This document shows, one piece after another, positions 1-47,904 of a DNA stretch of 47,904 nt. This DNA comes from Rhodothermales bacterium. Lineage in GTDB: Bacteria; Bacteroidota; Rhodothermia; Rhodothermales; JANQRZ01. Numbering within the stretch: the stretch's first letter is position 1; each line of letters begins with the position of its first letter. The stretch is from NCBI GenBank assembly GCA_039944855.1, contig JBDUXZ010000025.1:1-47904 (forward strand), read 5' to 3'. Both the position numbers and the translations under genes were made by a program. The notes under the pieces were generated by a model. That model had not been told where the DNA came from, did no database searches, and was given only the letters and a program-made list of their open reading frames with translations.

Positions 1-89
1 AAGGCGGCGGCGACGGCTCGTTCGGTGTGGTCGCCGCGGAGGGCGGCGTCGAGGACGCGTTGGCGGAGGTCGAGCGAGAAGGCGCGCAT
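1..89 (-). mobile_element. IS630-like transposase, N-terminal fragment cut by the window edge
   Basis: The minus strand from an ATG at 89 reads MRAFSLDLRQRVLDAALRG and continues open to the window edge (29 codons). This S-x-D-L-R-Q-R-V opening is the start of the helix-turn-helix domain of IS630-family transposases and related winged-helix proteins. Only the first 29 residues are present, so neither the DDE catalytic domain nor intactness can be judged. A perfect 8-bp inverted repeat lies just outside the start (98-116), as expected near an element end. Confidence 0.65.
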
Positions 90-97
90 GAGCGAGG

Positions 98-118
98 AGT
101 TGGGGTCGCCCCAACTTA
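98..118. repeat. Palindrome at the probable end of the IS630-like element
   Basis: AGTTGGGG at 98-105 and CCCCAACT at 109-116 form a perfect 8-bp inverted repeat with a 3-nt loop. It is followed directly by TA at 117-118. IS630/Tc1-type elements duplicate a TA target, so the element may end at 116. This is inferred; the other end lies outside the window. Confidence 0.4.
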
Positions 119-169
119 CATCATCCAGAACCCTGCTCTAATCGATCGGCTCGCTGCGATCTCCCCCGG

Positions 170-832
170 TCACGCGTAGGGCACGCCGTCGACACGCGCA
201 GCGTGGAGCGCGCGGGCGTACCAGCACAGCTCCCCGAGGAAGCGGGTGGTGCGTTTCTCGTACGCCTCGTCTTTGACCGTCCCGTCCATCTCGAACACGG
301 CCGACACCTTCGGCACGGGAAGCATCGAGGGAATCGTGACGAGGCCGACTTCGCCGAGCACGGCGCGGAGGTGGACGCCGGCCCTCGCGCCGCCGAAGCT
401 CCCCGCTGAGTACGTGACGATGCCGGCCGGCCGCCAGAAATACTCGTGGAGGAAGTGGTCGATGAGGTTCTTGAGCGCGGGCGGCAGGCCGTGGTTGTAC
501 TCGCCCGCGACGAACAGGAAGCCGTCGGCGGCGCGGTACGTCTCGGCGAGGCGTTCGAGCGGCTCCGGCGCCTCGCCCTCCGCGTACTCCGAATACGTCC
601 GGGTGAGGAGCGGGAGGTCGACCTCGACGGGGTCGATGAGGTCGACGTGGTGGCCGCGCGTTTCGAGCTGGCGGACGAGGAAGCGGGCGGCGCGGATGCC
701 CTGCCGCTTCGGGCGGACGGAGCCGTACACGACGACGAAGCGGAGCCCGCCCCCGTTGTCGTCGCCGCCATCACTCGTTTCGCAGGGGGGACGGCCGGCG
801 AGGTCGGCGGCGTGCGTGGAGTCGGAGGCCAT
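170..832 (-). CDS. NAD(P)H-dependent FMN reductase family protein
   Basis: A 220-residue flavodoxin-fold protein predicted to reduce FMN or quinone-type acceptors with NAD(P)H in the cytoplasm. The core starts near residue 30 with the family's phosphate-binding loop (VVVYGSVRPKRQG, where many members have GS-x-R) and later has GEYNHGLPPALKNLIDH, equivalent to the P-E-Y-N-x-x-x-P-x-x-L-K-N signature. The ATG at 832 is chosen over an upstream in-frame codon at 877 because a TACTTTGC promoter-like element sits at 859-866, leaving about 27 nt before the ATG. The first 30 residues are a low-complexity tail. The physiological electron acceptor cannot be told. Confidence 0.82.
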   Translation of the reverse strand: MASDSTHAADLAGRPPCETSDGGDDNGGGLRFVVVYGSVRPKRQGIRAARFLVRQLETRGHHVDLIDPVEVDLPLLTRTYSEYAEGEAPEPLERLAETYRAADGFLFVAGEYNHGLPPALKNLIDHFLHEYFWRPAGIVTYSAGSFGGARAGVHLRAVLGEVGLVTIPSMLPVPKVSAVFEMDGTVKDEAYEKRTTRFLGELCWYARALHAARVDGVPYA

Positions 833-858
833 GGAGAGAGCGGTTGGGCGATAAAAGC

Positions 859-866
859 GCAAAGTA
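859..866 (-). promoter_or_regulatory. TAnnTTTG-like -7 element before the FMN reductase gene
   Basis: The minus strand reads TACTTTGC from 866 to 859, close to the Bacteroidota -7 consensus, 27 nt before the ATG at 832. The same word TACTTTGCG precedes the TonB-receptor gene at 40023. No clear -33 TTTG was found. Confidence 0.4.
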
Positions 867-900
867 GGGTCGGCCACCTAAACGCTGCCCAGCGGGCCCG

Positions 901-1440
901 CTACGCCTCGTCGGTCACGTCGTCGATGGCGCAGGCGATCGCGAGCCAGATCAGGCCGCCGTCGAGCGTGCCGCTCTCGAACGTGCCGTGGCCGGTGAGC
1001 GTGAGCGTCCCCTCGTCTAGCTCGAGCGCGAAGCCTGTCGCGTCGAGCTCGGGCTGCTCGATGCGGCCGTCGGAGGAGAGGACGAGCGTGACGCGGGAGG
1101 TCCGCGCAAGCGCGTGGTCCGGGTCGAACGTCAGGATCACCTCGACTTCGATGTGGCCGGTCTCGCTGTCGTAGCGGCCCTCGGGCTCGCCCTCGACCGA
1201 CACCGTCGCGGTCACGCGGCCGAGGTCGGTGCCGACGCGGTCGGTGAGCGGCGGGAAGTTGAGGAGGCGGACCGTGCCGGCGTTGCGGTCGAGCGTGGCA
1301 CGGAAGAGGACCGGCTCGTCATCGTCGGCGGGCTTGCGGACGAGGTGGCGGTTGTCGCCGTCGAGGATGCGGTGCGCGAGGAGGGCGTAGACGTCCGCGT
1401 CGAGGCGAGCGGAGAATTGCGTCGGCAGATCGGTCGGCAT
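901..1440 (-). CDS. Conserved-looking hypothetical protein, 179 aa
   Basis: I do not recognise this protein. It is acidic and predicted to be mostly beta: regularly spaced stretches such as RVTATVSVEGEPEGRYD and HIEVEVILTFDP alternate polar and hydrophobic residues. It has no signal peptide, no membrane segment and no obvious catalytic motif. The ATG at 1440 (MPTDLPTQF) is preferred to a codon 18 positions upstream, because the extension is proline-rich and overlaps the terminator-like hairpin at 1484-1506. The neighbour upstream on the same strand is the DUF192 lipoprotein, but a 195-bp gap with hairpins separates them, so co-transcription is unlikely. The reading frame and base use look genuinely coding. 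Confidence 0.6.
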   Translation of the reverse strand: MPTDLPTQFSARLDADVYALLAHRILDGDNRHLVRKPADDDEPVLFRATLDRNAGTVRLLNFPPLTDRVGTDLGRVTATVSVEGEPEGRYDSETGHIEVEVILTFDPDHALARTSRVTLVLSSDGRIEQPELDATGFALELDEGTLTLTGHGTFESGTLDGGLIWLAIACAIDDVTDEA

Positions 1441-1480
1441 CGGAGGAGGAGTAGGGGAAGCGGGACAGCGAGGAGATACA

Positions 1481-1544
1481 GAAAACCCCGACAACCTTAC
1501 GGGGTTGCCGGGGCCCTCAGCTTTGGCAGCCTTACGGGGCTGCC
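1481..1544 (-). terminator. Double hairpin, probable terminator for the DUF192 gene
   Basis: Two adjacent stem-loops share the loop-side word CCTTACGG: AACCCCG/CGGGGTT at 1484-1490/1500-1506 and GGCAGCC/GGCTGCC at 1525-1531/1538-1544. On the minus strand the second stem met ends in CGGGGTTTTC, giving a short T tract. This fits a factor-independent terminator downstream of the gene that ends at 1636. Confidence 0.5.
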
Positions 1545-1635
1545 GTCTTTGTTGCGGTTAAAACGAGAACGCGCGGCTGTTAGTTTCTATTGCCCCTCGT
1601 TTAACACATGCTTCATACACGCTGTTCAAGCGCGG

Positions 1636-2139
1636 CTAGAGCGGGGCGTTTCGTGTCCAGCGAATGCGGTCGCCGGCGGCGATGCCGTAGCGGTCCGTGA
1701 ACCCCGCCGGGGTCTCGACGATGTATTCGGCCTGCCCTTCGGCGTAGACGGACTCCGTGGAGTACGGCGTGGTGTACTTCGCCGTGTTGATGACGACCGA
1801 GTCCGGCGTGACGAACGTGATGTCGAGCGAGAGCGGGGTGTTCGCCATCCAGAACCCGTGGCGCTCGACGCGCGGCATGAGGAAGAGCATCCCGCTCTGT
1901 TCGGGGAGCGAGGTCCGCTGCATCAGCCCACGCTGCGTCGCCGAGTCGCCCTGCGCGATCTCGATGGCGATCGTGACGATGTCCTCGCCGTCTTCGCGGT
2001 AGAACGTGAGCGTGCCGTCGGTGCGGAAGGGGATGTCGGCGGCGGGCTGCGCGGTCGGAGCCGTACGCTCGGGAGCCTCGTCGCGGCAGCCGGCGCTGAG
2101 GAGGGCGAGCAGGAGGAGGGCGGGGAGAGAGCGGAGCAT
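1636..2139 (-). CDS. DUF192 (COG1430) family lipoprotein
   Basis: A 167-residue exported lipoprotein. The N-terminus is a lipoprotein signal (hydrophobic run, then L-S-A-G-C with the lipid-bearing Cys at 18). A charged linker follows, then the DUF192 domain over roughly residues 40-165. Family hallmarks visible are TQRGLMQR, GMLFLMP, HGFWMANTPLSLDI and the closing YIVETPAGFTDRYGIAAGD. The family's function is unsettled; it is usually periplasmic or surface-anchored. It may have its own transcription unit, with the hairpin pair at 1481-1544 behind it. Confidence 0.85.
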   Translation of the reverse strand: MLRSLPALLLLALLSAGCRDEAPERTAPTAQPAADIPFRTDGTLTFYREDGEDIVTIAIEIAQGDSATQRGLMQRTSLPEQSGMLFLMPRVERHGFWMANTPLSLDITFVTPDSVVINTAKYTTPYSTESVYAEGQAEYIVETPAGFTDRYGIAAGDRIRWTRNAPL

Positions 2140-2190
2140 ATTTGGAGCTGTTAGCTGTTAGCTATGGGCTGTCGGCGCGCGAGCTGAGAG

Positions 2191-3339
2191 CTAGCGGATC
2201 AGGCGGGCGGTGACGGCGTCGCAGACGAGCACGCCCTCATCGGTGAGGCGTACGACGCTGCTGCGGATCGGGTGGATGAGTCCGGCGGATTCGAGCTCGG
2301 CGAGGGCGTCGACCTTCTCCGTCAGCAGGTCGACGCCATACGTGTCTTCGAGCACGTCGAGGTCGAGGCCGTCGTCGGTGCGGAGGCGGAGCAAGACGTA
2401 CTCGTCGGCGAGGTCGTCGGCGCCGAGGCGTTCCTGCGTGTCGATCGGGCGCTGGCCCTGCTGGAGGAGGGCCTGGTAGCGGGAGAGGTTGCGGACGTTC
2501 GCCCAGCGCCCGGCGAGCGAGCGCGTCTGCCGCCAGAACGCGTGCGCGCTCGGGCCGAAGCCGAGGTAGTTCGCGTGCTGCCAGTAGAGCTGGTTGTGCT
2601 GGCTGCGGGCGCCGGGCTGGGCGAAGCTGGAGACCTCGTAGTGCTCGTAGCCGTAGTGCCGGAGCGTGTCCATCGTGTCGAGGAATCGGTCGCGCATGGC
2701 CTCGTCGGGCGTGGGGAGGACGAGGCCGCGGGCGACCTGCTTCGCGAGCGGCGTCCGCTCCTCGACCGTCAGCCCGTAGGTCGAGAGGTGGGGGACGCCC
2801 AGGCCGGCGGCGCGTTCGAGGTTCGCCATCCAGTGCTCGGCGGGCTGGTCCGGCAGCCCGAAGATGAGGTCGACGGAGAACGAGTCGAACCCGACGCGGC
2901 GGATCGTGTCGATCGCGCGCTCGGCCTCGGCCGCGCCGTGGACGCGGTTCATGAACCGGAGGTCCTCGTCGAAGAACGACTGCACGCCGAGCGAGAGCCG
3001 CGTGACGCCGAGGCTGCGGAGCCCGCCGAGGTAGTCCCGCGTCGCGTCCTCGGGGTTGACCTCGAACGTGACCTCGCGGACTTCGGAGAGGTCGAAGTCG
3101 CGGGCGACGCCTTGCATCACTCGGGCGACTTCTTCGAGCGGCAGGAGGGACGGCGTGCCGCCGCCGAAGTAGACCGTCTCGACGGCTTCGCGCGCGCCGT
3201 ACTCCCGCCCGTACGCCTCGATCTCGACGAGGAGCGCGTCCACGAACGGCCGGTAGGCGCGGCTCGTCGTGGTGAAGTAGAAGTCGCAGTAGATGCAGCG
3301 CTGCGAGCAGAAGGGGATATGGACGTAGAGTCCGGCCAC
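2191..3339 (-). CDS. hemW: HemW-type radical SAM protein (heme chaperone)
   Basis: 382 residues, the usual HemW length. The radical-SAM cluster motif is at residues 11-18 (C11-x3-C15-x2-C18, within HIPFCSQRCIYCDF), followed by the glycine-rich SAM-binding strand YFGGGTPS near 58-65 and ETTF-like FEVNPED. A C-terminal HemN-like domain with a winged-helix segment follows. The extra N-terminal cysteine typical of true coproporphyrinogen dehydrogenase HemN is absent, which favours HemW, a heme-binding chaperone, over HemN. The start is GTG at 3339; the reading MAGLYVHIPFC is typical of the family. The gene is 51 nt from the DUF192 gene in the same direction. Confidence 0.88.
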   Translation of the reverse strand: MAGLYVHIPFCSQRCIYCDFYFTTTSRAYRPFVDALLVEIEAYGREYGAREAVETVYFGGGTPSLLPLEEVARVMQGVARDFDLSEVREVTFEVNPEDATRDYLGGLRSLGVTRLSLGVQSFFDEDLRFMNRVHGAAEAERAIDTIRRVGFDSFSVDLIFGLPDQPAEHWMANLERAAGLGVPHLSTYGLTVEERTPLAKQVARGLVLPTPDEAMRDRFLDTMDTLRHYGYEHYEVSSFAQPGARSQHNQLYWQHANYLGFGPSAHAFWRQTRSLAGRWANVRNLSRYQALLQQGQRPIDTQERLGADDLADEYVLLRLRTDDGLDLDVLEDTYGVDLLTEKVDALAELESAGLIHPIRSSVVRLTDEGVLVCDAVTARLIR

Positions 3340-3489
3340 GCGGTGGAGGATTTTGAACCCGACGCGCTCACGCGCTCGCTGCCCAAGCGTTCCCTCGGCC
3401 CATCGCCGCCGTGGTATCTTCGCGGCGTCCTAACCCTCGCCGCCCGCGTGCTCCTCAGCCACGGTCCCTGTCGGCGGTGTCACGGCGGC

Positions 3490-5166
3490 TCATCGCATGA
3501 GCACCATCCGTGCCGCCCCCGTCGCCGTGCCCGTGTGCACGCGGACGAGGTAGAGCCCCGGCGCGAGGCCCCCGAGGTCGAGCGCCGCCGTGTGCGCGCC
3601 CGCCCCCCGCACGCCGAGGTCCACCGAGCGCGCCCGCCGCCCGAGCACGTCCATCACCGCCACGCGCACCGGCCCCGCCTCGGCCAGCGTGAACCGCACG
3701 ACGGCCCGGCCCCGCGCCGGGTTCGGCGCCACCGACACTGCGAGGCCCACCGGGGAAACACCCGGCGCGTCCTCCGCCGCCGTGAGCACGCCCGCGAGGT
3801 CGAAGGCGAACACCGCCCCCGCGTCCGCCCCCGCTGTGTCCTCCTCCGGGTGCCCCACCACCGCCAGCGACCCGCTCACCCCCACCGCCCACCCGCTGCC
3901 GAAGGGGGACGCCGCCGTCACCGTCGAGAGCTTCGCCACCGCGCGCCACGTCGGCTCGGTTCCCTCGCTACGCGTGAACACGAACGCCCCCAGCGGCGGG
4001 GCCGTCGCCCCCCCACGCAGGAACGCCGAGGCCACGAGGACCGCCTTGCCCCCCGGCCCCGTCGAGAGCGCTACGCCGTAGCCGAACTGCTCCAGCCCCT
4101 CCTCCCCGGGCGGCAGCGTCAGCTCCGCCTCTTGGACCCACGTGCCGACCTCGCCGGGCTCCCCTTCGAGCCGCCACACGCGGACGTAGCCCGCGCCGAC
4201 CCCGCCGCCGAGGCAGCCCTCCGTCGCCCCCGCCGCCGCCAGCCACACGCCGCCCACCTCGGCCAGCGCCACCGCGTGCCCGAGGCACGCCCCGTTGCCG
4301 CCGAGGAACCGCGCCTCCTGCACCCATGCGCCTCCGCCCGGAGCGCCGGGGCTCTCGTCCAATCGCCAGAGGTAGGCCGCGCCCCGGAAGGGCGAGCCCC
4401 CGCTGTAGGGGCCGCCCGCCATCGCCCGCCACACCCCGTCGGTGCCGTGCACGATGGATGCCCGCTGGTGCGGGCGCGCTCCGTCCACGGTGAGGCCCTG
4501 GAAGGTGTCGCCCGGCTCCGGTTCGAAGCGGGCCTCCTCCACCCACACCGCATCCGGGGCGTTGGACCGGCGCAGCACCCAGGCCCGCCCGCCGCCGAGG
4601 GTGATGATCCGCTCCTCGGTGGCGGCGGTGCCGGTGCCGTCGCGGGCGACGGCGACGGCCTGCCCGAAGAAGCGGCTGTCTTCGAGGTCGGCCACGCGGA
4701 GGGCGGCCTCTTGCGTCCACGCCCCGGTCGAGGCGTCGTAGCGGAAGACGTGGGCGGCTCCGTTGTACATCCCCGAGGCCGGGGGCGCGACGCGGACGGG
4801 AGCCCCGACGACGGCAAGCGTGCCGTCGGCGGAGAGCGCGCAGGCGACGCCGAGGAATCCAGCCGCGTCGGCATCGAGCCGATCCGCCTGCATCCACTCG
4901 CCGCCCGAGCGCGTGAAGAGGTAGGCGGCCTGAGGCGGGAACGTGCCCGGTGCCCCACCGAGGGCGAGGGGACCGGCGGGCGGCAGTCCTGCTTCGGGAG
5001 CAGCGTCGGGCACGACAGCAGCGGCGGCACAGGAGCCGAGGAAGTCGCCCGCGTCGGTGTCGTCCCCGACGAAGAGTGCCCCCTCCAGCGCGGGGACCGG
5101 CTGCGCGGTCGCGGGTACGGCGAACCCAGCGAGGAGCGCGAGGAGAACGAAGGCGGAACGGCGCAT
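3490..5166 (-). CDS. Secreted FG-GAP-like repeat protein with type-9-like C-terminal sorting domain
   Basis: A 558-residue secreted protein. It has a cleavable signal peptide (MRRSAFVLLALLAGFAVPATAQ). A body of about 430 residues contains repeated segments on the theme 'F.GxxVALS...VVGAP...AYVFTR...W.QEA.L', repeats that build FG-GAP or integrin-like beta-propellers. The last about 80 residues are a T9SS type A-like sorting domain (SVAPNPARGRAVVRF, VMDVLGRRARSV, LAPGLYLVRVHTG). Together these imply Sec export followed by type IX secretion or surface anchoring. No enzymatic motif is seen. The ATG at 5166 is chosen because it starts the signal peptide; an in-frame codon at 5202 would add 12 non-hydrophobic residues. 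Confidence 0.75.
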   Translation of the reverse strand: MRRSAFVLLALLAGFAVPATAQPVPALEGALFVGDDTDAGDFLGSCAAAAVVPDAAPEAGLPPAGPLALGGAPGTFPPQAAYLFTRSGGEWMQADRLDADAAGFLGVACALSADGTLAVVGAPVRVAPPASGMYNGAAHVFRYDASTGAWTQEAALRVADLEDSRFFGQAVAVARDGTGTAATEERIITLGGGRAWVLRRSNAPDAVWVEEARFEPEPGDTFQGLTVDGARPHQRASIVHGTDGVWRAMAGGPYSGGSPFRGAAYLWRLDESPGAPGGGAWVQEARFLGGNGACLGHAVALAEVGGVWLAAAGATEGCLGGGVGAGYVRVWRLEGEPGEVGTWVQEAELTLPPGEEGLEQFGYGVALSTGPGGKAVLVASAFLRGGATAPPLGAFVFTRSEGTEPTWRAVAKLSTVTAASPFGSGWAVGVSGSLAVVGHPEEDTAGADAGAVFAFDLAGVLTAAEDAPGVSPVGLAVSVAPNPARGRAVVRFTLAEAGPVRVAVMDVLGRRARSVDLGVRGAGAHTAALDLGGLAPGLYLVRVHTGTATGAARMVLMR

Positions 5167-5388
5167 GGGAGCGGAGGTCGTTAGAGCAGAGGGGTCGCGC
5201 ACGCTGGGATGGTCGCTCGCCGTTTGTTCCGTAACAAGGAATTAGGGGACTATCCATAGAGTACGCATTGCTCCTCCGATTCCCAATCGTCTGTGAGGAG
5301 CGCGTCTGCTCCCCATTCCGAGCATGTGCGCCGACACAGGCGGCTCGAAGGCTGTTAGGTGGCGAACCTCGCCACGCGCCCGGTCGCT

Positions 5389-5396
5389 TATCTTCG
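5389..5396 (+). promoter_or_regulatory. TATCTTCG -7 element before nurA
   Basis: TATCTTCG resembles TAnnTTTG and lies 29 nt before the GTG at 5425. It falls inside the longest open frame that begins at 5359, and is the main reason to prefer the downstream start. Confidence 0.4.
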
Positions 5397-5424
5397 GAGC
5401 CGTTTCCAACTCCCCGCCGCCCGC

Positions 5425-6585
5425 GTGCTCGACTTCCACCGCCTCCACTCGCAGCTCTCCGACTTCAGCGCGTACCGCGTGGACGAAGACGCGCGCCGCG
5501 TCGACAAGCTGAAGCTCGCGCTCGACGCCTTCCGCGATTGTGCACCGGAATGGGAGGCGCTCCGCGACCGCGTCGCCCACGACCGCCCCCGCACGCTCGT
5601 CGCCGGTCTCCGCGAGCGGCCCGACGGCTGCGCGACGTGCGGCCCGCGCCCGACGCCCATCACGCTCGTCGCCACGGACGGCTCGCAGATCTACCCCGAC
5701 CGCCACGTCGAGCCGACGTGCTACCTCCTCAACGTCAGCCGGATCGCGTTCCACTACGGCACCGAGGAACCACCCCTCATGGCGGCCGAGCCCGAGCTCC
5801 GCTTCCGCCGCCGCGACCTCGACGAACTCAACGCCGACGAGGGCGAGGAGGCGTTCTTCGACGTATCGACGGAAGTCGTCTCCGCGCTCCGCGACGAGCA
5901 GGAACTCCACTGGCTCTTCGAGACCGCCTTCGCCGAGCGCCGCAGCGCCCGCCCCGTCCTCGCCCTCGCCGACGGCACGCTGATCCGCTGGATGCTGCGC
6001 GGGATGAACCACCGCGTGCTCGAAGACAAGCTCATCCAGCGCTACCTCGCGATCCTCGAACGCTTCCGCGACGAGGGCATCCCCGTCTGCTCGTACGTCT
6101 CGATGCCGGGCAACACCGAACTCATCAACCTCCTCGGCCTCTTCCGCGAGGAGCCCGACGACGCGCCCGACGCGGACTCCGTGCTCGGGCTCGTCGACCG
6201 GCTCGTGTTCGAGCGGACGTTGCAGGTCGGCGAGCGGTCGGCGCTCTTCGAGTCGGGCTCGCACATCCAGCGGGAGTACGGGCCGCACCACCGGATCTGC
6301 TATTTCTACGTCCGCCTCCCCGAAGAGGTGGGTCGCGTCGAACTGCCCGCGTGGGTGGCCGAGCAGCCGGGCTGGCTCGACCTCATCCACGCCGTCGTCG
6401 TCGATCAGGCGGAGAAGGGCGGCGGCTATCCGATCATCCTCACCGAGGCGCACGAGCGCGCCGTGATCCGAGCGCAGGAGAAGGCGCTGTTCTACCGCAT
6501 CCTCGAACGCGAGATGCAGCGGGCCGGTCTGCGCGGCTACGCCGGCTCGCAGAAAGCCGCCTCGAAACGCGCGCCGCGGATTTGA
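5425..6585 (+). CDS. nurA: NurA-domain 5'-3' nuclease
   Basis: A 386-residue protein of the NurA family, Mn-dependent nucleases that work with the HerA ATPase in DNA end resection. The two NurA acidic motifs are visible: ITLVATDGSQIYPDRH near residue 75 and PVLALADGTLIRWML near 180. The family's C-terminal segment also appears (HHRICYFYVRL, then a Tyr-Pro-x-x-L-T-E-A-H motif near 355). The start is uncertain. GTG at 5359 adds 22 residues, but GTG 5425 begins the conserved LDFHRLHSQL segment and follows a promoter-like element. Downstream, a HAS-barrel-like gene at 7032 supports a NurA/HerA context. No HerA ATPase lies in the window. Confidence 0.82.
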   Translation: MLDFHRLHSQLSDFSAYRVDEDARRVDKLKLALDAFRDCAPEWEALRDRVAHDRPRTLVAGLRERPDGCATCGPRPTPITLVATDGSQIYPDRHVEPTCYLLNVSRIAFHYGTEEPPLMAAEPELRFRRRDLDELNADEGEEAFFDVSTEVVSALRDEQELHWLFETAFAERRSARPVLALADGTLIRWMLRGMNHRVLEDKLIQRYLAILERFRDEGIPVCSYVSMPGNTELINLLGLFREEPDDAPDADSVLGLVDRLVFERTLQVGERSALFESGSHIQREYGPHHRICYFYVRLPEEVGRVELPAWVAEQPGWLDLIHAVVVDQAEKGGGYPIILTEAHERAVIRAQEKALFYRILEREMQRAGLRGYAGSQKAASKRAPRI

Positions 6586-6628
6586 GGCGGCTTGTACAAA
6601 GCGAGCGCGTGACATCCAATTGCTGTTG

Positions 6629-7015
6629 ATGCGAACTTTACGTCATCAAGGGACGAAAGGCGAATGGTTGAGGGATCTACTCTTAGCCTCGATCATCGCT
6701 CTCATTTTGCTCGTCGTAGGGTTTTTCGGTTTTGCGATCCTATTTGGCACCAATGAGGGCACCCTTGATCCAGCCGAAGGAGATACTGTCTGGGGACGTA
6801 CTGCCACTAGTATCTATGCTGTCCTAAATTTTCCGTTGAGTCTCCTCTTCCGGACTATCAGCAGTGCCTTTGCCTCGAGTGAGGCTACATGGTGGGGAGC
6901 CGGTTTAGAGATCTTCGCCCTTCTCGGGATTTTTATTGATGCTTGGCTTTACGGATTCGCCGCAATCTTTGGCCTTCGGTGGGTTCAGGCTACTATAGCC
7001 CGCCTGTTTGCATAA
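6629..7015 (+). CDS. Small three-helix membrane protein of unknown function, atypical base composition
   Basis: A 128-residue protein with no recognised family. Hydrophobic segments occur near residues 18-40 (LLLASIIALILLVVGFFGF), 65-80 and 95-125, giving about three membrane helices. The ATG at 6629 is preferred to TTG at 6620. Base composition is unlike its neighbours: a hand count over 6661-6780 gives about 51% G+C, while the surrounding genes are visibly near two-thirds G+C and show strong third-position G/C. It sits between nurA and the HAS-barrel gene, 43 nt after the first and 16 nt before the second. It looks like a recent insertion or a fast-evolving accessory gene. Confidence 0.6.
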   Translation: MRTLRHQGTKGEWLRDLLLASIIALILLVVGFFGFAILFGTNEGTLDPAEGDTVWGRTATSIYAVLNFPLSLLFRTISSAFASSEATWWGAGLEIFALLGIFIDAWLYGFAAIFGLRWVQATIARLFA

Positions 7016-7031
7016 TTCGCATCAGAAACAG

Positions 7032-7625
7032 ATGTCCGATCCTATCGCCGAAGTCATCGAGTCGAGCACGCGGCACTTCGTGGCCGAGGTGCTGCGCGAC
7101 GCCGAGGCGCCGGACTTCGGCGCGTGGGCGGAGGTCGTGCTGGAGGAAGGCACGTCGCTCTTCGCCGTCGTGGCGCACGTCGAGACCGGGAGCGTGGAGC
7201 CGGGCCGCCGGGCGATGGCGCTCGGGATGGACCGGGCGACGCTCCGCCGCGAGATGCCGCAGGTGATGGAACTGATCCGCACGACATTCCGCGCCCAGGT
7301 CCTCGCGTATCGTGACGCGCGCGGCACCCTGCATCAAACGCTCCCGCCACGTCCCGCTGCGCTCCACGACATGGTCCGCCCGTGCAGCGACGACACCGTC
7401 TGCGCGCTCGGTACACCGTTCGACTACCTCCGCACGCTCGTCCGCCACCCGGAGATGGGCGTCCCGACGGACGACCTGCTTGTGGCGCTCCTCCGCCGGA
7501 CGTATAAAGCCTACGGCGCGGGTGAGGAGGGCACGCGTGCGCTCCTCAGCGCCGGCCGCGCCCTCAGCCGCCTGCTCGACGACGACCACGAGCGGCTTCA
7601 GTCGATCCTCCGCCGTGTGACGTGA
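7032..7625 (+). CDS. HAS-barrel-like protein, probable NurA/HerA partner
   Basis: A 197-residue soluble protein. The first about 90 residues (starting IAEVIESSTRHFVAEVL, then FGAWAEVVLEEG and LFAVVAHVETGSVE) resemble the HAS-barrel domain found at the N-terminus of HerA ATPases. They also resemble stand-alone proteins of about 200 aa encoded near nurA in cyanobacteria, including their RARALG, LPPRP and DFLRTL-like stations (here RRAMALGMD, TLPPRPAALHD, FDYLRTLVRHP). This match is from memory of the family, not a search. The C-terminal half is helical and ends in LSRLLDDDHERLQSILRRV. The proximity to nurA is independent support. It lacks Walker motifs, so it is not HerA itself. Confidence 0.62.
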   Translation: MSDPIAEVIESSTRHFVAEVLRDAEAPDFGAWAEVVLEEGTSLFAVVAHVETGSVEPGRRAMALGMDRATLRREMPQVMELIRTTFRAQVLAYRDARGTLHQTLPPRPAALHDMVRPCSDDTVCALGTPFDYLRTLVRHPEMGVPTDDLLVALLRRTYKAYGAGEEGTRALLSAGRALSRLLDDDHERLQSILRRVT

Positions 7626-7690
7626 GCGGGCTGGAGGATGGAGGAGCGAGTATGAAGGGTGGCGAATGCGGAGCGCAGGTGAAGCCTGAC

Positions 7691-7818
7691 GACGACCGCC
7701 CGGCGGTAAACCACCGGGCTCACAGGCCGAACGACGCTGAAGCGCCCTACCTCGGACTTCAAAGTGTCAGCCCCAGCGGGGCTTACGCTGTAAGCCGGGG
7801 CTTCAGACCCCGGCGGAG
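7691..7818. repeat. Cluster of overlapping palindromes (REP-like)
   Basis: Between the HAS-barrel gene and the convergent outer-membrane gene are several stems: GCCCGG/CCGGGC at 7698-7703/7714-7719; AGCCCC/GGGGCT at 7769-7774/7778-7783; GCTTAC/GTAAGC at 7781-7786/7790-7795; and GGGG/CCCC around 7797-7811. The stems overlap and are mutually exclusive. The dense, nested arrangement looks like a dispersed extragenic palindrome rather than a simple terminator. No gene is seen in 7626-7843. Confidence 0.5.
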
Positions 7819-7843
7819 GCTCGGTCGTCCACACGTCCCACAC

Positions 7844-8359
7844 TCAAAAGATGACGCCGACGCGGGCCGGCACGATCAGCGCCGTCCGCGACTCGCCGAT
7901 CACGAGCGCCGGGTCGATCTCGACGTACAGCGACGACTCGTTGAGCGGGCGCACCCAGCCGAGGCCGAGGTGGAGCGCCGGCCCGCCCTCCGCGTTCGAG
8001 TCGCCGAGGGGGAAGTAGCCGCCGAAGCCGCCGATGAGGTAGCGCGCCCACTGCGGCGAGCGCGGGAGCGTGACGATGCCCGAGACCTGCGGGTTGAAGA
8101 GGTAGTTCGCGTCGTCGCGCCCGCCGAGGAGGAAGCCTGCGAACCCGGCGCCGACGGCCACCGAGAAGTCGGCGTTGATGGGGAACGAGGCACGGCCCCG
8201 GACGCCGAGGCCGAACCCGTCGTCGAGCACGTCGCCGCTGGCGAGGGAGAGGAGGGCGTCGAAGCCGGCGCCGAAGCGGGGGTTGAGGCCGCCGCGTTGC
8301 GCCGTGGCGGAGGAGGCGAAGAGGCAGGCGAGGAGGACGAGGGAGGCGAGACGGAGCAT
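7844..8359 (-). CDS. Outer-membrane beta-barrel-like protein
   Basis: A 171-residue exported protein. It has a signal peptide (MLRLASLVLLACLFASSATAQ). A glycine-rich body follows with alternating short amphipathic strands (GFDALLSLASGDVLDDGFGLG, VAVGAGFAGFLLGG, LIGGFGGYFPLG, ALHLGLGWV), ending ARVGVIF. A terminal aromatic residue after alternating strands is typical of outer-membrane barrels of the OmpW or 'beta-barrel_2' kind; eight strands would fit the length. The ATG at 8359 is chosen because it begins the signal peptide; a codon 14 positions upstream adds Arg/Pro-rich residues. The ligand or role is unknown. Confidence 0.65.
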   Translation of the reverse strand: MLRLASLVLLACLFASSATAQRGGLNPRFGAGFDALLSLASGDVLDDGFGLGVRGRASFPINADFSVAVGAGFAGFLLGGRDDANYLFNPQVSGIVTLPRSPQWARYLIGGFGGYFPLGDSNAEGGPALHLGLGWVRPLNESSLYVEIDPALVIGESRTALIVPARVGVIF

Positions 8360-8600
8360 GGAGTCGGCGGGGTGGCGGGGTCGGAAACGGAGAGCGGCCA
8401 TCGGAGAGGGGCGGCCGGCGGTGCGACTCGGTAGCCGCGCGCCGGGCCGCCAAAGTTACTCACGGGCCGGCCGAAGCAGGACAGAGCTGGCTCCGCTGTC
8501 GTTTCTTTGGAGGACGTTGAAGCTGCCGCAAACCCTCGCAACCGGCGCTGCACCGCGTTCGTACCCCCTTGCGTCCCTTGTCCATCCCACGCCCTGTGCC

Positions 8601-8945
8601 ATGGAATTTTTCGAGTTCGTGCTCGTCATCTCGCTAACCGTCGGTCTGCCGATTACCATCCTGAAGATGGTGATGGAGTACAAGAAGTCCCAGCTCGAGG
8701 CTGTGCGGGGAAAGGGCGACGCTGCCGGCGTCACGGCCGGTGAACTGAAGCGGATGCTCGCCGAGGTCGTACGCGAGGCGAACGCGCCGCTCGTGGGGCG
8801 GATCGAGGAGTTGGAGCACCGCGCCGACATCGCACCCCCCGGGGGCGACCGTTATCTCGACGCCGAGGCGGGGTTCGGGGAAGACGCGGAGTTCGATGCG
8901 GAGGCGGAGGTGGAGCGGACGCTCGGCCGTCGGCTCCGAGGGTAG
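8601..8945 (+). CDS. Small single-pass membrane protein, PspB-like layout
   Basis: A 114-residue protein. One N-terminal membrane helix (residues 4-24, FEFVLVISLTVGLPITILKM) is followed by a charged cytoplasmic part with LKRMLAEVV and VGRIEELEHRAD, which could form a short coiled coil, and an acidic tail. The helix-then-charged-coil plan is that of phage-shock protein B, but similarity is by layout only. A TTTCTTTGG word at about 8500 might be its promoter, 90 nt upstream. The next gene begins 4 nt after its stop, so the two are probably one transcript. Confidence 0.55.
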   Translation: MEFFEFVLVISLTVGLPITILKMVMEYKKSQLEAVRGKGDAAGVTAGELKRMLAEVVREANAPLVGRIEELEHRADIAPPGGDRYLDAEAGFGEDAEFDAEAEVERTLGRRLRG

Positions 8946-8949
8946 CCCG

Positions 8950-9228
8950 GTGAAGCTGGACCGCGACGACGCCTTCTGGAAAGCGCTCGCCGAGCGCCCG
9001 TGGCGCCGCGTGAAGTGGCGGCGCTCCGACGGCGATCCCCCGAGCGAGCGCTGCATCGCGTACGATCTCCCGATCCACCGCAAGGGCACGTACTACCTCC
9101 GGCCCGCCTACACCGACGGCGAAGCGTGGCTGTGCCAGCAGGCCTACGACGAGATGGTCCGCCGCACCGCCGGCCACCGGCCTAGCCGGCGCTACAGTCA
9201 GCCCCCGGACGACGGCCCCGGCGCGTAA
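8950..9228 (+). CDS. Small hypothetical basic protein, 92 aa
   Basis: It starts with GTG at 8950, 4 nt after the upstream stop, giving an initial VKLDRDDAFWKALAERPW. The protein is soluble, rich in Arg and Trp, and predicted alpha/beta; I know no family for it. The stretch IHRKGTYYLRPAYTDGEAW could be a beta hairpin. An alternative upstream start at 8896 would overlap the preceding gene by about 50 nt in another frame and adds only Arg-rich residues. The tight spacing suggests coupling to the membrane protein before it. Confidence 0.5.
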   Translation: MKLDRDDAFWKALAERPWRRVKWRRSDGDPPSERCIAYDLPIHRKGTYYLRPAYTDGEAWLCQQAYDEMVRRTAGHRPSRRYSQPPDDGPGA

Positions 9229-9395
9229 CGACGGGCGCCCCCGGGGCGCGGCAGTGCACTACGGCGGCCCATTTTGGCGTTGGTACGGAGGGGGATGGTC
9301 TGAACCAATCGGCCCGTCGGCACGTTCAGCCTCTCTCCTCTGCACTCCAGCATCCGGCTCGCGCCGGTCTCATCCACGCTGCCCTCCGTACCTCG

Positions 9396-10817
9396 ATGCT
9401 TTCCAACGGCGCGCTTCGCTCGCTCGCTCTCCTCCTCTTCGTCCTCTTCCCGTCCCTCGCCCTCGCCCAGACCCCGCGCGTCGAGTTCGTATGGTCGGGC
9501 GCGCTCCAGCCAACGTCGATCCGCATCGTCGCCGGGCTCTCAGGGACGGCGGACAGCGTCCGCGTCGCGCTCGCCGGCGGAGGGGAGTTCGAGCGCGACG
9601 TGTATTACTCCGGCTACCGCCCCGTCGACGAGGCCAGCCGCACGGTCGCGTTCGAGATCGAGGCGCTCGAGCCGGACTCCGTCTACGGCTACGCCGTAGA
9701 GGTCGACGGCGTGCTCGACACGCTGAAGGTGGGGACGTTCCGCACACCGCCGGAGGGGCCGTTCTCCTTCACCGTGATCGCCGGAGGCTGCGCGACGACG
9801 GGCTCCGACCGCCCCATCTTCGACGTGATCCGCCGGCAGGAGCCGCTGTTCTTCCTCCACGTCGGCGACTTCCACTACGAGAACCTCGACTCCGAAGACC
9901 CGGACGTGTACCGCCAGGCTTACCGCGACGTCCTCGCCTCCCGGTCGCAGGCCGCGCTCTACCGCAGCACGCCGATCGCGTACATGTGGGACGACCACGA
10001 CTACGGCCCCAACAACAGCGACCGGTTCGCGCCGGGGCAGGAAGCCGCGCGCGAGGCGTACCGCACGATGATCCCGCACTACCCCCTCGCAGCGGGGCTC
10101 GGCAACGTACCCATCTTCCAGTCCTTCACGGTGGGTCGTCTCCGCTTCATCCTGACCGACCTCCGCTCGTCGCGACGCCCGCACCACCGCCTCTTCGACC
10201 GCGTTCCGACGATGATGGGGGAGCGGCAGAAGGACTGGTTCGAGCAGGAGCTCCTTCGTGCGAAGGAGGACGGCCAGGTCGTCGTATGGGTCAGCACGGT
10301 GCCGTGGATCTACCGCGCCAACCCCCGGAGCGACTCGTGGGGCGGCTACGCCGAGGAGCGGGAGGACATCGCCAACTTCCTCAAGGAGCACGAGATCGAC
10401 GACATCTTCATCATGGGCGGCGACGCCCACATGGTGGCGATGGACGACGGCTCCAACAGCGATTTCTCCACCGGGGGCGACGGCGTCCCGATCCCCGTGA
10501 TCCAGTCCGCGCCGCTCGATCAGGCGGGCTCGGAAAAGGGCGGCCCGTACAGCGAGGGCGCCTATCCGGGCCCCACCGTCTTCCCGCCGCACAACGGGCA
10601 GTGGACGCTGATGGAGGTGGAGGACGACGGAGCCAACGCCGTCTGCGTCCGCTGGACCGGCTACCGCACGCGGTGGGACCGGCCGAGCTCGCGCCCGCTC
10701 GTGGAGATGAGCCGGTGCTTTGACGTGCCCACCCCCGAAGAGGTGAGCGCGAGGCGGAACGACGCCGGCGATACCGCTTCGCCCAAATCAGCGCAGACTG
10801 TGGAGGGGGGGCAGTGA
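9396..10817 (+). CDS. PhoD-like alkaline phosphatase D family protein (copy 1)
   Basis: A 473-residue exported metallophosphatase. A Sec signal peptide (LLLFVLFPSLALAQ) is followed by an N-terminal beta-sandwich (residues 28-115) and a PhoD-like calcineurin-type domain. Metal-binding stations visible: FFLHVGDFHYENL, AYMWDDHDYGPNN and FIMGGDAHMVAMDD. The family hydrolyses phosphomonoesters or diesters outside the cytoplasm with Ca/Fe-type metals; which substrate is used here is unknown. Its stop overlaps the ATG of the next gene by one base (TGATG), so the two paralogues are translationally coupled. Confidence 0.85.
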   Translation: MLSNGALRSLALLLFVLFPSLALAQTPRVEFVWSGALQPTSIRIVAGLSGTADSVRVALAGGGEFERDVYYSGYRPVDEASRTVAFEIEALEPDSVYGYAVEVDGVLDTLKVGTFRTPPEGPFSFTVIAGGCATTGSDRPIFDVIRRQEPLFFLHVGDFHYENLDSEDPDVYRQAYRDVLASRSQAALYRSTPIAYMWDDHDYGPNNSDRFAPGQEAAREAYRTMIPHYPLAAGLGNVPIFQSFTVGRLRFILTDLRSSRRPHHRLFDRVPTMMGERQKDWFEQELLRAKEDGQVVVWVSTVPWIYRANPRSDSWGGYAEEREDIANFLKEHEIDDIFIMGGDAHMVAMDDGSNSDFSTGGDGVPIPVIQSAPLDQAGSEKGGPYSEGAYPGPTVFPPHNGQWTLMEVEDDGANAVCVRWTGYRTRWDRPSSRPLVEMSRCFDVPTPEEVSARRNDAGDTASPKSAQTVEGGQ

Positions 10818-12268
10818 TGCGGAGGCGTGGGATCGTGTTGACCGTCTGTCTCGTGGCCCTCGTGTGGACCGGGTGCCGCGAGGCGGCGCCCGGCGCCCGG
10901 CTCGCGCTGATGGAGACCGTGCCGCCCGCTGGCTTCGTCTGGTCCGGCGCCCTCACGCCGACCTCGATCCGCATCGTCGCCGGGTTGTGGTCGAGCGGGC
11001 CCGTCCGCCTCGTCGTGCGGCCCGACGCCGATACGCTGGCAACGGCGCGGTCGGAGCCGTTCACGGTCGCGGACGGTGGGCGCGTCGTCACGGCCCACGT
11101 CGAAGGGCTGACGCCGGGGGTGCGCTATGCCTACGCCTTCGAGTCGGGCGAGGAGACGTTGCGCGAGGGGAGGTTCCGCACGCCGGAGGATGGTCCGTTC
11201 TCGTTCGACGTCGCGATTGGCGGGTGCTCGCTCACTGGGTCCGATCAGCCCGTGTACGATGTCATCCGCGAGAGCGAGCCGCTGTTCTTCCTCCACGTCG
11301 GCGACATGTTCTACGAGGACATCGCGGTGAACAGCGCGGGGTTTTATCGGCGGGCGTTCGGTCGCGTCCTCCGCTCGCCCCGGCAGGCCGCGCTCTACCG
11401 CTCCACGCCGATCGTCTACGTCTGGGACGACCACGACTTCGGCCCGAACAACAGCGACCGGATCGCGCCAGGGCAGGAGGCCGCGCGCGAGACGTACGAC
11501 GCGCTCGTCCCACACTACCCGCTCCCCGGCGGGCCGATCTACCAGGCGTTCTCGGTCGGCCGCGTCCGCTTCATCGTGACCGACCTCCGCTCGCCCCGCG
11601 ACCCCGTGGACTTCGGCGAGCCGGGCGGGCGGACGACGATGGGCGCGGAGCAAAAGGCGTGGTTCAAGCGCCAGCTCCTCGACGCGAACGGCCGCTACCC
11701 CGTCATCGTCTGGGTCAGTACGGTCCCGTGGATCGCCCCGCCCTCGCCGAGGTCCGACACGTGGGGTGGCTTCCCGCAGGAGCGCCGCGAGATCGCCGAT
11801 TTCTTGAAGGACAACGGGGTCGAAGGCCTCGTCATCGTCGCCGGCGACGCGCACATGGTAGCGATGGACGACGGTACGAACAGCGACTACGCCTCGGGCG
11901 GCGGGGCACCGATTCCGGTGATCCAGGCCGCGCCGCTCGACCAGACGGGCTCGACGAAGGGCGGGCCGTACAGCGAGGGCGAATACCCCAACCCGTCCGT
12001 GCTGCCGCCGCACCCCGGCCAGTGGGTCGAGATGGCCGTGACGGATGACGGCGGGCTGGAGGTCTGCGTCGAGTGGACGGGCTACCGGACCGACGCGGGC
12101 TCGACCGATACGGAAACGCTCGTCACGTGGGGCCGCTGCTTCGAGGCGTCGATCCCGCCGCCTCCGCTCTTCCGCGACCTCGCCGACTCGACGGCGACGG
12201 CCCTCGACACGCTCGTCCTCGCCCCGCCACCGCCGACCGTCACCCTCACATCGGGCACGGCGGACTGA
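10817..12268 (+). CDS. PhoD-like phosphatase lipoprotein (copy 2)
   Basis: 483 residues, a clear paralogue of the preceding gene. Shared stations: FVWSGALTPTSIRIVAGL, FFLHVGDMFYED, VYVWDDHDFGPNNSDR and VIVAGDAHMVAMDDGTNSD. The N-terminus is a lipoprotein signal (VALVWTGC, lipid Cys near 20) instead of a cleavable Sec signal, so this copy is probably membrane anchored while copy 1 is soluble or secreted. The C-terminus has a proline-rich tail (PPPLFRDL and LAPPPPTV) absent from copy 1. The ATG at 10817 lies in the TGATG overlap. The pair probably arose by tandem duplication followed by relocalisation. Confidence 0.85.
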   Translation: MRRRGIVLTVCLVALVWTGCREAAPGARLALMETVPPAGFVWSGALTPTSIRIVAGLWSSGPVRLVVRPDADTLATARSEPFTVADGGRVVTAHVEGLTPGVRYAYAFESGEETLREGRFRTPEDGPFSFDVAIGGCSLTGSDQPVYDVIRESEPLFFLHVGDMFYEDIAVNSAGFYRRAFGRVLRSPRQAALYRSTPIVYVWDDHDFGPNNSDRIAPGQEAARETYDALVPHYPLPGGPIYQAFSVGRVRFIVTDLRSPRDPVDFGEPGGRTTMGAEQKAWFKRQLLDANGRYPVIVWVSTVPWIAPPSPRSDTWGGFPQERREIADFLKDNGVEGLVIVAGDAHMVAMDDGTNSDYASGGGAPIPVIQAAPLDQTGSTKGGPYSEGEYPNPSVLPPHPGQWVEMAVTDDGGLEVCVEWTGYRTDAGSTDTETLVTWGRCFEASIPPPPLFRDLADSTATALDTLVLAPPPPTVTLTSGTAD

Positions 12269-12274
12269 CGCCGA

Positions 12275-12820
12275 TTACGCGGGAGCTTGGTTGAGCGCGC
12301 GCACCGTGCGGCCGAGTTGGTGGAGGTGATGCTCGATGTGCGCTTCGAGAAAGCGGAGCGTCTGCGCCGTCGTGAGCGGCCCGCCGACGGGGTGCATAAC
12401 GAGGGCCTCCGTCTCTAGCTCGGGCGGGAACGTGGCGATGATCTCGTGCCAGCGCTCGCCGGCTGCCTGCCAGTCGCGGCGGAGCACGTCGTACGGTACG
12501 GCACCCGTCGGGGCGATCGCCTCGACGCCCTTGGGGATCTTGAACTGGGCGGGCGTCCGCATCGCCTGAATCAGCCCCTCCACGGACCGCTCTGACGGCT
12601 CGCCGAAGCGCCGCCGGTCGTCCCCCTTTTCGAGCTGCCGGGCGGTGATGTGGGCGAATCCGCGCTCGGAGATCAGCAGGTGCTCGCCGATCTGGAGCGG
12701 CGACCACGCCGCCTGCGAGGGCGCACGGTCGCGCTGCTCGGGAGGGACCGATTCGAGCCCGGCGAGAAACTCGGCGCGGCGGTTGTCGAGAGCGGCGAGG
12801 AGGCGGGGCAGTTCGGGCAT
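12275..12820 (-). CDS. DinB/YfiT-like four-helix protein
   Basis: A 181-residue cytoplasmic protein of the DinB superfamily (DinB_2-like). It opens with LPRLLAALDNRRAEFLAGL and has WSPLQIGEHLL, where H47 is the first putative metal ligand. A C-terminal HIEHHLHQLGR (H161-H167) carries the remaining ligands. Members are metal-dependent thiol-linked transferases or hydrolases; the specific reaction cannot be inferred. It converges with the phosphatase operon with only 6 nt between the stops. The 269-bp upstream region holds the inverted repeats at 12876-13063. Confidence 0.8.
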   Translation of the reverse strand: MPELPRLLAALDNRRAEFLAGLESVPPEQRDRAPSQAAWSPLQIGEHLLISERGFAHITARQLEKGDDRRRFGEPSERSVEGLIQAMRTPAQFKIPKGVEAIAPTGAVPYDVLRRDWQAAGERWHEIIATFPPELETEALVMHPVGGPLTTAQTLRFLEAHIEHHLHQLGRTVRALNQAPA

Positions 12821-12875
12821 CGGGGTGTGGGGCAGTGGCGGGAGACGAGCCGAGAAGCTACGGCACTTGCCACCC

Positions 12876-12985
12876 TGTCATCCTGAACGGACGTGAAGGA
12901 TCTCCACGTGAGCATTCCACACGTCAGCGTCGGTTCGATGGCTTGCGAGATCGGCGTTGAGATCCTTCGCAAGCTCAGGATGACA
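12876..12985. repeat. Long imperfect inverted repeat, dispersed type
   Basis: The left arm starts TGTCATCCTGAAC and ends GAAGGATCTC (12876-12904). The right arm reads GAGATCCTTCGCAAGC then TCAGGATGACA (about 12959-12985) and is its reverse complement apart from the middle bases. The words TGTCATCCTGA and GAAGGATCTC are familiar from dispersed repeats in many genomes. It lies between a divergent gene start (12820) and a gene end (13090). Confidence 0.6.
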
Positions 12986-13033
12986 CGTCTGGGGAGAATG
13001 CGCTCGCCCTGCCGTCGGTCTGCTCGACCCTCG

Positions 13034-13063
13034 GGAGATTGCTTCGCTTCGCTCGCAATGACA
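13034..13063. repeat. Short self-complementary dispersed repeat
   Basis: GAGATTGCTTCGCTTCGCTC followed by GCAATGACA: ATTGC and GCAAT pair across a 12-nt loop. It follows the inverted repeat above by about 50 bp. This word also occurs as a repeat in unrelated genomes, by recollection. Confidence 0.5.
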
Positions 13064-13089
13064 ACCCCTCTATAGGTGTACGCGGCGGC

Positions 13090-15219
13090 TCAGCTCCGCA
13101 CGGCGCGGATCAAGAACGCCTCGCCGTCCAGCTCGACGAGCACGTCTTCGTCGAAGGTGAGGTACACGACCGACTCTTCGGGCAGTTGGCGAGCTAGCTC
13201 GAAGTACGCGTCCGAGAACTGCTCGATCTCGCGGGCGTCGCCCGGCTCCGTCTCCAGCAAGCCGGCGTCGATCCAGAGGGTGCCGCGCTGGTAGAACGCC
13301 CGCGTGCCGACGGTCTGCACCGTCGAGACCTCGCGGCGTCCGCCGTCGGCGCCGTAGAACACGGTTGAGGACGGGGCCTGCGCCTTCGCGGCGAGGTCGG
13401 CGCGCATCGAGCGCTGCCCGACGCCGTCGGCACCGCTGACGGATTCGAGCTGCATGAGGTCGTCCTGTGCTCGCTGCACCTGCACGTTGCCGGCGGCGAA
13501 CGCACCTTCCTCTTCGGCGAGGAAGGAGGTGTACGGCGTGAGGATGCCGTAGCGCGTCGAGAGCGCGACGAGTTCGTCGACGAGTTCCTCGTTCTGCCCG
13601 TTGAGGTCGATCTGCTCCAGCAGGTCGGCGACGCGGCGCGAGGCCCAGAGCGGCTCGATGAAGCTGTGGCGTGCGCGGTCGCCCTCGGCGGCGAGGTCGG
13701 CGCGGAACGTCATCGTGTGCGTGTCGTCGCCCGCGCGGCCGGTGAGGCGGACGGTCACGTCGCCGCCGCGCGTGTAGCGCCCGGCCCACACGACCTGGCT
13801 GCCTTCGAACAGATCGGGGAGGGCGCGGGGGTAGGCCCGGTTCACGCGCGTCCCGTCGAAGGCGATCTCGAGGCCGGAGAGGACGGGGCTCGTGAGCCGG
13901 GTGTAGAGCGCGGCGACGCTGGCTTCGAGGTCGTCCTCGGGGCGGACGTACTCCGTCGTGCCGCCGCTCGTCGCGGCGAGCCGTTCGAGCAGGCGGGCGT
14001 TGACGTCGTAGCCGACGCCGAAGGAGAAGATGCGGGCGTGCGCGCCGTTCGCCCGGTCGGCGTTCGCAGCGATGGCCCCTTCGCCCTGCTCGCCGGCCGT
14101 CGGGAGCCCGTCGGTGAGGAAGAGGACGTAGGCGGGCCGCCCGTCGTCGCCGAGCAGGCCGAGCGCTTCGGTGAGCGCGCCGTCGATGTTCGTGCTGCCG
14201 CCGGGGCGGAGGCCGTCGACGTAGTCGAGCGCGGCGCGCCGCGTCTCCGGCGAATACCGTTGCAATTCCGGCTCGAACGTCTCCACGCGGTCGTCGTAGG
14301 CGACGACGTTGAAGAGGTCGTCGTCGCCGAGGTTGTCGAGCACGAACGAGAGCGCGTCCTTCGCCTGCTCCATCTTGCGCCCGGCCATCGAGCCCGAGCG
14401 GTCGATCACGAAGACGACGGTTTTTGGGAGCGCCTGCTCCGCGACCTCGCGGACCTCGGGGCTGGCGAGGAGGAGGAAGTAGCCGTCCTGCGCGCCGCGC
14501 GGCCAGTGGCTGAGCAGCGTCGCGCTGACGGGGCCGTCGCTCGCGGGCTCGTAGATCAGGCGAAAGTCGCGCTCCAACCGCACGTCGTCGGCATTGAAGC
14601 GGACGCGCGTCCGGCCGCGCTCGCGCTCGATCTCGACGTCGTGCGACGGGCTGTAGACGGCCCCGGCCTCGCCCGTGATCGTGAGCCCGATGCGGAGCCG
14701 GCCGACGGCGTCCTGCTGCCGGGCGAGCCCGAACGGGTAGCTGAACGTGACGCGGTCGCCGTCGCGCGCCGCGACCTCGGTGTAGCGGAAGACGACCGTA
14801 CTCTCGCCGCGCGCGGGCACCGGAAACACGCTCGTCCGGTAGAGCCCGTAGCCGGCGTACTCCATCAGCGCCGGGTCGATCATGCGGCGGACGATCTCCT
14901 CGTAGCGCCGCCGGGCCTCGTCCTTCGGCAGCACCTCGCCCGTCAACTCCTGCCCGTCGACGAGCAGCACAAGGTCCTGCACCGCGGCGTCCGGCGGGAT
15001 CGGAAACAGGAACTCCGTCTCGACCGGACGCTCGTTCGGGTTGAAGAGCGTCTGCCGGACCGTGACCTCGGCCACCTGATCCACGATCCGCCCGTCGATC
15101 TCAAGGGATGCCATCTCGACGGGCCGGTCCGTGACGGGGACGGGGCGCGGCGGGACGATGATCTGCGCCGTGGCCGGCAGCGAGAGGAGCGAGAGCAGGA
15201 CGAACGGGAGTAGGCGCAT
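13090..15219 (-). CDS. VIT and von Willebrand A domain protein, secreted
   Basis: 709 residues. Signal peptide 1-19 (LLSLPATAQ). VIT domain about 30-150 (DGRIVDQVAEVTVRQTLFN, TEFLFPIPPDAAV, LPKDEARRRYEEI). A vWA domain from about 266 has an intact metal-ion-dependent adhesion site: DRSGSMAG at 273-280, GGSTNIDGAL, and FLTDGLPT. The C-terminal third is unassigned. The architecture is that of inter-alpha-trypsin-inhibitor heavy-chain-like bacterial proteins, presumed to bind proteins at the cell surface or in the periplasm. It is much larger than the small ORF that lies upstream on the same strand (15280-15477). Confidence 0.85.
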   Translation of the reverse strand: MRLLPFVLLSLLSLPATAQIIVPPRPVPVTDRPVEMASLEIDGRIVDQVAEVTVRQTLFNPNERPVETEFLFPIPPDAAVQDLVLLVDGQELTGEVLPKDEARRRYEEIVRRMIDPALMEYAGYGLYRTSVFPVPARGESTVVFRYTEVAARDGDRVTFSYPFGLARQQDAVGRLRIGLTITGEAGAVYSPSHDVEIERERGRTRVRFNADDVRLERDFRLIYEPASDGPVSATLLSHWPRGAQDGYFLLLASPEVREVAEQALPKTVVFVIDRSGSMAGRKMEQAKDALSFVLDNLGDDDLFNVVAYDDRVETFEPELQRYSPETRRAALDYVDGLRPGGSTNIDGALTEALGLLGDDGRPAYVLFLTDGLPTAGEQGEGAIAANADRANGAHARIFSFGVGYDVNARLLERLAATSGGTTEYVRPEDDLEASVAALYTRLTSPVLSGLEIAFDGTRVNRAYPRALPDLFEGSQVVWAGRYTRGGDVTVRLTGRAGDDTHTMTFRADLAAEGDRARHSFIEPLWASRRVADLLEQIDLNGQNEELVDELVALSTRYGILTPYTSFLAEEEGAFAAGNVQVQRAQDDLMQLESVSGADGVGQRSMRADLAAKAQAPSSTVFYGADGGRREVSTVQTVGTRAFYQRGTLWIDAGLLETEPGDAREIEQFSDAYFELARQLPEESVVYLTFDEDVLVELDGEAFLIRAVRS

Positions 15220-15279
15220 GAGCAGGAAGGCTGACCAGAGAGGACGGCCTTCATAACGCTTTCACGCACCGGGATATTG

Positions 15280-15477
15280 TCAGTGCTGCATTCGGGGCTG
15301 CTCGGGCGAAGGTTCGGGACTCGGGACTAGCTGGGGTGTGGATACGCGCTGCGCGTTCCGCAGCTCGGCGTCGAGTTCGAGGCAGCACGCGACGTAGCGC
15401 GTCCAGGCTTGAGGGTCACCGTTGAGCCACTCGGCGCGGGCGGCGCCGATGAGGTGGGGGAGCGAGGTGGAGGACAT
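15280..15477 (-). CDS. Possible small protein, 65 aa
   Basis: The frame from ATG 15477 reads MSSTSLPHLIGAARAEWLNG, then a helical stretch with two adjacent cysteines (YVACCLELDAELRNA) and a Pro/Glu-rich tail. It is the last part of a much longer open frame whose upstream portion is only the antisense of yggS, so only this segment is proposed. It lies 60 nt upstream of the VIT/vWA gene in the same direction. The helix resembles a short amphipathic coil; no family is known. Confidence 0.4.
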   Translation of the reverse strand: MSSTSLPHLIGAARAEWLNGDPQAWTRYVACCLELDAELRNAQRVSTPQLVPSPEPSPEQPRMQH

Positions 15478-15632
15478 GGCGTGAGGGGATAGGGAGGAGA
15501 GATACGCCGTTGTTTGCAAGGACCCTGCCGCGCCGCGTCCCCCGTTCGCACCGCACGGCGGCGTCCCTTCTCCGCCTCGGAATGGAGAAGAAACGTGCTC
15601 GGTCGGGGAAGAAATGCGTCCGCGGCCGCTCG

Positions 15633-15640
15633 TATTTTCT
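15633..15640 (+). promoter_or_regulatory. TATTTTCT -7 element before yggS
   Basis: TATTTTCT at 15633-15640, 30 nt before the ATG at 15671, fits the TAnnTTTG pattern. The leader is pyrimidine-rich with no Shine-Dalgarno sequence. Confidence 0.4.
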
Positions 15641-15670
15641 GCGGCCCCCTCTCGCTGCCCGTCCCTTCCC

Positions 15671-16420
15671 ATGCCCGACACTGACGTAGCTGCCCTGGTC
15701 TCCGACATCCGCCGCCGGGCCGATGAGGCCCGCGACCGCATCGCCGCCGCCTGCGACCGCGCCGGGCGTGACCCGGGCGCCGTCCGCCTCGTCGCCGTGA
15801 GCAAGACGTTCCCCATCGAAGTGGTGCAGGCGGGGATCGAGGCGGGGCTGACCGACTTCGGCGAGAACCGAGTGCAGGAGCTGGAAGAGAAGGCGGGCGC
15901 GATCCCCGGTGCCGTGAGCGGGGGCGCGATCCGCTGGCACCTCATCGGCCCGCTCCAGCGCAACAAGGCCAAAAAGACGCTCGAACACGCCGACCTCTTC
16001 CACGCGCTCGACAGCGACCGGCTCGCGAAAGAGCTCGACAAACGCGCCGCCGACGCCGAGCGCGTCTTCCCGTGCTTCGTCCAGGTCAACGTCTCCGACG
16101 AGGACACGAAGTCCGGCCTCGCGCCCGCCGACGTCCACGCCTTCCTCGACCGGCTCGCCGCATTCGAGCACCTCCGCATCGTCGGGCTGATGACGCTCGC
16201 CGAGCCCGTCGACACGGAGGACGATTTGGAGACCGTCGTCCGGCCGCAGTTCCGCCGGCTCCGCACGCTCGCCGAGACGTACGATGCGAGCGCGAACCCG
16301 CACGTCGACCTCCGCCGCTTGTCGATGGGGATGAGCGGGGATTTCGAGGTGGCCGTCGAGGAGGGCGCGACGGACGTGCGGCTCGGCTCGGCCCTCTTCG
16401 GGGAGCGGCCGATAGGCTGA
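15671..16420 (+). CDS. yggS: YggS/PLPBP family pyridoxal-phosphate homeostasis protein
   Basis: A 249-residue TIM-barrel protein of the alanine racemase-like fold III. The PLP-binding Lys is K45 in VRLVAVSKTFP. Other family stations: LTDFGENRVQEL, WHLIGPLQRNKAK, FVQVNVSDEDTKSGL, VGLMTLAEP and the closing LSMGMSGDFEVAVEEGAT with VRLGSALFGER. The protein buffers pyridoxal phosphate and has no known catalytic activity. It is followed by a small membrane gene and divIVA, as in the ylm/divIVA neighbourhoods of Gram-positive bacteria. Confidence 0.93.
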   Translation: MPDTDVAALVSDIRRRADEARDRIAAACDRAGRDPGAVRLVAVSKTFPIEVVQAGIEAGLTDFGENRVQELEEKAGAIPGAVSGGAIRWHLIGPLQRNKAKKTLEHADLFHALDSDRLAKELDKRAADAERVFPCFVQVNVSDEDTKSGLAPADVHAFLDRLAAFEHLRIVGLMTLAEPVDTEDDLETVVRPQFRRLRTLAETYDASANPHVDLRRLSMGMSGDFEVAVEEGATDVRLGSALFGERPIG

Positions 16421-16479
16421 CGGGGCCGGACGCCCCGAGCCCGTACGTGGCGCGGCCCGATCCACGCTCGCTTCCAGTG

Positions 16480-16487
16480 TATCTTTA
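16480..16487 (+). promoter_or_regulatory. TATCTTTA -7 element, nearly leaderless gene
   Basis: TATCTTTA ends 8 nt before the ATG at 16495. If used, transcription would start within a few bases of the start codon, giving a leaderless or nearly leaderless mRNA for the small membrane protein and divIVA. Confidence 0.4.
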
Positions 16488-16494
16488 CCTGCGT

Positions 16495-16710
16495 ATGATG
16501 GAACTCTCGCTCGTCATCTTGGCCGTCACCGCCCTCGTCCTCCTCGCGCTCCTGCTGCGCCACCGGCAGCGCGACGCCGAGGAGCACGCGGCCCGCACGC
16601 TCGCCCGGCTCCGCCGCCACCACACCACCCTCGCCGACCGCACCTCCGAAATCGGACACGAGGTCGCCGCGCTCTACGCCGTCACGGCGCGCTCTCCCGT
16701 CCACCCCTGA
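16495..16710 (+). CDS. Small single-pass membrane protein, 71 aa
   Basis: A 71-residue protein: membrane helix at residues 4-20 (LSLVILAVTALVLLALLL), then a basic helical part (HRQRDAEEHAARTLARLRRH) and a short C-terminus. Two adjacent ATGs (16495, 16498) are equally possible. No family is recognised. It ends 10 nt before divIVA, so it is probably co-transcribed and may work at the membrane with DivIVA. Size and position recall the small membrane gene ylmG/yggT, but the sequence does not show the two-helix YggT pattern. Confidence 0.55.
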   Translation: MMELSLVILAVTALVLLALLLRHRQRDAEEHAARTLARLRRHHTTLADRTSEIGHEVAALYAVTARSPVHP

Positions 16711-16720
16711 CCCCACGCCG

Positions 16721-17578
16721 ATGAAGCTGACGCCGCTCGACATCCGCAAGCATGAGTTCGCCTCGAAGCTCCGGGGCTACGACCCGGAGGAGGTCGTTGC
16801 TTTCAACGAGATGGTCTCCCGGCAGTGGGAGGAGCTGCTCGACGAGCTCCGCCACGCGCGCGACCGCGTGCGCGAGCTCGAAGGCAAGATCGAGCACTAC
16901 GAGAAGGTGGAGAGCGCGCTGCACGAGGCGCTCCAGACCGCGCGGAGCGGCGCGAAACGGACGCAGGAGCACGCCGAGGAGCGCGCCCGCCTCATCGTCG
17001 AAGAGGCCGAGCTGAGGGCCGAGCAGATCTTGCAGGAGGCCGATCAGCGGCAGGGCCGCCTCCGCCACGACATCACCAACCTCACGCATCGGCACGACGA
17101 GATCACCGCTCGGCTGCGCCACTTCCTGATGTCAGAGCTCGAAATCCTTGCCCGGCACGAGGAGGACCGCCCGATCGGGTTCATGCAGCTCATGCCCTCC
17201 ACGCCGGCCGAGGCACTGCCGACGCCACCCGCCGGCCGGAGTGAGCCCGCGCCCCGCGCTACTATCGCGGATCCGGCCCCTGCCTCCAGTCTCCCCGACG
17301 CCGCGGCGCCCGAAGACGACGCCGAAACCACCGAGCCACGCGGCTCGACGTACGGCGACCTCTACGCCCGCGCCGCCGAGGCCGAGAGCCAGCGCGAGCC
17401 CGACGCGCCCGAGCCGGACGAAACCGAGTCCTACGACGACGGGATGGACGACGAGCCGGCGTGGACGCTCCGCTCCATCGTCAACCAGTCCGAAGCCGAC
17501 GCCTCCGACAACGAGGCTGAGTCGACGACGGACTCGGAGAAAGAGCGCATCCGCCGCATCCTCGAAGACCTCGACTGA
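16721..17578 (+). CDS. divIVA: DivIVA-domain protein
   Basis: 285 residues. The N-terminal DivIVA motif is clear: MKLTPLDIRKHEFASKLRGY then DPEEVVAFNEMV; this segment binds curved membrane or poles. A coiled coil runs from about 30 to 150 (heptad-like LRHARDRVRELEGKIEHYEK, RAEQILQEADQRQGRLRHD). A long disordered acidic C-terminal region rich in Pro, Glu and Asp follows to residue 285. DivIVA proteins are mostly known in Gram-positive bacteria; this one has the right N-terminus but an unusually long acidic tail. Its role here in division or polarity is inferred. Confidence 0.85.
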   Translation: MKLTPLDIRKHEFASKLRGYDPEEVVAFNEMVSRQWEELLDELRHARDRVRELEGKIEHYEKVESALHEALQTARSGAKRTQEHAEERARLIVEEAELRAEQILQEADQRQGRLRHDITNLTHRHDEITARLRHFLMSELEILARHEEDRPIGFMQLMPSTPAEALPTPPAGRSEPAPRATIADPAPASSLPDAAAPEDDAETTEPRGSTYGDLYARAAEAESQREPDAPEPDETESYDDGMDDEPAWTLRSIVNQSEADASDNEAESTTDSEKERIRRILEDLD

Positions 17579-17581
17579 GCC

Positions 17582-17671
17582 ATTGGGTAATCGGCCGATC
17601 CGCTGATTGGCTGGCACCCCGAAATCCTTCAATCAGCGACTGCGAAGCAGCGGCGCAGCCAACCACCCAAT
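17582..17671. repeat. Hairpin-rich spacer between divIVA and the phosphorylase gene
   Basis: CGCTGATTG/CAATCAGCG pair perfectly (17601-17609/17630-17638). Outside them TTGGCTG/CAGCCAA (17607-17613/17656-17662) and ATTGGGT/ACCCAAT (17582-17588/17665-17671) give alternative stems. It could be a terminator or attenuator, or a mobile repeat. Confidence 0.45.
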
Positions 17672-17677
17672 CAGTCC

Positions 17678-18508
17678 ATGGATGCAGTCCACTACCGCCG
17701 CCGCGTCGATGAAGCCGCCGCCGCGATCCGCGAGCACGCCACCACCGAGGCGCGCGTCGGCATCATCCTCGGCACCGGCCTCGGCGCACTCGCCGACGAG
17801 ATCGACGCCGACGCGGTGCTCTCGTACGACGACATCCCGCACTTCCCCGTTTCGACGGTCGAGAGCCACCACGGCAAGCTCCTCCTCGGACGGCTCGACG
17901 GCGTCCCGGTCATCGCCCTGCAAGGCCGCTTCCACCTCTACGAGGGCTATGGACCGAAGGAGATCACCTTCCCCGTCCGCGTCCTCGCCGCGCTCGGCGT
18001 CGACACCCTCCTGATCTCGAATGCGGCCGGAGGGATGAACCCGAACTACCGGCGCGGCGACCTCATGCTGCTGACCGACCACATCAACCTGCAGGGTGCG
18101 AACCCGCTCATTGGCCCGAACGATGATGCGTGGGGACCGCGCTTCCCCGACATGAGTAAGCCCTACGACGAAGTGCTCCGCAAGCTCGTCGAGGAGGCCG
18201 CGCTCGAACGGGCGATCAAGCTCCAGCAGGGCGTTTACGTCGCCGTCGAGGGTCCGAACCTGGAGACGCGGGCCGAGTACCGCTTCCTCCGCACGATCGG
18301 CGCCGACGCTGTCGGGATGAGCACGGTGCCCGAGGTGATTGTGGCGCGACATATGGGGCTGCGCTGCCTCGCGATTTCCGTCATCACCGACGAGTGCTTC
18401 CCCGACGCGCTCGAACCCGTCTCCATCGAAGACGTGCTCGCCGCCGCCGGCGAGGCCGAGCCCCACCTCACCGCCCTGATGCGTGCCGTCGTGCAGGGCC
18501 TCGGCTGA
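17678..18508 (+). CDS. Purine nucleoside phosphorylase (trimeric type)
   Basis: A 276-residue cytoplasmic enzyme splitting inosine or guanosine with phosphate. Family stations: GIILGTGLGALADEI (phosphate loop), HFPVSTVESHHGKLLLG, ALQGRFHLYEGY, LLISNAAGGMNPNY and VAVEGPNLETRAEY, and MSTVPEVIVARHMGL. The purine-recognition segment reads AISVITDECFPD. In the mammalian and most trimeric enzymes this position carries Asn within a T-N-K/x motif, here Asp; by recollection several Bacteroidota enzymes share ITD. The substrate range (guanosine, inosine, xanthosine) is therefore open. Confidence 0.92.
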   Translation: MDAVHYRRRVDEAAAAIREHATTEARVGIILGTGLGALADEIDADAVLSYDDIPHFPVSTVESHHGKLLLGRLDGVPVIALQGRFHLYEGYGPKEITFPVRVLAALGVDTLLISNAAGGMNPNYRRGDLMLLTDHINLQGANPLIGPNDDAWGPRFPDMSKPYDEVLRKLVEEAALERAIKLQQGVYVAVEGPNLETRAEYRFLRTIGADAVGMSTVPEVIVARHMGLRCLAISVITDECFPDALEPVSIEDVLAAAGEAEPHLTALMRAVVQGLG

Positions 18509-18539
18509 GTCGCCGTTCCCCGTTCCTTTGCCAACGCCT

Positions 18540-19229
18540 ATGTCCGACGACGTCTGGGACGAGCACCGGTGGGAGGACTTCCTGAGCGAGAAGGACCGCC
18601 GCATCGACCGGTTCATGGCCCTCCTGACGGAGTTCATGAATCGCACGCCGCCCCCGCCGGAGGGCGCGTCGGCTGAGGACGAGGCCGCGTGGAAGGCCCG
18701 GCTCGAAGCCTACATCCGCCGTCGTACTGGCTTCGAAGGATCGGTGGACGACCTCCCCGTGTGGGAGCGCGAGGCCGACGACGCCGAGCCCGAGGATGTG
18801 GTGGGCGAGGAGTGGAAGGCCGGCCTCGCCGACTTCCCCGAGCAGCAGCCCGTCGAAGCGCTCGCGGTCTACCGCGCCGCCCGCGCGCTCGCCACCACCG
18901 TGCTCCGCTGGTCCGAACCCATTCCTGCGCGAGTCAAAGACGGCGAGTTCGTCCAGTTCTGCTCGAACGCGCTCCAGATCGCAGCGAAGATCGGCGGCGG
19001 GCACGCCGTCGGCTACGAGCGCGATACGCTCGGCGGCAACATCGCGTACGTCAAGCGCGGGCTCGCCGTGGCGAACGACGCGCTCGACGCGCTCCAGCGG
19101 CTCCGCAACGCGCCGTACATGAGCGCGGCCGACTACCACCGGCTCTACGAGGCGACCTACGAGGTGCGCAACGCCGTCGCCCTCCACGTCCTCCGCCTCC
19201 GCGAGCGTTTCGAGCGCGGCACGGACTGA
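18540..19229 (+). CDS. Hypothetical protein, 229 aa, largely helical
   Basis: No family recognised. The N-terminal 60 residues are charged (WEDFLSEKDRRIDRFMALL). An acidic segment follows near 75-100, and the C-terminal half looks like a helical bundle (VEALAVYRAARALATTVLRW, FCSNALQIAAKIGGGHAVGY, NIAYVKRGLAVANDALDAL, EVRNAVALHVLRLRERFER). No membrane segment or signal. It is 31 nt after the phosphorylase gene, so it may share its transcript. The ATG at 18540 is the only reasonable start near the previous gene end. Confidence 0.6.
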   Translation: MSDDVWDEHRWEDFLSEKDRRIDRFMALLTEFMNRTPPPPEGASAEDEAAWKARLEAYIRRRTGFEGSVDDLPVWEREADDAEPEDVVGEEWKAGLADFPEQQPVEALAVYRAARALATTVLRWSEPIPARVKDGEFVQFCSNALQIAAKIGGGHAVGYERDTLGGNIAYVKRGLAVANDALDALQRLRNAPYMSAADYHRLYEATYEVRNAVALHVLRLRERFERGTD

Positions 19230-19270
19230 CCCCTCCGTCGCGGTAGAGAAGGGAGCGGCGGGGAGCAGGA

Positions 19271-19447
19271 CTACGCGTCCAGCCGCTCGAACTGCTCGAA
19301 GAGGTCCTGCTCGATCTCCTCATTCGTGAAGCGGAGGTCGCCCAGCGAGAAATCGACCGAGAACCGGGAGTGCGCGGACGTGCTGCGCGAGGTGACGGCG
19401 AGGAGCGCGCCGGCGAAGAGGGCGGAGAGGGATGCGAGCGTAAGCAT
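19271..19447 (-). CDS. Small membrane or secreted protein, 58 aa
   Basis: The minus frame from ATG 19447 to TAG 19271 reads MLTLASLSALFAGALLAVTS, then a polar part (RFSVDFSLGDLRF) and an acidic C-terminus (TNEEIEQDLFEQFERLDA). The hydrophobic N-terminus would be a signal peptide or anchor. It converges on the helical gene ending at 19229 and diverges from the hybrid kinase. Evidence is limited to the clear hydrophobic/acidic layout and consistent codon use, so it needs protein-level confirmation. Confidence 0.5.
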   Translation of the reverse strand: MLTLASLSALFAGALLAVTSRSTSAHSRFSVDFSLGDLRFTNEEIEQDLFEQFERLDA

Positions 19448-19560
19448 GGGACCGGAGGTTGGATGAGGAGGGAAACCCGTCCCGTCGGGGGGCGGAGCGA
19501 CCGATGCGCGGCCGACGATGCAAGTATCGCCCTGTGGCCCGCTCGGCCCGTTACACCTGT

Positions 19561-19622
19561 GTCCGATCTCTGTCGTCAGCGTCCGGTCGGACGTAAGCGA
19601 CAGGGATCGGACGTGGGTGACA
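19561..19622. promoter_or_regulatory. Operator-like palindrome and direct repeat upstream of the hybrid kinase
   Basis: A 15-bp inverted repeat: GTCCGATCTCTGTCG at 19561-19575 and CGACAGGGATCGGAC at 19598-19612 (one mismatch). Overlapping it is a direct repeat of TCGGACGTAAGCGACA (19587-19602) and TCGGACGTGGGTGACA (19607-19622), period 20 bp. Two-turn spacing is what an AraC-type dimer would need. The repeats end about 37 bp before the TATTTCG element at 19659. Confidence 0.55.
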
Positions 19623-19658
19623 AAAGATTGAGGGATAAGACCTTCGGAGATAACTGTC

Positions 19659-19666
19659 TATTTCGT
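19659..19666 (+). promoter_or_regulatory. TATTTCGT -7-like element before the hybrid kinase gene
   Basis: TATTTCGT lies 45 nt before the ATG at 19712 and downstream of the operator-like repeats. It deviates from TAnnTTTG at one position. Confidence 0.35.
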
Positions 19667-19711
19667 AAGATCTGGTCAGCCGGAATTGCCGATCGTCGCG
19701 TCCCTCATCTC

Positions 19712-22700
19712 ATGGATATCCCACATCCTCTTCGCGCGGCGACCCGTGCATGCGCGATCACGTTGCTGGTCGCGCTCGGCATGGGGACGGGCGCGGGGGC
19801 ACAGCCGGCCGTGCCGCCGGGCTACGTCCTCGAGCACTGGACGGTGGAGGACGGACTGCCCGTGAATGCCGTGACCGCCGTGAAGCAGGACCGCCACGGC
19901 TACCTGTGGGTCGCCACCTTCGACGGCCTCGTCCGATTCGACGGCGACCGCTTCACCGTCTTCGACATCGGCGACTCCCCGGCGATGTACTCGAACCGCG
20001 TCTCGTACCTCGTCGAAGCGTCCGACGGTGGTCTCTGGCTCAACGCCGGGCTGCCCGTGCGCTTCGCCGACGGCCGCTTCACGACGTATGGCCCGGACGC
20101 GGGGCTGCCGGGCACGCGCTCGAATGTGATCTACGAGGACCCCGGCGGCACGCTCTGGGTAGGCACGAACCGCGGCGTCGCCCGCTATGCCGACGGGCGG
20201 TTCCATCCGCTCGGCACCGACGTCATGGAGGCGAACGTGTGGGCGCTCTTCAGGGATAGCCGGGGCGCGCTCTGGGGGAACACAGCGGACGAGGGGCTCT
20301 GGCGCTACCAGGGCGATGGCTGGGAGGACTTCACGGGGGCAGATGGACTGGCGGCGAGGGGAGTCGCAGCCTTCGCCGAGGCCCCCGACGGCGCCGTGTG
20401 GATCGCGACCACCGAGGGCATCAGCCGCTACCGCGACGGTGCCTTCGCAACGGTGCCGGTCGACGGGGCCTCCTGGCCTTACGACGTGTACGGGATCGGC
20501 GTCCACGCATTCGGCGATGCGCTCTTGCTGTCGGTCGGGACGATCGGCATCGACAGGAACCTCGTCCTCCGCTACGAGGACGGCCGACTGCGGCTAGTGG
20601 GCCGGGCCGAACTCGACGCCTACGTCCGCGCCGCCTCGGACCGGGGGGAGGGCGAGGCCTGGCTGCTCATCGGCCAGCACGTGTACCACCAGGGCCGGCA
20701 CGTCACCGAGGTGCCCTCGCTCATCAACGGTCACGTGGTGGACGCCGAAGGGAACCTCTGGCTCGGGATGGACCGCGACGGCCTCTACCAAATGCGGCCG
20801 GCCCTCTTCACCGTCTACGGAAGCCCCGAGGGCCTCACGCACGACAACCTGTACCCCGTCTTCGAGGCCCGCGACGGAACCCTGTGGGCCGGCAGTCTGA
20901 ACTGGGGAGTCAACCGGATCGACAGGGCGGAGGGGCCGAGGGCCGGGCAGATCGACGTCGCCAACTTCACGATGGCGGACGGGCTCGCGGGCGACATCGT
21001 CCGTTCGGTCTACGAGGACCGCGACGGAACGCTGTGGGTGGGGACCTGGGACGGGCTTACCCGCTTCGAGGGGGGCGTGGTCTCGCCCGAGCACGCCACG
21101 GTGTTGCTGCCGAACCACCGCGTCGAGGCCATCCTCCAGGACCGTGCAGGGCGGCTCTGGTTCGGCACGTCGGAGGGGCTCTACCGCTACGAAAACGGGG
21201 TCCGGACGCCGTTCACCATCGCCGACGGCCTCGCCCACAACCACGTCCGCGTCCTCCTCGAAACGCGCGACGGTGCGCTCTGGGCCGGCACGAACGGCGG
21301 CGGGCTCAGTCGCTACCACGAGGGTCGGTTCCACTCGTTCACCACCGCCGACGGACTTTCGAGCGATCTCGTCCGCGCGCTCTACGAAGGCGAGGACGGC
21401 ATCCTCTGGGTCGGCACGGAGGGACGCGGCCTCACCCGGCTCGACCTCCGCGATGGGTTGGAGGCCGCCCACACGACGGTCTACCTCGAGCAGGACGGCC
21501 TCTTCGACGGCGTCATCCACCAGATCCTCGACGACGGTTTCGGCCGGCTGTGGATGAGCACGAACCGCGGCATCTTCTGGGTGGAGCGCGCCGAGCTCGA
21601 CGCCTTCGCCGAGGGCCGCGCCGGCCGCATCCACTCCACGGGCTACACCGAGCGCGACGGGCTCCGCAATCGCGAGGCGAACGGCGGCGTGCAGTCGGCC
21701 GGAATCCGGGCGCGCGACGGCCGGCTGTGGTTCCCGACGCAGGCGGGCCTCGCCGTGGTCGATCCGGCCCGCGTCCAGGCCGCGCCGGTCACGATCTCCG
21801 TCGAGCGTATCGGAGCGAACGGCGCCCGCGTTCCCATCCTGGAGGGCGGGGTGGCGCTGCCGACGGAAGAGCGCAGCCTCGACCTGGCGTTCACGGCCCC
21901 GGTCCTGAGCGAGCCCGACAAGCTGCACTTCCAGTACCGCCTCGAAGGTCTCGATGCGGGGTGGATCGAGGCGGGGGCTCGCCACGTGGCCCACTACGCC
22001 CGCCTGCCCCCCGGCACCTACGCCTTCCACGTTAGGGCCTATTACAAGGGGCAGTGGAGCGAGCTCGCGGAGCCCCTCGCCGTGACCGTCGCGCCGCTTT
22101 TCTACGAGACGTGGTGGTTCGCCGTGCTGTGCGGGCTCGGAGCCGTCGGGCTTCTCCACGCCGGCTACCGCGCCCGCGTCCGCCAGCTACGACGGCGGCA
22201 GGAGGGGCTCGAAGCGCTCGTCCGGGAGCGGACGCGGGACCTGCGCGCGGAGAAGCGGACCTCCGAGGAGCGTGCCGAGCGGCTCCGCGAGGTGGACCGG
22301 CTCAAGAGCCGGTTCTTTACGAACGTCAGCCACGAGTTCCGCACGCCGCTCACGCTCACGATCTGCCCCCTCGAAGACGTGCAGGCCGAGGCCGACCTGC
22401 CCACGCCCGTGCGACAGAACGTGGACCTCGCCCTCCGCAACAGCCGCCGTCTGCTCCACCTCATCAACCAGCTCCTCGACGTGGCGAAGCTGGAGGTGGG
22501 CGAGATGCGCCTCGAAGCGCAGCGGCAGGACCTCGGTGCGTTCCTCTCCGCGCTCGCGCTCGCCTTCGTCCCCCTCGCCGAGCGCCGGGGCGTCCGCTTC
22601 GAGGTGGACCTCCCCGGCGGCCCGGTGCCGGTCTGGTTCGACGGGGAGAAGCTGGAGCAGGTCGTCGGCAACCTCCTCTCGAACGCGTTCAAGTTCACGC

Positions 22701-23935
22701 CCGAGGGCGGGGCGATCCGCGTCGTGCTGGAGCGGGGAGACGGAGCGGCCGTCATCGGCGTGCGCGACAGCGGCCCCGGCATCGCCGCCGACGTGATGCC
22801 GCACCTCTTCGAGCGGTTCTACCAGGTCGAGCGTACGCACGCTGCGCTCCAGGCCGGCACGGGCATCGGGCTCTCGCTCGCGAAAGAGCTGACGGAACTC
22901 CACGGTGGACGCCTCGTCGTCGAGAGCGTCGTCGGGTTCGGATCGACGTTCACCCTCACGCTCCCGCTCGGGCGCGACCACCTCCGGGACGATCAGCTCG
23001 CGGAGCCGGGCGCCGAGGCGTGGGTCCTGCGCGCCGACCGCGCCACGCTCGGAGCCCGCGCCACGTTCGGGAGCGACCACGGAGAGGAGTCTCCGATAGC
23101 TCCCGGCGATGCGCTCGGCGACGCTGACGACCGCACGACCGTCCTCGTGGTCGATGACAACCCCGATCTCCGCACCTACGTCCGCGGCCACCTCGAAGGG
23201 CGCTACCGCGTGCTCGAAGCGGCCGACGGAGCGGAAGCGCTCCGCGCCGTGCGCGAGGCCCTCCCGGACCTCGTCGTCAGCGACGTGATGATGCCGGAGA
23301 TGGACGGGTTCGAACTCGTCCGCGCCCTCCACGCCGACCGCGACACGGACTTCATCCCTGTCATCCTGCTCACGGCGAAGGCGACAGCGGACGAGCGCGT
23401 CGAGGGGCTGGGCGAGGGGGCCGACGACTACCTCACCAAGCCGTTCCACCCCGCCGAGCTGAAGGCGCGCGTGGACAACCTCATCGCGTCGCGGCAGAAG
23501 CTCAAAGAGCGGTTCCTGCACGGGACTCCATCGAGCGCCCTGCCCGAGCCGTCGGGCGACGGGGCCGACGTCGAAGCGGCCGAGCCGGACGGGCTCTCGG
23601 CGTCGGACCACGCGTTCGTCGACCGCGTCCGTGCGGCGGTGGAGGCCCGGCTCGCCGACGAAGACTTCACCGTGGAAGAGCTCGCCGAGGCGGTGTCGGT
23701 GAGCCGCAGCACGCTCCACGCCCGGCTGCGCGCAGCCGTCGACGAGTCGCCCTCGGGCTTGATCCGCACGATCCGGCTCGAACGGGCGGCCGGCCTCCTG
23801 CGCCAGCGCAAAGGGACGGTGAGTGAGGTAGCGTACGCGGTGGGGTTCAAAAGCGTGTCCTACTTCTCGCAGGCGTTCCGCGCGGAGCACGGCACCTCGC
23901 CCTCGGCCTATGCCGACGAGCAGGTCCATGCCTGA
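19712..23935 (+). CDS. Hybrid two-component system protein (sensor kinase, receiver, AraC output)
   Basis: 1407 residues. Signal peptide 1-30. A large periplasmic sensor of beta-propeller repeats spans about 31-700, each with a GLWVGT or LWFGTSEGLYRY-like word; a Y_Y_Y-type domain covers about 710-795, then one membrane helix near 800-820. Cytoplasmic part: HisKA with phospho-accepting H874 in NVSHEFRTPLTL, ATPase with NLLSNAFKFTPEGG and GTGIGLSLAKEL. The receiver has VVDDNPDLR and phospho-acceptor D1191 in VVSDVMMPEMDGF. The C-terminal AraC-type helix-turn-helix spans about 1305-1400 (VEELAEAVSVSRSTLHARLR, AYAVGFKSVSYFSQAF). It senses a periplasmic ligand and regulates transcription in one polypeptide. 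The start ATG at 19712 begins the signal peptide. Confidence 0.92.
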   Translation: MDIPHPLRAATRACAITLLVALGMGTGAGAQPAVPPGYVLEHWTVEDGLPVNAVTAVKQDRHGYLWVATFDGLVRFDGDRFTVFDIGDSPAMYSNRVSYLVEASDGGLWLNAGLPVRFADGRFTTYGPDAGLPGTRSNVIYEDPGGTLWVGTNRGVARYADGRFHPLGTDVMEANVWALFRDSRGALWGNTADEGLWRYQGDGWEDFTGADGLAARGVAAFAEAPDGAVWIATTEGISRYRDGAFATVPVDGASWPYDVYGIGVHAFGDALLLSVGTIGIDRNLVLRYEDGRLRLVGRAELDAYVRAASDRGEGEAWLLIGQHVYHQGRHVTEVPSLINGHVVDAEGNLWLGMDRDGLYQMRPALFTVYGSPEGLTHDNLYPVFEARDGTLWAGSLNWGVNRIDRAEGPRAGQIDVANFTMADGLAGDIVRSVYEDRDGTLWVGTWDGLTRFEGGVVSPEHATVLLPNHRVEAILQDRAGRLWFGTSEGLYRYENGVRTPFTIADGLAHNHVRVLLETRDGALWAGTNGGGLSRYHEGRFHSFTTADGLSSDLVRALYEGEDGILWVGTEGRGLTRLDLRDGLEAAHTTVYLEQDGLFDGVIHQILDDGFGRLWMSTNRGIFWVERAELDAFAEGRAGRIHSTGYTERDGLRNREANGGVQSAGIRARDGRLWFPTQAGLAVVDPARVQAAPVTISVERIGANGARVPILEGGVALPTEERSLDLAFTAPVLSEPDKLHFQYRLEGLDAGWIEAGARHVAHYARLPPGTYAFHVRAYYKGQWSELAEPLAVTVAPLFYETWWFAVLCGLGAVGLLHAGYRARVRQLRRRQEGLEALVRERTRDLRAEKRTSEERAERLREVDRLKSRFFTNVSHEFRTPLTLTICPLEDVQAEADLPTPVRQNVDLALRNSRRLLHLINQLLDVAKLEVGEMRLEAQRQDLGAFLSALALAFVPLAERRGVRFEVDLPGGPVPVWFDGEKLEQVVGNLLSNAFKFTPEGGAIRVVLERGDGAAVIGVRDSGPGIAADVMPHLFERFYQVERTHAALQAGTGIGLSLAKELTELHGGRLVVESVVGFGSTFTLTLPLGRDHLRDDQLAEPGAEAWVLRADRATLGARATFGSDHGEESPIAPGDALGDADDRTTVLVVDDNPDLRTYVRGHLEGRYRVLEAADGAEALRAVREALPDLVVSDVMMPEMDGFELVRALHADRDTDFIPVILLTAKATADERVEGLGEGADDYLTKPFHPAELKARVDNLIASRQKLKERFLHGTPSSALPEPSGDGADVEAAEPDGLSASDHAFVDRVRAAVEARLADEDFTVEELAEAVSVSRSTLHARLRAAVDESPSGLIRTIRLERAAGLLRQRKGTVSEVAYAVGFKSVSYFSQAFRAEHGTSPSAYADEQVHA

Positions 23936-23977
23936 GGCGGGGCGCGTCGGGCTCCCGAAAGAGGACAGACGAAGAAA

Positions 23978-24018
23978 GCCACGGCCGACGGGGCGCGGAA
24001 ACGCCCGTCGGCCGTGGC
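23978..24018. terminator. Strong bidirectional terminator
   Basis: GCCACGGCCGACGGG (23978-23992) and CCCGTCGGCCGTGGC (24004-24018) are perfect 15-bp arms with an 11-nt loop. On the minus strand the stem is followed by TTTCTTC, so it mainly serves the DJ-1 gene ending at 24040; it also lies 43 nt after the kinase stop on the plus strand. Confidence 0.8.
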
Positions 24019-24039
24019 CTGACGCAGAAGCCCGGTCCG

Positions 24040-24744
24040 TTAGCGCGAGGCTGACGCGGTCTCGACGGCGAGGAGTTCCAACAGCGCTTCGGCCGCAGGC
24101 GCCGACGAGGCCGGGTTCTGCCCCGTGATGAGCGTGCCATCGGTGACGACGTGCGCGGCCCAGTCCTCGCCGCGCTCGAACGAGCCGGCGAGCGAGCGGA
24201 GCCGGTCTTCGAGCAGGAACGGCACGACCTCCGTGAGGCCGACGCCTTCTTCCTCGGAGTTGGTGAACGCGGTGACGCGCTTGCCGTCGAGGTACGACGT
24301 GCCGTCCGCGTCCGTCACGCCGACGAGGGCGGCGGGGCCGTGGCAGACGGAGCCGACGGGCTTGTCGGCCTCGAAGAACGCGGCGAGGAGTGCGGCTGTC
24401 GTGTGGTCGGTCGCGAGGTCCCACATCGGGCCGTGGCCGCCGGGGACGAAGACGGCGTCGAAATCCGTCGCGTCGATGTCGGCGAGCTTCGTCGTCGTTG
24501 CGAGGCGCTGCCGGGCATCGTCGTCGTCGCGGAAACGGCGCGTGTCGTCGGTCTGTGCGTCAGGCTGGTCGGACATCGGATCGAGTGGGGGCTGGCCGCC
24601 CTTCGGCGAGGCGAGCGTCACGTTCACGCCGGCGTCGACGAACGCGTAATACGGCGCGGCGAACTCCTCCAGCCAGAAGCCGGTCTTGTCGCCCGTCGTG
24701 CCAAGCGTGTCGTGGGAGGTGAGGATCATCAAAACGTTCTTCAT
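24040..24744 (-). CDS. DJ-1/PfpI superfamily protein, Hsp31-like
   Basis: 234 residues, type 1 glutamine-amidotransferase fold. The nucleophile elbow is at C134-H135 (GSVCHGPAAL). The acidic residue of the early motif TGFWLEE (E26 or E27) and the following AAPYY give the layout of class III Hsp31/glyoxalase III-type proteins. Such proteins act as glutathione-independent glyoxalases or deglycases; that role is likely but not proven here. It is the second gene of a minus-strand pair, 47 nt after the other DJ-1 gene, and is followed by the perfect hairpin at 23978-24018. Confidence 0.87.
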   Translation of the reverse strand: MKNVLMILTSHDTLGTTGDKTGFWLEEFAAPYYAFVDAGVNVTLASPKGGQPPLDPMSDQPDAQTDDTRRFRDDDDARQRLATTTKLADIDATDFDAVFVPGGHGPMWDLATDHTTAALLAAFFEADKPVGSVCHGPAALVGVTDADGTSYLDGKRVTAFTNSEEEGVGLTEVVPFLLEDRLRSLAGSFERGEDWAAHVVTDGTLITGQNPASSAPAAEALLELLAVETASASR

Positions 24745-24791
24745 CGGAGCCTTCGGGTTAAGGGTAATTCAGAGAGGGGGGCGGAAATGGA

Positions 24792-25367
24792 TCAGACGCT
24801 TTGCGCCTGCGCCTCGTGCTTCCCTTCGCAGAACTCCTCGACGAGTTTGTCGCAGAAGGCGGGGAGATCGTCGGGGTTGCGGCTCGTGACGAGGCCTTGA
24901 TCGACGACGACTTCTTCGTCCACCCATGTCGCGCCCGCGTTGCGGAGGTCGGTCTGGAGCGTGGAGTACGAGGTCACCGTCCGGCCCTGGAGCACGTCGG
25001 CTTCGGCGAGGAGCCACGGCGCGTGGCAGATCGCGCCGACGGGCTTCTTCTGCTCGAAGAACGCGCGGACGAACGCGACCGCATCGTCGCTGCCGCGCAG
25101 CGTGTCCGCGCCGACGGTGCCGCCGGGGATCACGAGGCCGTCGAAGTCCTCGGCCGAGACGTCGGCGAAGGTCGCGTCGACGGCGTACGTGCCTCCGCTG
25201 TCGAGGTCGTTGTTGACGGTCTGCGCGTCGCCGGACTCGGTGCTGATGACGGTGACGGTTGCGCCGGCGTCTTCGACGGCTTGTTTGGGCTGGACGAACT
25301 CGGGTTCTTCGGTGCCGCGGGGGGCGATGAGGAGGGCAATGCGCTTGCCGTTGAGAGAGGTAGCCAT
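24792..25367 (-). CDS. PfpI-type DJ-1 superfamily protein
   Basis: 191 residues, PfpI/YhbO-like. The nucleophile C114 and H115 are in GAICHAPWLL, and the catalytic acid is in GTEEPEF (E20/E21). The C-terminus ends VTSRNPDDLPAFCDKLVEEF, normal for this clade. The ATG at 25367 begins MATSLNGKRIALL; upstream residues in the same frame are Arg/Pro-rich and overlap the ileS promoter region, so they are not included. Likely a stress-related deglycase or chaperone in the cytoplasm. It is transcribed divergently from ileS. Confidence 0.87.
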   Translation of the reverse strand: MATSLNGKRIALLIAPRGTEEPEFVQPKQAVEDAGATVTVISTESGDAQTVNNDLDSGGTYAVDATFADVSAEDFDGLVIPGGTVGADTLRGSDDAVAFVRAFFEQKKPVGAICHAPWLLAEADVLQGRTVTSYSTLQTDLRNAGATWVDEEVVVDQGLVTSRNPDDLPAFCDKLVEEFCEGKHEAQAQSV

Positions 25368-25513
25368 GACGGGAGGGGAGAGGTGAGGGGGAGCGATGGG
25401 GCCGGGCCGCATCGGGCGGCGCCGGTGGGGACTAAACCCGGAGCGCCGCAGCAGGGTTCTGAGGTCCCGATGAATCTCCCGGTGCGCAGAACGGAACAGG
25501 CTTCGGCCGATGG

Positions 25514-25521
25514 TATCTTTC
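25514..25521 (+). promoter_or_regulatory. TATCTTTC -7 element before ileS
   Basis: TATCTTTC at 25514-25521 lies 36 nt before the ATG at 25558, in a pyrimidine-rich leader with no Shine-Dalgarno sequence. Confidence 0.45.
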
Positions 25522-25557
25522 GGGCTTCTCCCGAATCGCCCCGTTTCGCCCCGCTCC

Positions 25558-28500
25558 ATGCCGACTTACCCCGCCGTTCCGCAGTTCGACCACGCCGCCG
25601 CCGAGGAGGAGACCCTCGCGTGGTGGGACGCCCACGACGTGTTCGAGCAGAGCCTGAAGATCCGAGAGGGCGCGCCGAACTTCGTGTTCTACGAGGGGCC
25701 GCCGACGGCGAACGGGAAGCCGGGCATCCACCACGTCATGGCGCGGACGATCAAGGACCTCTTCTGCCGCTACAAGACGATGAAGGGCTTCCGCGTCGAC
25801 CGCAAGGCTGGGTGGGACACGCACGGGCTGCCGGTCGAGATCGAGGTCGAGAAGGAGCTCGGGCTCGAAGGGCGGCACCAGGTCGAGGAGTACGGCGTGG
25901 CGGAATACAACGCGAAGTGCCGCGAATCCGTCCTCCGCTACAAAGACCTGTGGGACAGCCTCACGCGGCGGATGGGCTACTGGGTCGACCTCGGCGACCC
26001 GTACGTCACGTTCGAGAACGACTACATCGAGTCGGTCTGGAACCTGATCCAGCGGATCGGCGAGCGGCGCACCGACGCAGGCGAGTCGTTCCTCTACCGC
26101 GGCTACAAGATCCAGTGGTACAGCCCCGGCAGCGGGACCGTCCTCTCGTCGCACGAGGTCTCGCTCGGCTATAAAGAGGTACAGGACGTGAGCATCACGG
26201 TCCGGGCCGCTGTCATCGGTCAGGACGACACGTACCTCCTCGCGTGGACGACGACGCCGTGGACGATCCCCTCGAACGCCGCGATGGCCGTGGGGAAGAA
26301 CATCGACTACGTCAAAGTCCGCCAGACGCGCGACGACGGCACGGACGAATATCTCATCCTCGCGGCGAAGCTCGTCGACAAGCAGATCAAGGGCGAGCAC
26401 GAGATCGTCGAGCGGATGAAAGGGGCCGACCTCGTCGGGCTCCGTTACGAGCCGATGTGGCCGCAGATCGCCGCGTTCATCGACGCCGACGACGAACTCC
26501 GCCCGCACCGCGACGCGCTGTGGCAGGTCGTCGCCGCTGATTATGTCACGACGGAGGACGGCACGGGCATCGTCCACACCGCGCCCGCCTTCGGCGCTGA
26601 CGACTTCAGCACGGGGCAGAAGCACGGCCTCAGCCTGCTCAACCCGATGCGCCCCGACGGCACGTTCGCCCCCAGCCTCGACGTGATCGGCGGGTTGTGG
26701 TTCAAGGACGCCGACCGTCCGATCATCCGCGACCTGAGCGCGCGCGGGCTGCTTTTCCGCGAGGACTCGTACCTCCACAACTACCCGCACGACTGGCGCA
26801 AAGGCACGCCGCTCATGCAGTATCCGGTGGAGAGCTGGTTCATCCGCACGACGGCCATCAAGGACCGCCTCGTCGAGCTGAACCGGACGATCAACTGGCA
26901 GCCCGAAGGCATCGGCGAGGGGCGGTTCGGGCAGTGGCTCGAAGGTAACGTCGACTGGGCCATCAGCCGGATGCGCTACTGGGGCACGCCGATCCCGATC
27001 TGGGTCAACGACGCCGACGAGGAGGACATCGTCGTGATCGGTTCCGTCGCCGAGCTGCGCGAGAAGGCAGGGCTGAGCGATGACGAAGTGCTCGACCTGC
27101 ACCGGCCGTTCGTGGACGACATCACGTGGCCCGCGCCGAATGGCGGGACGTACCGCCGCATCCCCGACCTCCTCGACGTGTGGTTCGACAGCGGGGCGAT
27201 GCCGTTCGCGCAGTGGCACTACCCGTTCGAGAACGAGCAGAAATTCGAGCGCAACGTCCCGGCCGACTTCATCGCTGAGGGTGTCGATCAGACGCGCGGC
27301 TGGTTCTACACGCTCCACGCGATCGCCGCGCTCGTCGCCGACCGCGTGGCGTATAAGAACGTCGTCGTCAACGGGCTCGTGCTCGACGAGAACGGCGAGA
27401 AGATGTCGAAGTCGAAGGGGAACACCGTCGAGCCGTTCGGTGCGATCGCGAAGCACGGCGTCGACCCGCTGCGGTGGTCGATGATGAGCCAGAGCGCGCC
27501 GTGGGAGAGCCTCCGCTACTCCGACCGCGCCGTCGAGGAGACGAAGCGGAAGTTCTTCTCCACCGTCACGAACACGTACAGCTTCTTCGCCACGTACGCG
27601 AATCTCGACGGCTTCGCCTACGACAAGTCGAACGCGACCGCGCTCGCCGACCGCGCCGAGCTCGACCGCTGGATCCTCTCGCGCTTGCACACGACGGCTG
27701 GAGCCGTCGACGCCGCGTTCGACGCCTACCATCCGACGCAGGCCGCGCGGGCGATGGAGACGTTCGTCGACGACCTCTCGAACTGGTACCTCCGCCGCAG
27801 CCGCCGCCGTTTCTGGAAGTCGGAGAGCGACGCCGACAAGCAGGCCGCGTACGAGACGGTCTACGAGTGCCTCACGACGCTCGCGAAGCTGATGGCCCCG
27901 CTCGCGCCGTTCTACGCCGAGTGGCTGTGGGACAAGCTCAAGACCGACGCCGACCCGCTCTCGGTCCACCTCACCGACTTCCCCTCGGGCGAGGCCTCGG
28001 CCGTCGACGTGGCACTCGAGGAGCGGATGGCGCTCGCGCGAACCGTCGCGTCCATCACGCTCGCGCTCCGCAACGAGGCCGGGCTCAACGTCCGGCAGCC
28101 GCTCGGCCAGATCTCCGTCGTGACCGGGACGGCCGGCGTGGACGAGGCCGTGCTCCGCTCTGTCGAGAGCATCGTGCTCGACGAGGTCAACGTGAAGCGG
28201 CTGGAGGCCATCGGGTCGGGGAGTCGGCTCGTCGAGAAGTCGGCGAAGCCCAACTTCAAAGCGCTCGGCAAGCGGCTCGGGTCGAAGATGAAAGCGGCGA
28301 ACGCCGCGGTCCGTGCGCTCGACACCGACGCGATCACGCAGTACGAACAGGAGGGGCAGCTAATCCTGTCGCTCGACGGCGAGGACGTGACGTTCGGAGA
28401 GGGCGACATCGACGTGGTCAGCGAGGGGATCGAGGGACACCTCGTCGGGCAGGAGGGGAACGTAACCGTCGCGCTCGACACGACGTTGACGGAGGCGTTG

Positions 28501-28779
28501 CGAAAAGAGGGGATCGCTCGTGAGTTCGTCAATCGGGTCCAGAATTTGCGTAAGTCGGCGGGATATGCCATCTCAGACCGGATCGTCGTTACCTTTGGCG
28601 GCTCCGAAGGCCTCGCCGAGGCGATAGAAGCCCACGCCGCTACGATTCGGAACGAGACCCTCGCCGAGACGTTGAGCGCATCCGGCACGCCCTCAGGCGA
28701 CGCTGTGCAGGGGTTTGAGATCGGCGACGCTACTGTCGAGATTGGCGTTAGGCGCGTGAGCGCTGCGCACGAAGCTTGA
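25558..28779 (+). CDS. ileS: Isoleucyl-tRNA synthetase
   Basis: 1073 residues charging tRNA-Ile. Class I signatures: GIHHVMARTIKDLF (HIGH equivalent) near 55-70, and KMSKSKGNTVEPFG near residues 616-629. The connective editing domain lies between (AWTTTPWTIPSNAAMAVG, THR-rich editing pocket, TAPAFGADDF). An anticodon-binding helical domain and a long C-terminal part with no zinc-finger cysteines follow. Length and lack of C-terminal zinc point to the eukaryote-like (type 2) class, the class often insensitive to mupirocin; that is a family-level expectation. The gene heads the run ileS, dksA-like, lspA. Confidence 0.95.
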   Translation: MPTYPAVPQFDHAAAEEETLAWWDAHDVFEQSLKIREGAPNFVFYEGPPTANGKPGIHHVMARTIKDLFCRYKTMKGFRVDRKAGWDTHGLPVEIEVEKELGLEGRHQVEEYGVAEYNAKCRESVLRYKDLWDSLTRRMGYWVDLGDPYVTFENDYIESVWNLIQRIGERRTDAGESFLYRGYKIQWYSPGSGTVLSSHEVSLGYKEVQDVSITVRAAVIGQDDTYLLAWTTTPWTIPSNAAMAVGKNIDYVKVRQTRDDGTDEYLILAAKLVDKQIKGEHEIVERMKGADLVGLRYEPMWPQIAAFIDADDELRPHRDALWQVVAADYVTTEDGTGIVHTAPAFGADDFSTGQKHGLSLLNPMRPDGTFAPSLDVIGGLWFKDADRPIIRDLSARGLLFREDSYLHNYPHDWRKGTPLMQYPVESWFIRTTAIKDRLVELNRTINWQPEGIGEGRFGQWLEGNVDWAISRMRYWGTPIPIWVNDADEEDIVVIGSVAELREKAGLSDDEVLDLHRPFVDDITWPAPNGGTYRRIPDLLDVWFDSGAMPFAQWHYPFENEQKFERNVPADFIAEGVDQTRGWFYTLHAIAALVADRVAYKNVVVNGLVLDENGEKMSKSKGNTVEPFGAIAKHGVDPLRWSMMSQSAPWESLRYSDRAVEETKRKFFSTVTNTYSFFATYANLDGFAYDKSNATALADRAELDRWILSRLHTTAGAVDAAFDAYHPTQAARAMETFVDDLSNWYLRRSRRRFWKSESDADKQAAYETVYECLTTLAKLMAPLAPFYAEWLWDKLKTDADPLSVHLTDFPSGEASAVDVALEERMALARTVASITLALRNEAGLNVRQPLGQISVVTGTAGVDEAVLRSVESIVLDEVNVKRLEAIGSGSRLVEKSAKPNFKALGKRLGSKMKAANAAVRALDTDAITQYEQEGQLILSLDGEDVTFGEGDIDVVSEGIEGHLVGQEGNVTVALDTTLTEALRKEGIAREFVNRVQNLRKSAGYAISDRIVVTFGGSEGLAEAIEAHAATIRNETLAETLSASGTPSGDAVQGFEIGDATVEIGVRRVSAAHEA

Positions 28780-28862
28780 CGGCGGCAGCGACCTCGGGGG
28801 AGGCGCGCTCCGTCTATTTAATACGACCATCCATAGACCCGGTGCTGGACGCCGGACACGAA

Positions 28863-29285
28863 ATGAGCAGCGAAACAGCCAACGGTAAAGTCAACGGAAG
28901 CCAGGGTGGGGGGCAGCGCCGCACGCCGTTCTCCGACGAGGAGCTCGAGGAGTTCCGCACCCTGATCCTGAGCAAGCGCGAGAGCGCGCAGGAAGACATC
29001 GACGCGATGCGGGCCCAGGTCGAGGACTCGCGCGAACACGAGAGCGACTCGGCGTACTCGTTCCACATGGCCGACGCCGGCACCGACGCGATGGAGCGCG
29101 AGAAGCTCTACCTCATGATCGCCCGGCAGCAGAAGTATCTCGGCTACCTCGACCGCGCCCTCGAACGGATCGACAACAAGACCTACGGCATCTGCAAGGT
29201 CAGCGGGAAGCCGATCGCCGTGGAGCGCCTCCGCGCCGTCCCGCACACAGAGATCTCGATCGACGCCAAGCGGAAGCAGAAATGA
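28863..29285 (+). CDS. TraR/DksA family protein without zinc-finger cysteines
   Basis: A 140-residue RNA-polymerase secondary-channel protein. A coiled-coil part (EELEEFRTLILSKRESAQED) is followed by RALERIDNKTYGICKVSGKP and IAVERLRAVPHT. DksA's four-cysteine zinc site is reduced to one cysteine (C111). Bacteroidota TraR/DksA proteins commonly lack the zinc ligands, so this is not degenerate. The coiled-coil tip acid pair of DksA is not obvious. The ATG at 28863 is used; an alternative GTG at 28842 would add seven residues. It sits between ileS and lspA, the order seen in other Bacteroidota. Confidence 0.85.
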   Translation: MSSETANGKVNGSQGGGQRRTPFSDEELEEFRTLILSKRESAQEDIDAMRAQVEDSREHESDSAYSFHMADAGTDAMEREKLYLMIARQQKYLGYLDRALERIDNKTYGICKVSGKPIAVERLRAVPHTEISIDAKRKQK

Positions 29286-29321
29286 AGACGTGGTGCGTGC
29301 ACGCGCAGCCTTCCGCAAGGA

Positions 29322-29390
29322 AACGTGATGCGTGAGACGCGCATCAGCGTTCGCGCTCGACTTCACGTATCCCGCATTACGCATCACGTT
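29322..29390. repeat. 12-bp perfect inverted repeat between dksA-like and lspA
   Basis: AACGTGATGCGT at 29322-29333 and ACGCATCACGTT at 29379-29390 are perfect complements with a 45-nt loop, ending 2 nt before the lspA ATG. It may act as a leader stem or be a dispersed repeat. Confidence 0.5.
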
Positions 29391-29392
29391 CC

Positions 29393-30067
29393 ATGCGCCT
29401 CCTCTGGGTATCGTTCTTCCTCCTCGTCGTCGATCAGCTCACGAAGCAGTGGGTGCACGCGACGATGCTCCCCGGTGAGTCGATCCCCATCCTCGGGGAC
29501 GTCCTCCGGCTGACGTACACGACGAACCCGGGGATGGCCTTCGGGCTCACGCTCGGCTCGAAGCTGTTCCTCACGCTGTTCTCGATCCTCGCCACGGTGA
29601 TGATTGGGGTGTACCTCTGGTACGTGCGGAAGGGGCCGTGGGGCTACCGGCTCTCGCTCGCCCTCATCATCGGCGGGGCCGTCGGCAACGTCATCGACCG
29701 GACGTTCTACGGCGTGTTCTACGGCTACGGGCCGCTGTTCTACGGCGAGGTCGTCGACTTCATCCACGTCGATCTCTGGCGTGGCGTCGTGGCCGAGTGG
29801 GTGCCGTTCTTCGGCGGCAATTACCTCTCGCTCTTCCCGATCTGGAACGTGGCCGACATGGCGATCGTCGTCGGGGTGGCGGCGATCATCCTCTTCCAGA
29901 AGCGGTTTCACGAGGGGCTCGTCGCTACGCAAACCGATCAGCCCGCGTCGCACCCGGCCACCGGCGGTTACGATGGAAACGGCCGACCCGCGTCCGCTGA
30001 CGCCGTGCCCACCGCTGACGCCGTGCCCGCCGCCGACGCCGCACCGAAACCCACGTCCGACGGGTGA
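29393..30067 (+). CDS. lspA: Lipoprotein signal peptidase with long C-terminal tail
   Basis: 224 residues; E. coli LspA is about 164. Four membrane helices and the catalytic aspartates D102 (GNVIDR) and D155 (NVADMAIVV), plus the conserved VDQLTK and TNPGMAFGL segments. It cleaves prolipoproteins after diacylglycerol addition in the inner membrane. A hydrophilic C-terminal extension of about 50 residues (from HEGLVATQT) is rich in Ala and Pro and has the repeated word ADAVP-T/A. Its stop is 12 nt from that of the convergent lipoprotein gene. Confidence 0.93.
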   Translation: MRLLWVSFFLLVVDQLTKQWVHATMLPGESIPILGDVLRLTYTTNPGMAFGLTLGSKLFLTLFSILATVMIGVYLWYVRKGPWGYRLSLALIIGGAVGNVIDRTFYGVFYGYGPLFYGEVVDFIHVDLWRGVVAEWVPFFGGNYLSLFPIWNVADMAIVVGVAAIILFQKRFHEGLVATQTDQPASHPATGGYDGNGRPASADAVPTADAVPAADAAPKPTSDG

Positions 30068-30079
30068 GGCGGTACGGGG

Positions 30080-30754
30080 TTACCGCAGGAGCGTCGAGAC
30101 GGTGACGGAGATCTGGGTCGTGCCCGCGTTCGTCTGCATCGCCCGCTCCTGACCGTTGACGAGGATGCGGCCGGTGAGGGACTGGGCGGCCCCGTTCGCC
30201 CCCACGCATGTGGCGGACATCGCCGTCGCCGTCGGGCTCGTCGGTGCGGTGACCGTTTGCTCGAAGGACCACGGCAATTCGAACGTCCCGCTGCCGCCGT
30301 TCGTCCCGGTTCCGCTCGTCACGTTGTAGGCCACGGATCGGATGCCGAAGCACGTCCCGGTCAGCTCGTAGCGGACGAGGAATTCGGTCCGTTGCAGCAC
30401 GATTTCCGGAACGCTCGTCTCGTGATCGACAGAGGCCTGGACCGTGCGACTCATCTCTTCATAGCCGTCGGCGAAGATGTTGAGCGTGACCTGTTGGCGG
30501 GAGCTGTCAACTTCAACGCTAAGGGTGAACTCACCCTGTCCGTTGGTGATCTCAGTGACCCCATATGCCGAGGCAGCGACGTTCGCATTCCCCACCGGGG
30601 TCCCGGCAGAATCAACGACGCGGCCACTGATTGTGGCGACACCGCGCTCGTTCACGGAATCGCATCCCGTCAACAGGACCGGAGCGGTCAGAAGGCAGAG
30701 CGTGAGCGCGGCCGGAACGAGAAGTCGTTGGCCTGCTCCAAACAGGTAGGACAT
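30080..30754 (-). CDS. Lipoprotein with a carboxypeptidase-regulatory-like domain
   Basis: A 224-residue exported lipoprotein. A signal ending in VLLTGC places the lipid Cys at about 31. A CarboxypepD_reg-like beta-sandwich covers about 38-110 (ATISGRVVDSAGTPVGNANV, the usual start of this domain). The rest is Thr/Ser-rich with two cysteines (TGTCFG and SATCVG) that could pair, and it ends without a recognised domain. The ATG at 30754 is chosen because it begins the hydrophobic signal. It is convergent with lspA; upstream 30755-31030 holds only the lepA promoter region and no gene. Confidence 0.65.
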   Translation of the reverse strand: MSYLFGAGQRLLVPAALTLCLLTAPVLLTGCDSVNERGVATISGRVVDSAGTPVGNANVAASAYGVTEITNGQGEFTLSVEVDSSRQQVTLNIFADGYEEMSRTVQASVDHETSVPEIVLQRTEFLVRYELTGTCFGIRSVAYNVTSGTGTNGGSGTFELPWSFEQTVTAPTSPTATAMSATCVGANGAAQSLTGRILVNGQERAMQTNAGTTQISVTVSTLLR

Positions 30755-30950
30755 GGGGAGAGGAGGAAGGGTTGGGGGTGAGGACAAGGGGATAATATAT
30801 AGTAGGTTGTATTCGGTTCATCCGAGTCCGTAGCACGAAACCAGTCCGGCAGGGGAGCGGTACGCCATCAGCCTAGCCGGGGGCACGGCGCGAGCCCGCC
30901 GATGGGGGTTAAACGGAAGGTTCACGGGTAGGGAGGGCGGGGTTCGGCGG

Positions 30951-30958
30951 TATATTCA
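30951..30958 (+). promoter_or_regulatory. TATATTCA -7-like element before lepA
   Basis: TATATTCA at 30951-30958 is the best match upstream of lepA, 72 nt before the GTG start. The leader is longer than for the other promoters listed, so the assignment is weak. Confidence 0.3.
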
Positions 30959-31030
30959 CGCCCCGCGCGGACCCGCCCGCCGCGCTTCGGGTTCGACCCC
31001 ACCGTCCTCACGCACTCGACCGTTTCCCCC

Positions 31031-32833
31031 GTGGATCAGCAGCGCATCCGCAACTTCTGCATCATCGCCCACATCGACCACGGCAAGAGCACGCTCGCCG
31101 ACCGGATGTTGGAAGCGACCGGCACGCTCACGAGCCGGGAGATGCAGGACCAGGTCCTCGACTCGATGGACCTCGAGCGCGAGCGCGGCATCACGATCAA
31201 GAGCCACGCGATCCGGATGAACTACAAGGCTCGCGACGGCGAGACGTACATCCTCAACCTGATCGACACGCCGGGCCACGTGGACTTCTCGTACGAGGTC
31301 AGCCGCGCGCTCAACGCCTGCGAGGGCGCGATCCTCGTCGTCGATGCCGCGCAGGGGATCGAGGCGCAGACGATCGCCAACCTGTACCAGGCGATCAACG
31401 TCGACCTCGAAATCATCCCGGTCCTCAACAAGATCGACCTGCCGAGCGCGCGGCCTGAGATCGTCGCCCAGACGATTACCGACCTCATCGGCGGCGATCC
31501 CGACGACGTACTCCACGTCAGTGCGAAGACGGGGATGGGGATCGAGGACGTGCTCGAAGCCGTCGTCGCCCGCGTTCCGCCGCCCGACGGCGACCCTGAC
31601 GCCCCGCTCAAGAGCGCCATCTTCGACTCCGTGTTCGACCAGTACCGCGGTGCCATCGCGTATGTCCGCGTCTTCGACGGGACGCTCAACGAGGGCGACC
31701 CCATCCTCTTCATGGCGACCGACAAGCGGTACTTTGCCGAGGAGATCGGCGTGCTGAAGATGGGGATGCAGAAGGTGAAGACGCTGAAGGCGGGCGAGGT
31801 CGGCTACGTCATCGGCAGCGTGAAGGACGTCCGCGACGCCCGCGTCGGCGACACGATCACGAACTCGAAGCGGCCGTCGCCGACGGCGGTCCCCGGTTTC
31901 CGCGACGTGAAGCCGATGGTGTTCTCCGGCATCTACCCCACGGACTCGGCCGACTTCGAGGACCTCCGCGCCTCGCTCGACAAGCTCCAGCTCAACGACG
32001 CCGCCCTCACGTACGAGCCCGAGACGAGCATGGCGCTCGGCTTCGGCTTCCGCGTCGGCTTCCTCGGCATGCTCCACATGGAGATCGTGCAGGAACGGCT
32101 CGACCGCGAGTTCGATCTCGACATCATCACGACGCTCCCCAACGTCCGCTACACCGTCGAGCTGACGAACGGGGAATCGACCGAGGTCTCGAACCCGAGC
32201 GGGATGCCGAAGACGGGCGAGATCGCTGAGATCCGCGAGCCCTACATCAAAGCGCAGATCATCACGCCGACCGAGTACATCGGCTCGCTCATGACGCTCT
32301 GCCAGGACCGCCGCGGCAACTACATCAACACGAACTACCTCGACACCGAGCGCGTCGACCTCCAATACGAGCTGCCGCTCGGCGAGGTCGTCTTCGACTT
32401 CTACGACAAGCTGAAGTCGGTCAGCCGGGGCTACGCCTCGCTCGACTACGAGATCATCGACGAGCGCCCGTCCCACCTCGTCAAGCTCGACGTGCTGCTC
32501 AACGGCGAGCCCGTCGATGCGCTCTCGACGATCGTGCACCGGGACAAGGCGTACGAGATGGGCCGCAAGCTGTCGTCGAAGCTGCGGGAGCTCATCCCGA
32601 AGCAGCTCTACGACGTGGCTATCCAGGCCGCGATTGGCTCGAAGATCATCGCCCGCGAGACGGTGAAGGCGCTGCGGAAGGATGTCACGGCGAAGTGCTA
32701 CGGCGGCGACATCAGCCGGAAGCGGAAGCTGCTCGAAAAGCAGAAGGAAGGGAAGAAGCGGATGAAGCAGGTCGGCAGCGTGGAGGTGCCGCAGGAGGCG
32801 TTCCTCGCCGTGCTCTCGATGGACGAAGGGTAA
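31031..32833 (+). CDS. lepA: Elongation factor 4 (LepA)
   Basis: 600 residues; E. coli LepA is 599. GTPase motifs: [17 protein letters not shown] (P-loop), [12 protein letters not shown] (G3), [11 protein letters not shown] (G4), [10 protein letters not shown] (G5). The C-terminal domain is intact ([20 protein letters not shown]). LepA binds the ribosome and is a non-essential translation factor. The GTG at 31031 starts [16 protein letters not shown], which matches the family's N-terminus. It is the first gene of a run that continues into a secreted protein and two signal peptidases; lepA-lepB adjacency is long known. Confidence 0.96.
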
Positions 32834-32836
32834 GGG

Positions 32837-33724
32837 ATGGCGATGCGGCGGGGTGTTCGGCGATGGCGTAGGGACGTAGCAAGCTGCGCCTGTGCGGGCG
32901 CGGCGATGCTTCTGCTCGCGCTCGGATCCACGGCGCAGGCCCAGTCCGCGCGGCTCACCGAGGCGCTGCAACTGCAGCGGGCGAAGGTCCGCATGGGCGA
33001 GATCGTGGGCGAGATGGGGATCGCGATTCCCCCGCGCGGTCCGGCCGAGATCGAAACAGAGCCGAGCGAAGCCGCCAGCCTCCTGTTCTGGTGGCTCCCC
33101 CGGAGCCGCACGCCCCGCGTCGCGCTCGACCCGATCCCGCTCGTTGCCCCGGCCGAGCCCGCACCGGAGCCGCCCGCGCCGACGCTCGGCCGCATCCGGT
33201 GGGACCGCGTCGGCCCCGGCGAGCAGGAGGCATTCCTCGACCGCTACCGCGAAGCGCTCTGGACCGTCGACGGGATGCGGTTCTTCACCGCGCTCGACAC
33301 GATCCCGACGCCCAAGCTCCGCTCCCGCCTCTTCGGCCTCTTCGGCGCGCCGACGCGGACGGCGATCGCGCGCGGCGTCAACGGCTTCAATGGCAACGAC
33401 GATGTGCAGTTCGAGTACTGGTTCGTCGTCAACGACTCGATCCCGTTCGTCGCGCTCGACAAAGACGGGCCGTTCGGGCGCGGGCTCGTCCTCGCAGGCG
33501 ACTTCGCCCACACCGCCGTGCTCGGGGCGCTGAAGCGCGACTTCGCCGAGCAGATGATGACGCGGGCCCGGCCCATGCCGTATGTGGACTACTACCACTC
33601 GCGCGAGCGCAACCAGTGGTACCGGACCGGGTATGACGGGACGGACTACTACGTCCGCGAGATCGAGCGCCCCCGCTGGGCGGGTCGGCGCTCCGAGTCC
33701 GGGAAGTGGTACCTTTTCCGCTGA
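32837..33724 (+). CDS. Secreted protein of unknown function, between lepA and lepB
   Basis: 295 residues, no family recognised. An Arg-rich n-region and hydrophobic core (AAMLLLALGSTAQAQ) form a Sec signal peptide. A linker with proline repeats is at about 100-120 (PAEPAPEPPAP). The folded C-terminal part contains WTVDGMRFFTALDTIPTPKL, NGNDDVQFEYWFVVND and DYYHSRERNQWYRTGYDGTD, ending GKWYLFR. The aromatic-rich, Asp/Asn-containing segments could bind a ligand. It starts 3 nt after the lepA stop, so it is almost certainly co-translated with lepA; the link to protein export is suggested only by position. Confidence 0.6.
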   Translation: MAMRRGVRRWRRDVASCACAGAAMLLLALGSTAQAQSARLTEALQLQRAKVRMGEIVGEMGIAIPPRGPAEIETEPSEAASLLFWWLPRSRTPRVALDPIPLVAPAEPAPEPPAPTLGRIRWDRVGPGEQEAFLDRYREALWTVDGMRFFTALDTIPTPKLRSRLFGLFGAPTRTAIARGVNGFNGNDDVQFEYWFVVNDSIPFVALDKDGPFGRGLVLAGDFAHTAVLGALKRDFAEQMMTRARPMPYVDYYHSRERNQWYRTGYDGTDYYVREIERPRWAGRRSESGKWYLFR

Positions 33725-33767
33725 CCGCATCGCGCACCCCCGTTTCCTCCCACCCTCCGACAGTCGA

Positions 33768-34895
33768 GTGCTGAGCACCCCGAGTAAGAAAAGCAGCGCG
33801 GCCCGCGAGGCCGCCCGCGCCCGCCGCCAGGCCGAGCGCGAGGCCGCCCGCAACGGCACGTCCGCGAAGAAGCCGGAGGGGTGGCGCGAGACGCTGCGGT
33901 TCTGGGCGTGGGCCATCCTCATCGTCCTCATCCTCCGCGCGTTCCTCTTCGAGCCGTTCCGCATCCCGACGCCGTCGATGGAGCGGACCCTCCTCGTGGG
34001 CGACTTCCTCTTCGTCTCGAAGCTCCACTACGGTGCGCGCACGCCGAGCACGATCGGCATCCCGTTCACCGGGGTCTATCTCCCCGGCCTCGAGCTTCCG
34101 CAGGCCCGTCTGCCCGGCTTCGCCGACGTCGAGCGCGGCGACGTGGCCGTGTTCAACTACCCGCCCGAGACAGGTCCGGTGGAGCGGAAAACGCCGTACA
34201 TCAAGCGGCTCGTCGGCGTCCCCGGCGACACGGTGATGCTCCTCGACAAAGTGCTCTACGTCAACGGCACGCGGTTCCCGCTCGCACCGACGCAGGAGCA
34301 GAACTGGGTCGTGACGCCGAGCGAGAACGTCGGCATCCCCCGTGCCCGGCTCGAAGAGATCGACGCCGAACTCCTCGGGACGATTCCGGGCACGACGCAG
34401 ATCGTCATCAACGGCCCGCCGTCGGCCGCGAAGGCGATCCGGTCGTGGCCGTACGTCGCGTCCGTCGAGGGCTATGCGATCCCTGAAGGCCGCTCGAACG
34501 GGCCGATGTTCCCCGTGGGCACGTCGTTCAACCGCGACACCTACGGCCCGCTCGCCGTCCCCGCGGCGGGGCAGACCGTCCGGCTCACGTCCGAGACGTG
34601 GCCCGCGCTCGAAGACGTCATCACGCGCTACGAAGGCCACCGCGCCGAGGCACTGCCGAACGGGACATTCCGCATCGACGGCGAGATCACCAACACGTAT
34701 ACCTTCGCGCAGGACTACTACTTCGCGATGGGCGACAACCGCGACAACTCGCAGGATAGCCGGTTCTGGGGCTTCGTCCCGCACGACCACCTCGTCGGCA
34801 AGGCCGTGCTGATCTTCTTCTCGCTCGACATGGAGGACCGGCTCTTCGGCCTCCTCCCGACGCCGCGCCTCCGCGGCCTCCAACCGATCCGCTAG
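33768..34895 (+). CDS. lepB: Signal peptidase I, copy 1
   Basis: 375 residues. A basic Lys/Arg-rich N-terminus is followed by one membrane helix (about 42-60). The serine-lysine dyad is S70 in RIPTPSMERTLL and K146 in YIKRLVGVPGD; box E is MGDNRDNSQDSRFWGFVP. Between the Lys and box E is a large insertion (about 155-300) typical of Bacteroidota enzymes. It removes signal peptides in the inner membrane. The start is GTG at 33768, 43 nt after the previous stop, giving MLSTPSKKSS; longer in-frame extensions overlap the upstream gene and are not credible. Confidence 0.9.
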   Translation: MLSTPSKKSSAAREAARARRQAEREAARNGTSAKKPEGWRETLRFWAWAILIVLILRAFLFEPFRIPTPSMERTLLVGDFLFVSKLHYGARTPSTIGIPFTGVYLPGLELPQARLPGFADVERGDVAVFNYPPETGPVERKTPYIKRLVGVPGDTVMLLDKVLYVNGTRFPLAPTQEQNWVVTPSENVGIPRARLEEIDAELLGTIPGTTQIVINGPPSAAKAIRSWPYVASVEGYAIPEGRSNGPMFPVGTSFNRDTYGPLAVPAAGQTVRLTSETWPALEDVITRYEGHRAEALPNGTFRIDGEITNTYTFAQDYYFAMGDNRDNSQDSRFWGFVPHDHLVGKAVLIFFSLDMEDRLFGLLPTPRLRGLQPIR

Positions 34896-34941
34896 GCAGC
34901 AGGCCGCGCTCGTCGGCGCGAAACGCTGGGGGGCGTGCGTT

Positions 34942-36030
34942 ATGCGGAGACACGAACCCGCCGCACTCTTGGTCGACGCCACACCACCGCCGCTTGCTGC
35001 CGAGCCCACCCCGGCGACGCCCCCTGAACGGCCGAGCCGGCTCCGGCCGTGGGTGATCGTCGTGGCGGCCGCGCTCGTGGCGGCGCTCGGCATCCGGCTC
35101 TTCGCGGCCGAGGCCTTCCGCATCCCCACGGCGTCGATGGAGCGGAACCTCCTCGTCGGCGACTTCCTGCTCGTCTCGAAGTTGCACTACGGCCCGCGCA
35201 CGCCCGTTACGGTCGGGCTCCCGTTCACGGATCGCTACGTGCGCGGGCTCACGCTCCCTTCGGTCCGGCTACCTGGCTTCGCCGAGGTCGAGCGCGGCGA
35301 CGTCGTCGTGTTCAACCACCCGACAGAGCATGGGCCGGTGGACCGGCGGACGCACTTCATCAAGCGCGTCGTCGGGCTGCCGGGCGACACGGTCGCCGTC
35401 GTCGAGAAAGACGTGCGCGTCAACGGGGAGCCGCTCCCGCTCGGGCCGGAGATGCAGTTCGACTGGCTCGTCGCGCTCGATCGGTCCGTTCCGTTCTCGC
35501 TCGGCGCGTTCCGCGAGCTCGGCGTGCGGTCGCCCGCCGCGCGCGAGGGGGACGGCATGTGGCGCGTGCGGATGACACTGCCCGAAGCCGAGACGGTCGC
35601 GACGTGGCCGGCGGTGGTGGACGTTCGGCCGGCCGTCGCAACGCGGACGGAGATGCTGTTCCCGTTCGGCACCCGGCAGACGCTCGACGACTACGGCCCC
35701 GTCGTCGTCCCGAAGCGGGGCCAGACGGTCCGGCTCGACGCGGCGACGTGGCCCGCCGTCCGCGACGTGGTCGAGCGCTACGAGGGCCACGCTGCGCGCC
35801 GCTTCGCCGATGGTCGCTACGAGATCGACGGCGCGATCACCGACACGTACACCTTCGAGCAGGACTACTACTTCGTCCTCGGCGACAACCGCGACGACTC
35901 CTCCGACAGCCGGCGCTGGGGCTTCGTCCCGCACAGCCATCTCGTCGGGAAAGCCGTGCTCGTCTACTTCTCGTGGGACGCCGCCGAGGGGCGTCCGCGC
36001 TTCGGCCGGCTCTTCCGGCCGATCCGATAG
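34942..36030 (+). CDS. lepB: Signal peptidase I, copy 2
   Basis: 362 residues, a tandem paralogue of the preceding gene. One membrane helix (about 36-54) follows a short proline-rich N-terminus. The dyad is intact: S65 in RIPTASMERNLL and K141 in HFIKRVVGLPGD; box E reads LGDNRDDSSDSRRWGFVP. The large insertion is present but diverged (for example QFDWLVALDRSVPFSLG). Both copies look active, so substrate specialisation is more likely than decay. 46 nt separate the copies. Confidence 0.9.
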   Translation: MRRHEPAALLVDATPPPLAAEPTPATPPERPSRLRPWVIVVAAALVAALGIRLFAAEAFRIPTASMERNLLVGDFLLVSKLHYGPRTPVTVGLPFTDRYVRGLTLPSVRLPGFAEVERGDVVVFNHPTEHGPVDRRTHFIKRVVGLPGDTVAVVEKDVRVNGEPLPLGPEMQFDWLVALDRSVPFSLGAFRELGVRSPAAREGDGMWRVRMTLPEAETVATWPAVVDVRPAVATRTEMLFPFGTRQTLDDYGPVVVPKRGQTVRLDAATWPAVRDVVERYEGHAARRFADGRYEIDGAITDTYTFEQDYYFVLGDNRDDSSDSRRWGFVPHSHLVGKAVLVYFSWDAAEGRPRFGRLFRPIR

Positions 36031-36095
36031 CGCGGTAGAAACAAGCGGCGGGAGGGCGGATTCAACCGGGACCCCTCTCACCCTTTTCGCTGCCC

Positions 36096-37232
36096 ATGCG
36101 CGGATCGCTCTCCATCGGTCGGATCGCCGGGATCGACCTCTTTTTGCACTGGACGTTCGTGCTGCTCCTCGCGGGCGCGTTCGTGTTCTACCTCTTCAGC
36201 GGGAGCACGCTCGCGATTGCCTTCGCTGGGCTCGGCCTGATCCTCGCCGTGTTCGCGTGCGTCGTCCTACACGAGCTCGGCCACGCGCTCATGGCCCGCC
36301 GCTTCGACGTGCCGACGCGCGACATCACGCTCTACCCGATCGGCGGTGTCGCCCGGCTCCAGCGGATTCCCGACGAGCCGAAGCTGGAACTGTTCGTCGC
36401 GGGGGCCGGGCCGGCCGTCAACGTGGTGATCGCCCTCGTGCTCCTCGTCGCGCTCGTCGCCACGGGGCAGCCGCTCGCGCCGGGACCGGGGCTGGCCGCG
36501 CCGGCGGAGCGGTTTCTCCAGAACATGATGTGGATCAACGCGGTCCTCGTCGTCTTCAACCTGCTGCCGGCGTTCCCGATGGACGGCGGGCGCGTCCTCC
36601 GCGCCCTCCTCGCGTTTCGGCTCGACTACGTCCGCGCGACGCAGATCGCGGCGGGCGTCGGGCAGGCGATGGCGTTCGTGTTCGGGCTCGTCGCCATCTT
36701 CGGCGGGTTCAACCCGTTCCTGCTCATCATCGCGCTCTTCGTCTACTTCGGCGCGCAGCAGGAGGCCAGCTTCGCGATGATGCGGACGGCGATCGAGGGC
36801 TTGCCCGTGCGACAGGCGATGATCACGCAGTTCAACCCGCTCCACCCGTGGGACATGCTCGACGAGGCCGTCCGCCTGCTCCTCGCCGGGGCCGAGCAGG
36901 ACTTCGCCGTCGTGGACGACGGGAAGGTCGTCGGTGTGCTGACGCGGAAGCGGCTGATGCAGGCGCTCGCCGAGGGCGAGCGTTCCGTCCGCGTGCAGCA
37001 GGTGATGGAGAAGGCGTGCCGCCCGGTCGGGGAAGGGGAGATGCTCGACGGCGCGTTCCGCCGGATGCAGGAGGAGGAGTGCGCGCTCCTGCCCGTCATG
37101 CGCGACGGCCGGCTCGTCGGCCTGCTCACGGCGGAGAACGTCGGCGAGCTCGTCATGGTGGCGTCGTCGCTGCGAAAGAAAACGGGCGGCTCCGACCTCC
37201 GCGGCCTGCTCGCGTCGATGCGCTCGGGCTGA
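36096..37232 (+). CDS. Site-2 protease family zinc metallopeptidase with CBS domains
   Basis: A 378-residue membrane protease of peptidase family M50 with six or so helices. The zinc motif HELGH is at 59-63 and the third ligand lies in NLLPAFPMDGGRVLRA (D163). Two CBS modules follow at about 225-350 (VRQAMITQFNPL, FAVVDDGKVVGVLTRKRL, LLPVMRDGRLVGLLTAENV) and probably bind adenosine nucleotides. CBS-bearing members (SpoIVFB-like subgroup) cleave membrane-embedded substrates such as anti-sigma factors; the substrate here is unknown. It is 65 nt after lepB copy 2 in the same direction. Confidence 0.9.
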   Translation: MRGSLSIGRIAGIDLFLHWTFVLLLAGAFVFYLFSGSTLAIAFAGLGLILAVFACVVLHELGHALMARRFDVPTRDITLYPIGGVARLQRIPDEPKLELFVAGAGPAVNVVIALVLLVALVATGQPLAPGPGLAAPAERFLQNMMWINAVLVVFNLLPAFPMDGGRVLRALLAFRLDYVRATQIAAGVGQAMAFVFGLVAIFGGFNPFLLIIALFVYFGAQQEASFAMMRTAIEGLPVRQAMITQFNPLHPWDMLDEAVRLLLAGAEQDFAVVDDGKVVGVLTRKRLMQALAEGERSVRVQQVMEKACRPVGEGEMLDGAFRRMQEEECALLPVMRDGRLVGLLTAENVGELVMVASSLRKKTGGSDLRGLLASMRSG

Positions 37233-37249
37233 CGTCCGCCCGGCTACCC

Positions 37250-37323
37250 GTAGGGGCAGAGCCACGTGTCTGCCCCTGTGTCTGCCAATCCCAACCAGGG
37301 CGACCACACGGGGTCGCCCCTAC
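37250..37323. repeat. Dispersed inverted repeat (GTAGGGGC / GCCCCTAC type)
   Basis: GTAGGGGCAGAGCC near 37250 and the complementary GGGGTCGCCCCTAC ending at 37323 flank a middle with TGCCCCTG and AGGGCGACCACA. The words are those of a repeat familiar from many bacterial genomes; the two halves are the outer arms of a composite palindrome. Confidence 0.5.
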
Positions 37324-37375
37324 GAGGGGTCGCGAGACGGGAGACGGTCGTACGGCCCGTGATGCCGGCAGCCGC

Positions 37376-37383
37376 TATCTTCC
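37376..37383 (+). promoter_or_regulatory. TATCTTCC -7 element before the aminopeptidase gene
   Basis: TATCTTCC, 32 nt before the ATG at 37416, follows the same pattern as the other -7 elements. It supports the start at 37416 over an in-frame codon at 37266. Confidence 0.4.
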
Positions 37384-37415
37384 TCGTCATTCGTCTCTCG
37401 AAACTCGTCGCTCCC

Positions 37416-38837
37416 ATGATCCACCCCGAAGTCGCTGCCCTCGACCGCCGCTTCACCGCCGACACGTACCGCGCCCGCCGCGACCACCTCCGCGACACGC
37501 TCGGCGGCGGGCTCGTCCTCCTGCCCGGCACGGCGACGGTGTGGCGGAACGCGGACAACCCGCACCCCTTCCGGCAGAGCTCGCACGTCCTCTACTACGC
37601 CGGCATCGCCCGCCCCGGTCTGTTCCTCCTGCTCGACGCCGACGCGGGGACCGACACCCTCTTCGGCCCGCCCGACGACTTCGACGACCTCGTCTGGCAC
37701 GGCCCACACCCGTCCCGCGAAGACCTCGCCGCCGAGGCCGGTATCGCAGACGTGCGCGACGTGGACGAACTGAAGGCGGTGCTCGCCGAGGCGAAGCGGC
37801 AGGGGCGGACGGTCCACTACCCGCCGGCGTTCATGCCCGGTACGCTCGTCGCGCTCGCCCGGCTGCTCGGCGAGTCGGTGGACGCCGTGGAGGCGGGGGC
37901 GTCGGAGGCGTTGATGCGCGCGGTCGGCGAGCAGCGGGCGGTGAAGTCGGACGCCGAAATCGCGGAGATCGAAGCCGCCGTCGCCGTCTCGGCCGAGATG
38001 TATGCCGTGGCGATGCGGATGACGCGGCCGGGCCTGCGCGAGGTCGACGTCCGCGCGGCGATGGTACACGTCGCCCTCCAGCGCGGCCTCGAGATGTCGT
38101 TCGAGCCGATCACGTCGGTGCGTGGCGAGGTGCTCCACAACCACGCCAGCGGGAACACCCTCCGCGACGGCCAGCTGTTTCTGCTCGACTCGGGCGTGGA
38201 GACGCCCGAGGGCTACGCCTCCGACATCACGCGGACGATCCCCGTCAGCGGCCGGTTCAGCGACGAGCAGCGGGCGATCTACGAGATCGTGCTCCGCGCC
38301 GAAGAGGACGCCATCGCCGCCGTTCGGCCCGGCGTCAACTTCCGCGACCTCCACCTCGCCGCTGCCCGCACGATCGCCGACGGGCTGAAAGGGGTTGGGC
38401 TGATGCGGGGCGATGTGGACGACGCCGTCGAGGCCGGGGCGCACGCACTGTTCTTCCCGCACGGCCTCGGCCACCCCATCGGGCTCGACACCCACGACGT
38501 GCAGGACCTCGGCGACACCTACGCCTATCCTGCCGACCGGCCGCGCAGCGATCAGTTCGGGCTCGGCTTCCTCCGCTTCGCCCGCGACCTCGCCCCCGGC
38601 CACGTCATGACGATCGAGCCCGGCTGCTACTTCATCCCGCCGCTCATCGACCGGTGGCGCAGCGAGGGCCGCCACACCGCGTTCATCGACTACGACGCCG
38701 TCGACCGCTTCCGCGACTTCGGCGGGATTCGGATCGAGGACGACGTGCTGTGCACCGACGACGGGCCCCGCGTCCTCGGTCCCGGCATCCCGAAGTCGGT
38801 GGGGGACGTGGAGACGGCGATGGCCGAGCCGGGATAA
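37416..38837 (+). CDS. Xaa-Pro aminopeptidase (AMP_N and M24 domains)
   Basis: A 473-residue cytoplasmic metallopeptidase removing residues before proline. AMP_N domain about 8-150. Metal ligands in the M24 domain: D258 and D270 in LLDSGVETPEGYASDITRT, the His in FFPHGLGHPIGLDTHDV, and the glutamates in MTIEPGCYF and GGIRIEDDVL. The spacing of the two aspartates is 12, one more than in E. coli PepP. The ATG at 37416 (MIHPEVAALDRRF) starts after the repeat region at 37250-37323. Confidence 0.9.
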   Translation: MIHPEVAALDRRFTADTYRARRDHLRDTLGGGLVLLPGTATVWRNADNPHPFRQSSHVLYYAGIARPGLFLLLDADAGTDTLFGPPDDFDDLVWHGPHPSREDLAAEAGIADVRDVDELKAVLAEAKRQGRTVHYPPAFMPGTLVALARLLGESVDAVEAGASEALMRAVGEQRAVKSDAEIAEIEAAVAVSAEMYAVAMRMTRPGLREVDVRAAMVHVALQRGLEMSFEPITSVRGEVLHNHASGNTLRDGQLFLLDSGVETPEGYASDITRTIPVSGRFSDEQRAIYEIVLRAEEDAIAAVRPGVNFRDLHLAAARTIADGLKGVGLMRGDVDDAVEAGAHALFFPHGLGHPIGLDTHDVQDLGDTYAYPADRPRSDQFGLGFLRFARDLAPGHVMTIEPGCYFIPPLIDRWRSEGRHTAFIDYDAVDRFRDFGGIRIEDDVLCTDDGPRVLGPGIPKSVGDVETAMAEPG

Positions 38838-38900
38838 GGCCGGCGCGGAACATCGCGGGGCGTCCTGCGGTGCCAAACAGCCCATTGTATCGCTTCGACC

Positions 38901-39902
38901 ATGCCTCCGATTCCCGACTATTACAAGACCCTCGGCGTCGGCGAAGACGCCTCGCAGGCCGAGATCAAAAAGGCCTACCGCAAGCTCGCCCGCGATCATC
39001 ACCCCGACCGGAACCCCGACAATCCGGACGCCGAGGAGCGCTTCAAAAAGATTCAGGAGGCGTACGACACCCTCGGCGACGAGGCCAAGCGGAAGCAGTT
39101 CGACCAGATGCGCCGCGACCCCTTCGCCGGGCGCGACTTCCGCGGCTTCGGCGGCGGCGATCCGTCGGGCGGCCGGTTCTACCGCACGCCGGACGGCACG
39201 TACGTCCGCGTCGAGTCGACGGGCTTCGGGCCGGACGAGGGGTACCAGTTCGCCGACGAAGGCCCGAGCGGGCTCGGCGGCCTCGGCGACCTCTTCGGGC
39301 AGTTCTTCGGCGGCGGCGGAGGACGTGGGCCGGCGGGAGCAGCTTCGGGCCAGCGCCGGCCGCCGCGCGAAGCGCCGCGCGGTGGCGACATCGAAACGCG
39401 GCTTTCGATCTCGTTCGACGAGGCGCTTAACGGAGGCAAAACCGAAGTCAGCCTGCCTGACGGCGAGAAGGTCCGCATCACGATTCCGAAAGGCGTTGAG
39501 GACGGGCGGAAGGTGCGCCTGCGCGGACGCGGCCAACCCGGCCCGACGGGCCAGCGCGGCGACCTGTACCTCACGTTCGAGGTGAAGCCCAGCCCTCGCT
39601 TCCGCCGCGAGGGCAACGACCTCACGACGACCGAGACCATCAACGTCGCCGAAGCCATGCTCGGCACGACGCGGGCGATCACGACGGCGTACGGCAGCAC
39701 GGTCAAGGTCACGATCCCGCCCGGCACGCAGCCCGGCGAGCGGCTCCGCCTCCGTGGGCAGGGCGTCAAGAGCGACGACGGCGCGGGCGCGCTCTACGTC
39801 GAGATCGCCGTCACGGTCCCGTCATCGCTGTCGGACGAGGCGAGGCTGCGGGCGTGGGCCGAGGCGGAGGGACTGTTGGAGCCGGCCGCGTCCCCGTCGT
39901 AA
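38901..39902 (+). CDS. DnaJ-family co-chaperone of CbpA type
   Basis: 333 residues. J domain 5-70 with HPD at 34-36 (DHHPDRNPDN). A Gly/Phe-rich linker runs about 75-150 (FRGFGGGDPSGGRFYR and GGLGDLFGQFFGGGGG). A C-terminal substrate-binding pair of beta domains runs from about 160 (ETRLSISFDEALNGGKTEV, VKPSPRFRREGNDL, IPPGTQPGERLRLRGQGV). The zinc-finger domain of DnaJ is absent, so this is a type II J-protein (CbpA/DnaJ2 class) that stimulates DnaK. A TATCGCTT word at 38888 might be its promoter but is very close to the start. Confidence 0.92.
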   Translation: MPPIPDYYKTLGVGEDASQAEIKKAYRKLARDHHPDRNPDNPDAEERFKKIQEAYDTLGDEAKRKQFDQMRRDPFAGRDFRGFGGGDPSGGRFYRTPDGTYVRVESTGFGPDEGYQFADEGPSGLGGLGDLFGQFFGGGGGRGPAGAASGQRRPPREAPRGGDIETRLSISFDEALNGGKTEVSLPDGEKVRITIPKGVEDGRKVRLRGRGQPGPTGQRGDLYLTFEVKPSPRFRREGNDLTTTETINVAEAMLGTTRAITTAYGSTVKVTIPPGTQPGERLRLRGQGVKSDDGAGALYVEIAVTVPSSLSDEARLRAWAEAEGLLEPAASPS

Positions 39903-39984
39903 CGGGGCACCAGAGGACGAGCCGGGGACCGTGCGGATCGAGCACGGCATCGGGGAATGCCCTCTCCGAACGGGGGCGCTGCTT

Positions 39985-39991
39985 TACTTTG
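39985..39991 (+). promoter_or_regulatory. TACTTTG -7 element before the TonB-receptor gene
   Basis: TACTTTG followed by CGG, 31 nt before the ATG at 40023. It is the same word as in front of the FMN reductase gene on the other strand. Confidence 0.4.
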
Positions 39992-40022
39992 CGGGCCTTC
40001 CGCTCCTCGACCCTTCCTCCGC

Positions 40023-42284
40023 ATGCGCGTCGGCCTTCCCTTCGTTTTCGCGGTGCTCCTCACGTTCGCCTTTCCTGCCGATGGGTGGGCGCAGTCGGCG
40101 GCCGTGCGCGGCTTCGTGACCGACAGCGAGGACGGCGTGGCGCTCCCGGGAGCAACCGTCGTCCTCGACCCGCTCGGGACCGAGGAGCGGCCGTCGTTCG
40201 GGACGGCCACCGACGGCGACGGACTGTACGTGCTCGCGCGTTTCCCATCCGGTCGCTACCGCCTCCGCGTCTCGTTCGTGGGGTACGAATCCCACGTCGA
40301 CACCCTCGCCTTCGCATCCGGCGAGATCCGGTTCGTCGACGTCGCGCTCCGCCCGTCCGACGCGCTCCTCGGCGAGCTCGTGGTGGAGGGCGAACGCGCC
40401 GAGGACACCGACCTCAAAGCCGGCCTCCGCTCCATCGACGCCGCCGACATCGAGCGCGTCCCGACGCCGGGCGTCGCGGGCGACCTCGCGGCGTACCTCA
40501 CGACCGTGCCGGGCGTCGTCGCGACAGGGGAGAGCGGGGGGCAGCTCTTCATCCGAGGCGGCGAGCCCAGCCAGAACCTCGTGCTCCTCGACGGGATTCC
40601 GCTCTACCAGCCGTTCCACGTCCTCGGCTTCTACTCCGCTTTCCCCGCCGAAATTGTGAGCCGCGCCGACCTTTACGCGGGAGGGTTCGGCGGCCGGTTC
40701 GGCGGGCACCTGTCGTCGGTGCTCGACGTGTCGTCGCGGAACGGGAGCCTGCGCCGGCCGGCCGCGTCGGCGAGCGCGGCACCGTTCGTGAGCGGGCTCC
40801 GCGCCGAGTTTCCAATCCTCCGAGACCGCGTCTCGGTCCTCGCGTCGGGGCGGCTCTCGGTGATCGAGGACGCGGGCTCGAAGCTCGCGGGGGAGGACCT
40901 GCCGTACCGCTTCGGCGACGTATTCGGCAAGCTCCACGTCCGGCTCGTGGAGAACTCACAGCTCTCGTTCACGGCCCTCCACACGTTCGACCGGGGGATG
41001 ATCCGCGAGGCCGCGCCCGGCGAGCCCGCGCCGCCGCAGATCCGGTGGAGCAACCTCGGGCTCGGGGGGCGCTACCTCTTTTTGCCGGGATCGAGCCCGC
41101 TCCGCGGCGAGATCGTCGTCGCGCTGACGCGGTTCGACACGGAGACCGGGCCGCCCGGCCAGCGCTTCCCCGATCAGCAGTCGCGCGTCGAGAAGTGGTC
41201 GAGCCGGATGGAGGTGACACAGTACGGCCGCTCGACCGAGATCCGCGGCGGCCTCTTCGCCGGCACGACAACGCTCGAAAGTGACCTCGACATCGCGGGG
41301 CTCGGCGAGCGCGAGACGCTCACCGACGTCGGGCTCTACGTCGAGCCGGAGATCCGGCTACGGACCGAGCTGACGGTGACGCCGGGCCTCCGCATCCATG
41401 CGTTCCCGAGCCTCGGCGACACGTTCGTCGAGCCGCGCCTGCGGGCGCTGTGGCGGCGCGGGGTGCACCAGATCAGCGCGGCGGCCGGGCTCTATCACCA
41501 GGAGATCGTCGGCATCAGCGACCGCCGCGACGCCGCGGGTGTGTTCACGGCGTGGGCGCCGGCCCCGACGGGCGAGGTGGCCGGGGCCGTCCACGCGCTC
41601 GTCGGCTACCGCGTCACGCCGACGACGTCGCTCACGCTCTCCGCCGAGGGCTACCTCAAGTGGCTCTCCGATCTCTCCGTGGCCGAGTGGACCGCGTTTC
41701 CCCGCTTCACGACGAACCTCCAGCCCGCCGAGGGACGGGCGCGCGGAGTAGAGCTCAGCGCCGAATACCGGCGCGGCGCGCTCTTCGCCACGCTCGGGTA
41801 CAGCCTCTCGTCGGTCCGCTACACGGCGATGCAGGAGCAACTGCCACTGTGGTACGGCACGTCGGCGCTCGACTACCGCCCGACCCACGACCGCCGTCAC
41901 CAGATTAACGCTCTCGTAGGCACGACCGTCGCCGGGTTTGACTTATCGGCGCGGTGGCAGTTCGGGAGCGGGCTCCCCTTCAGCCGCGCGCTCGGGTTCG
42001 ACCGCTTCCTCCTGCTCGATGGCGGCGTGGACGTGTTCGAAGTCCCGGCGACGGACCGCGTGATCTACGAGCGGCCGTTCAACGCTGTCCTCCCCGCATA
42101 CCACCGGCTCGATCTTTCCGTCGAGCGGACATTCGACGTCGGCGCGGCCGAGCTGACGTTGCAGGCCGGGCTCGTCAATGCGTACGACCGGGCGAACCTG
42201 TTTTACTACGACGCCTTCACGCTCCGCCGCGTCGATCAGCTCCCGCTCCTTCCGTCGTTCGGACTCCAACTCGCCTTCGACTGA
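40023..42284 (+). CDS. TonB-dependent outer-membrane receptor
   Basis: 753 residues. Signal peptide (VLLTFAFPADGWAQ). A carboxypeptidase-regulatory-like domain (about 26-110, VRGFVTDSEDGVALPGATVV) is typical of Bacteroidota receptors. The plug is at about 115-230 (AAYLTTVPGVVATGE, LFIRGGEPSQNLVLLDGIPL, YAGGFGGRFGGHLSSVLDV), followed by a 22-strand-type barrel ending LPSFGLQLAFD with a terminal aromatic-containing strand. It imports an unidentified substrate with TonB energy. It is translationally coupled (TGATG) to the lipoprotein gene behind it. The ATG at 40023 begins the signal peptide. Confidence 0.9.
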   Translation: MRVGLPFVFAVLLTFAFPADGWAQSAAVRGFVTDSEDGVALPGATVVLDPLGTEERPSFGTATDGDGLYVLARFPSGRYRLRVSFVGYESHVDTLAFASGEIRFVDVALRPSDALLGELVVEGERAEDTDLKAGLRSIDAADIERVPTPGVAGDLAAYLTTVPGVVATGESGGQLFIRGGEPSQNLVLLDGIPLYQPFHVLGFYSAFPAEIVSRADLYAGGFGGRFGGHLSSVLDVSSRNGSLRRPAASASAAPFVSGLRAEFPILRDRVSVLASGRLSVIEDAGSKLAGEDLPYRFGDVFGKLHVRLVENSQLSFTALHTFDRGMIREAAPGEPAPPQIRWSNLGLGGRYLFLPGSSPLRGEIVVALTRFDTETGPPGQRFPDQQSRVEKWSSRMEVTQYGRSTEIRGGLFAGTTTLESDLDIAGLGERETLTDVGLYVEPEIRLRTELTVTPGLRIHAFPSLGDTFVEPRLRALWRRGVHQISAAAGLYHQEIVGISDRRDAAGVFTAWAPAPTGEVAGAVHALVGYRVTPTTSLTLSAEGYLKWLSDLSVAEWTAFPRFTTNLQPAEGRARGVELSAEYRRGALFATLGYSLSSVRYTAMQEQLPLWYGTSALDYRPTHDRRHQINALVGTTVAGFDLSARWQFGSGLPFSRALGFDRFLLLDGGVDVFEVPATDRVIYERPFNAVLPAYHRLDLSVERTFDVGAAELTLQAGLVNAYDRANLFYYDAFTLRRVDQLPLLPSFGLQLAFD

Positions 42285-43165
42285 TGCCCACGCTGCGCGC
42301 CCTCATCGTTCTGCTGCTCGCCACGATGGCACTCGCTGCCTGTGACGAGGCCGTCGAGCCGACGCTCGGGGAGGAGCGGCCGTTCACGCTCCTCGGGCAA
42401 CTCGACGCCGAGGCCGACACGCAGGCCGTCCGCGTCGTCCCGATCGCGCCAACGATCGACACGCTCGACCCGGACGCCATCGACGCGGCCGTGACGTCGA
42501 CGACGTTGCAGAGCGGGGAAGTGCGGGTGTGGCGGGACTCGCTCGTGCAGTACGCCGACGGAAGTCAGGGGCACGTGTTCTTCGCGCCGTTCCGCGCCGG
42601 CTACGAAGAGGCGTACCGGCTCGACGTGACGCGCTCCGACGGCGAAGCTGCGACTGTCACCGTCACCGTGCCGCCGCTGACGGATGTGGATTCGCTGGCG
42701 CGCGAAGGCGCCTTCTCCGACCCGCGCTATGTCGTCGGGGTGCAGGACGCGCCGCGGCTCTCCGGCGTGCAGGCCCGCTACGAGTTCGTCGGCGACGTGC
42801 CACGCTTCCAGGTCGTCCGGCACTCGGAGTTGGTGGAGCGCGTGCCCGGCGGGTGGCGCGTCGCGATCCCGTTCGTCGCCGACGTGCAGCGGTTGATCGC
42901 TGCGTCCGAATTGGGCGAGGTCGGGCTGCGGTCGTTCGAGGTCAGCGTGTTCGTCTCGAACGAGGAGTGGAACGTGGACGCGGCGGGCGGCGCGTTCGAT
43001 CCCGAGGTGCTCGTCCAGCCGGGCACGCTCTCGAACGTGGAGAACGGGTTCGGCTTCTTCGGCGCGGGCTACCGGACGGGCCGTTTCATCGTGCCGACGG
43101 CGCAGGACCAGATCCGCGCCGGGCTCTGCCTGCTCAACGCGGAACGGACCGGCTGCGCCGAGTAG
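42284..43165 (+). CDS. DUF4249-like lipoprotein partner of the receptor
   Basis: A 293-residue exported lipoprotein. The signal ends LATMALAAC, with lipid Cys at about 20. The body is beta-rich: RPFTLLGQLDAEADTQAVRV, VRVWRDSLVQYADGSQGHV, YRLDVTRSDGEAATVTVTVP and a C-terminal GFGFFGAGYRTGRFIVPT. This fits the DUF4249 family, surface lipoproteins encoded next to TonB-dependent receptors in Bacteroidota; assignment is by layout and context, not a search. Its ATG overlaps the receptor stop by one base, so stoichiometric production is expected. It converges with the MOSC gene. Confidence 0.72.
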   Translation: MPTLRALIVLLLATMALAACDEAVEPTLGEERPFTLLGQLDAEADTQAVRVVPIAPTIDTLDPDAIDAAVTSTTLQSGEVRVWRDSLVQYADGSQGHVFFAPFRAGYEEAYRLDVTRSDGEAATVTVTVPPLTDVDSLAREGAFSDPRYVVGVQDAPRLSGVQARYEFVGDVPRFQVVRHSELVERVPGGWRVAIPFVADVQRLIAASELGEVGLRSFEVSVFVSNEEWNVDAAGGAFDPEVLVQPGTLSNVENGFGFFGAGYRTGRFIVPTAQDQIRAGLCLLNAERTGCAE

Positions 43166-43179
43166 GGGAGTTTCTTCGG

Positions 43180-43617
43180 TCAGTCGGCCCACCGCACGGG
43201 ATCGCCCACGGCGATGCGTCCGTCGTCGAGCACCTCGCCGAAGGCGCCGCCGCGCCAGTCGGGAAACATCAGGTCTTTCAAGCCAGGCAGGACCTCGTCC
43301 ATCCGCTCGCACGGCTTCGTCTCGCCGAAGATGCGGATGCGGCACGCACCGACGCGCAGCACGCGGCCTCGGCTGTCGGCGAGTCGAACGCCTCGGACCA
43401 TCAGATTGGCTCGCCGCGCGGACGGGTCGAGCGCGCCGCCGAGCCGTTCCATCAAGTCTGCCCATACCTCTTCTTCGATGAGCGTAACCTGCCGTCGCCG
43501 CCCCTGATCCGCGTTGCCGACGATCCCGCGCCCGGCAACGAGGTCGGCGGACGAGGCGGGGTCCATCGGGCCGCGTTTCATCCGCTTGACCCAGATCGAT
43601 CGGAGGACGCCTTCCAT
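43180..43617 (-). CDS. MOSC-domain protein
   Basis: A 145-residue cytoplasmic protein covering one MOSC domain. Stations: GNADQGRRRQVTLIEEE, RRANLMVRGVRLADSRGRVL and FGETKPCERMD, with the family's conserved Cys at 103. MOSC domains handle sulfur or molybdenum-cofactor ligands, or hydroxylaminopurine-like substrates; no partner is seen. The ATG at 43617 is used. No molybdenum-cofactor genes are in the window. Confidence 0.82.
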   Translation of the reverse strand: MEGVLRSIWVKRMKRGPMDPASSADLVAGRGIVGNADQGRRRQVTLIEEEVWADLMERLGGALDPSARRANLMVRGVRLADSRGRVLRVGACRIRIFGETKPCERMDEVLPGLKDLMFPDWRGGAFGEVLDDGRIAVGDPVRWAD

Positions 43618-43666
43618 CACGGTGCTTCGGCATCGGGCAGGACAGAGGCCGCGTGCTCGGCGAGAG

Positions 43667-44179
43667 CTACGCGGTCACGGTCAAGTCTGCCAAGGAGGGG
43701 AGGCGGAGGGCCTCGCGAGCGGAGGCCTGCTCCAGCCACTTCTCCTCGCTCACATCGAACATCAGACCGCGCAGCCGGACCGGCACCTTCCGCGGGCCGA
43801 CGATCACGCGGACGTAGTCCCGCAGCCAGACGATGTCCTGGGACTTCGTGATCGCCCGGTACTCGAAGACGTGGTCGGCTTTTCGCCCCGTCGCGAGGGC
43901 GCAGAAGGCGATGGCGTCGTTGCGGTCTTGGGGATGAACGACGTGGGCTGCCCAGAACGTCGGGGAAGAGATCCACTGTTCGGCGGGGAAGCCGAGCATG
44001 TCCTCTGCGTCGCCACCGACGAAGGTGAAGGCGAAGGTGGTGGGGTCCCCCTCCCACACGATAAAGGGCTCGCGCGGGAAGAACAGCCGGGCGCGCTCTT
44101 CGATGGCAGCGATGGGCTCGTCATCGGTGCCGAAGACCTTGAGTAAGTGGGGGGTGAGAACCGAGCGCTTAGGATCCAT
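43667..44179 (-). CDS. Stand-alone PAS-domain protein
   Basis: 170 residues. One PAS domain spans about 30-145 (FIVWEGDPTTFAFTFVGGDA, EDMLGFPAEQW, HPQDRNDAIAF, FEYRAITKSQDIVWLRDYV). The N-terminal 30 residues and the C-terminal tail (ASAREALRLPSLADL) carry no output domain, so it may relay a signal by protein contact. The family binds cofactors or small ligands; none is indicated. The upstream segment 44180-44407 holds CTATTTACTG on the minus strand at about 44261-44270, a possible promoter, and no gene. Confidence 0.8.
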   Translation of the reverse strand: MDPKRSVLTPHLLKVFGTDDEPIAAIEERARLFFPREPFIVWEGDPTTFAFTFVGGDAEDMLGFPAEQWISSPTFWAAHVVHPQDRNDAIAFCALATGRKADHVFEYRAITKSQDIVWLRDYVRVIVGPRKVPVRLRGLMFDVSEEKWLEQASAREALRLPSLADLTVTA

Positions 44180-44407
44180 CGGAGGAGAGCGGAGGAGCGA
44201 GGGTAGAAGGTAGCGCAGGGGTGGGTGGGGCGCCTTCGGGGACCCACCGCGACGGAGCAGTAAATAGCAACGCGCGTGAGGATCTCCAATAGCATCGAGC
44301 GCCTGAAGCCCCGAGGGATTCCCTGAAAACGTGGCGTGCCTACCCGGTGGCGGCAGGTGGCCACAGGATCGCTCGGAGGTGCCGGTCCCTCATGCTGTCG
44401 GGAGAGG

Positions 44408-44740
44408 TTACGCGGAGCCAGCCGAGGGGTGTTTGTGGCCGCAGTTCCAGCAGACGGCGAAGAGCCCGTCCACCTCCTCGCCACAACTCGGGCACGTCCA
44501 CGGCTCGGCCGACTCGCCCGTGTCGCCCTCGATCACCTCGCTCACGACCTCGACCGCTTCGCCGAGTCGCTCCTCATCCACGACCCACAACTCGCTCCAC
44601 GCGTCCGTCGCGCCCGCGGCCCCGCCGACGACGGTGGCGAGGTGCTCGTTCTTGATGGTGGATTCGATGCCCCGTTGTTCGAGCTCGTTCTTGACGAGCT
44701 GGACCATCGCGGGGTTGAAATGGCTGTAGACTCGATGCAT
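44408..44740 (-). CDS. DUF2007-type protein with C-terminal zinc ribbon
   Basis: A 110-residue cytoplasmic protein. The first about 70 residues match the DUF2007 layout: HRVYSHFNPAMVQLVKNELE, then RGIESTIKNEH and ELWVVDEERLGEA; that fold resembles PII-like regulators. The C-terminus has CPSCG (C83, C86) and CWNCG (C97, C100), a zinc ribbon. The role is unknown; the family is described as a putative signal-transducing domain. It belongs to the group of short minus-strand genes between 44.4 and 46.5 kb. Confidence 0.75.
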   Translation of the reverse strand: MHRVYSHFNPAMVQLVKNELEQRGIESTIKNEHLATVVGGAAGATDAWSELWVVDEERLGEAVEVVSEVIEGDTGESAEPWTCPSCGEEVDGLFAVCWNCGHKHPSAGSA

Positions 44741-44848
44741 CGTGCGGGGGGTTGGGTGGACGGATGCAGGAGAAGCACTACAGGATACGCACAGCAGTCG
44801 ACACGGAACGGCGGGTTCCGATCCCGGCGAGGGATAGGCGTCGGCGAG

Positions 44849-45199
44849 TCATCCAGCGGGACGGGCGGAGCGGAACAGGGAGGCCAGCCCCATGACCGCG
44901 AGCATGGCGACGGCGTTGATAGCTCCGACGAGCACGGCGGAGGCGAAGAAGAAGCCGCCGTCGCCGCTGGCCGTCTCACCGCCGAGGAGATGGTAGGCCG
45001 TGTGGACGGTTTCCGCGAGCAGGCTCCCCCCGAGCGCCCCGCCGACTACAGCCAGCAGGCGAGCGCGGAGCGGGGCGTTGCGCGTGATCCAAAGCGCGAG
45101 CCCGATTGCGGCCGCCGAAACCGCCATGACGGCGGAGCTGCCGAGGATCGCGAGCGCGAGCAGCACGCCTACGCCGAGATACGAGACGAGGTGTTGCAA
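44849..45199 (-). CDS. Small membrane protein with about four helices
   Basis: A 116-residue protein, no family recognised. Helices at about 5-24 (VSYLGVGVLLALAILGSSAV), 25-40, 48-70 (RARLLAVVGGALGGSLLAET) and 85-110 (FFASAVLVGAINAVAMLAVM). Between helices 3 and 4 is a polar loop with HTAYHLLGGETASGDGG. Its 5' flank carries the about 31-bp element also found in front of the gene at 45813 (45235-45266). Confidence 0.6.
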   Translation of the reverse strand: MQHLVSYLGVGVLLALAILGSSAVMAVSAAAIGLALWITRNAPLRARLLAVVGGALGGSLLAETVHTAYHLLGGETASGDGGFFFASAVLVGAINAVAMLAVMGLASLFRSARPAG

Positions 45200-45234
45200 T
45201 GGGTAGGTGGGGACGATGCCCTCGGGTGTTTTCC

Positions 45235-45266
45235 TGAGCCGCAGAACGGAGTGGCGCTTCAGCCGC
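45235..45266 (-). repeat. Spacer element B, shared with element A at 45813
   Basis: On the plus strand it starts TGAGCCGCAGAACGGAGTGG and ends CAGCCGCC. It aligns with element A (45813-45843) over about 31 positions, roughly 26 identical, with few gaps. Both lie just upstream of a minus-strand gene start and next to hairpin-forming sequence. Confidence 0.5.
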
Positions 45267-45381
45267 CACGGGCAGCGTCAGCGGTGGAGTGGGCAGTGTA
45301 GACGTTAGCGGCGAGACAGGCGAAGCCGCCGAGCCCGTGGTCGGCCTGCGAGCGCGGGTTCTGCGCCGGGAGGGCACGTGG

Positions 45382-45813
45382 TTACTCGTCGCGGACCGTC
45401 ACCGCCAAGGGGAGTGTCATCGGGTAGCGGATCGCCCGGCCCCGGTCGTGAGCAGGGATGAACTCGGTCCCGCGGACAAGCTCACGCGCTCGCTTGGCGT
45501 GCCGAGCGGACGGACTGCACAGGACTCCGATGTCGGTCGCGTGGCCGAGCGTATCCACGTCGAACCGGACGACGGTCAGGGTCTCAACTGCGTCGCCTAC
45601 GGTGGAGCCGAGGTTCACGGCCGTACGGCGAAAGGCTTCACTCTCCGTGGTGGGCTGGTACTCCGGGACGTAGACGAGGAGGTCTGGATCGGGCTCGAAG
45701 TGCTCCCGCCAGTCGCCTTGGCACTGGGCGATCTCCTGCGCCTGAGAGGGAGGAGCGAAGGCGACCACGCACGCTGAGATCGCGAAGAGCAGGATCCGCT
45801 TAGATCGCATCAT
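45382..45813 (-). CDS. Exported protein with TonB C-terminal-like domain
   Basis: 143 residues. Signal peptide about 1-26 (ILLFAISACVVAFAPPSQAQ). The remaining part has the TonB C-terminal pattern (LTVVRFDVDTLGHATDIGVL, then HAKRARELVRGTEFIPAHDRG and YPMTLPLAV). There is no N-terminal anchor and no proline-rich spanner, so it is not an ordinary TonB; it may be a periplasmic domain of an energy-transducer-like or binding protein. Adjacent ATGs at 45813 and 45810 are equivalent. Element A begins at the start codon itself. Confidence 0.6.
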   Translation of the reverse strand: MMRSKRILLFAISACVVAFAPPSQAQEIAQCQGDWREHFEPDPDLLVYVPEYQPTTESEAFRRTAVNLGSTVGDAVETLTVVRFDVDTLGHATDIGVLCSPSARHAKRARELVRGTEFIPAHDRGRAIRYPMTLPLAVTVRDE

Positions 45814-45843
45814 GAGGCGCAGAACAGATGGCCGCTCAACCGC
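45813..45843 (-). repeat. Spacer element A with hairpin
   Basis: On the plus strand it starts TGAGGCGCAGAACAGATGG and ends CTCAACCGCG. It aligns with element B at 45235. It is followed on the plus strand by CGAAGGGC (45843-45850), which pairs perfectly with GCCCTTCG at 45916-45923. Confidence 0.5.
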
Positions 45844-45938
45844 GAAGGGCTGATGGCACGAGTACGGAACGAGGTGAGAGTAGCGCCGACGTTTGGACGA
45901 GCCGACAACGCTGACGCCCTTCGTCGGCTTGCAGCGGC

Positions 45939-46559
45939 GGGTTAGCTGGCCCGAGCTATTTGGTGGAGTCCGGAGGTGGAGCGCCGAGTGAGTCGGCACG
46001 TTCCACCACGATTTGCGCCTCTCTGACAACTTCGGCTTGGGGTTTGCCATACGCCCCCCTCACGGCCTGCTCCGCAATCTTTTCGACCTCGGCTCGGGAA
46101 AGGGAGTCTTTCCCAATCTCTGCAAGCTTGACACCTGCATCCACCAAGTTAAAGAGCAGCGTCACAATGATTGCGATAACCGCATAGAGTTCGGTTCGGT
46201 TGGCTGGCAACCAGTCCGCCAGCTTCGACAGCTCTGGGACTTCCTTCCGAATCTCCTTCTTAACCTCCTCAGGGGTTGCGTTCCGCTGGCGTGCGCTTCC
46301 GAGGATCTGTGCAAGCCGGCGAAGTTGATCTGTCGTTCGTTGAGGAGCGGCAAGGATCTCCATCGTTTCGCCGACGAAGTTGAATACACCGTCTGGCACG
46401 CTCCCCATGCCTCCGCACACCGGGCAAGGTCCAGATTTGTTGCCGGACAGAGTGACGTTGACGGAGTTGTCGATTACGAAGCCGGAGCCGAACACGGCAC
46501 CGCAGTTATCGCAGAAGGCGGGCAGTTCAGGCATTGAGGTGGGGCAGGCCAGCTAACCC
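45939..46559. repeat. 13-bp perfect inverted repeat flanking one gene
   Basis: GGGTTAGCTGGCC (45939-45951) and GGCCAGCTAACCC (46547-46559) are perfect complements. The zinc-ribbon gene 45956-46534 fits exactly between them. A one-gene unit bounded by complementary GTTAGCT/AGCTAAC cores is what an integron cassette or a small mobile element would show; see findings. Confidence 0.6.
45956..46534 (-). CDS. Zinc-ribbon protein with one membrane helix, atypical composition
   Basis: 192 residues. Two CxxC pairs (C8-x2-C11 and C37-x2-C40) give a zinc ribbon. A membrane helix follows at about 116-132 (LYAVIAIIVTLLFNLVD). A charged helical region (RRLAQILGSARQRNATPEEV, then KKEIRKEVPELSKLADW) precedes it, and a helical C-terminal part (ESLSRAEVEKIAEQAVR-like) follows. 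No known family. A hand count over 46081-46200 gives about 51% G+C, well below the neighbours. The composition and the flanking inverted repeat suggest acquisition. Confidence 0.65.
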   Translation of the reverse strand: MPELPAFCDNCGAVFGSGFVIDNSVNVTLSGNKSGPCPVCGGMGSVPDGVFNFVGETMEILAAPQRTTDQLRRLAQILGSARQRNATPEEVKKEIRKEVPELSKLADWLPANRTELYAVIAIIVTLLFNLVDAGVKLAEIGKDSLSRAEVEKIAEQAVRGAYGKPQAEVVREAQIVVERADSLGAPPPDSTK

Positions 46560-46691
46560 CTACTTAGGTGCCCCGTGGGCGTGATACAACGCGTCCAGCG
46601 GCGGCATAAGCAACACGGGGGAGGAATGAAGGACGGTGGCTGGGTTCTGGCAAATCAAGCGCACAGGCCGGAAACCGTTCGCCTTTAGTCC

Positions 46692-46699
46692 GCAAGATA
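46692..46699 (-). promoter_or_regulatory. TATCTTGC -7-like element upstream of the zinc-ribbon gene
   Basis: The minus strand reads TATCTTGC from 46699 to 46692, about 160 nt before the ATG at 46534. The spacer 46560-46757 contains no gene, so this could drive the run of short genes behind it. It may equally belong to nothing. Confidence 0.3.
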
Positions 46700-46757
46700 A
46701 GCGCCGTCCTCTAAAGTGCGAATGTGCGCAAAGCGCCTACCTGTCACCGCCCAACGC

Positions 46758-47705
46758 CTACGGCCGCGTGCCCGCCAACTGCGCCCGCAGCCGGTCGAAC
46801 TGCTCCTGCTGCGGGGTGCCGGCGGGCACGTCGTAGGGCGAGGCGGGGAGGCGGACGCGCTTCACCACCGGGTACTCCTCGCGGTAGAGGAACGGGCTCG
46901 GCGTGCCGACGATGTCGTGCCCGATCACGAGCACGATCGTGCCCTGCTCGTGGATGGTCGCGCCGACGGACGAGATCGCGTCGCCCCCCGTCTTCTCCCA
47001 CGTGTCGGTCCACGCGTAGAGCCAGCGGGCGTCGGGGTCGGACATGCGGATGCAGCCGTGCGAGGCGGGGCCGCCCATCGGGAGGGCGTACTGGTGGAGG
47101 TGGATGCCGCGTGCCTCGTGGATGTTCATCACCCAGTACATCTCCCACAGCTCGTCGTTCGACGGGTTGTTATAGCCGGGGCTCAGCGTCGAGACGCGAT
47201 AGTCCTGCTTCCAGTTGACGTTGAAGCGCCCGCTCGGCGTCCTCGCGCTCTCCGTTCCGGTGTTGATCATGCCCCAGCGGGCGAGCTTACCCCACTCGTA
47301 GGCCGCGTAGCCCTGGATGCTCTTGTCGAGCACGACGAGCTTGTCGATCTCGCGGGCGCCGGGGTAGTAGCGCGGGAACGGGGAGTAGGCCCGGAAATCC
47401 AGCGTGAGGTCGGTCGGGACGACGAGGGTGTCGCCGGGGCGGAGGTTCTCGAGGTCGTTCCGGTTGAGGATCTGGAGGAGGCCCTTGTTCTCCTCCCCGT
47501 ACATCCGGTAGAGCTTCAGCCTCGCCTCCAGCCGGGAGTCGCTCTCGACGACGTGGTAGTCGTAGTAAACGGCGGGGATATCGTCGAGGTCGCCGTCGCG
47601 GCGCTCGATGACGTCGGCGATGTTCTTCTGGCGGAAGTGGGAGGTCTCCTGCGCCCAGGCCGGCAGGGCGAGGAGGAGGCAGAGGAGGGGGAGAGCGAGG
47701 CGCAT
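46758..47705 (-). CDS. L,D-transpeptidase (YkuD/ErfK family), exported
   Basis: 315 residues. Signal peptide 1-18 (LALPLLCLLLALPAWAQ). A LysM-like segment is at about 80-98 (ILNRNDLENLRPGDTLVVP). The YkuD catalytic domain runs from about 120, with IHLHQYALPMG and the catalytic SHGCIR motif (H216, C218). It forms or anchors 3-3 peptidoglycan cross-links or attaches proteins to peptidoglycan in the periplasm. It is a stand-alone gene; the tandem 8-bp repeat lies 63 nt before its start. The ATG at 47705 begins the signal peptide. Confidence 0.9.
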   Translation of the reverse strand: MRLALPLLCLLLALPAWAQETSHFRQKNIADVIERRDGDLDDIPAVYYDYHVVESDSRLEARLKLYRMYGEENKGLLQILNRNDLENLRPGDTLVVPTDLTLDFRAYSPFPRYYPGAREIDKLVVLDKSIQGYAAYEWGKLARWGMINTGTESARTPSGRFNVNWKQDYRVSTLSPGYNNPSNDELWEMYWVMNIHEARGIHLHQYALPMGGPASHGCIRMSDPDARWLYAWTDTWEKTGGDAISSVGATIHEQGTIVLVIGHDIVGTPSPFLYREEYPVVKRVRLPASPYDVPAGTPQQEQFDRLRAQLAGTRP

Positions 47706-47768
47706 CGGGAACGGAGCAGATTCGGTGGAATGGGCCGGTATACTCACGTGGAGGGCGTTGGGTCCGAT

Positions 47769-47904
47769 GGTGTGGAGGTGTGGAGGTGTGGAGGTGTGGA
47801 GGTGTGGAGGTGTGGAGGTGTGGAGGTGTGGAGGTGTGGAGGTGTGGAGGTGTGGAGGTGTGGAGGTGTGGAGGTGTGGAGGTGTGGAGGTGTGGAGGTG
47901 TGGA
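47769..47904. repeat. Tandem repeat of an 8-bp unit, 17 copies to the window end
   Basis: GGTGTGGA repeats without variation from 47769 to 47904, exactly 17 units, and continues out of the window. It is an intergenic, short-unit minisatellite. The unit is not a multiple of three and no ORF uses it. It lies 63 nt upstream of the L,D-transpeptidase start. Confidence 0.95.

Follow-up and report, generated by a model that had tools for sequence, protein, structure and literature searches.

An attI-like site at the head of a short gene-cassette array remote from the integron integrase gene of a Rhodothermales genome

The window, i.e. the whole stretch of 47,904 nucleotides that was analysed, is the complete contig C25 of a 4.6-Mb Rhodothermales genome (G000) that is assembled in 41 contigs. 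It contains a row of short minus-strand genes downstream of a gene for an L,D-transpeptidase (Table 1), orthologues of which were recovered from 23 of the 24 genomes searched (the window's own counted). The definition of an empty site by synteny was tried and given up: the genes that follow the L,D-transpeptidase gene differ between G001, G002 and G013, and no clean empty site was obtained. An earlier note, made from the sequence of the window, had read the row as a possible vestigial array of four gene cassettes without an integrase and had called the composition of its first gene, a zinc-ribbon gene, foreign. The composition is indeed unusual (58.0% GC; stretches of equal length have 68.9 ± 3.3%, and 3 out of 474 are as low). 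The encoded protein belongs to no Pfam family above the cut-off and has weak relatives (28%) in two other genomes of the order, beside which attC sites of the same family are absent. A role of the cassette genes in defence was considered and rejected, as PADLOC gave no matches, and Rfam gave nothing at gathering score; a weak match to SCARNA23 in the array region (E 0.6) was taken as chance.

Table 1. Features of the cassette array and its surroundings (positions are those of the window)
Feature	Position	Strand	Basis or remarks
L,D-transpeptidase (YkuD) gene	46758..47747	-	Pfam PF03734; chromosomal boundary gene upstream of and outside the array
Putative cassette promoter	46693..46730	-	GGCGCTTATCTTG at 46693-46705; kept in four attI-like modules
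attI-like site	46554..46640	-	Alignments; model R2, 64.6 bits
attI-like core	CCTAA 46564-46568, N6, GTTA 46554-46557	-	Predicted cleavage G46557/T46556
Gene cassette 1 (732 bp)	45825..46556	-	Own-end complementarity 11/11
Cassette 1 gene, 192 aa	45956..46534	-	Zinc-ribbon-like (two CxxC pairs), predicted hydrophobic segment
attC1 (cassette 1)	45815..45953	-	R'' AGCTAAC 45947-45941; R' GTTCTGC 45825-45819; model R1, 103.2 bits
Gene cassette 2 (578 bp)	45247..45824	-	Own-end complementarity 10/10
Cassette 2 gene, 143 aa	45382..45813	-	Signal peptide and TonB_C-like segment (below cut-off)
attC2 (cassette 2)	45237..45370	-	R'' GCAGAAC 45364-45358; R' GTTCTGC 45247-45241; model R1, 114.1 bits
Third cassette	44849..45246	-	Start GTTCTGCGGC 45247-45238; 3' end decayed
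Third-cassette ORF, 116 aa	44849-45199	-	Membrane protein, TTG start
Possible third-attC remnant	44771..44827	-	AACCCGCCG; model R1, 12.2 bits; suggested by position
DUF2007 + zinc-ribbon gene	44408..44740	-	PF09413; no attC after it in the R1 scan

The zinc-ribbon gene is bracketed by the perfect 13-bp inverted repeat to which the earlier note had drawn attention (GGGTTAGCTGGCC / GGCCAGCTAACCC, at 45939-45951 and 46547-46559). Taken by itself, this repeat could have arisen by chance where the GC content is high. In minus-strand orientation, GTTAGCTGGCC (46557-46547) precedes the gene and GGCCAGCTAAC (45951-45941) comes after it, and the two are complementary at 11 of 11 positions. In the circular cassette the 5' end and the R'' make up one site, so that the two are expected to complement each other, and the repeat is therefore the signature of a cassette: it is real, it marks both ends of cassette 1, and it follows the order that had been proposed (R'-like core, gene, R''-like core). 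Cassette 2 likewise starts with GTTCTGCGCC (45825-45816), which complements GGCGCAGAAC (45367-45358) from the first base onwards (10/10). Over 14 cassettes of this genome, the own pairs were complementary at 103 of 126 bases (positions 4-12), with a mean of 57 and a maximum of 85 for permuted pairs in 100,000 trials, none of which reached the observed number; own pairs averaged 7.36/9 and adjacent pairs as laid out 3.75/9. We consider the repeat to be beyond chance on account of this permutation result, the scores of the attC sites (103 and 114 bits) and the recurrence near an integrase gene that is described below. For the third cassette no complementary R'' was found in the window, and the 12.2 bits of its possible attC remnant are no better than chance for the window; the DUF2007 gene was rejected as a fourth cassette, since the scan with the attC model found no attC after it. 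Judged by their ends, cassettes 1 and 2 are intact and the third is without its attC, which leaves two complete cassettes and one recognisable by its start alone out of the four that were first proposed. The predicted junction in excised circles of cassettes 1 and 2 would be attC1 joined to TTAGCTGGCC.

Each of the two complete cassettes carries after its gene an attC with the parts R'' (..AAC), L'' (GCCGAC), L' (GCGGCTGAA) and R' (GTT..); the pairing arms noticed earlier (CGAAGGGC / GCCCTTCG) are present and belong to the stem of attC1. The RNAalifold consensus comprised 14 pairs with compensatory changes in 8 of them, and folding of the window attCs as single strands showed R, L and central stems as expected, with single-fold z-scores that were weak for attC1 (-0.55, -0.94) and -2.66 for attC2. 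The covariance model R1 was built from thirteen sites of ~133 bp on contigs C5, C22 and C25 and included both window attCs in its training set, so that their own scores are not independent, those of matches in other genomes being so; the next-best match in the window reached 15.6 bits. R1 recovered ~28 attC sites at 12 or more places in the genome and had matches in 11 of 16 relatives. In six of the other genomes (G002, G012, G013, G032, G046 and G053) the arrays directly adjoin integrase genes, which constitutes independent support because they lie outside the model building. The fit of the R' cores to GTTRRRY is only partial, as had been noted (GTTAGCT 6/7, GTTCTGC 5/7, with GTT/AAC retained). 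This is explained by the use of GTTCTGC / GCAGAAC in many cassettes of the lineage, which retain GTT / AAC and self-complementarity; other cassettes in the same genome match fully (GTTGGGC, GTTAGGC, GTTAGAC), and GTTRRRY is a consensus, no invariant feature. An exact-pattern search of the genome for the attC start returned the window copy only, because more than three base differences separate the members of the family; a simple regular expression, written for the attC's 3' half, gave no matches.

The array starts near 46640, and its first stretch (46554-46640) aligns with the regions preceding the first cassette at C22 (two divergent arrays), C5:322371, C37:93417 and C20:396580, as well as with the site beside the integrase gene at C5:75777. 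The window copy shares 63-83 bp with the other modules at 68-85% identity, and the element GGCGCTTATCTTG in addition. Its core (CCTAA-N6-GTTA) is the same as that of attI1 (CCTAAAACAAAGTTAGGC, present in 2,430 E. coli genomes), and by sequence the conserved core with the cleavage GTT lies between the putative promoter and the first cassette. Relatives of the site adjoin integrase genes in the own genome, G012 and G053. We therefore regard 46554-46640, which the earlier note had missed, as an attI-like site heading the array, i.e. a candidate attI.

No integrase was found on C25 in a profile search with TIGR02249, and the window thus holds two attC sites without an integrase gene nearby rather than a complete integron with an integrase gene adjoining the array. 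In the same search over all contigs, one gene of the genome, at C5:74605-75585, scored above the cut-off (425.6 bits vs 265). The protein of 343 aa is a tyrosine recombinase that aligns over its full length to IntI4 (PDB 2A3V, the best solved match, E 5.8e-79), with conserved catalytic motifs and integron-specific segment. The array linked to it has two attC sites, one of which is degraded and one of which is of the same family as the window attCs (119 bits). The stretch downstream of the zinc-ribbon gene recurs 1.4 kb from this integrase gene (E 7e-7) and also on C22 (E 1e-6). Neither of two outcomes that the earlier note had named as speaking against its reading, namely a lack of attC model hits and a repeat unique to this place, was thus observed. 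On C22 (L020:4806-5921, minus strand) another tyrosine recombinase is located between two divergent attI-headed arrays; with 53 bits against the cut-off of 265 it is not an integron integrase.

In total, the genome has seven attI-like sites, each followed by an attC, and a single integrase gene; the cores at C20 (without the GTT core) and C5b (short of one core base) are defective. An unfiltered rescan of the attC loci that lack a head revealed no further attI-like head apart from one core on C40 that is weak and possible at best, where a long perfect hairpin (GGGTCGGCATAACAT..ATGTTATGCCGACCC; L081:2064-2130) lies right before the possible core CCTAATTAATGGTTA, possibly an eighth. Two solo sites on C22 and the one at C5b share the ~225 bp that precede their cores, at ~84% identity and with the direct repeat GTTGCTTATGCGGCC at both ends; these modules (L035:14215-14440, L020:4076-4300 and L020:7395-7629) look as if they had been copied as a unit. 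The array at C5b contains, ahead of a degraded attC, a pair of ORFs (L035:15700-16200, on C5) that resembles a DUF433 / DUF5615 toxin-antitoxin pair. The integrase-linked attI is ~60-75% identical to the other attI-like sites and has one base less between CTAA and GTT, and the preference of the enzyme may therefore differ.

Nine sites went into the attI model R2, among them the integrase-adjacent ones of G012 and G053, which score by construction. Matches independent of the model building were four more in G012, three in G009 and two in G002, and exact own-end matches of 10-12 bases were found at G012 2594902, G009 1781911 and 1762242, and G002 C52b. G012, a complete genome, thus has five attI-like sites and one integrase gene; attC sites follow at 589675 and 1412727, and none was found directly after 1409304, nor within 2.4 kb after G009 1775590. 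Pairs of attI-like sites in the same orientation, possibly tandem copies, occur 1.3 kb apart in G002 (L143, C52:19939-21257) and 3.4 kb apart in G012 (L132, C1:1409304 and 1412727). When all genomes were scanned with a pattern for the attI palindrome, nine stretches came up, including two in Roseithermus sacchariphilus (G009, CP030158.1).

Taken by its sequence, the locus is a genuine integron array with an attI-like head, a short row of cassettes and a remote integrase, and the earlier description of a cassette array without a local integrase can stand. We put a probability of roughly 0.6 on the reading that the remote integrase acts in trans at this locus, both inserting cassettes and excising them. 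The attI-like site would have taken up circular cassettes by attI x attC recombination, the third cassette would have decayed at the distal end of the array, and the C5 integrase would act in trans on the window site and on at least five other attI-like sites; we infer that it recognises the window site, that recombination may be ongoing and that the promoter would work. A functional IntI can mobilise CALIN-type clusters in trans (PMC12444791); the shortness of the array, the decay of the last cassette and the distance of the integrase-linked attI from the other attI-like sites count against such service.

The main rival reading is that the array is a relic which lost its own integrase gene from beside the attI and is now static; we consider it less likely, at well below even odds. 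Loss of intI is a proposed origin of such clusters (PMC8618304, which lists off-target insertion as well), the distal attC is decayed, and the solo attI-like sites are closer to one another than to the integrase-linked site. Moreover, Roseithermus sacchariphilus keeps attI-headed arrays although both of its integrase copies (L138, L139) look damaged, one by a frameshift and one without its C-terminal part. However, the profile search found no integrase fragments near the solo sites (none on C25), and in the window and at C5b the module follows closely on a housekeeping gene's stop codon, with no space for a gene that was once there. The intact integrase that is still present in the genome and the perfect own-end complementarity of cassettes 1 and 2 also speak against a relic and against the word vestigial in the earlier note. 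It is quite improbable that the integrase inserted the cassettes at an arbitrary secondary site of the attG type and that the head is no attI: insertions of this kind have been described (Loot et al. 2024, as cited in PMC12444791) and several other attC loci of the genome have no recognisable attI-like head, but an attG site would have few bases in common with other heads, whereas this one aligns over 60-85 bp with them and with integrase-adjacent sites in three genera. Chance, or another family of repeats (transcription terminators, REP-like hairpins) without any integron, is hardly credible given the covariation, the own-end complementarity and the R1 matches beside integrases in other genera, even though GC-rich DNA folds easily and the single-fold z-scores of attC1 are weak.

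With respect to expression, a motif TTG-N18-21-TAnn(T)TTG, which resembles the promoter of Bacteroidota, occurs 13 times in 11 stretches of the genome. Nine of these occurrences belong to integron arrays and run in the direction of the cassettes, eight of them within attC loops and the ninth within an attI-like module. Each of the remaining four is located ahead of an ORF. Where it is present in the central attC loop it points to the next cassette (e.g. L018:16214, L035:15028 and L144:13454). In the attC of relatives the loop is conserved and the strict motif mostly unmatched, so that a promoter function of the motif is a guess. The window element at 46693-46730, in which the upstream hexamer reads TTC instead, is a putative promoter. 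More tentatively, and at somewhat less than even odds, the whole could form a distributed integron, in which one integrase serves many ~225-bp attI-promoter modules copied to places around the chromosome behind housekeeping genes, promoter-like attC loops are included, cassettes would be expressible at many places, and the arrangement recurs in several Rhodothermales genera.

The usual picture of an integron is a single integrase with one attI and one array at its side, and clusters that lack an integrase are commonly seen as decayed remains. The present system resembles the sedentary chromosomal integrons (Vibrio cholerae, IntIA) in its integrase family, R''/L''/L'/R' attC architecture, lineage-homogeneous attC sites and cassette ends; in contrast, those have one attI and one long array beside the integrase, while here about two cassettes are found there and most are at other sites. 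The core and its spacing are identical to those of attI1 of class 1 integrons (E. coli sequence), and the flanks differ by the palindrome GGGCGCGTTACAACACGCCC and a distant direct repeat. With its two attC sites, cassettes and lack of a nearby integrase gene the array is like a CALIN (Cury et al. 2016, IntegronFinder, PMC9024848), but an attI is no part of the CALIN definition, and this array has an attI-like site and a probable promoter at its head. Integrase-less clusters are known, and one attI-headed case has been published, in the Shewanella prophage M16-3 (PMC9892861), the attI of which also reads CTAA-N6-GTT; that is one extra site in a prophage, whereas here seven are dispersed and further genera of the order show the pattern again. 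In the literature searched, which leaves out most subscription journals, no case was found of seven attI-like heads that go with a single integrase and recur across genera.

Many integrase-less arrays in this genome keep an attI-like head, as do those of two complete relatives, and the sites provide an attI sequence family for a phylum with few described attI sites. If the single integrase works in trans, CALINs that are filed as dead could be live docking sites, and the number of platforms per genome would be underestimated, because tools ignore attI outside class 1 (IntegronFinder detects attI in class 1 only; PMC9024848).
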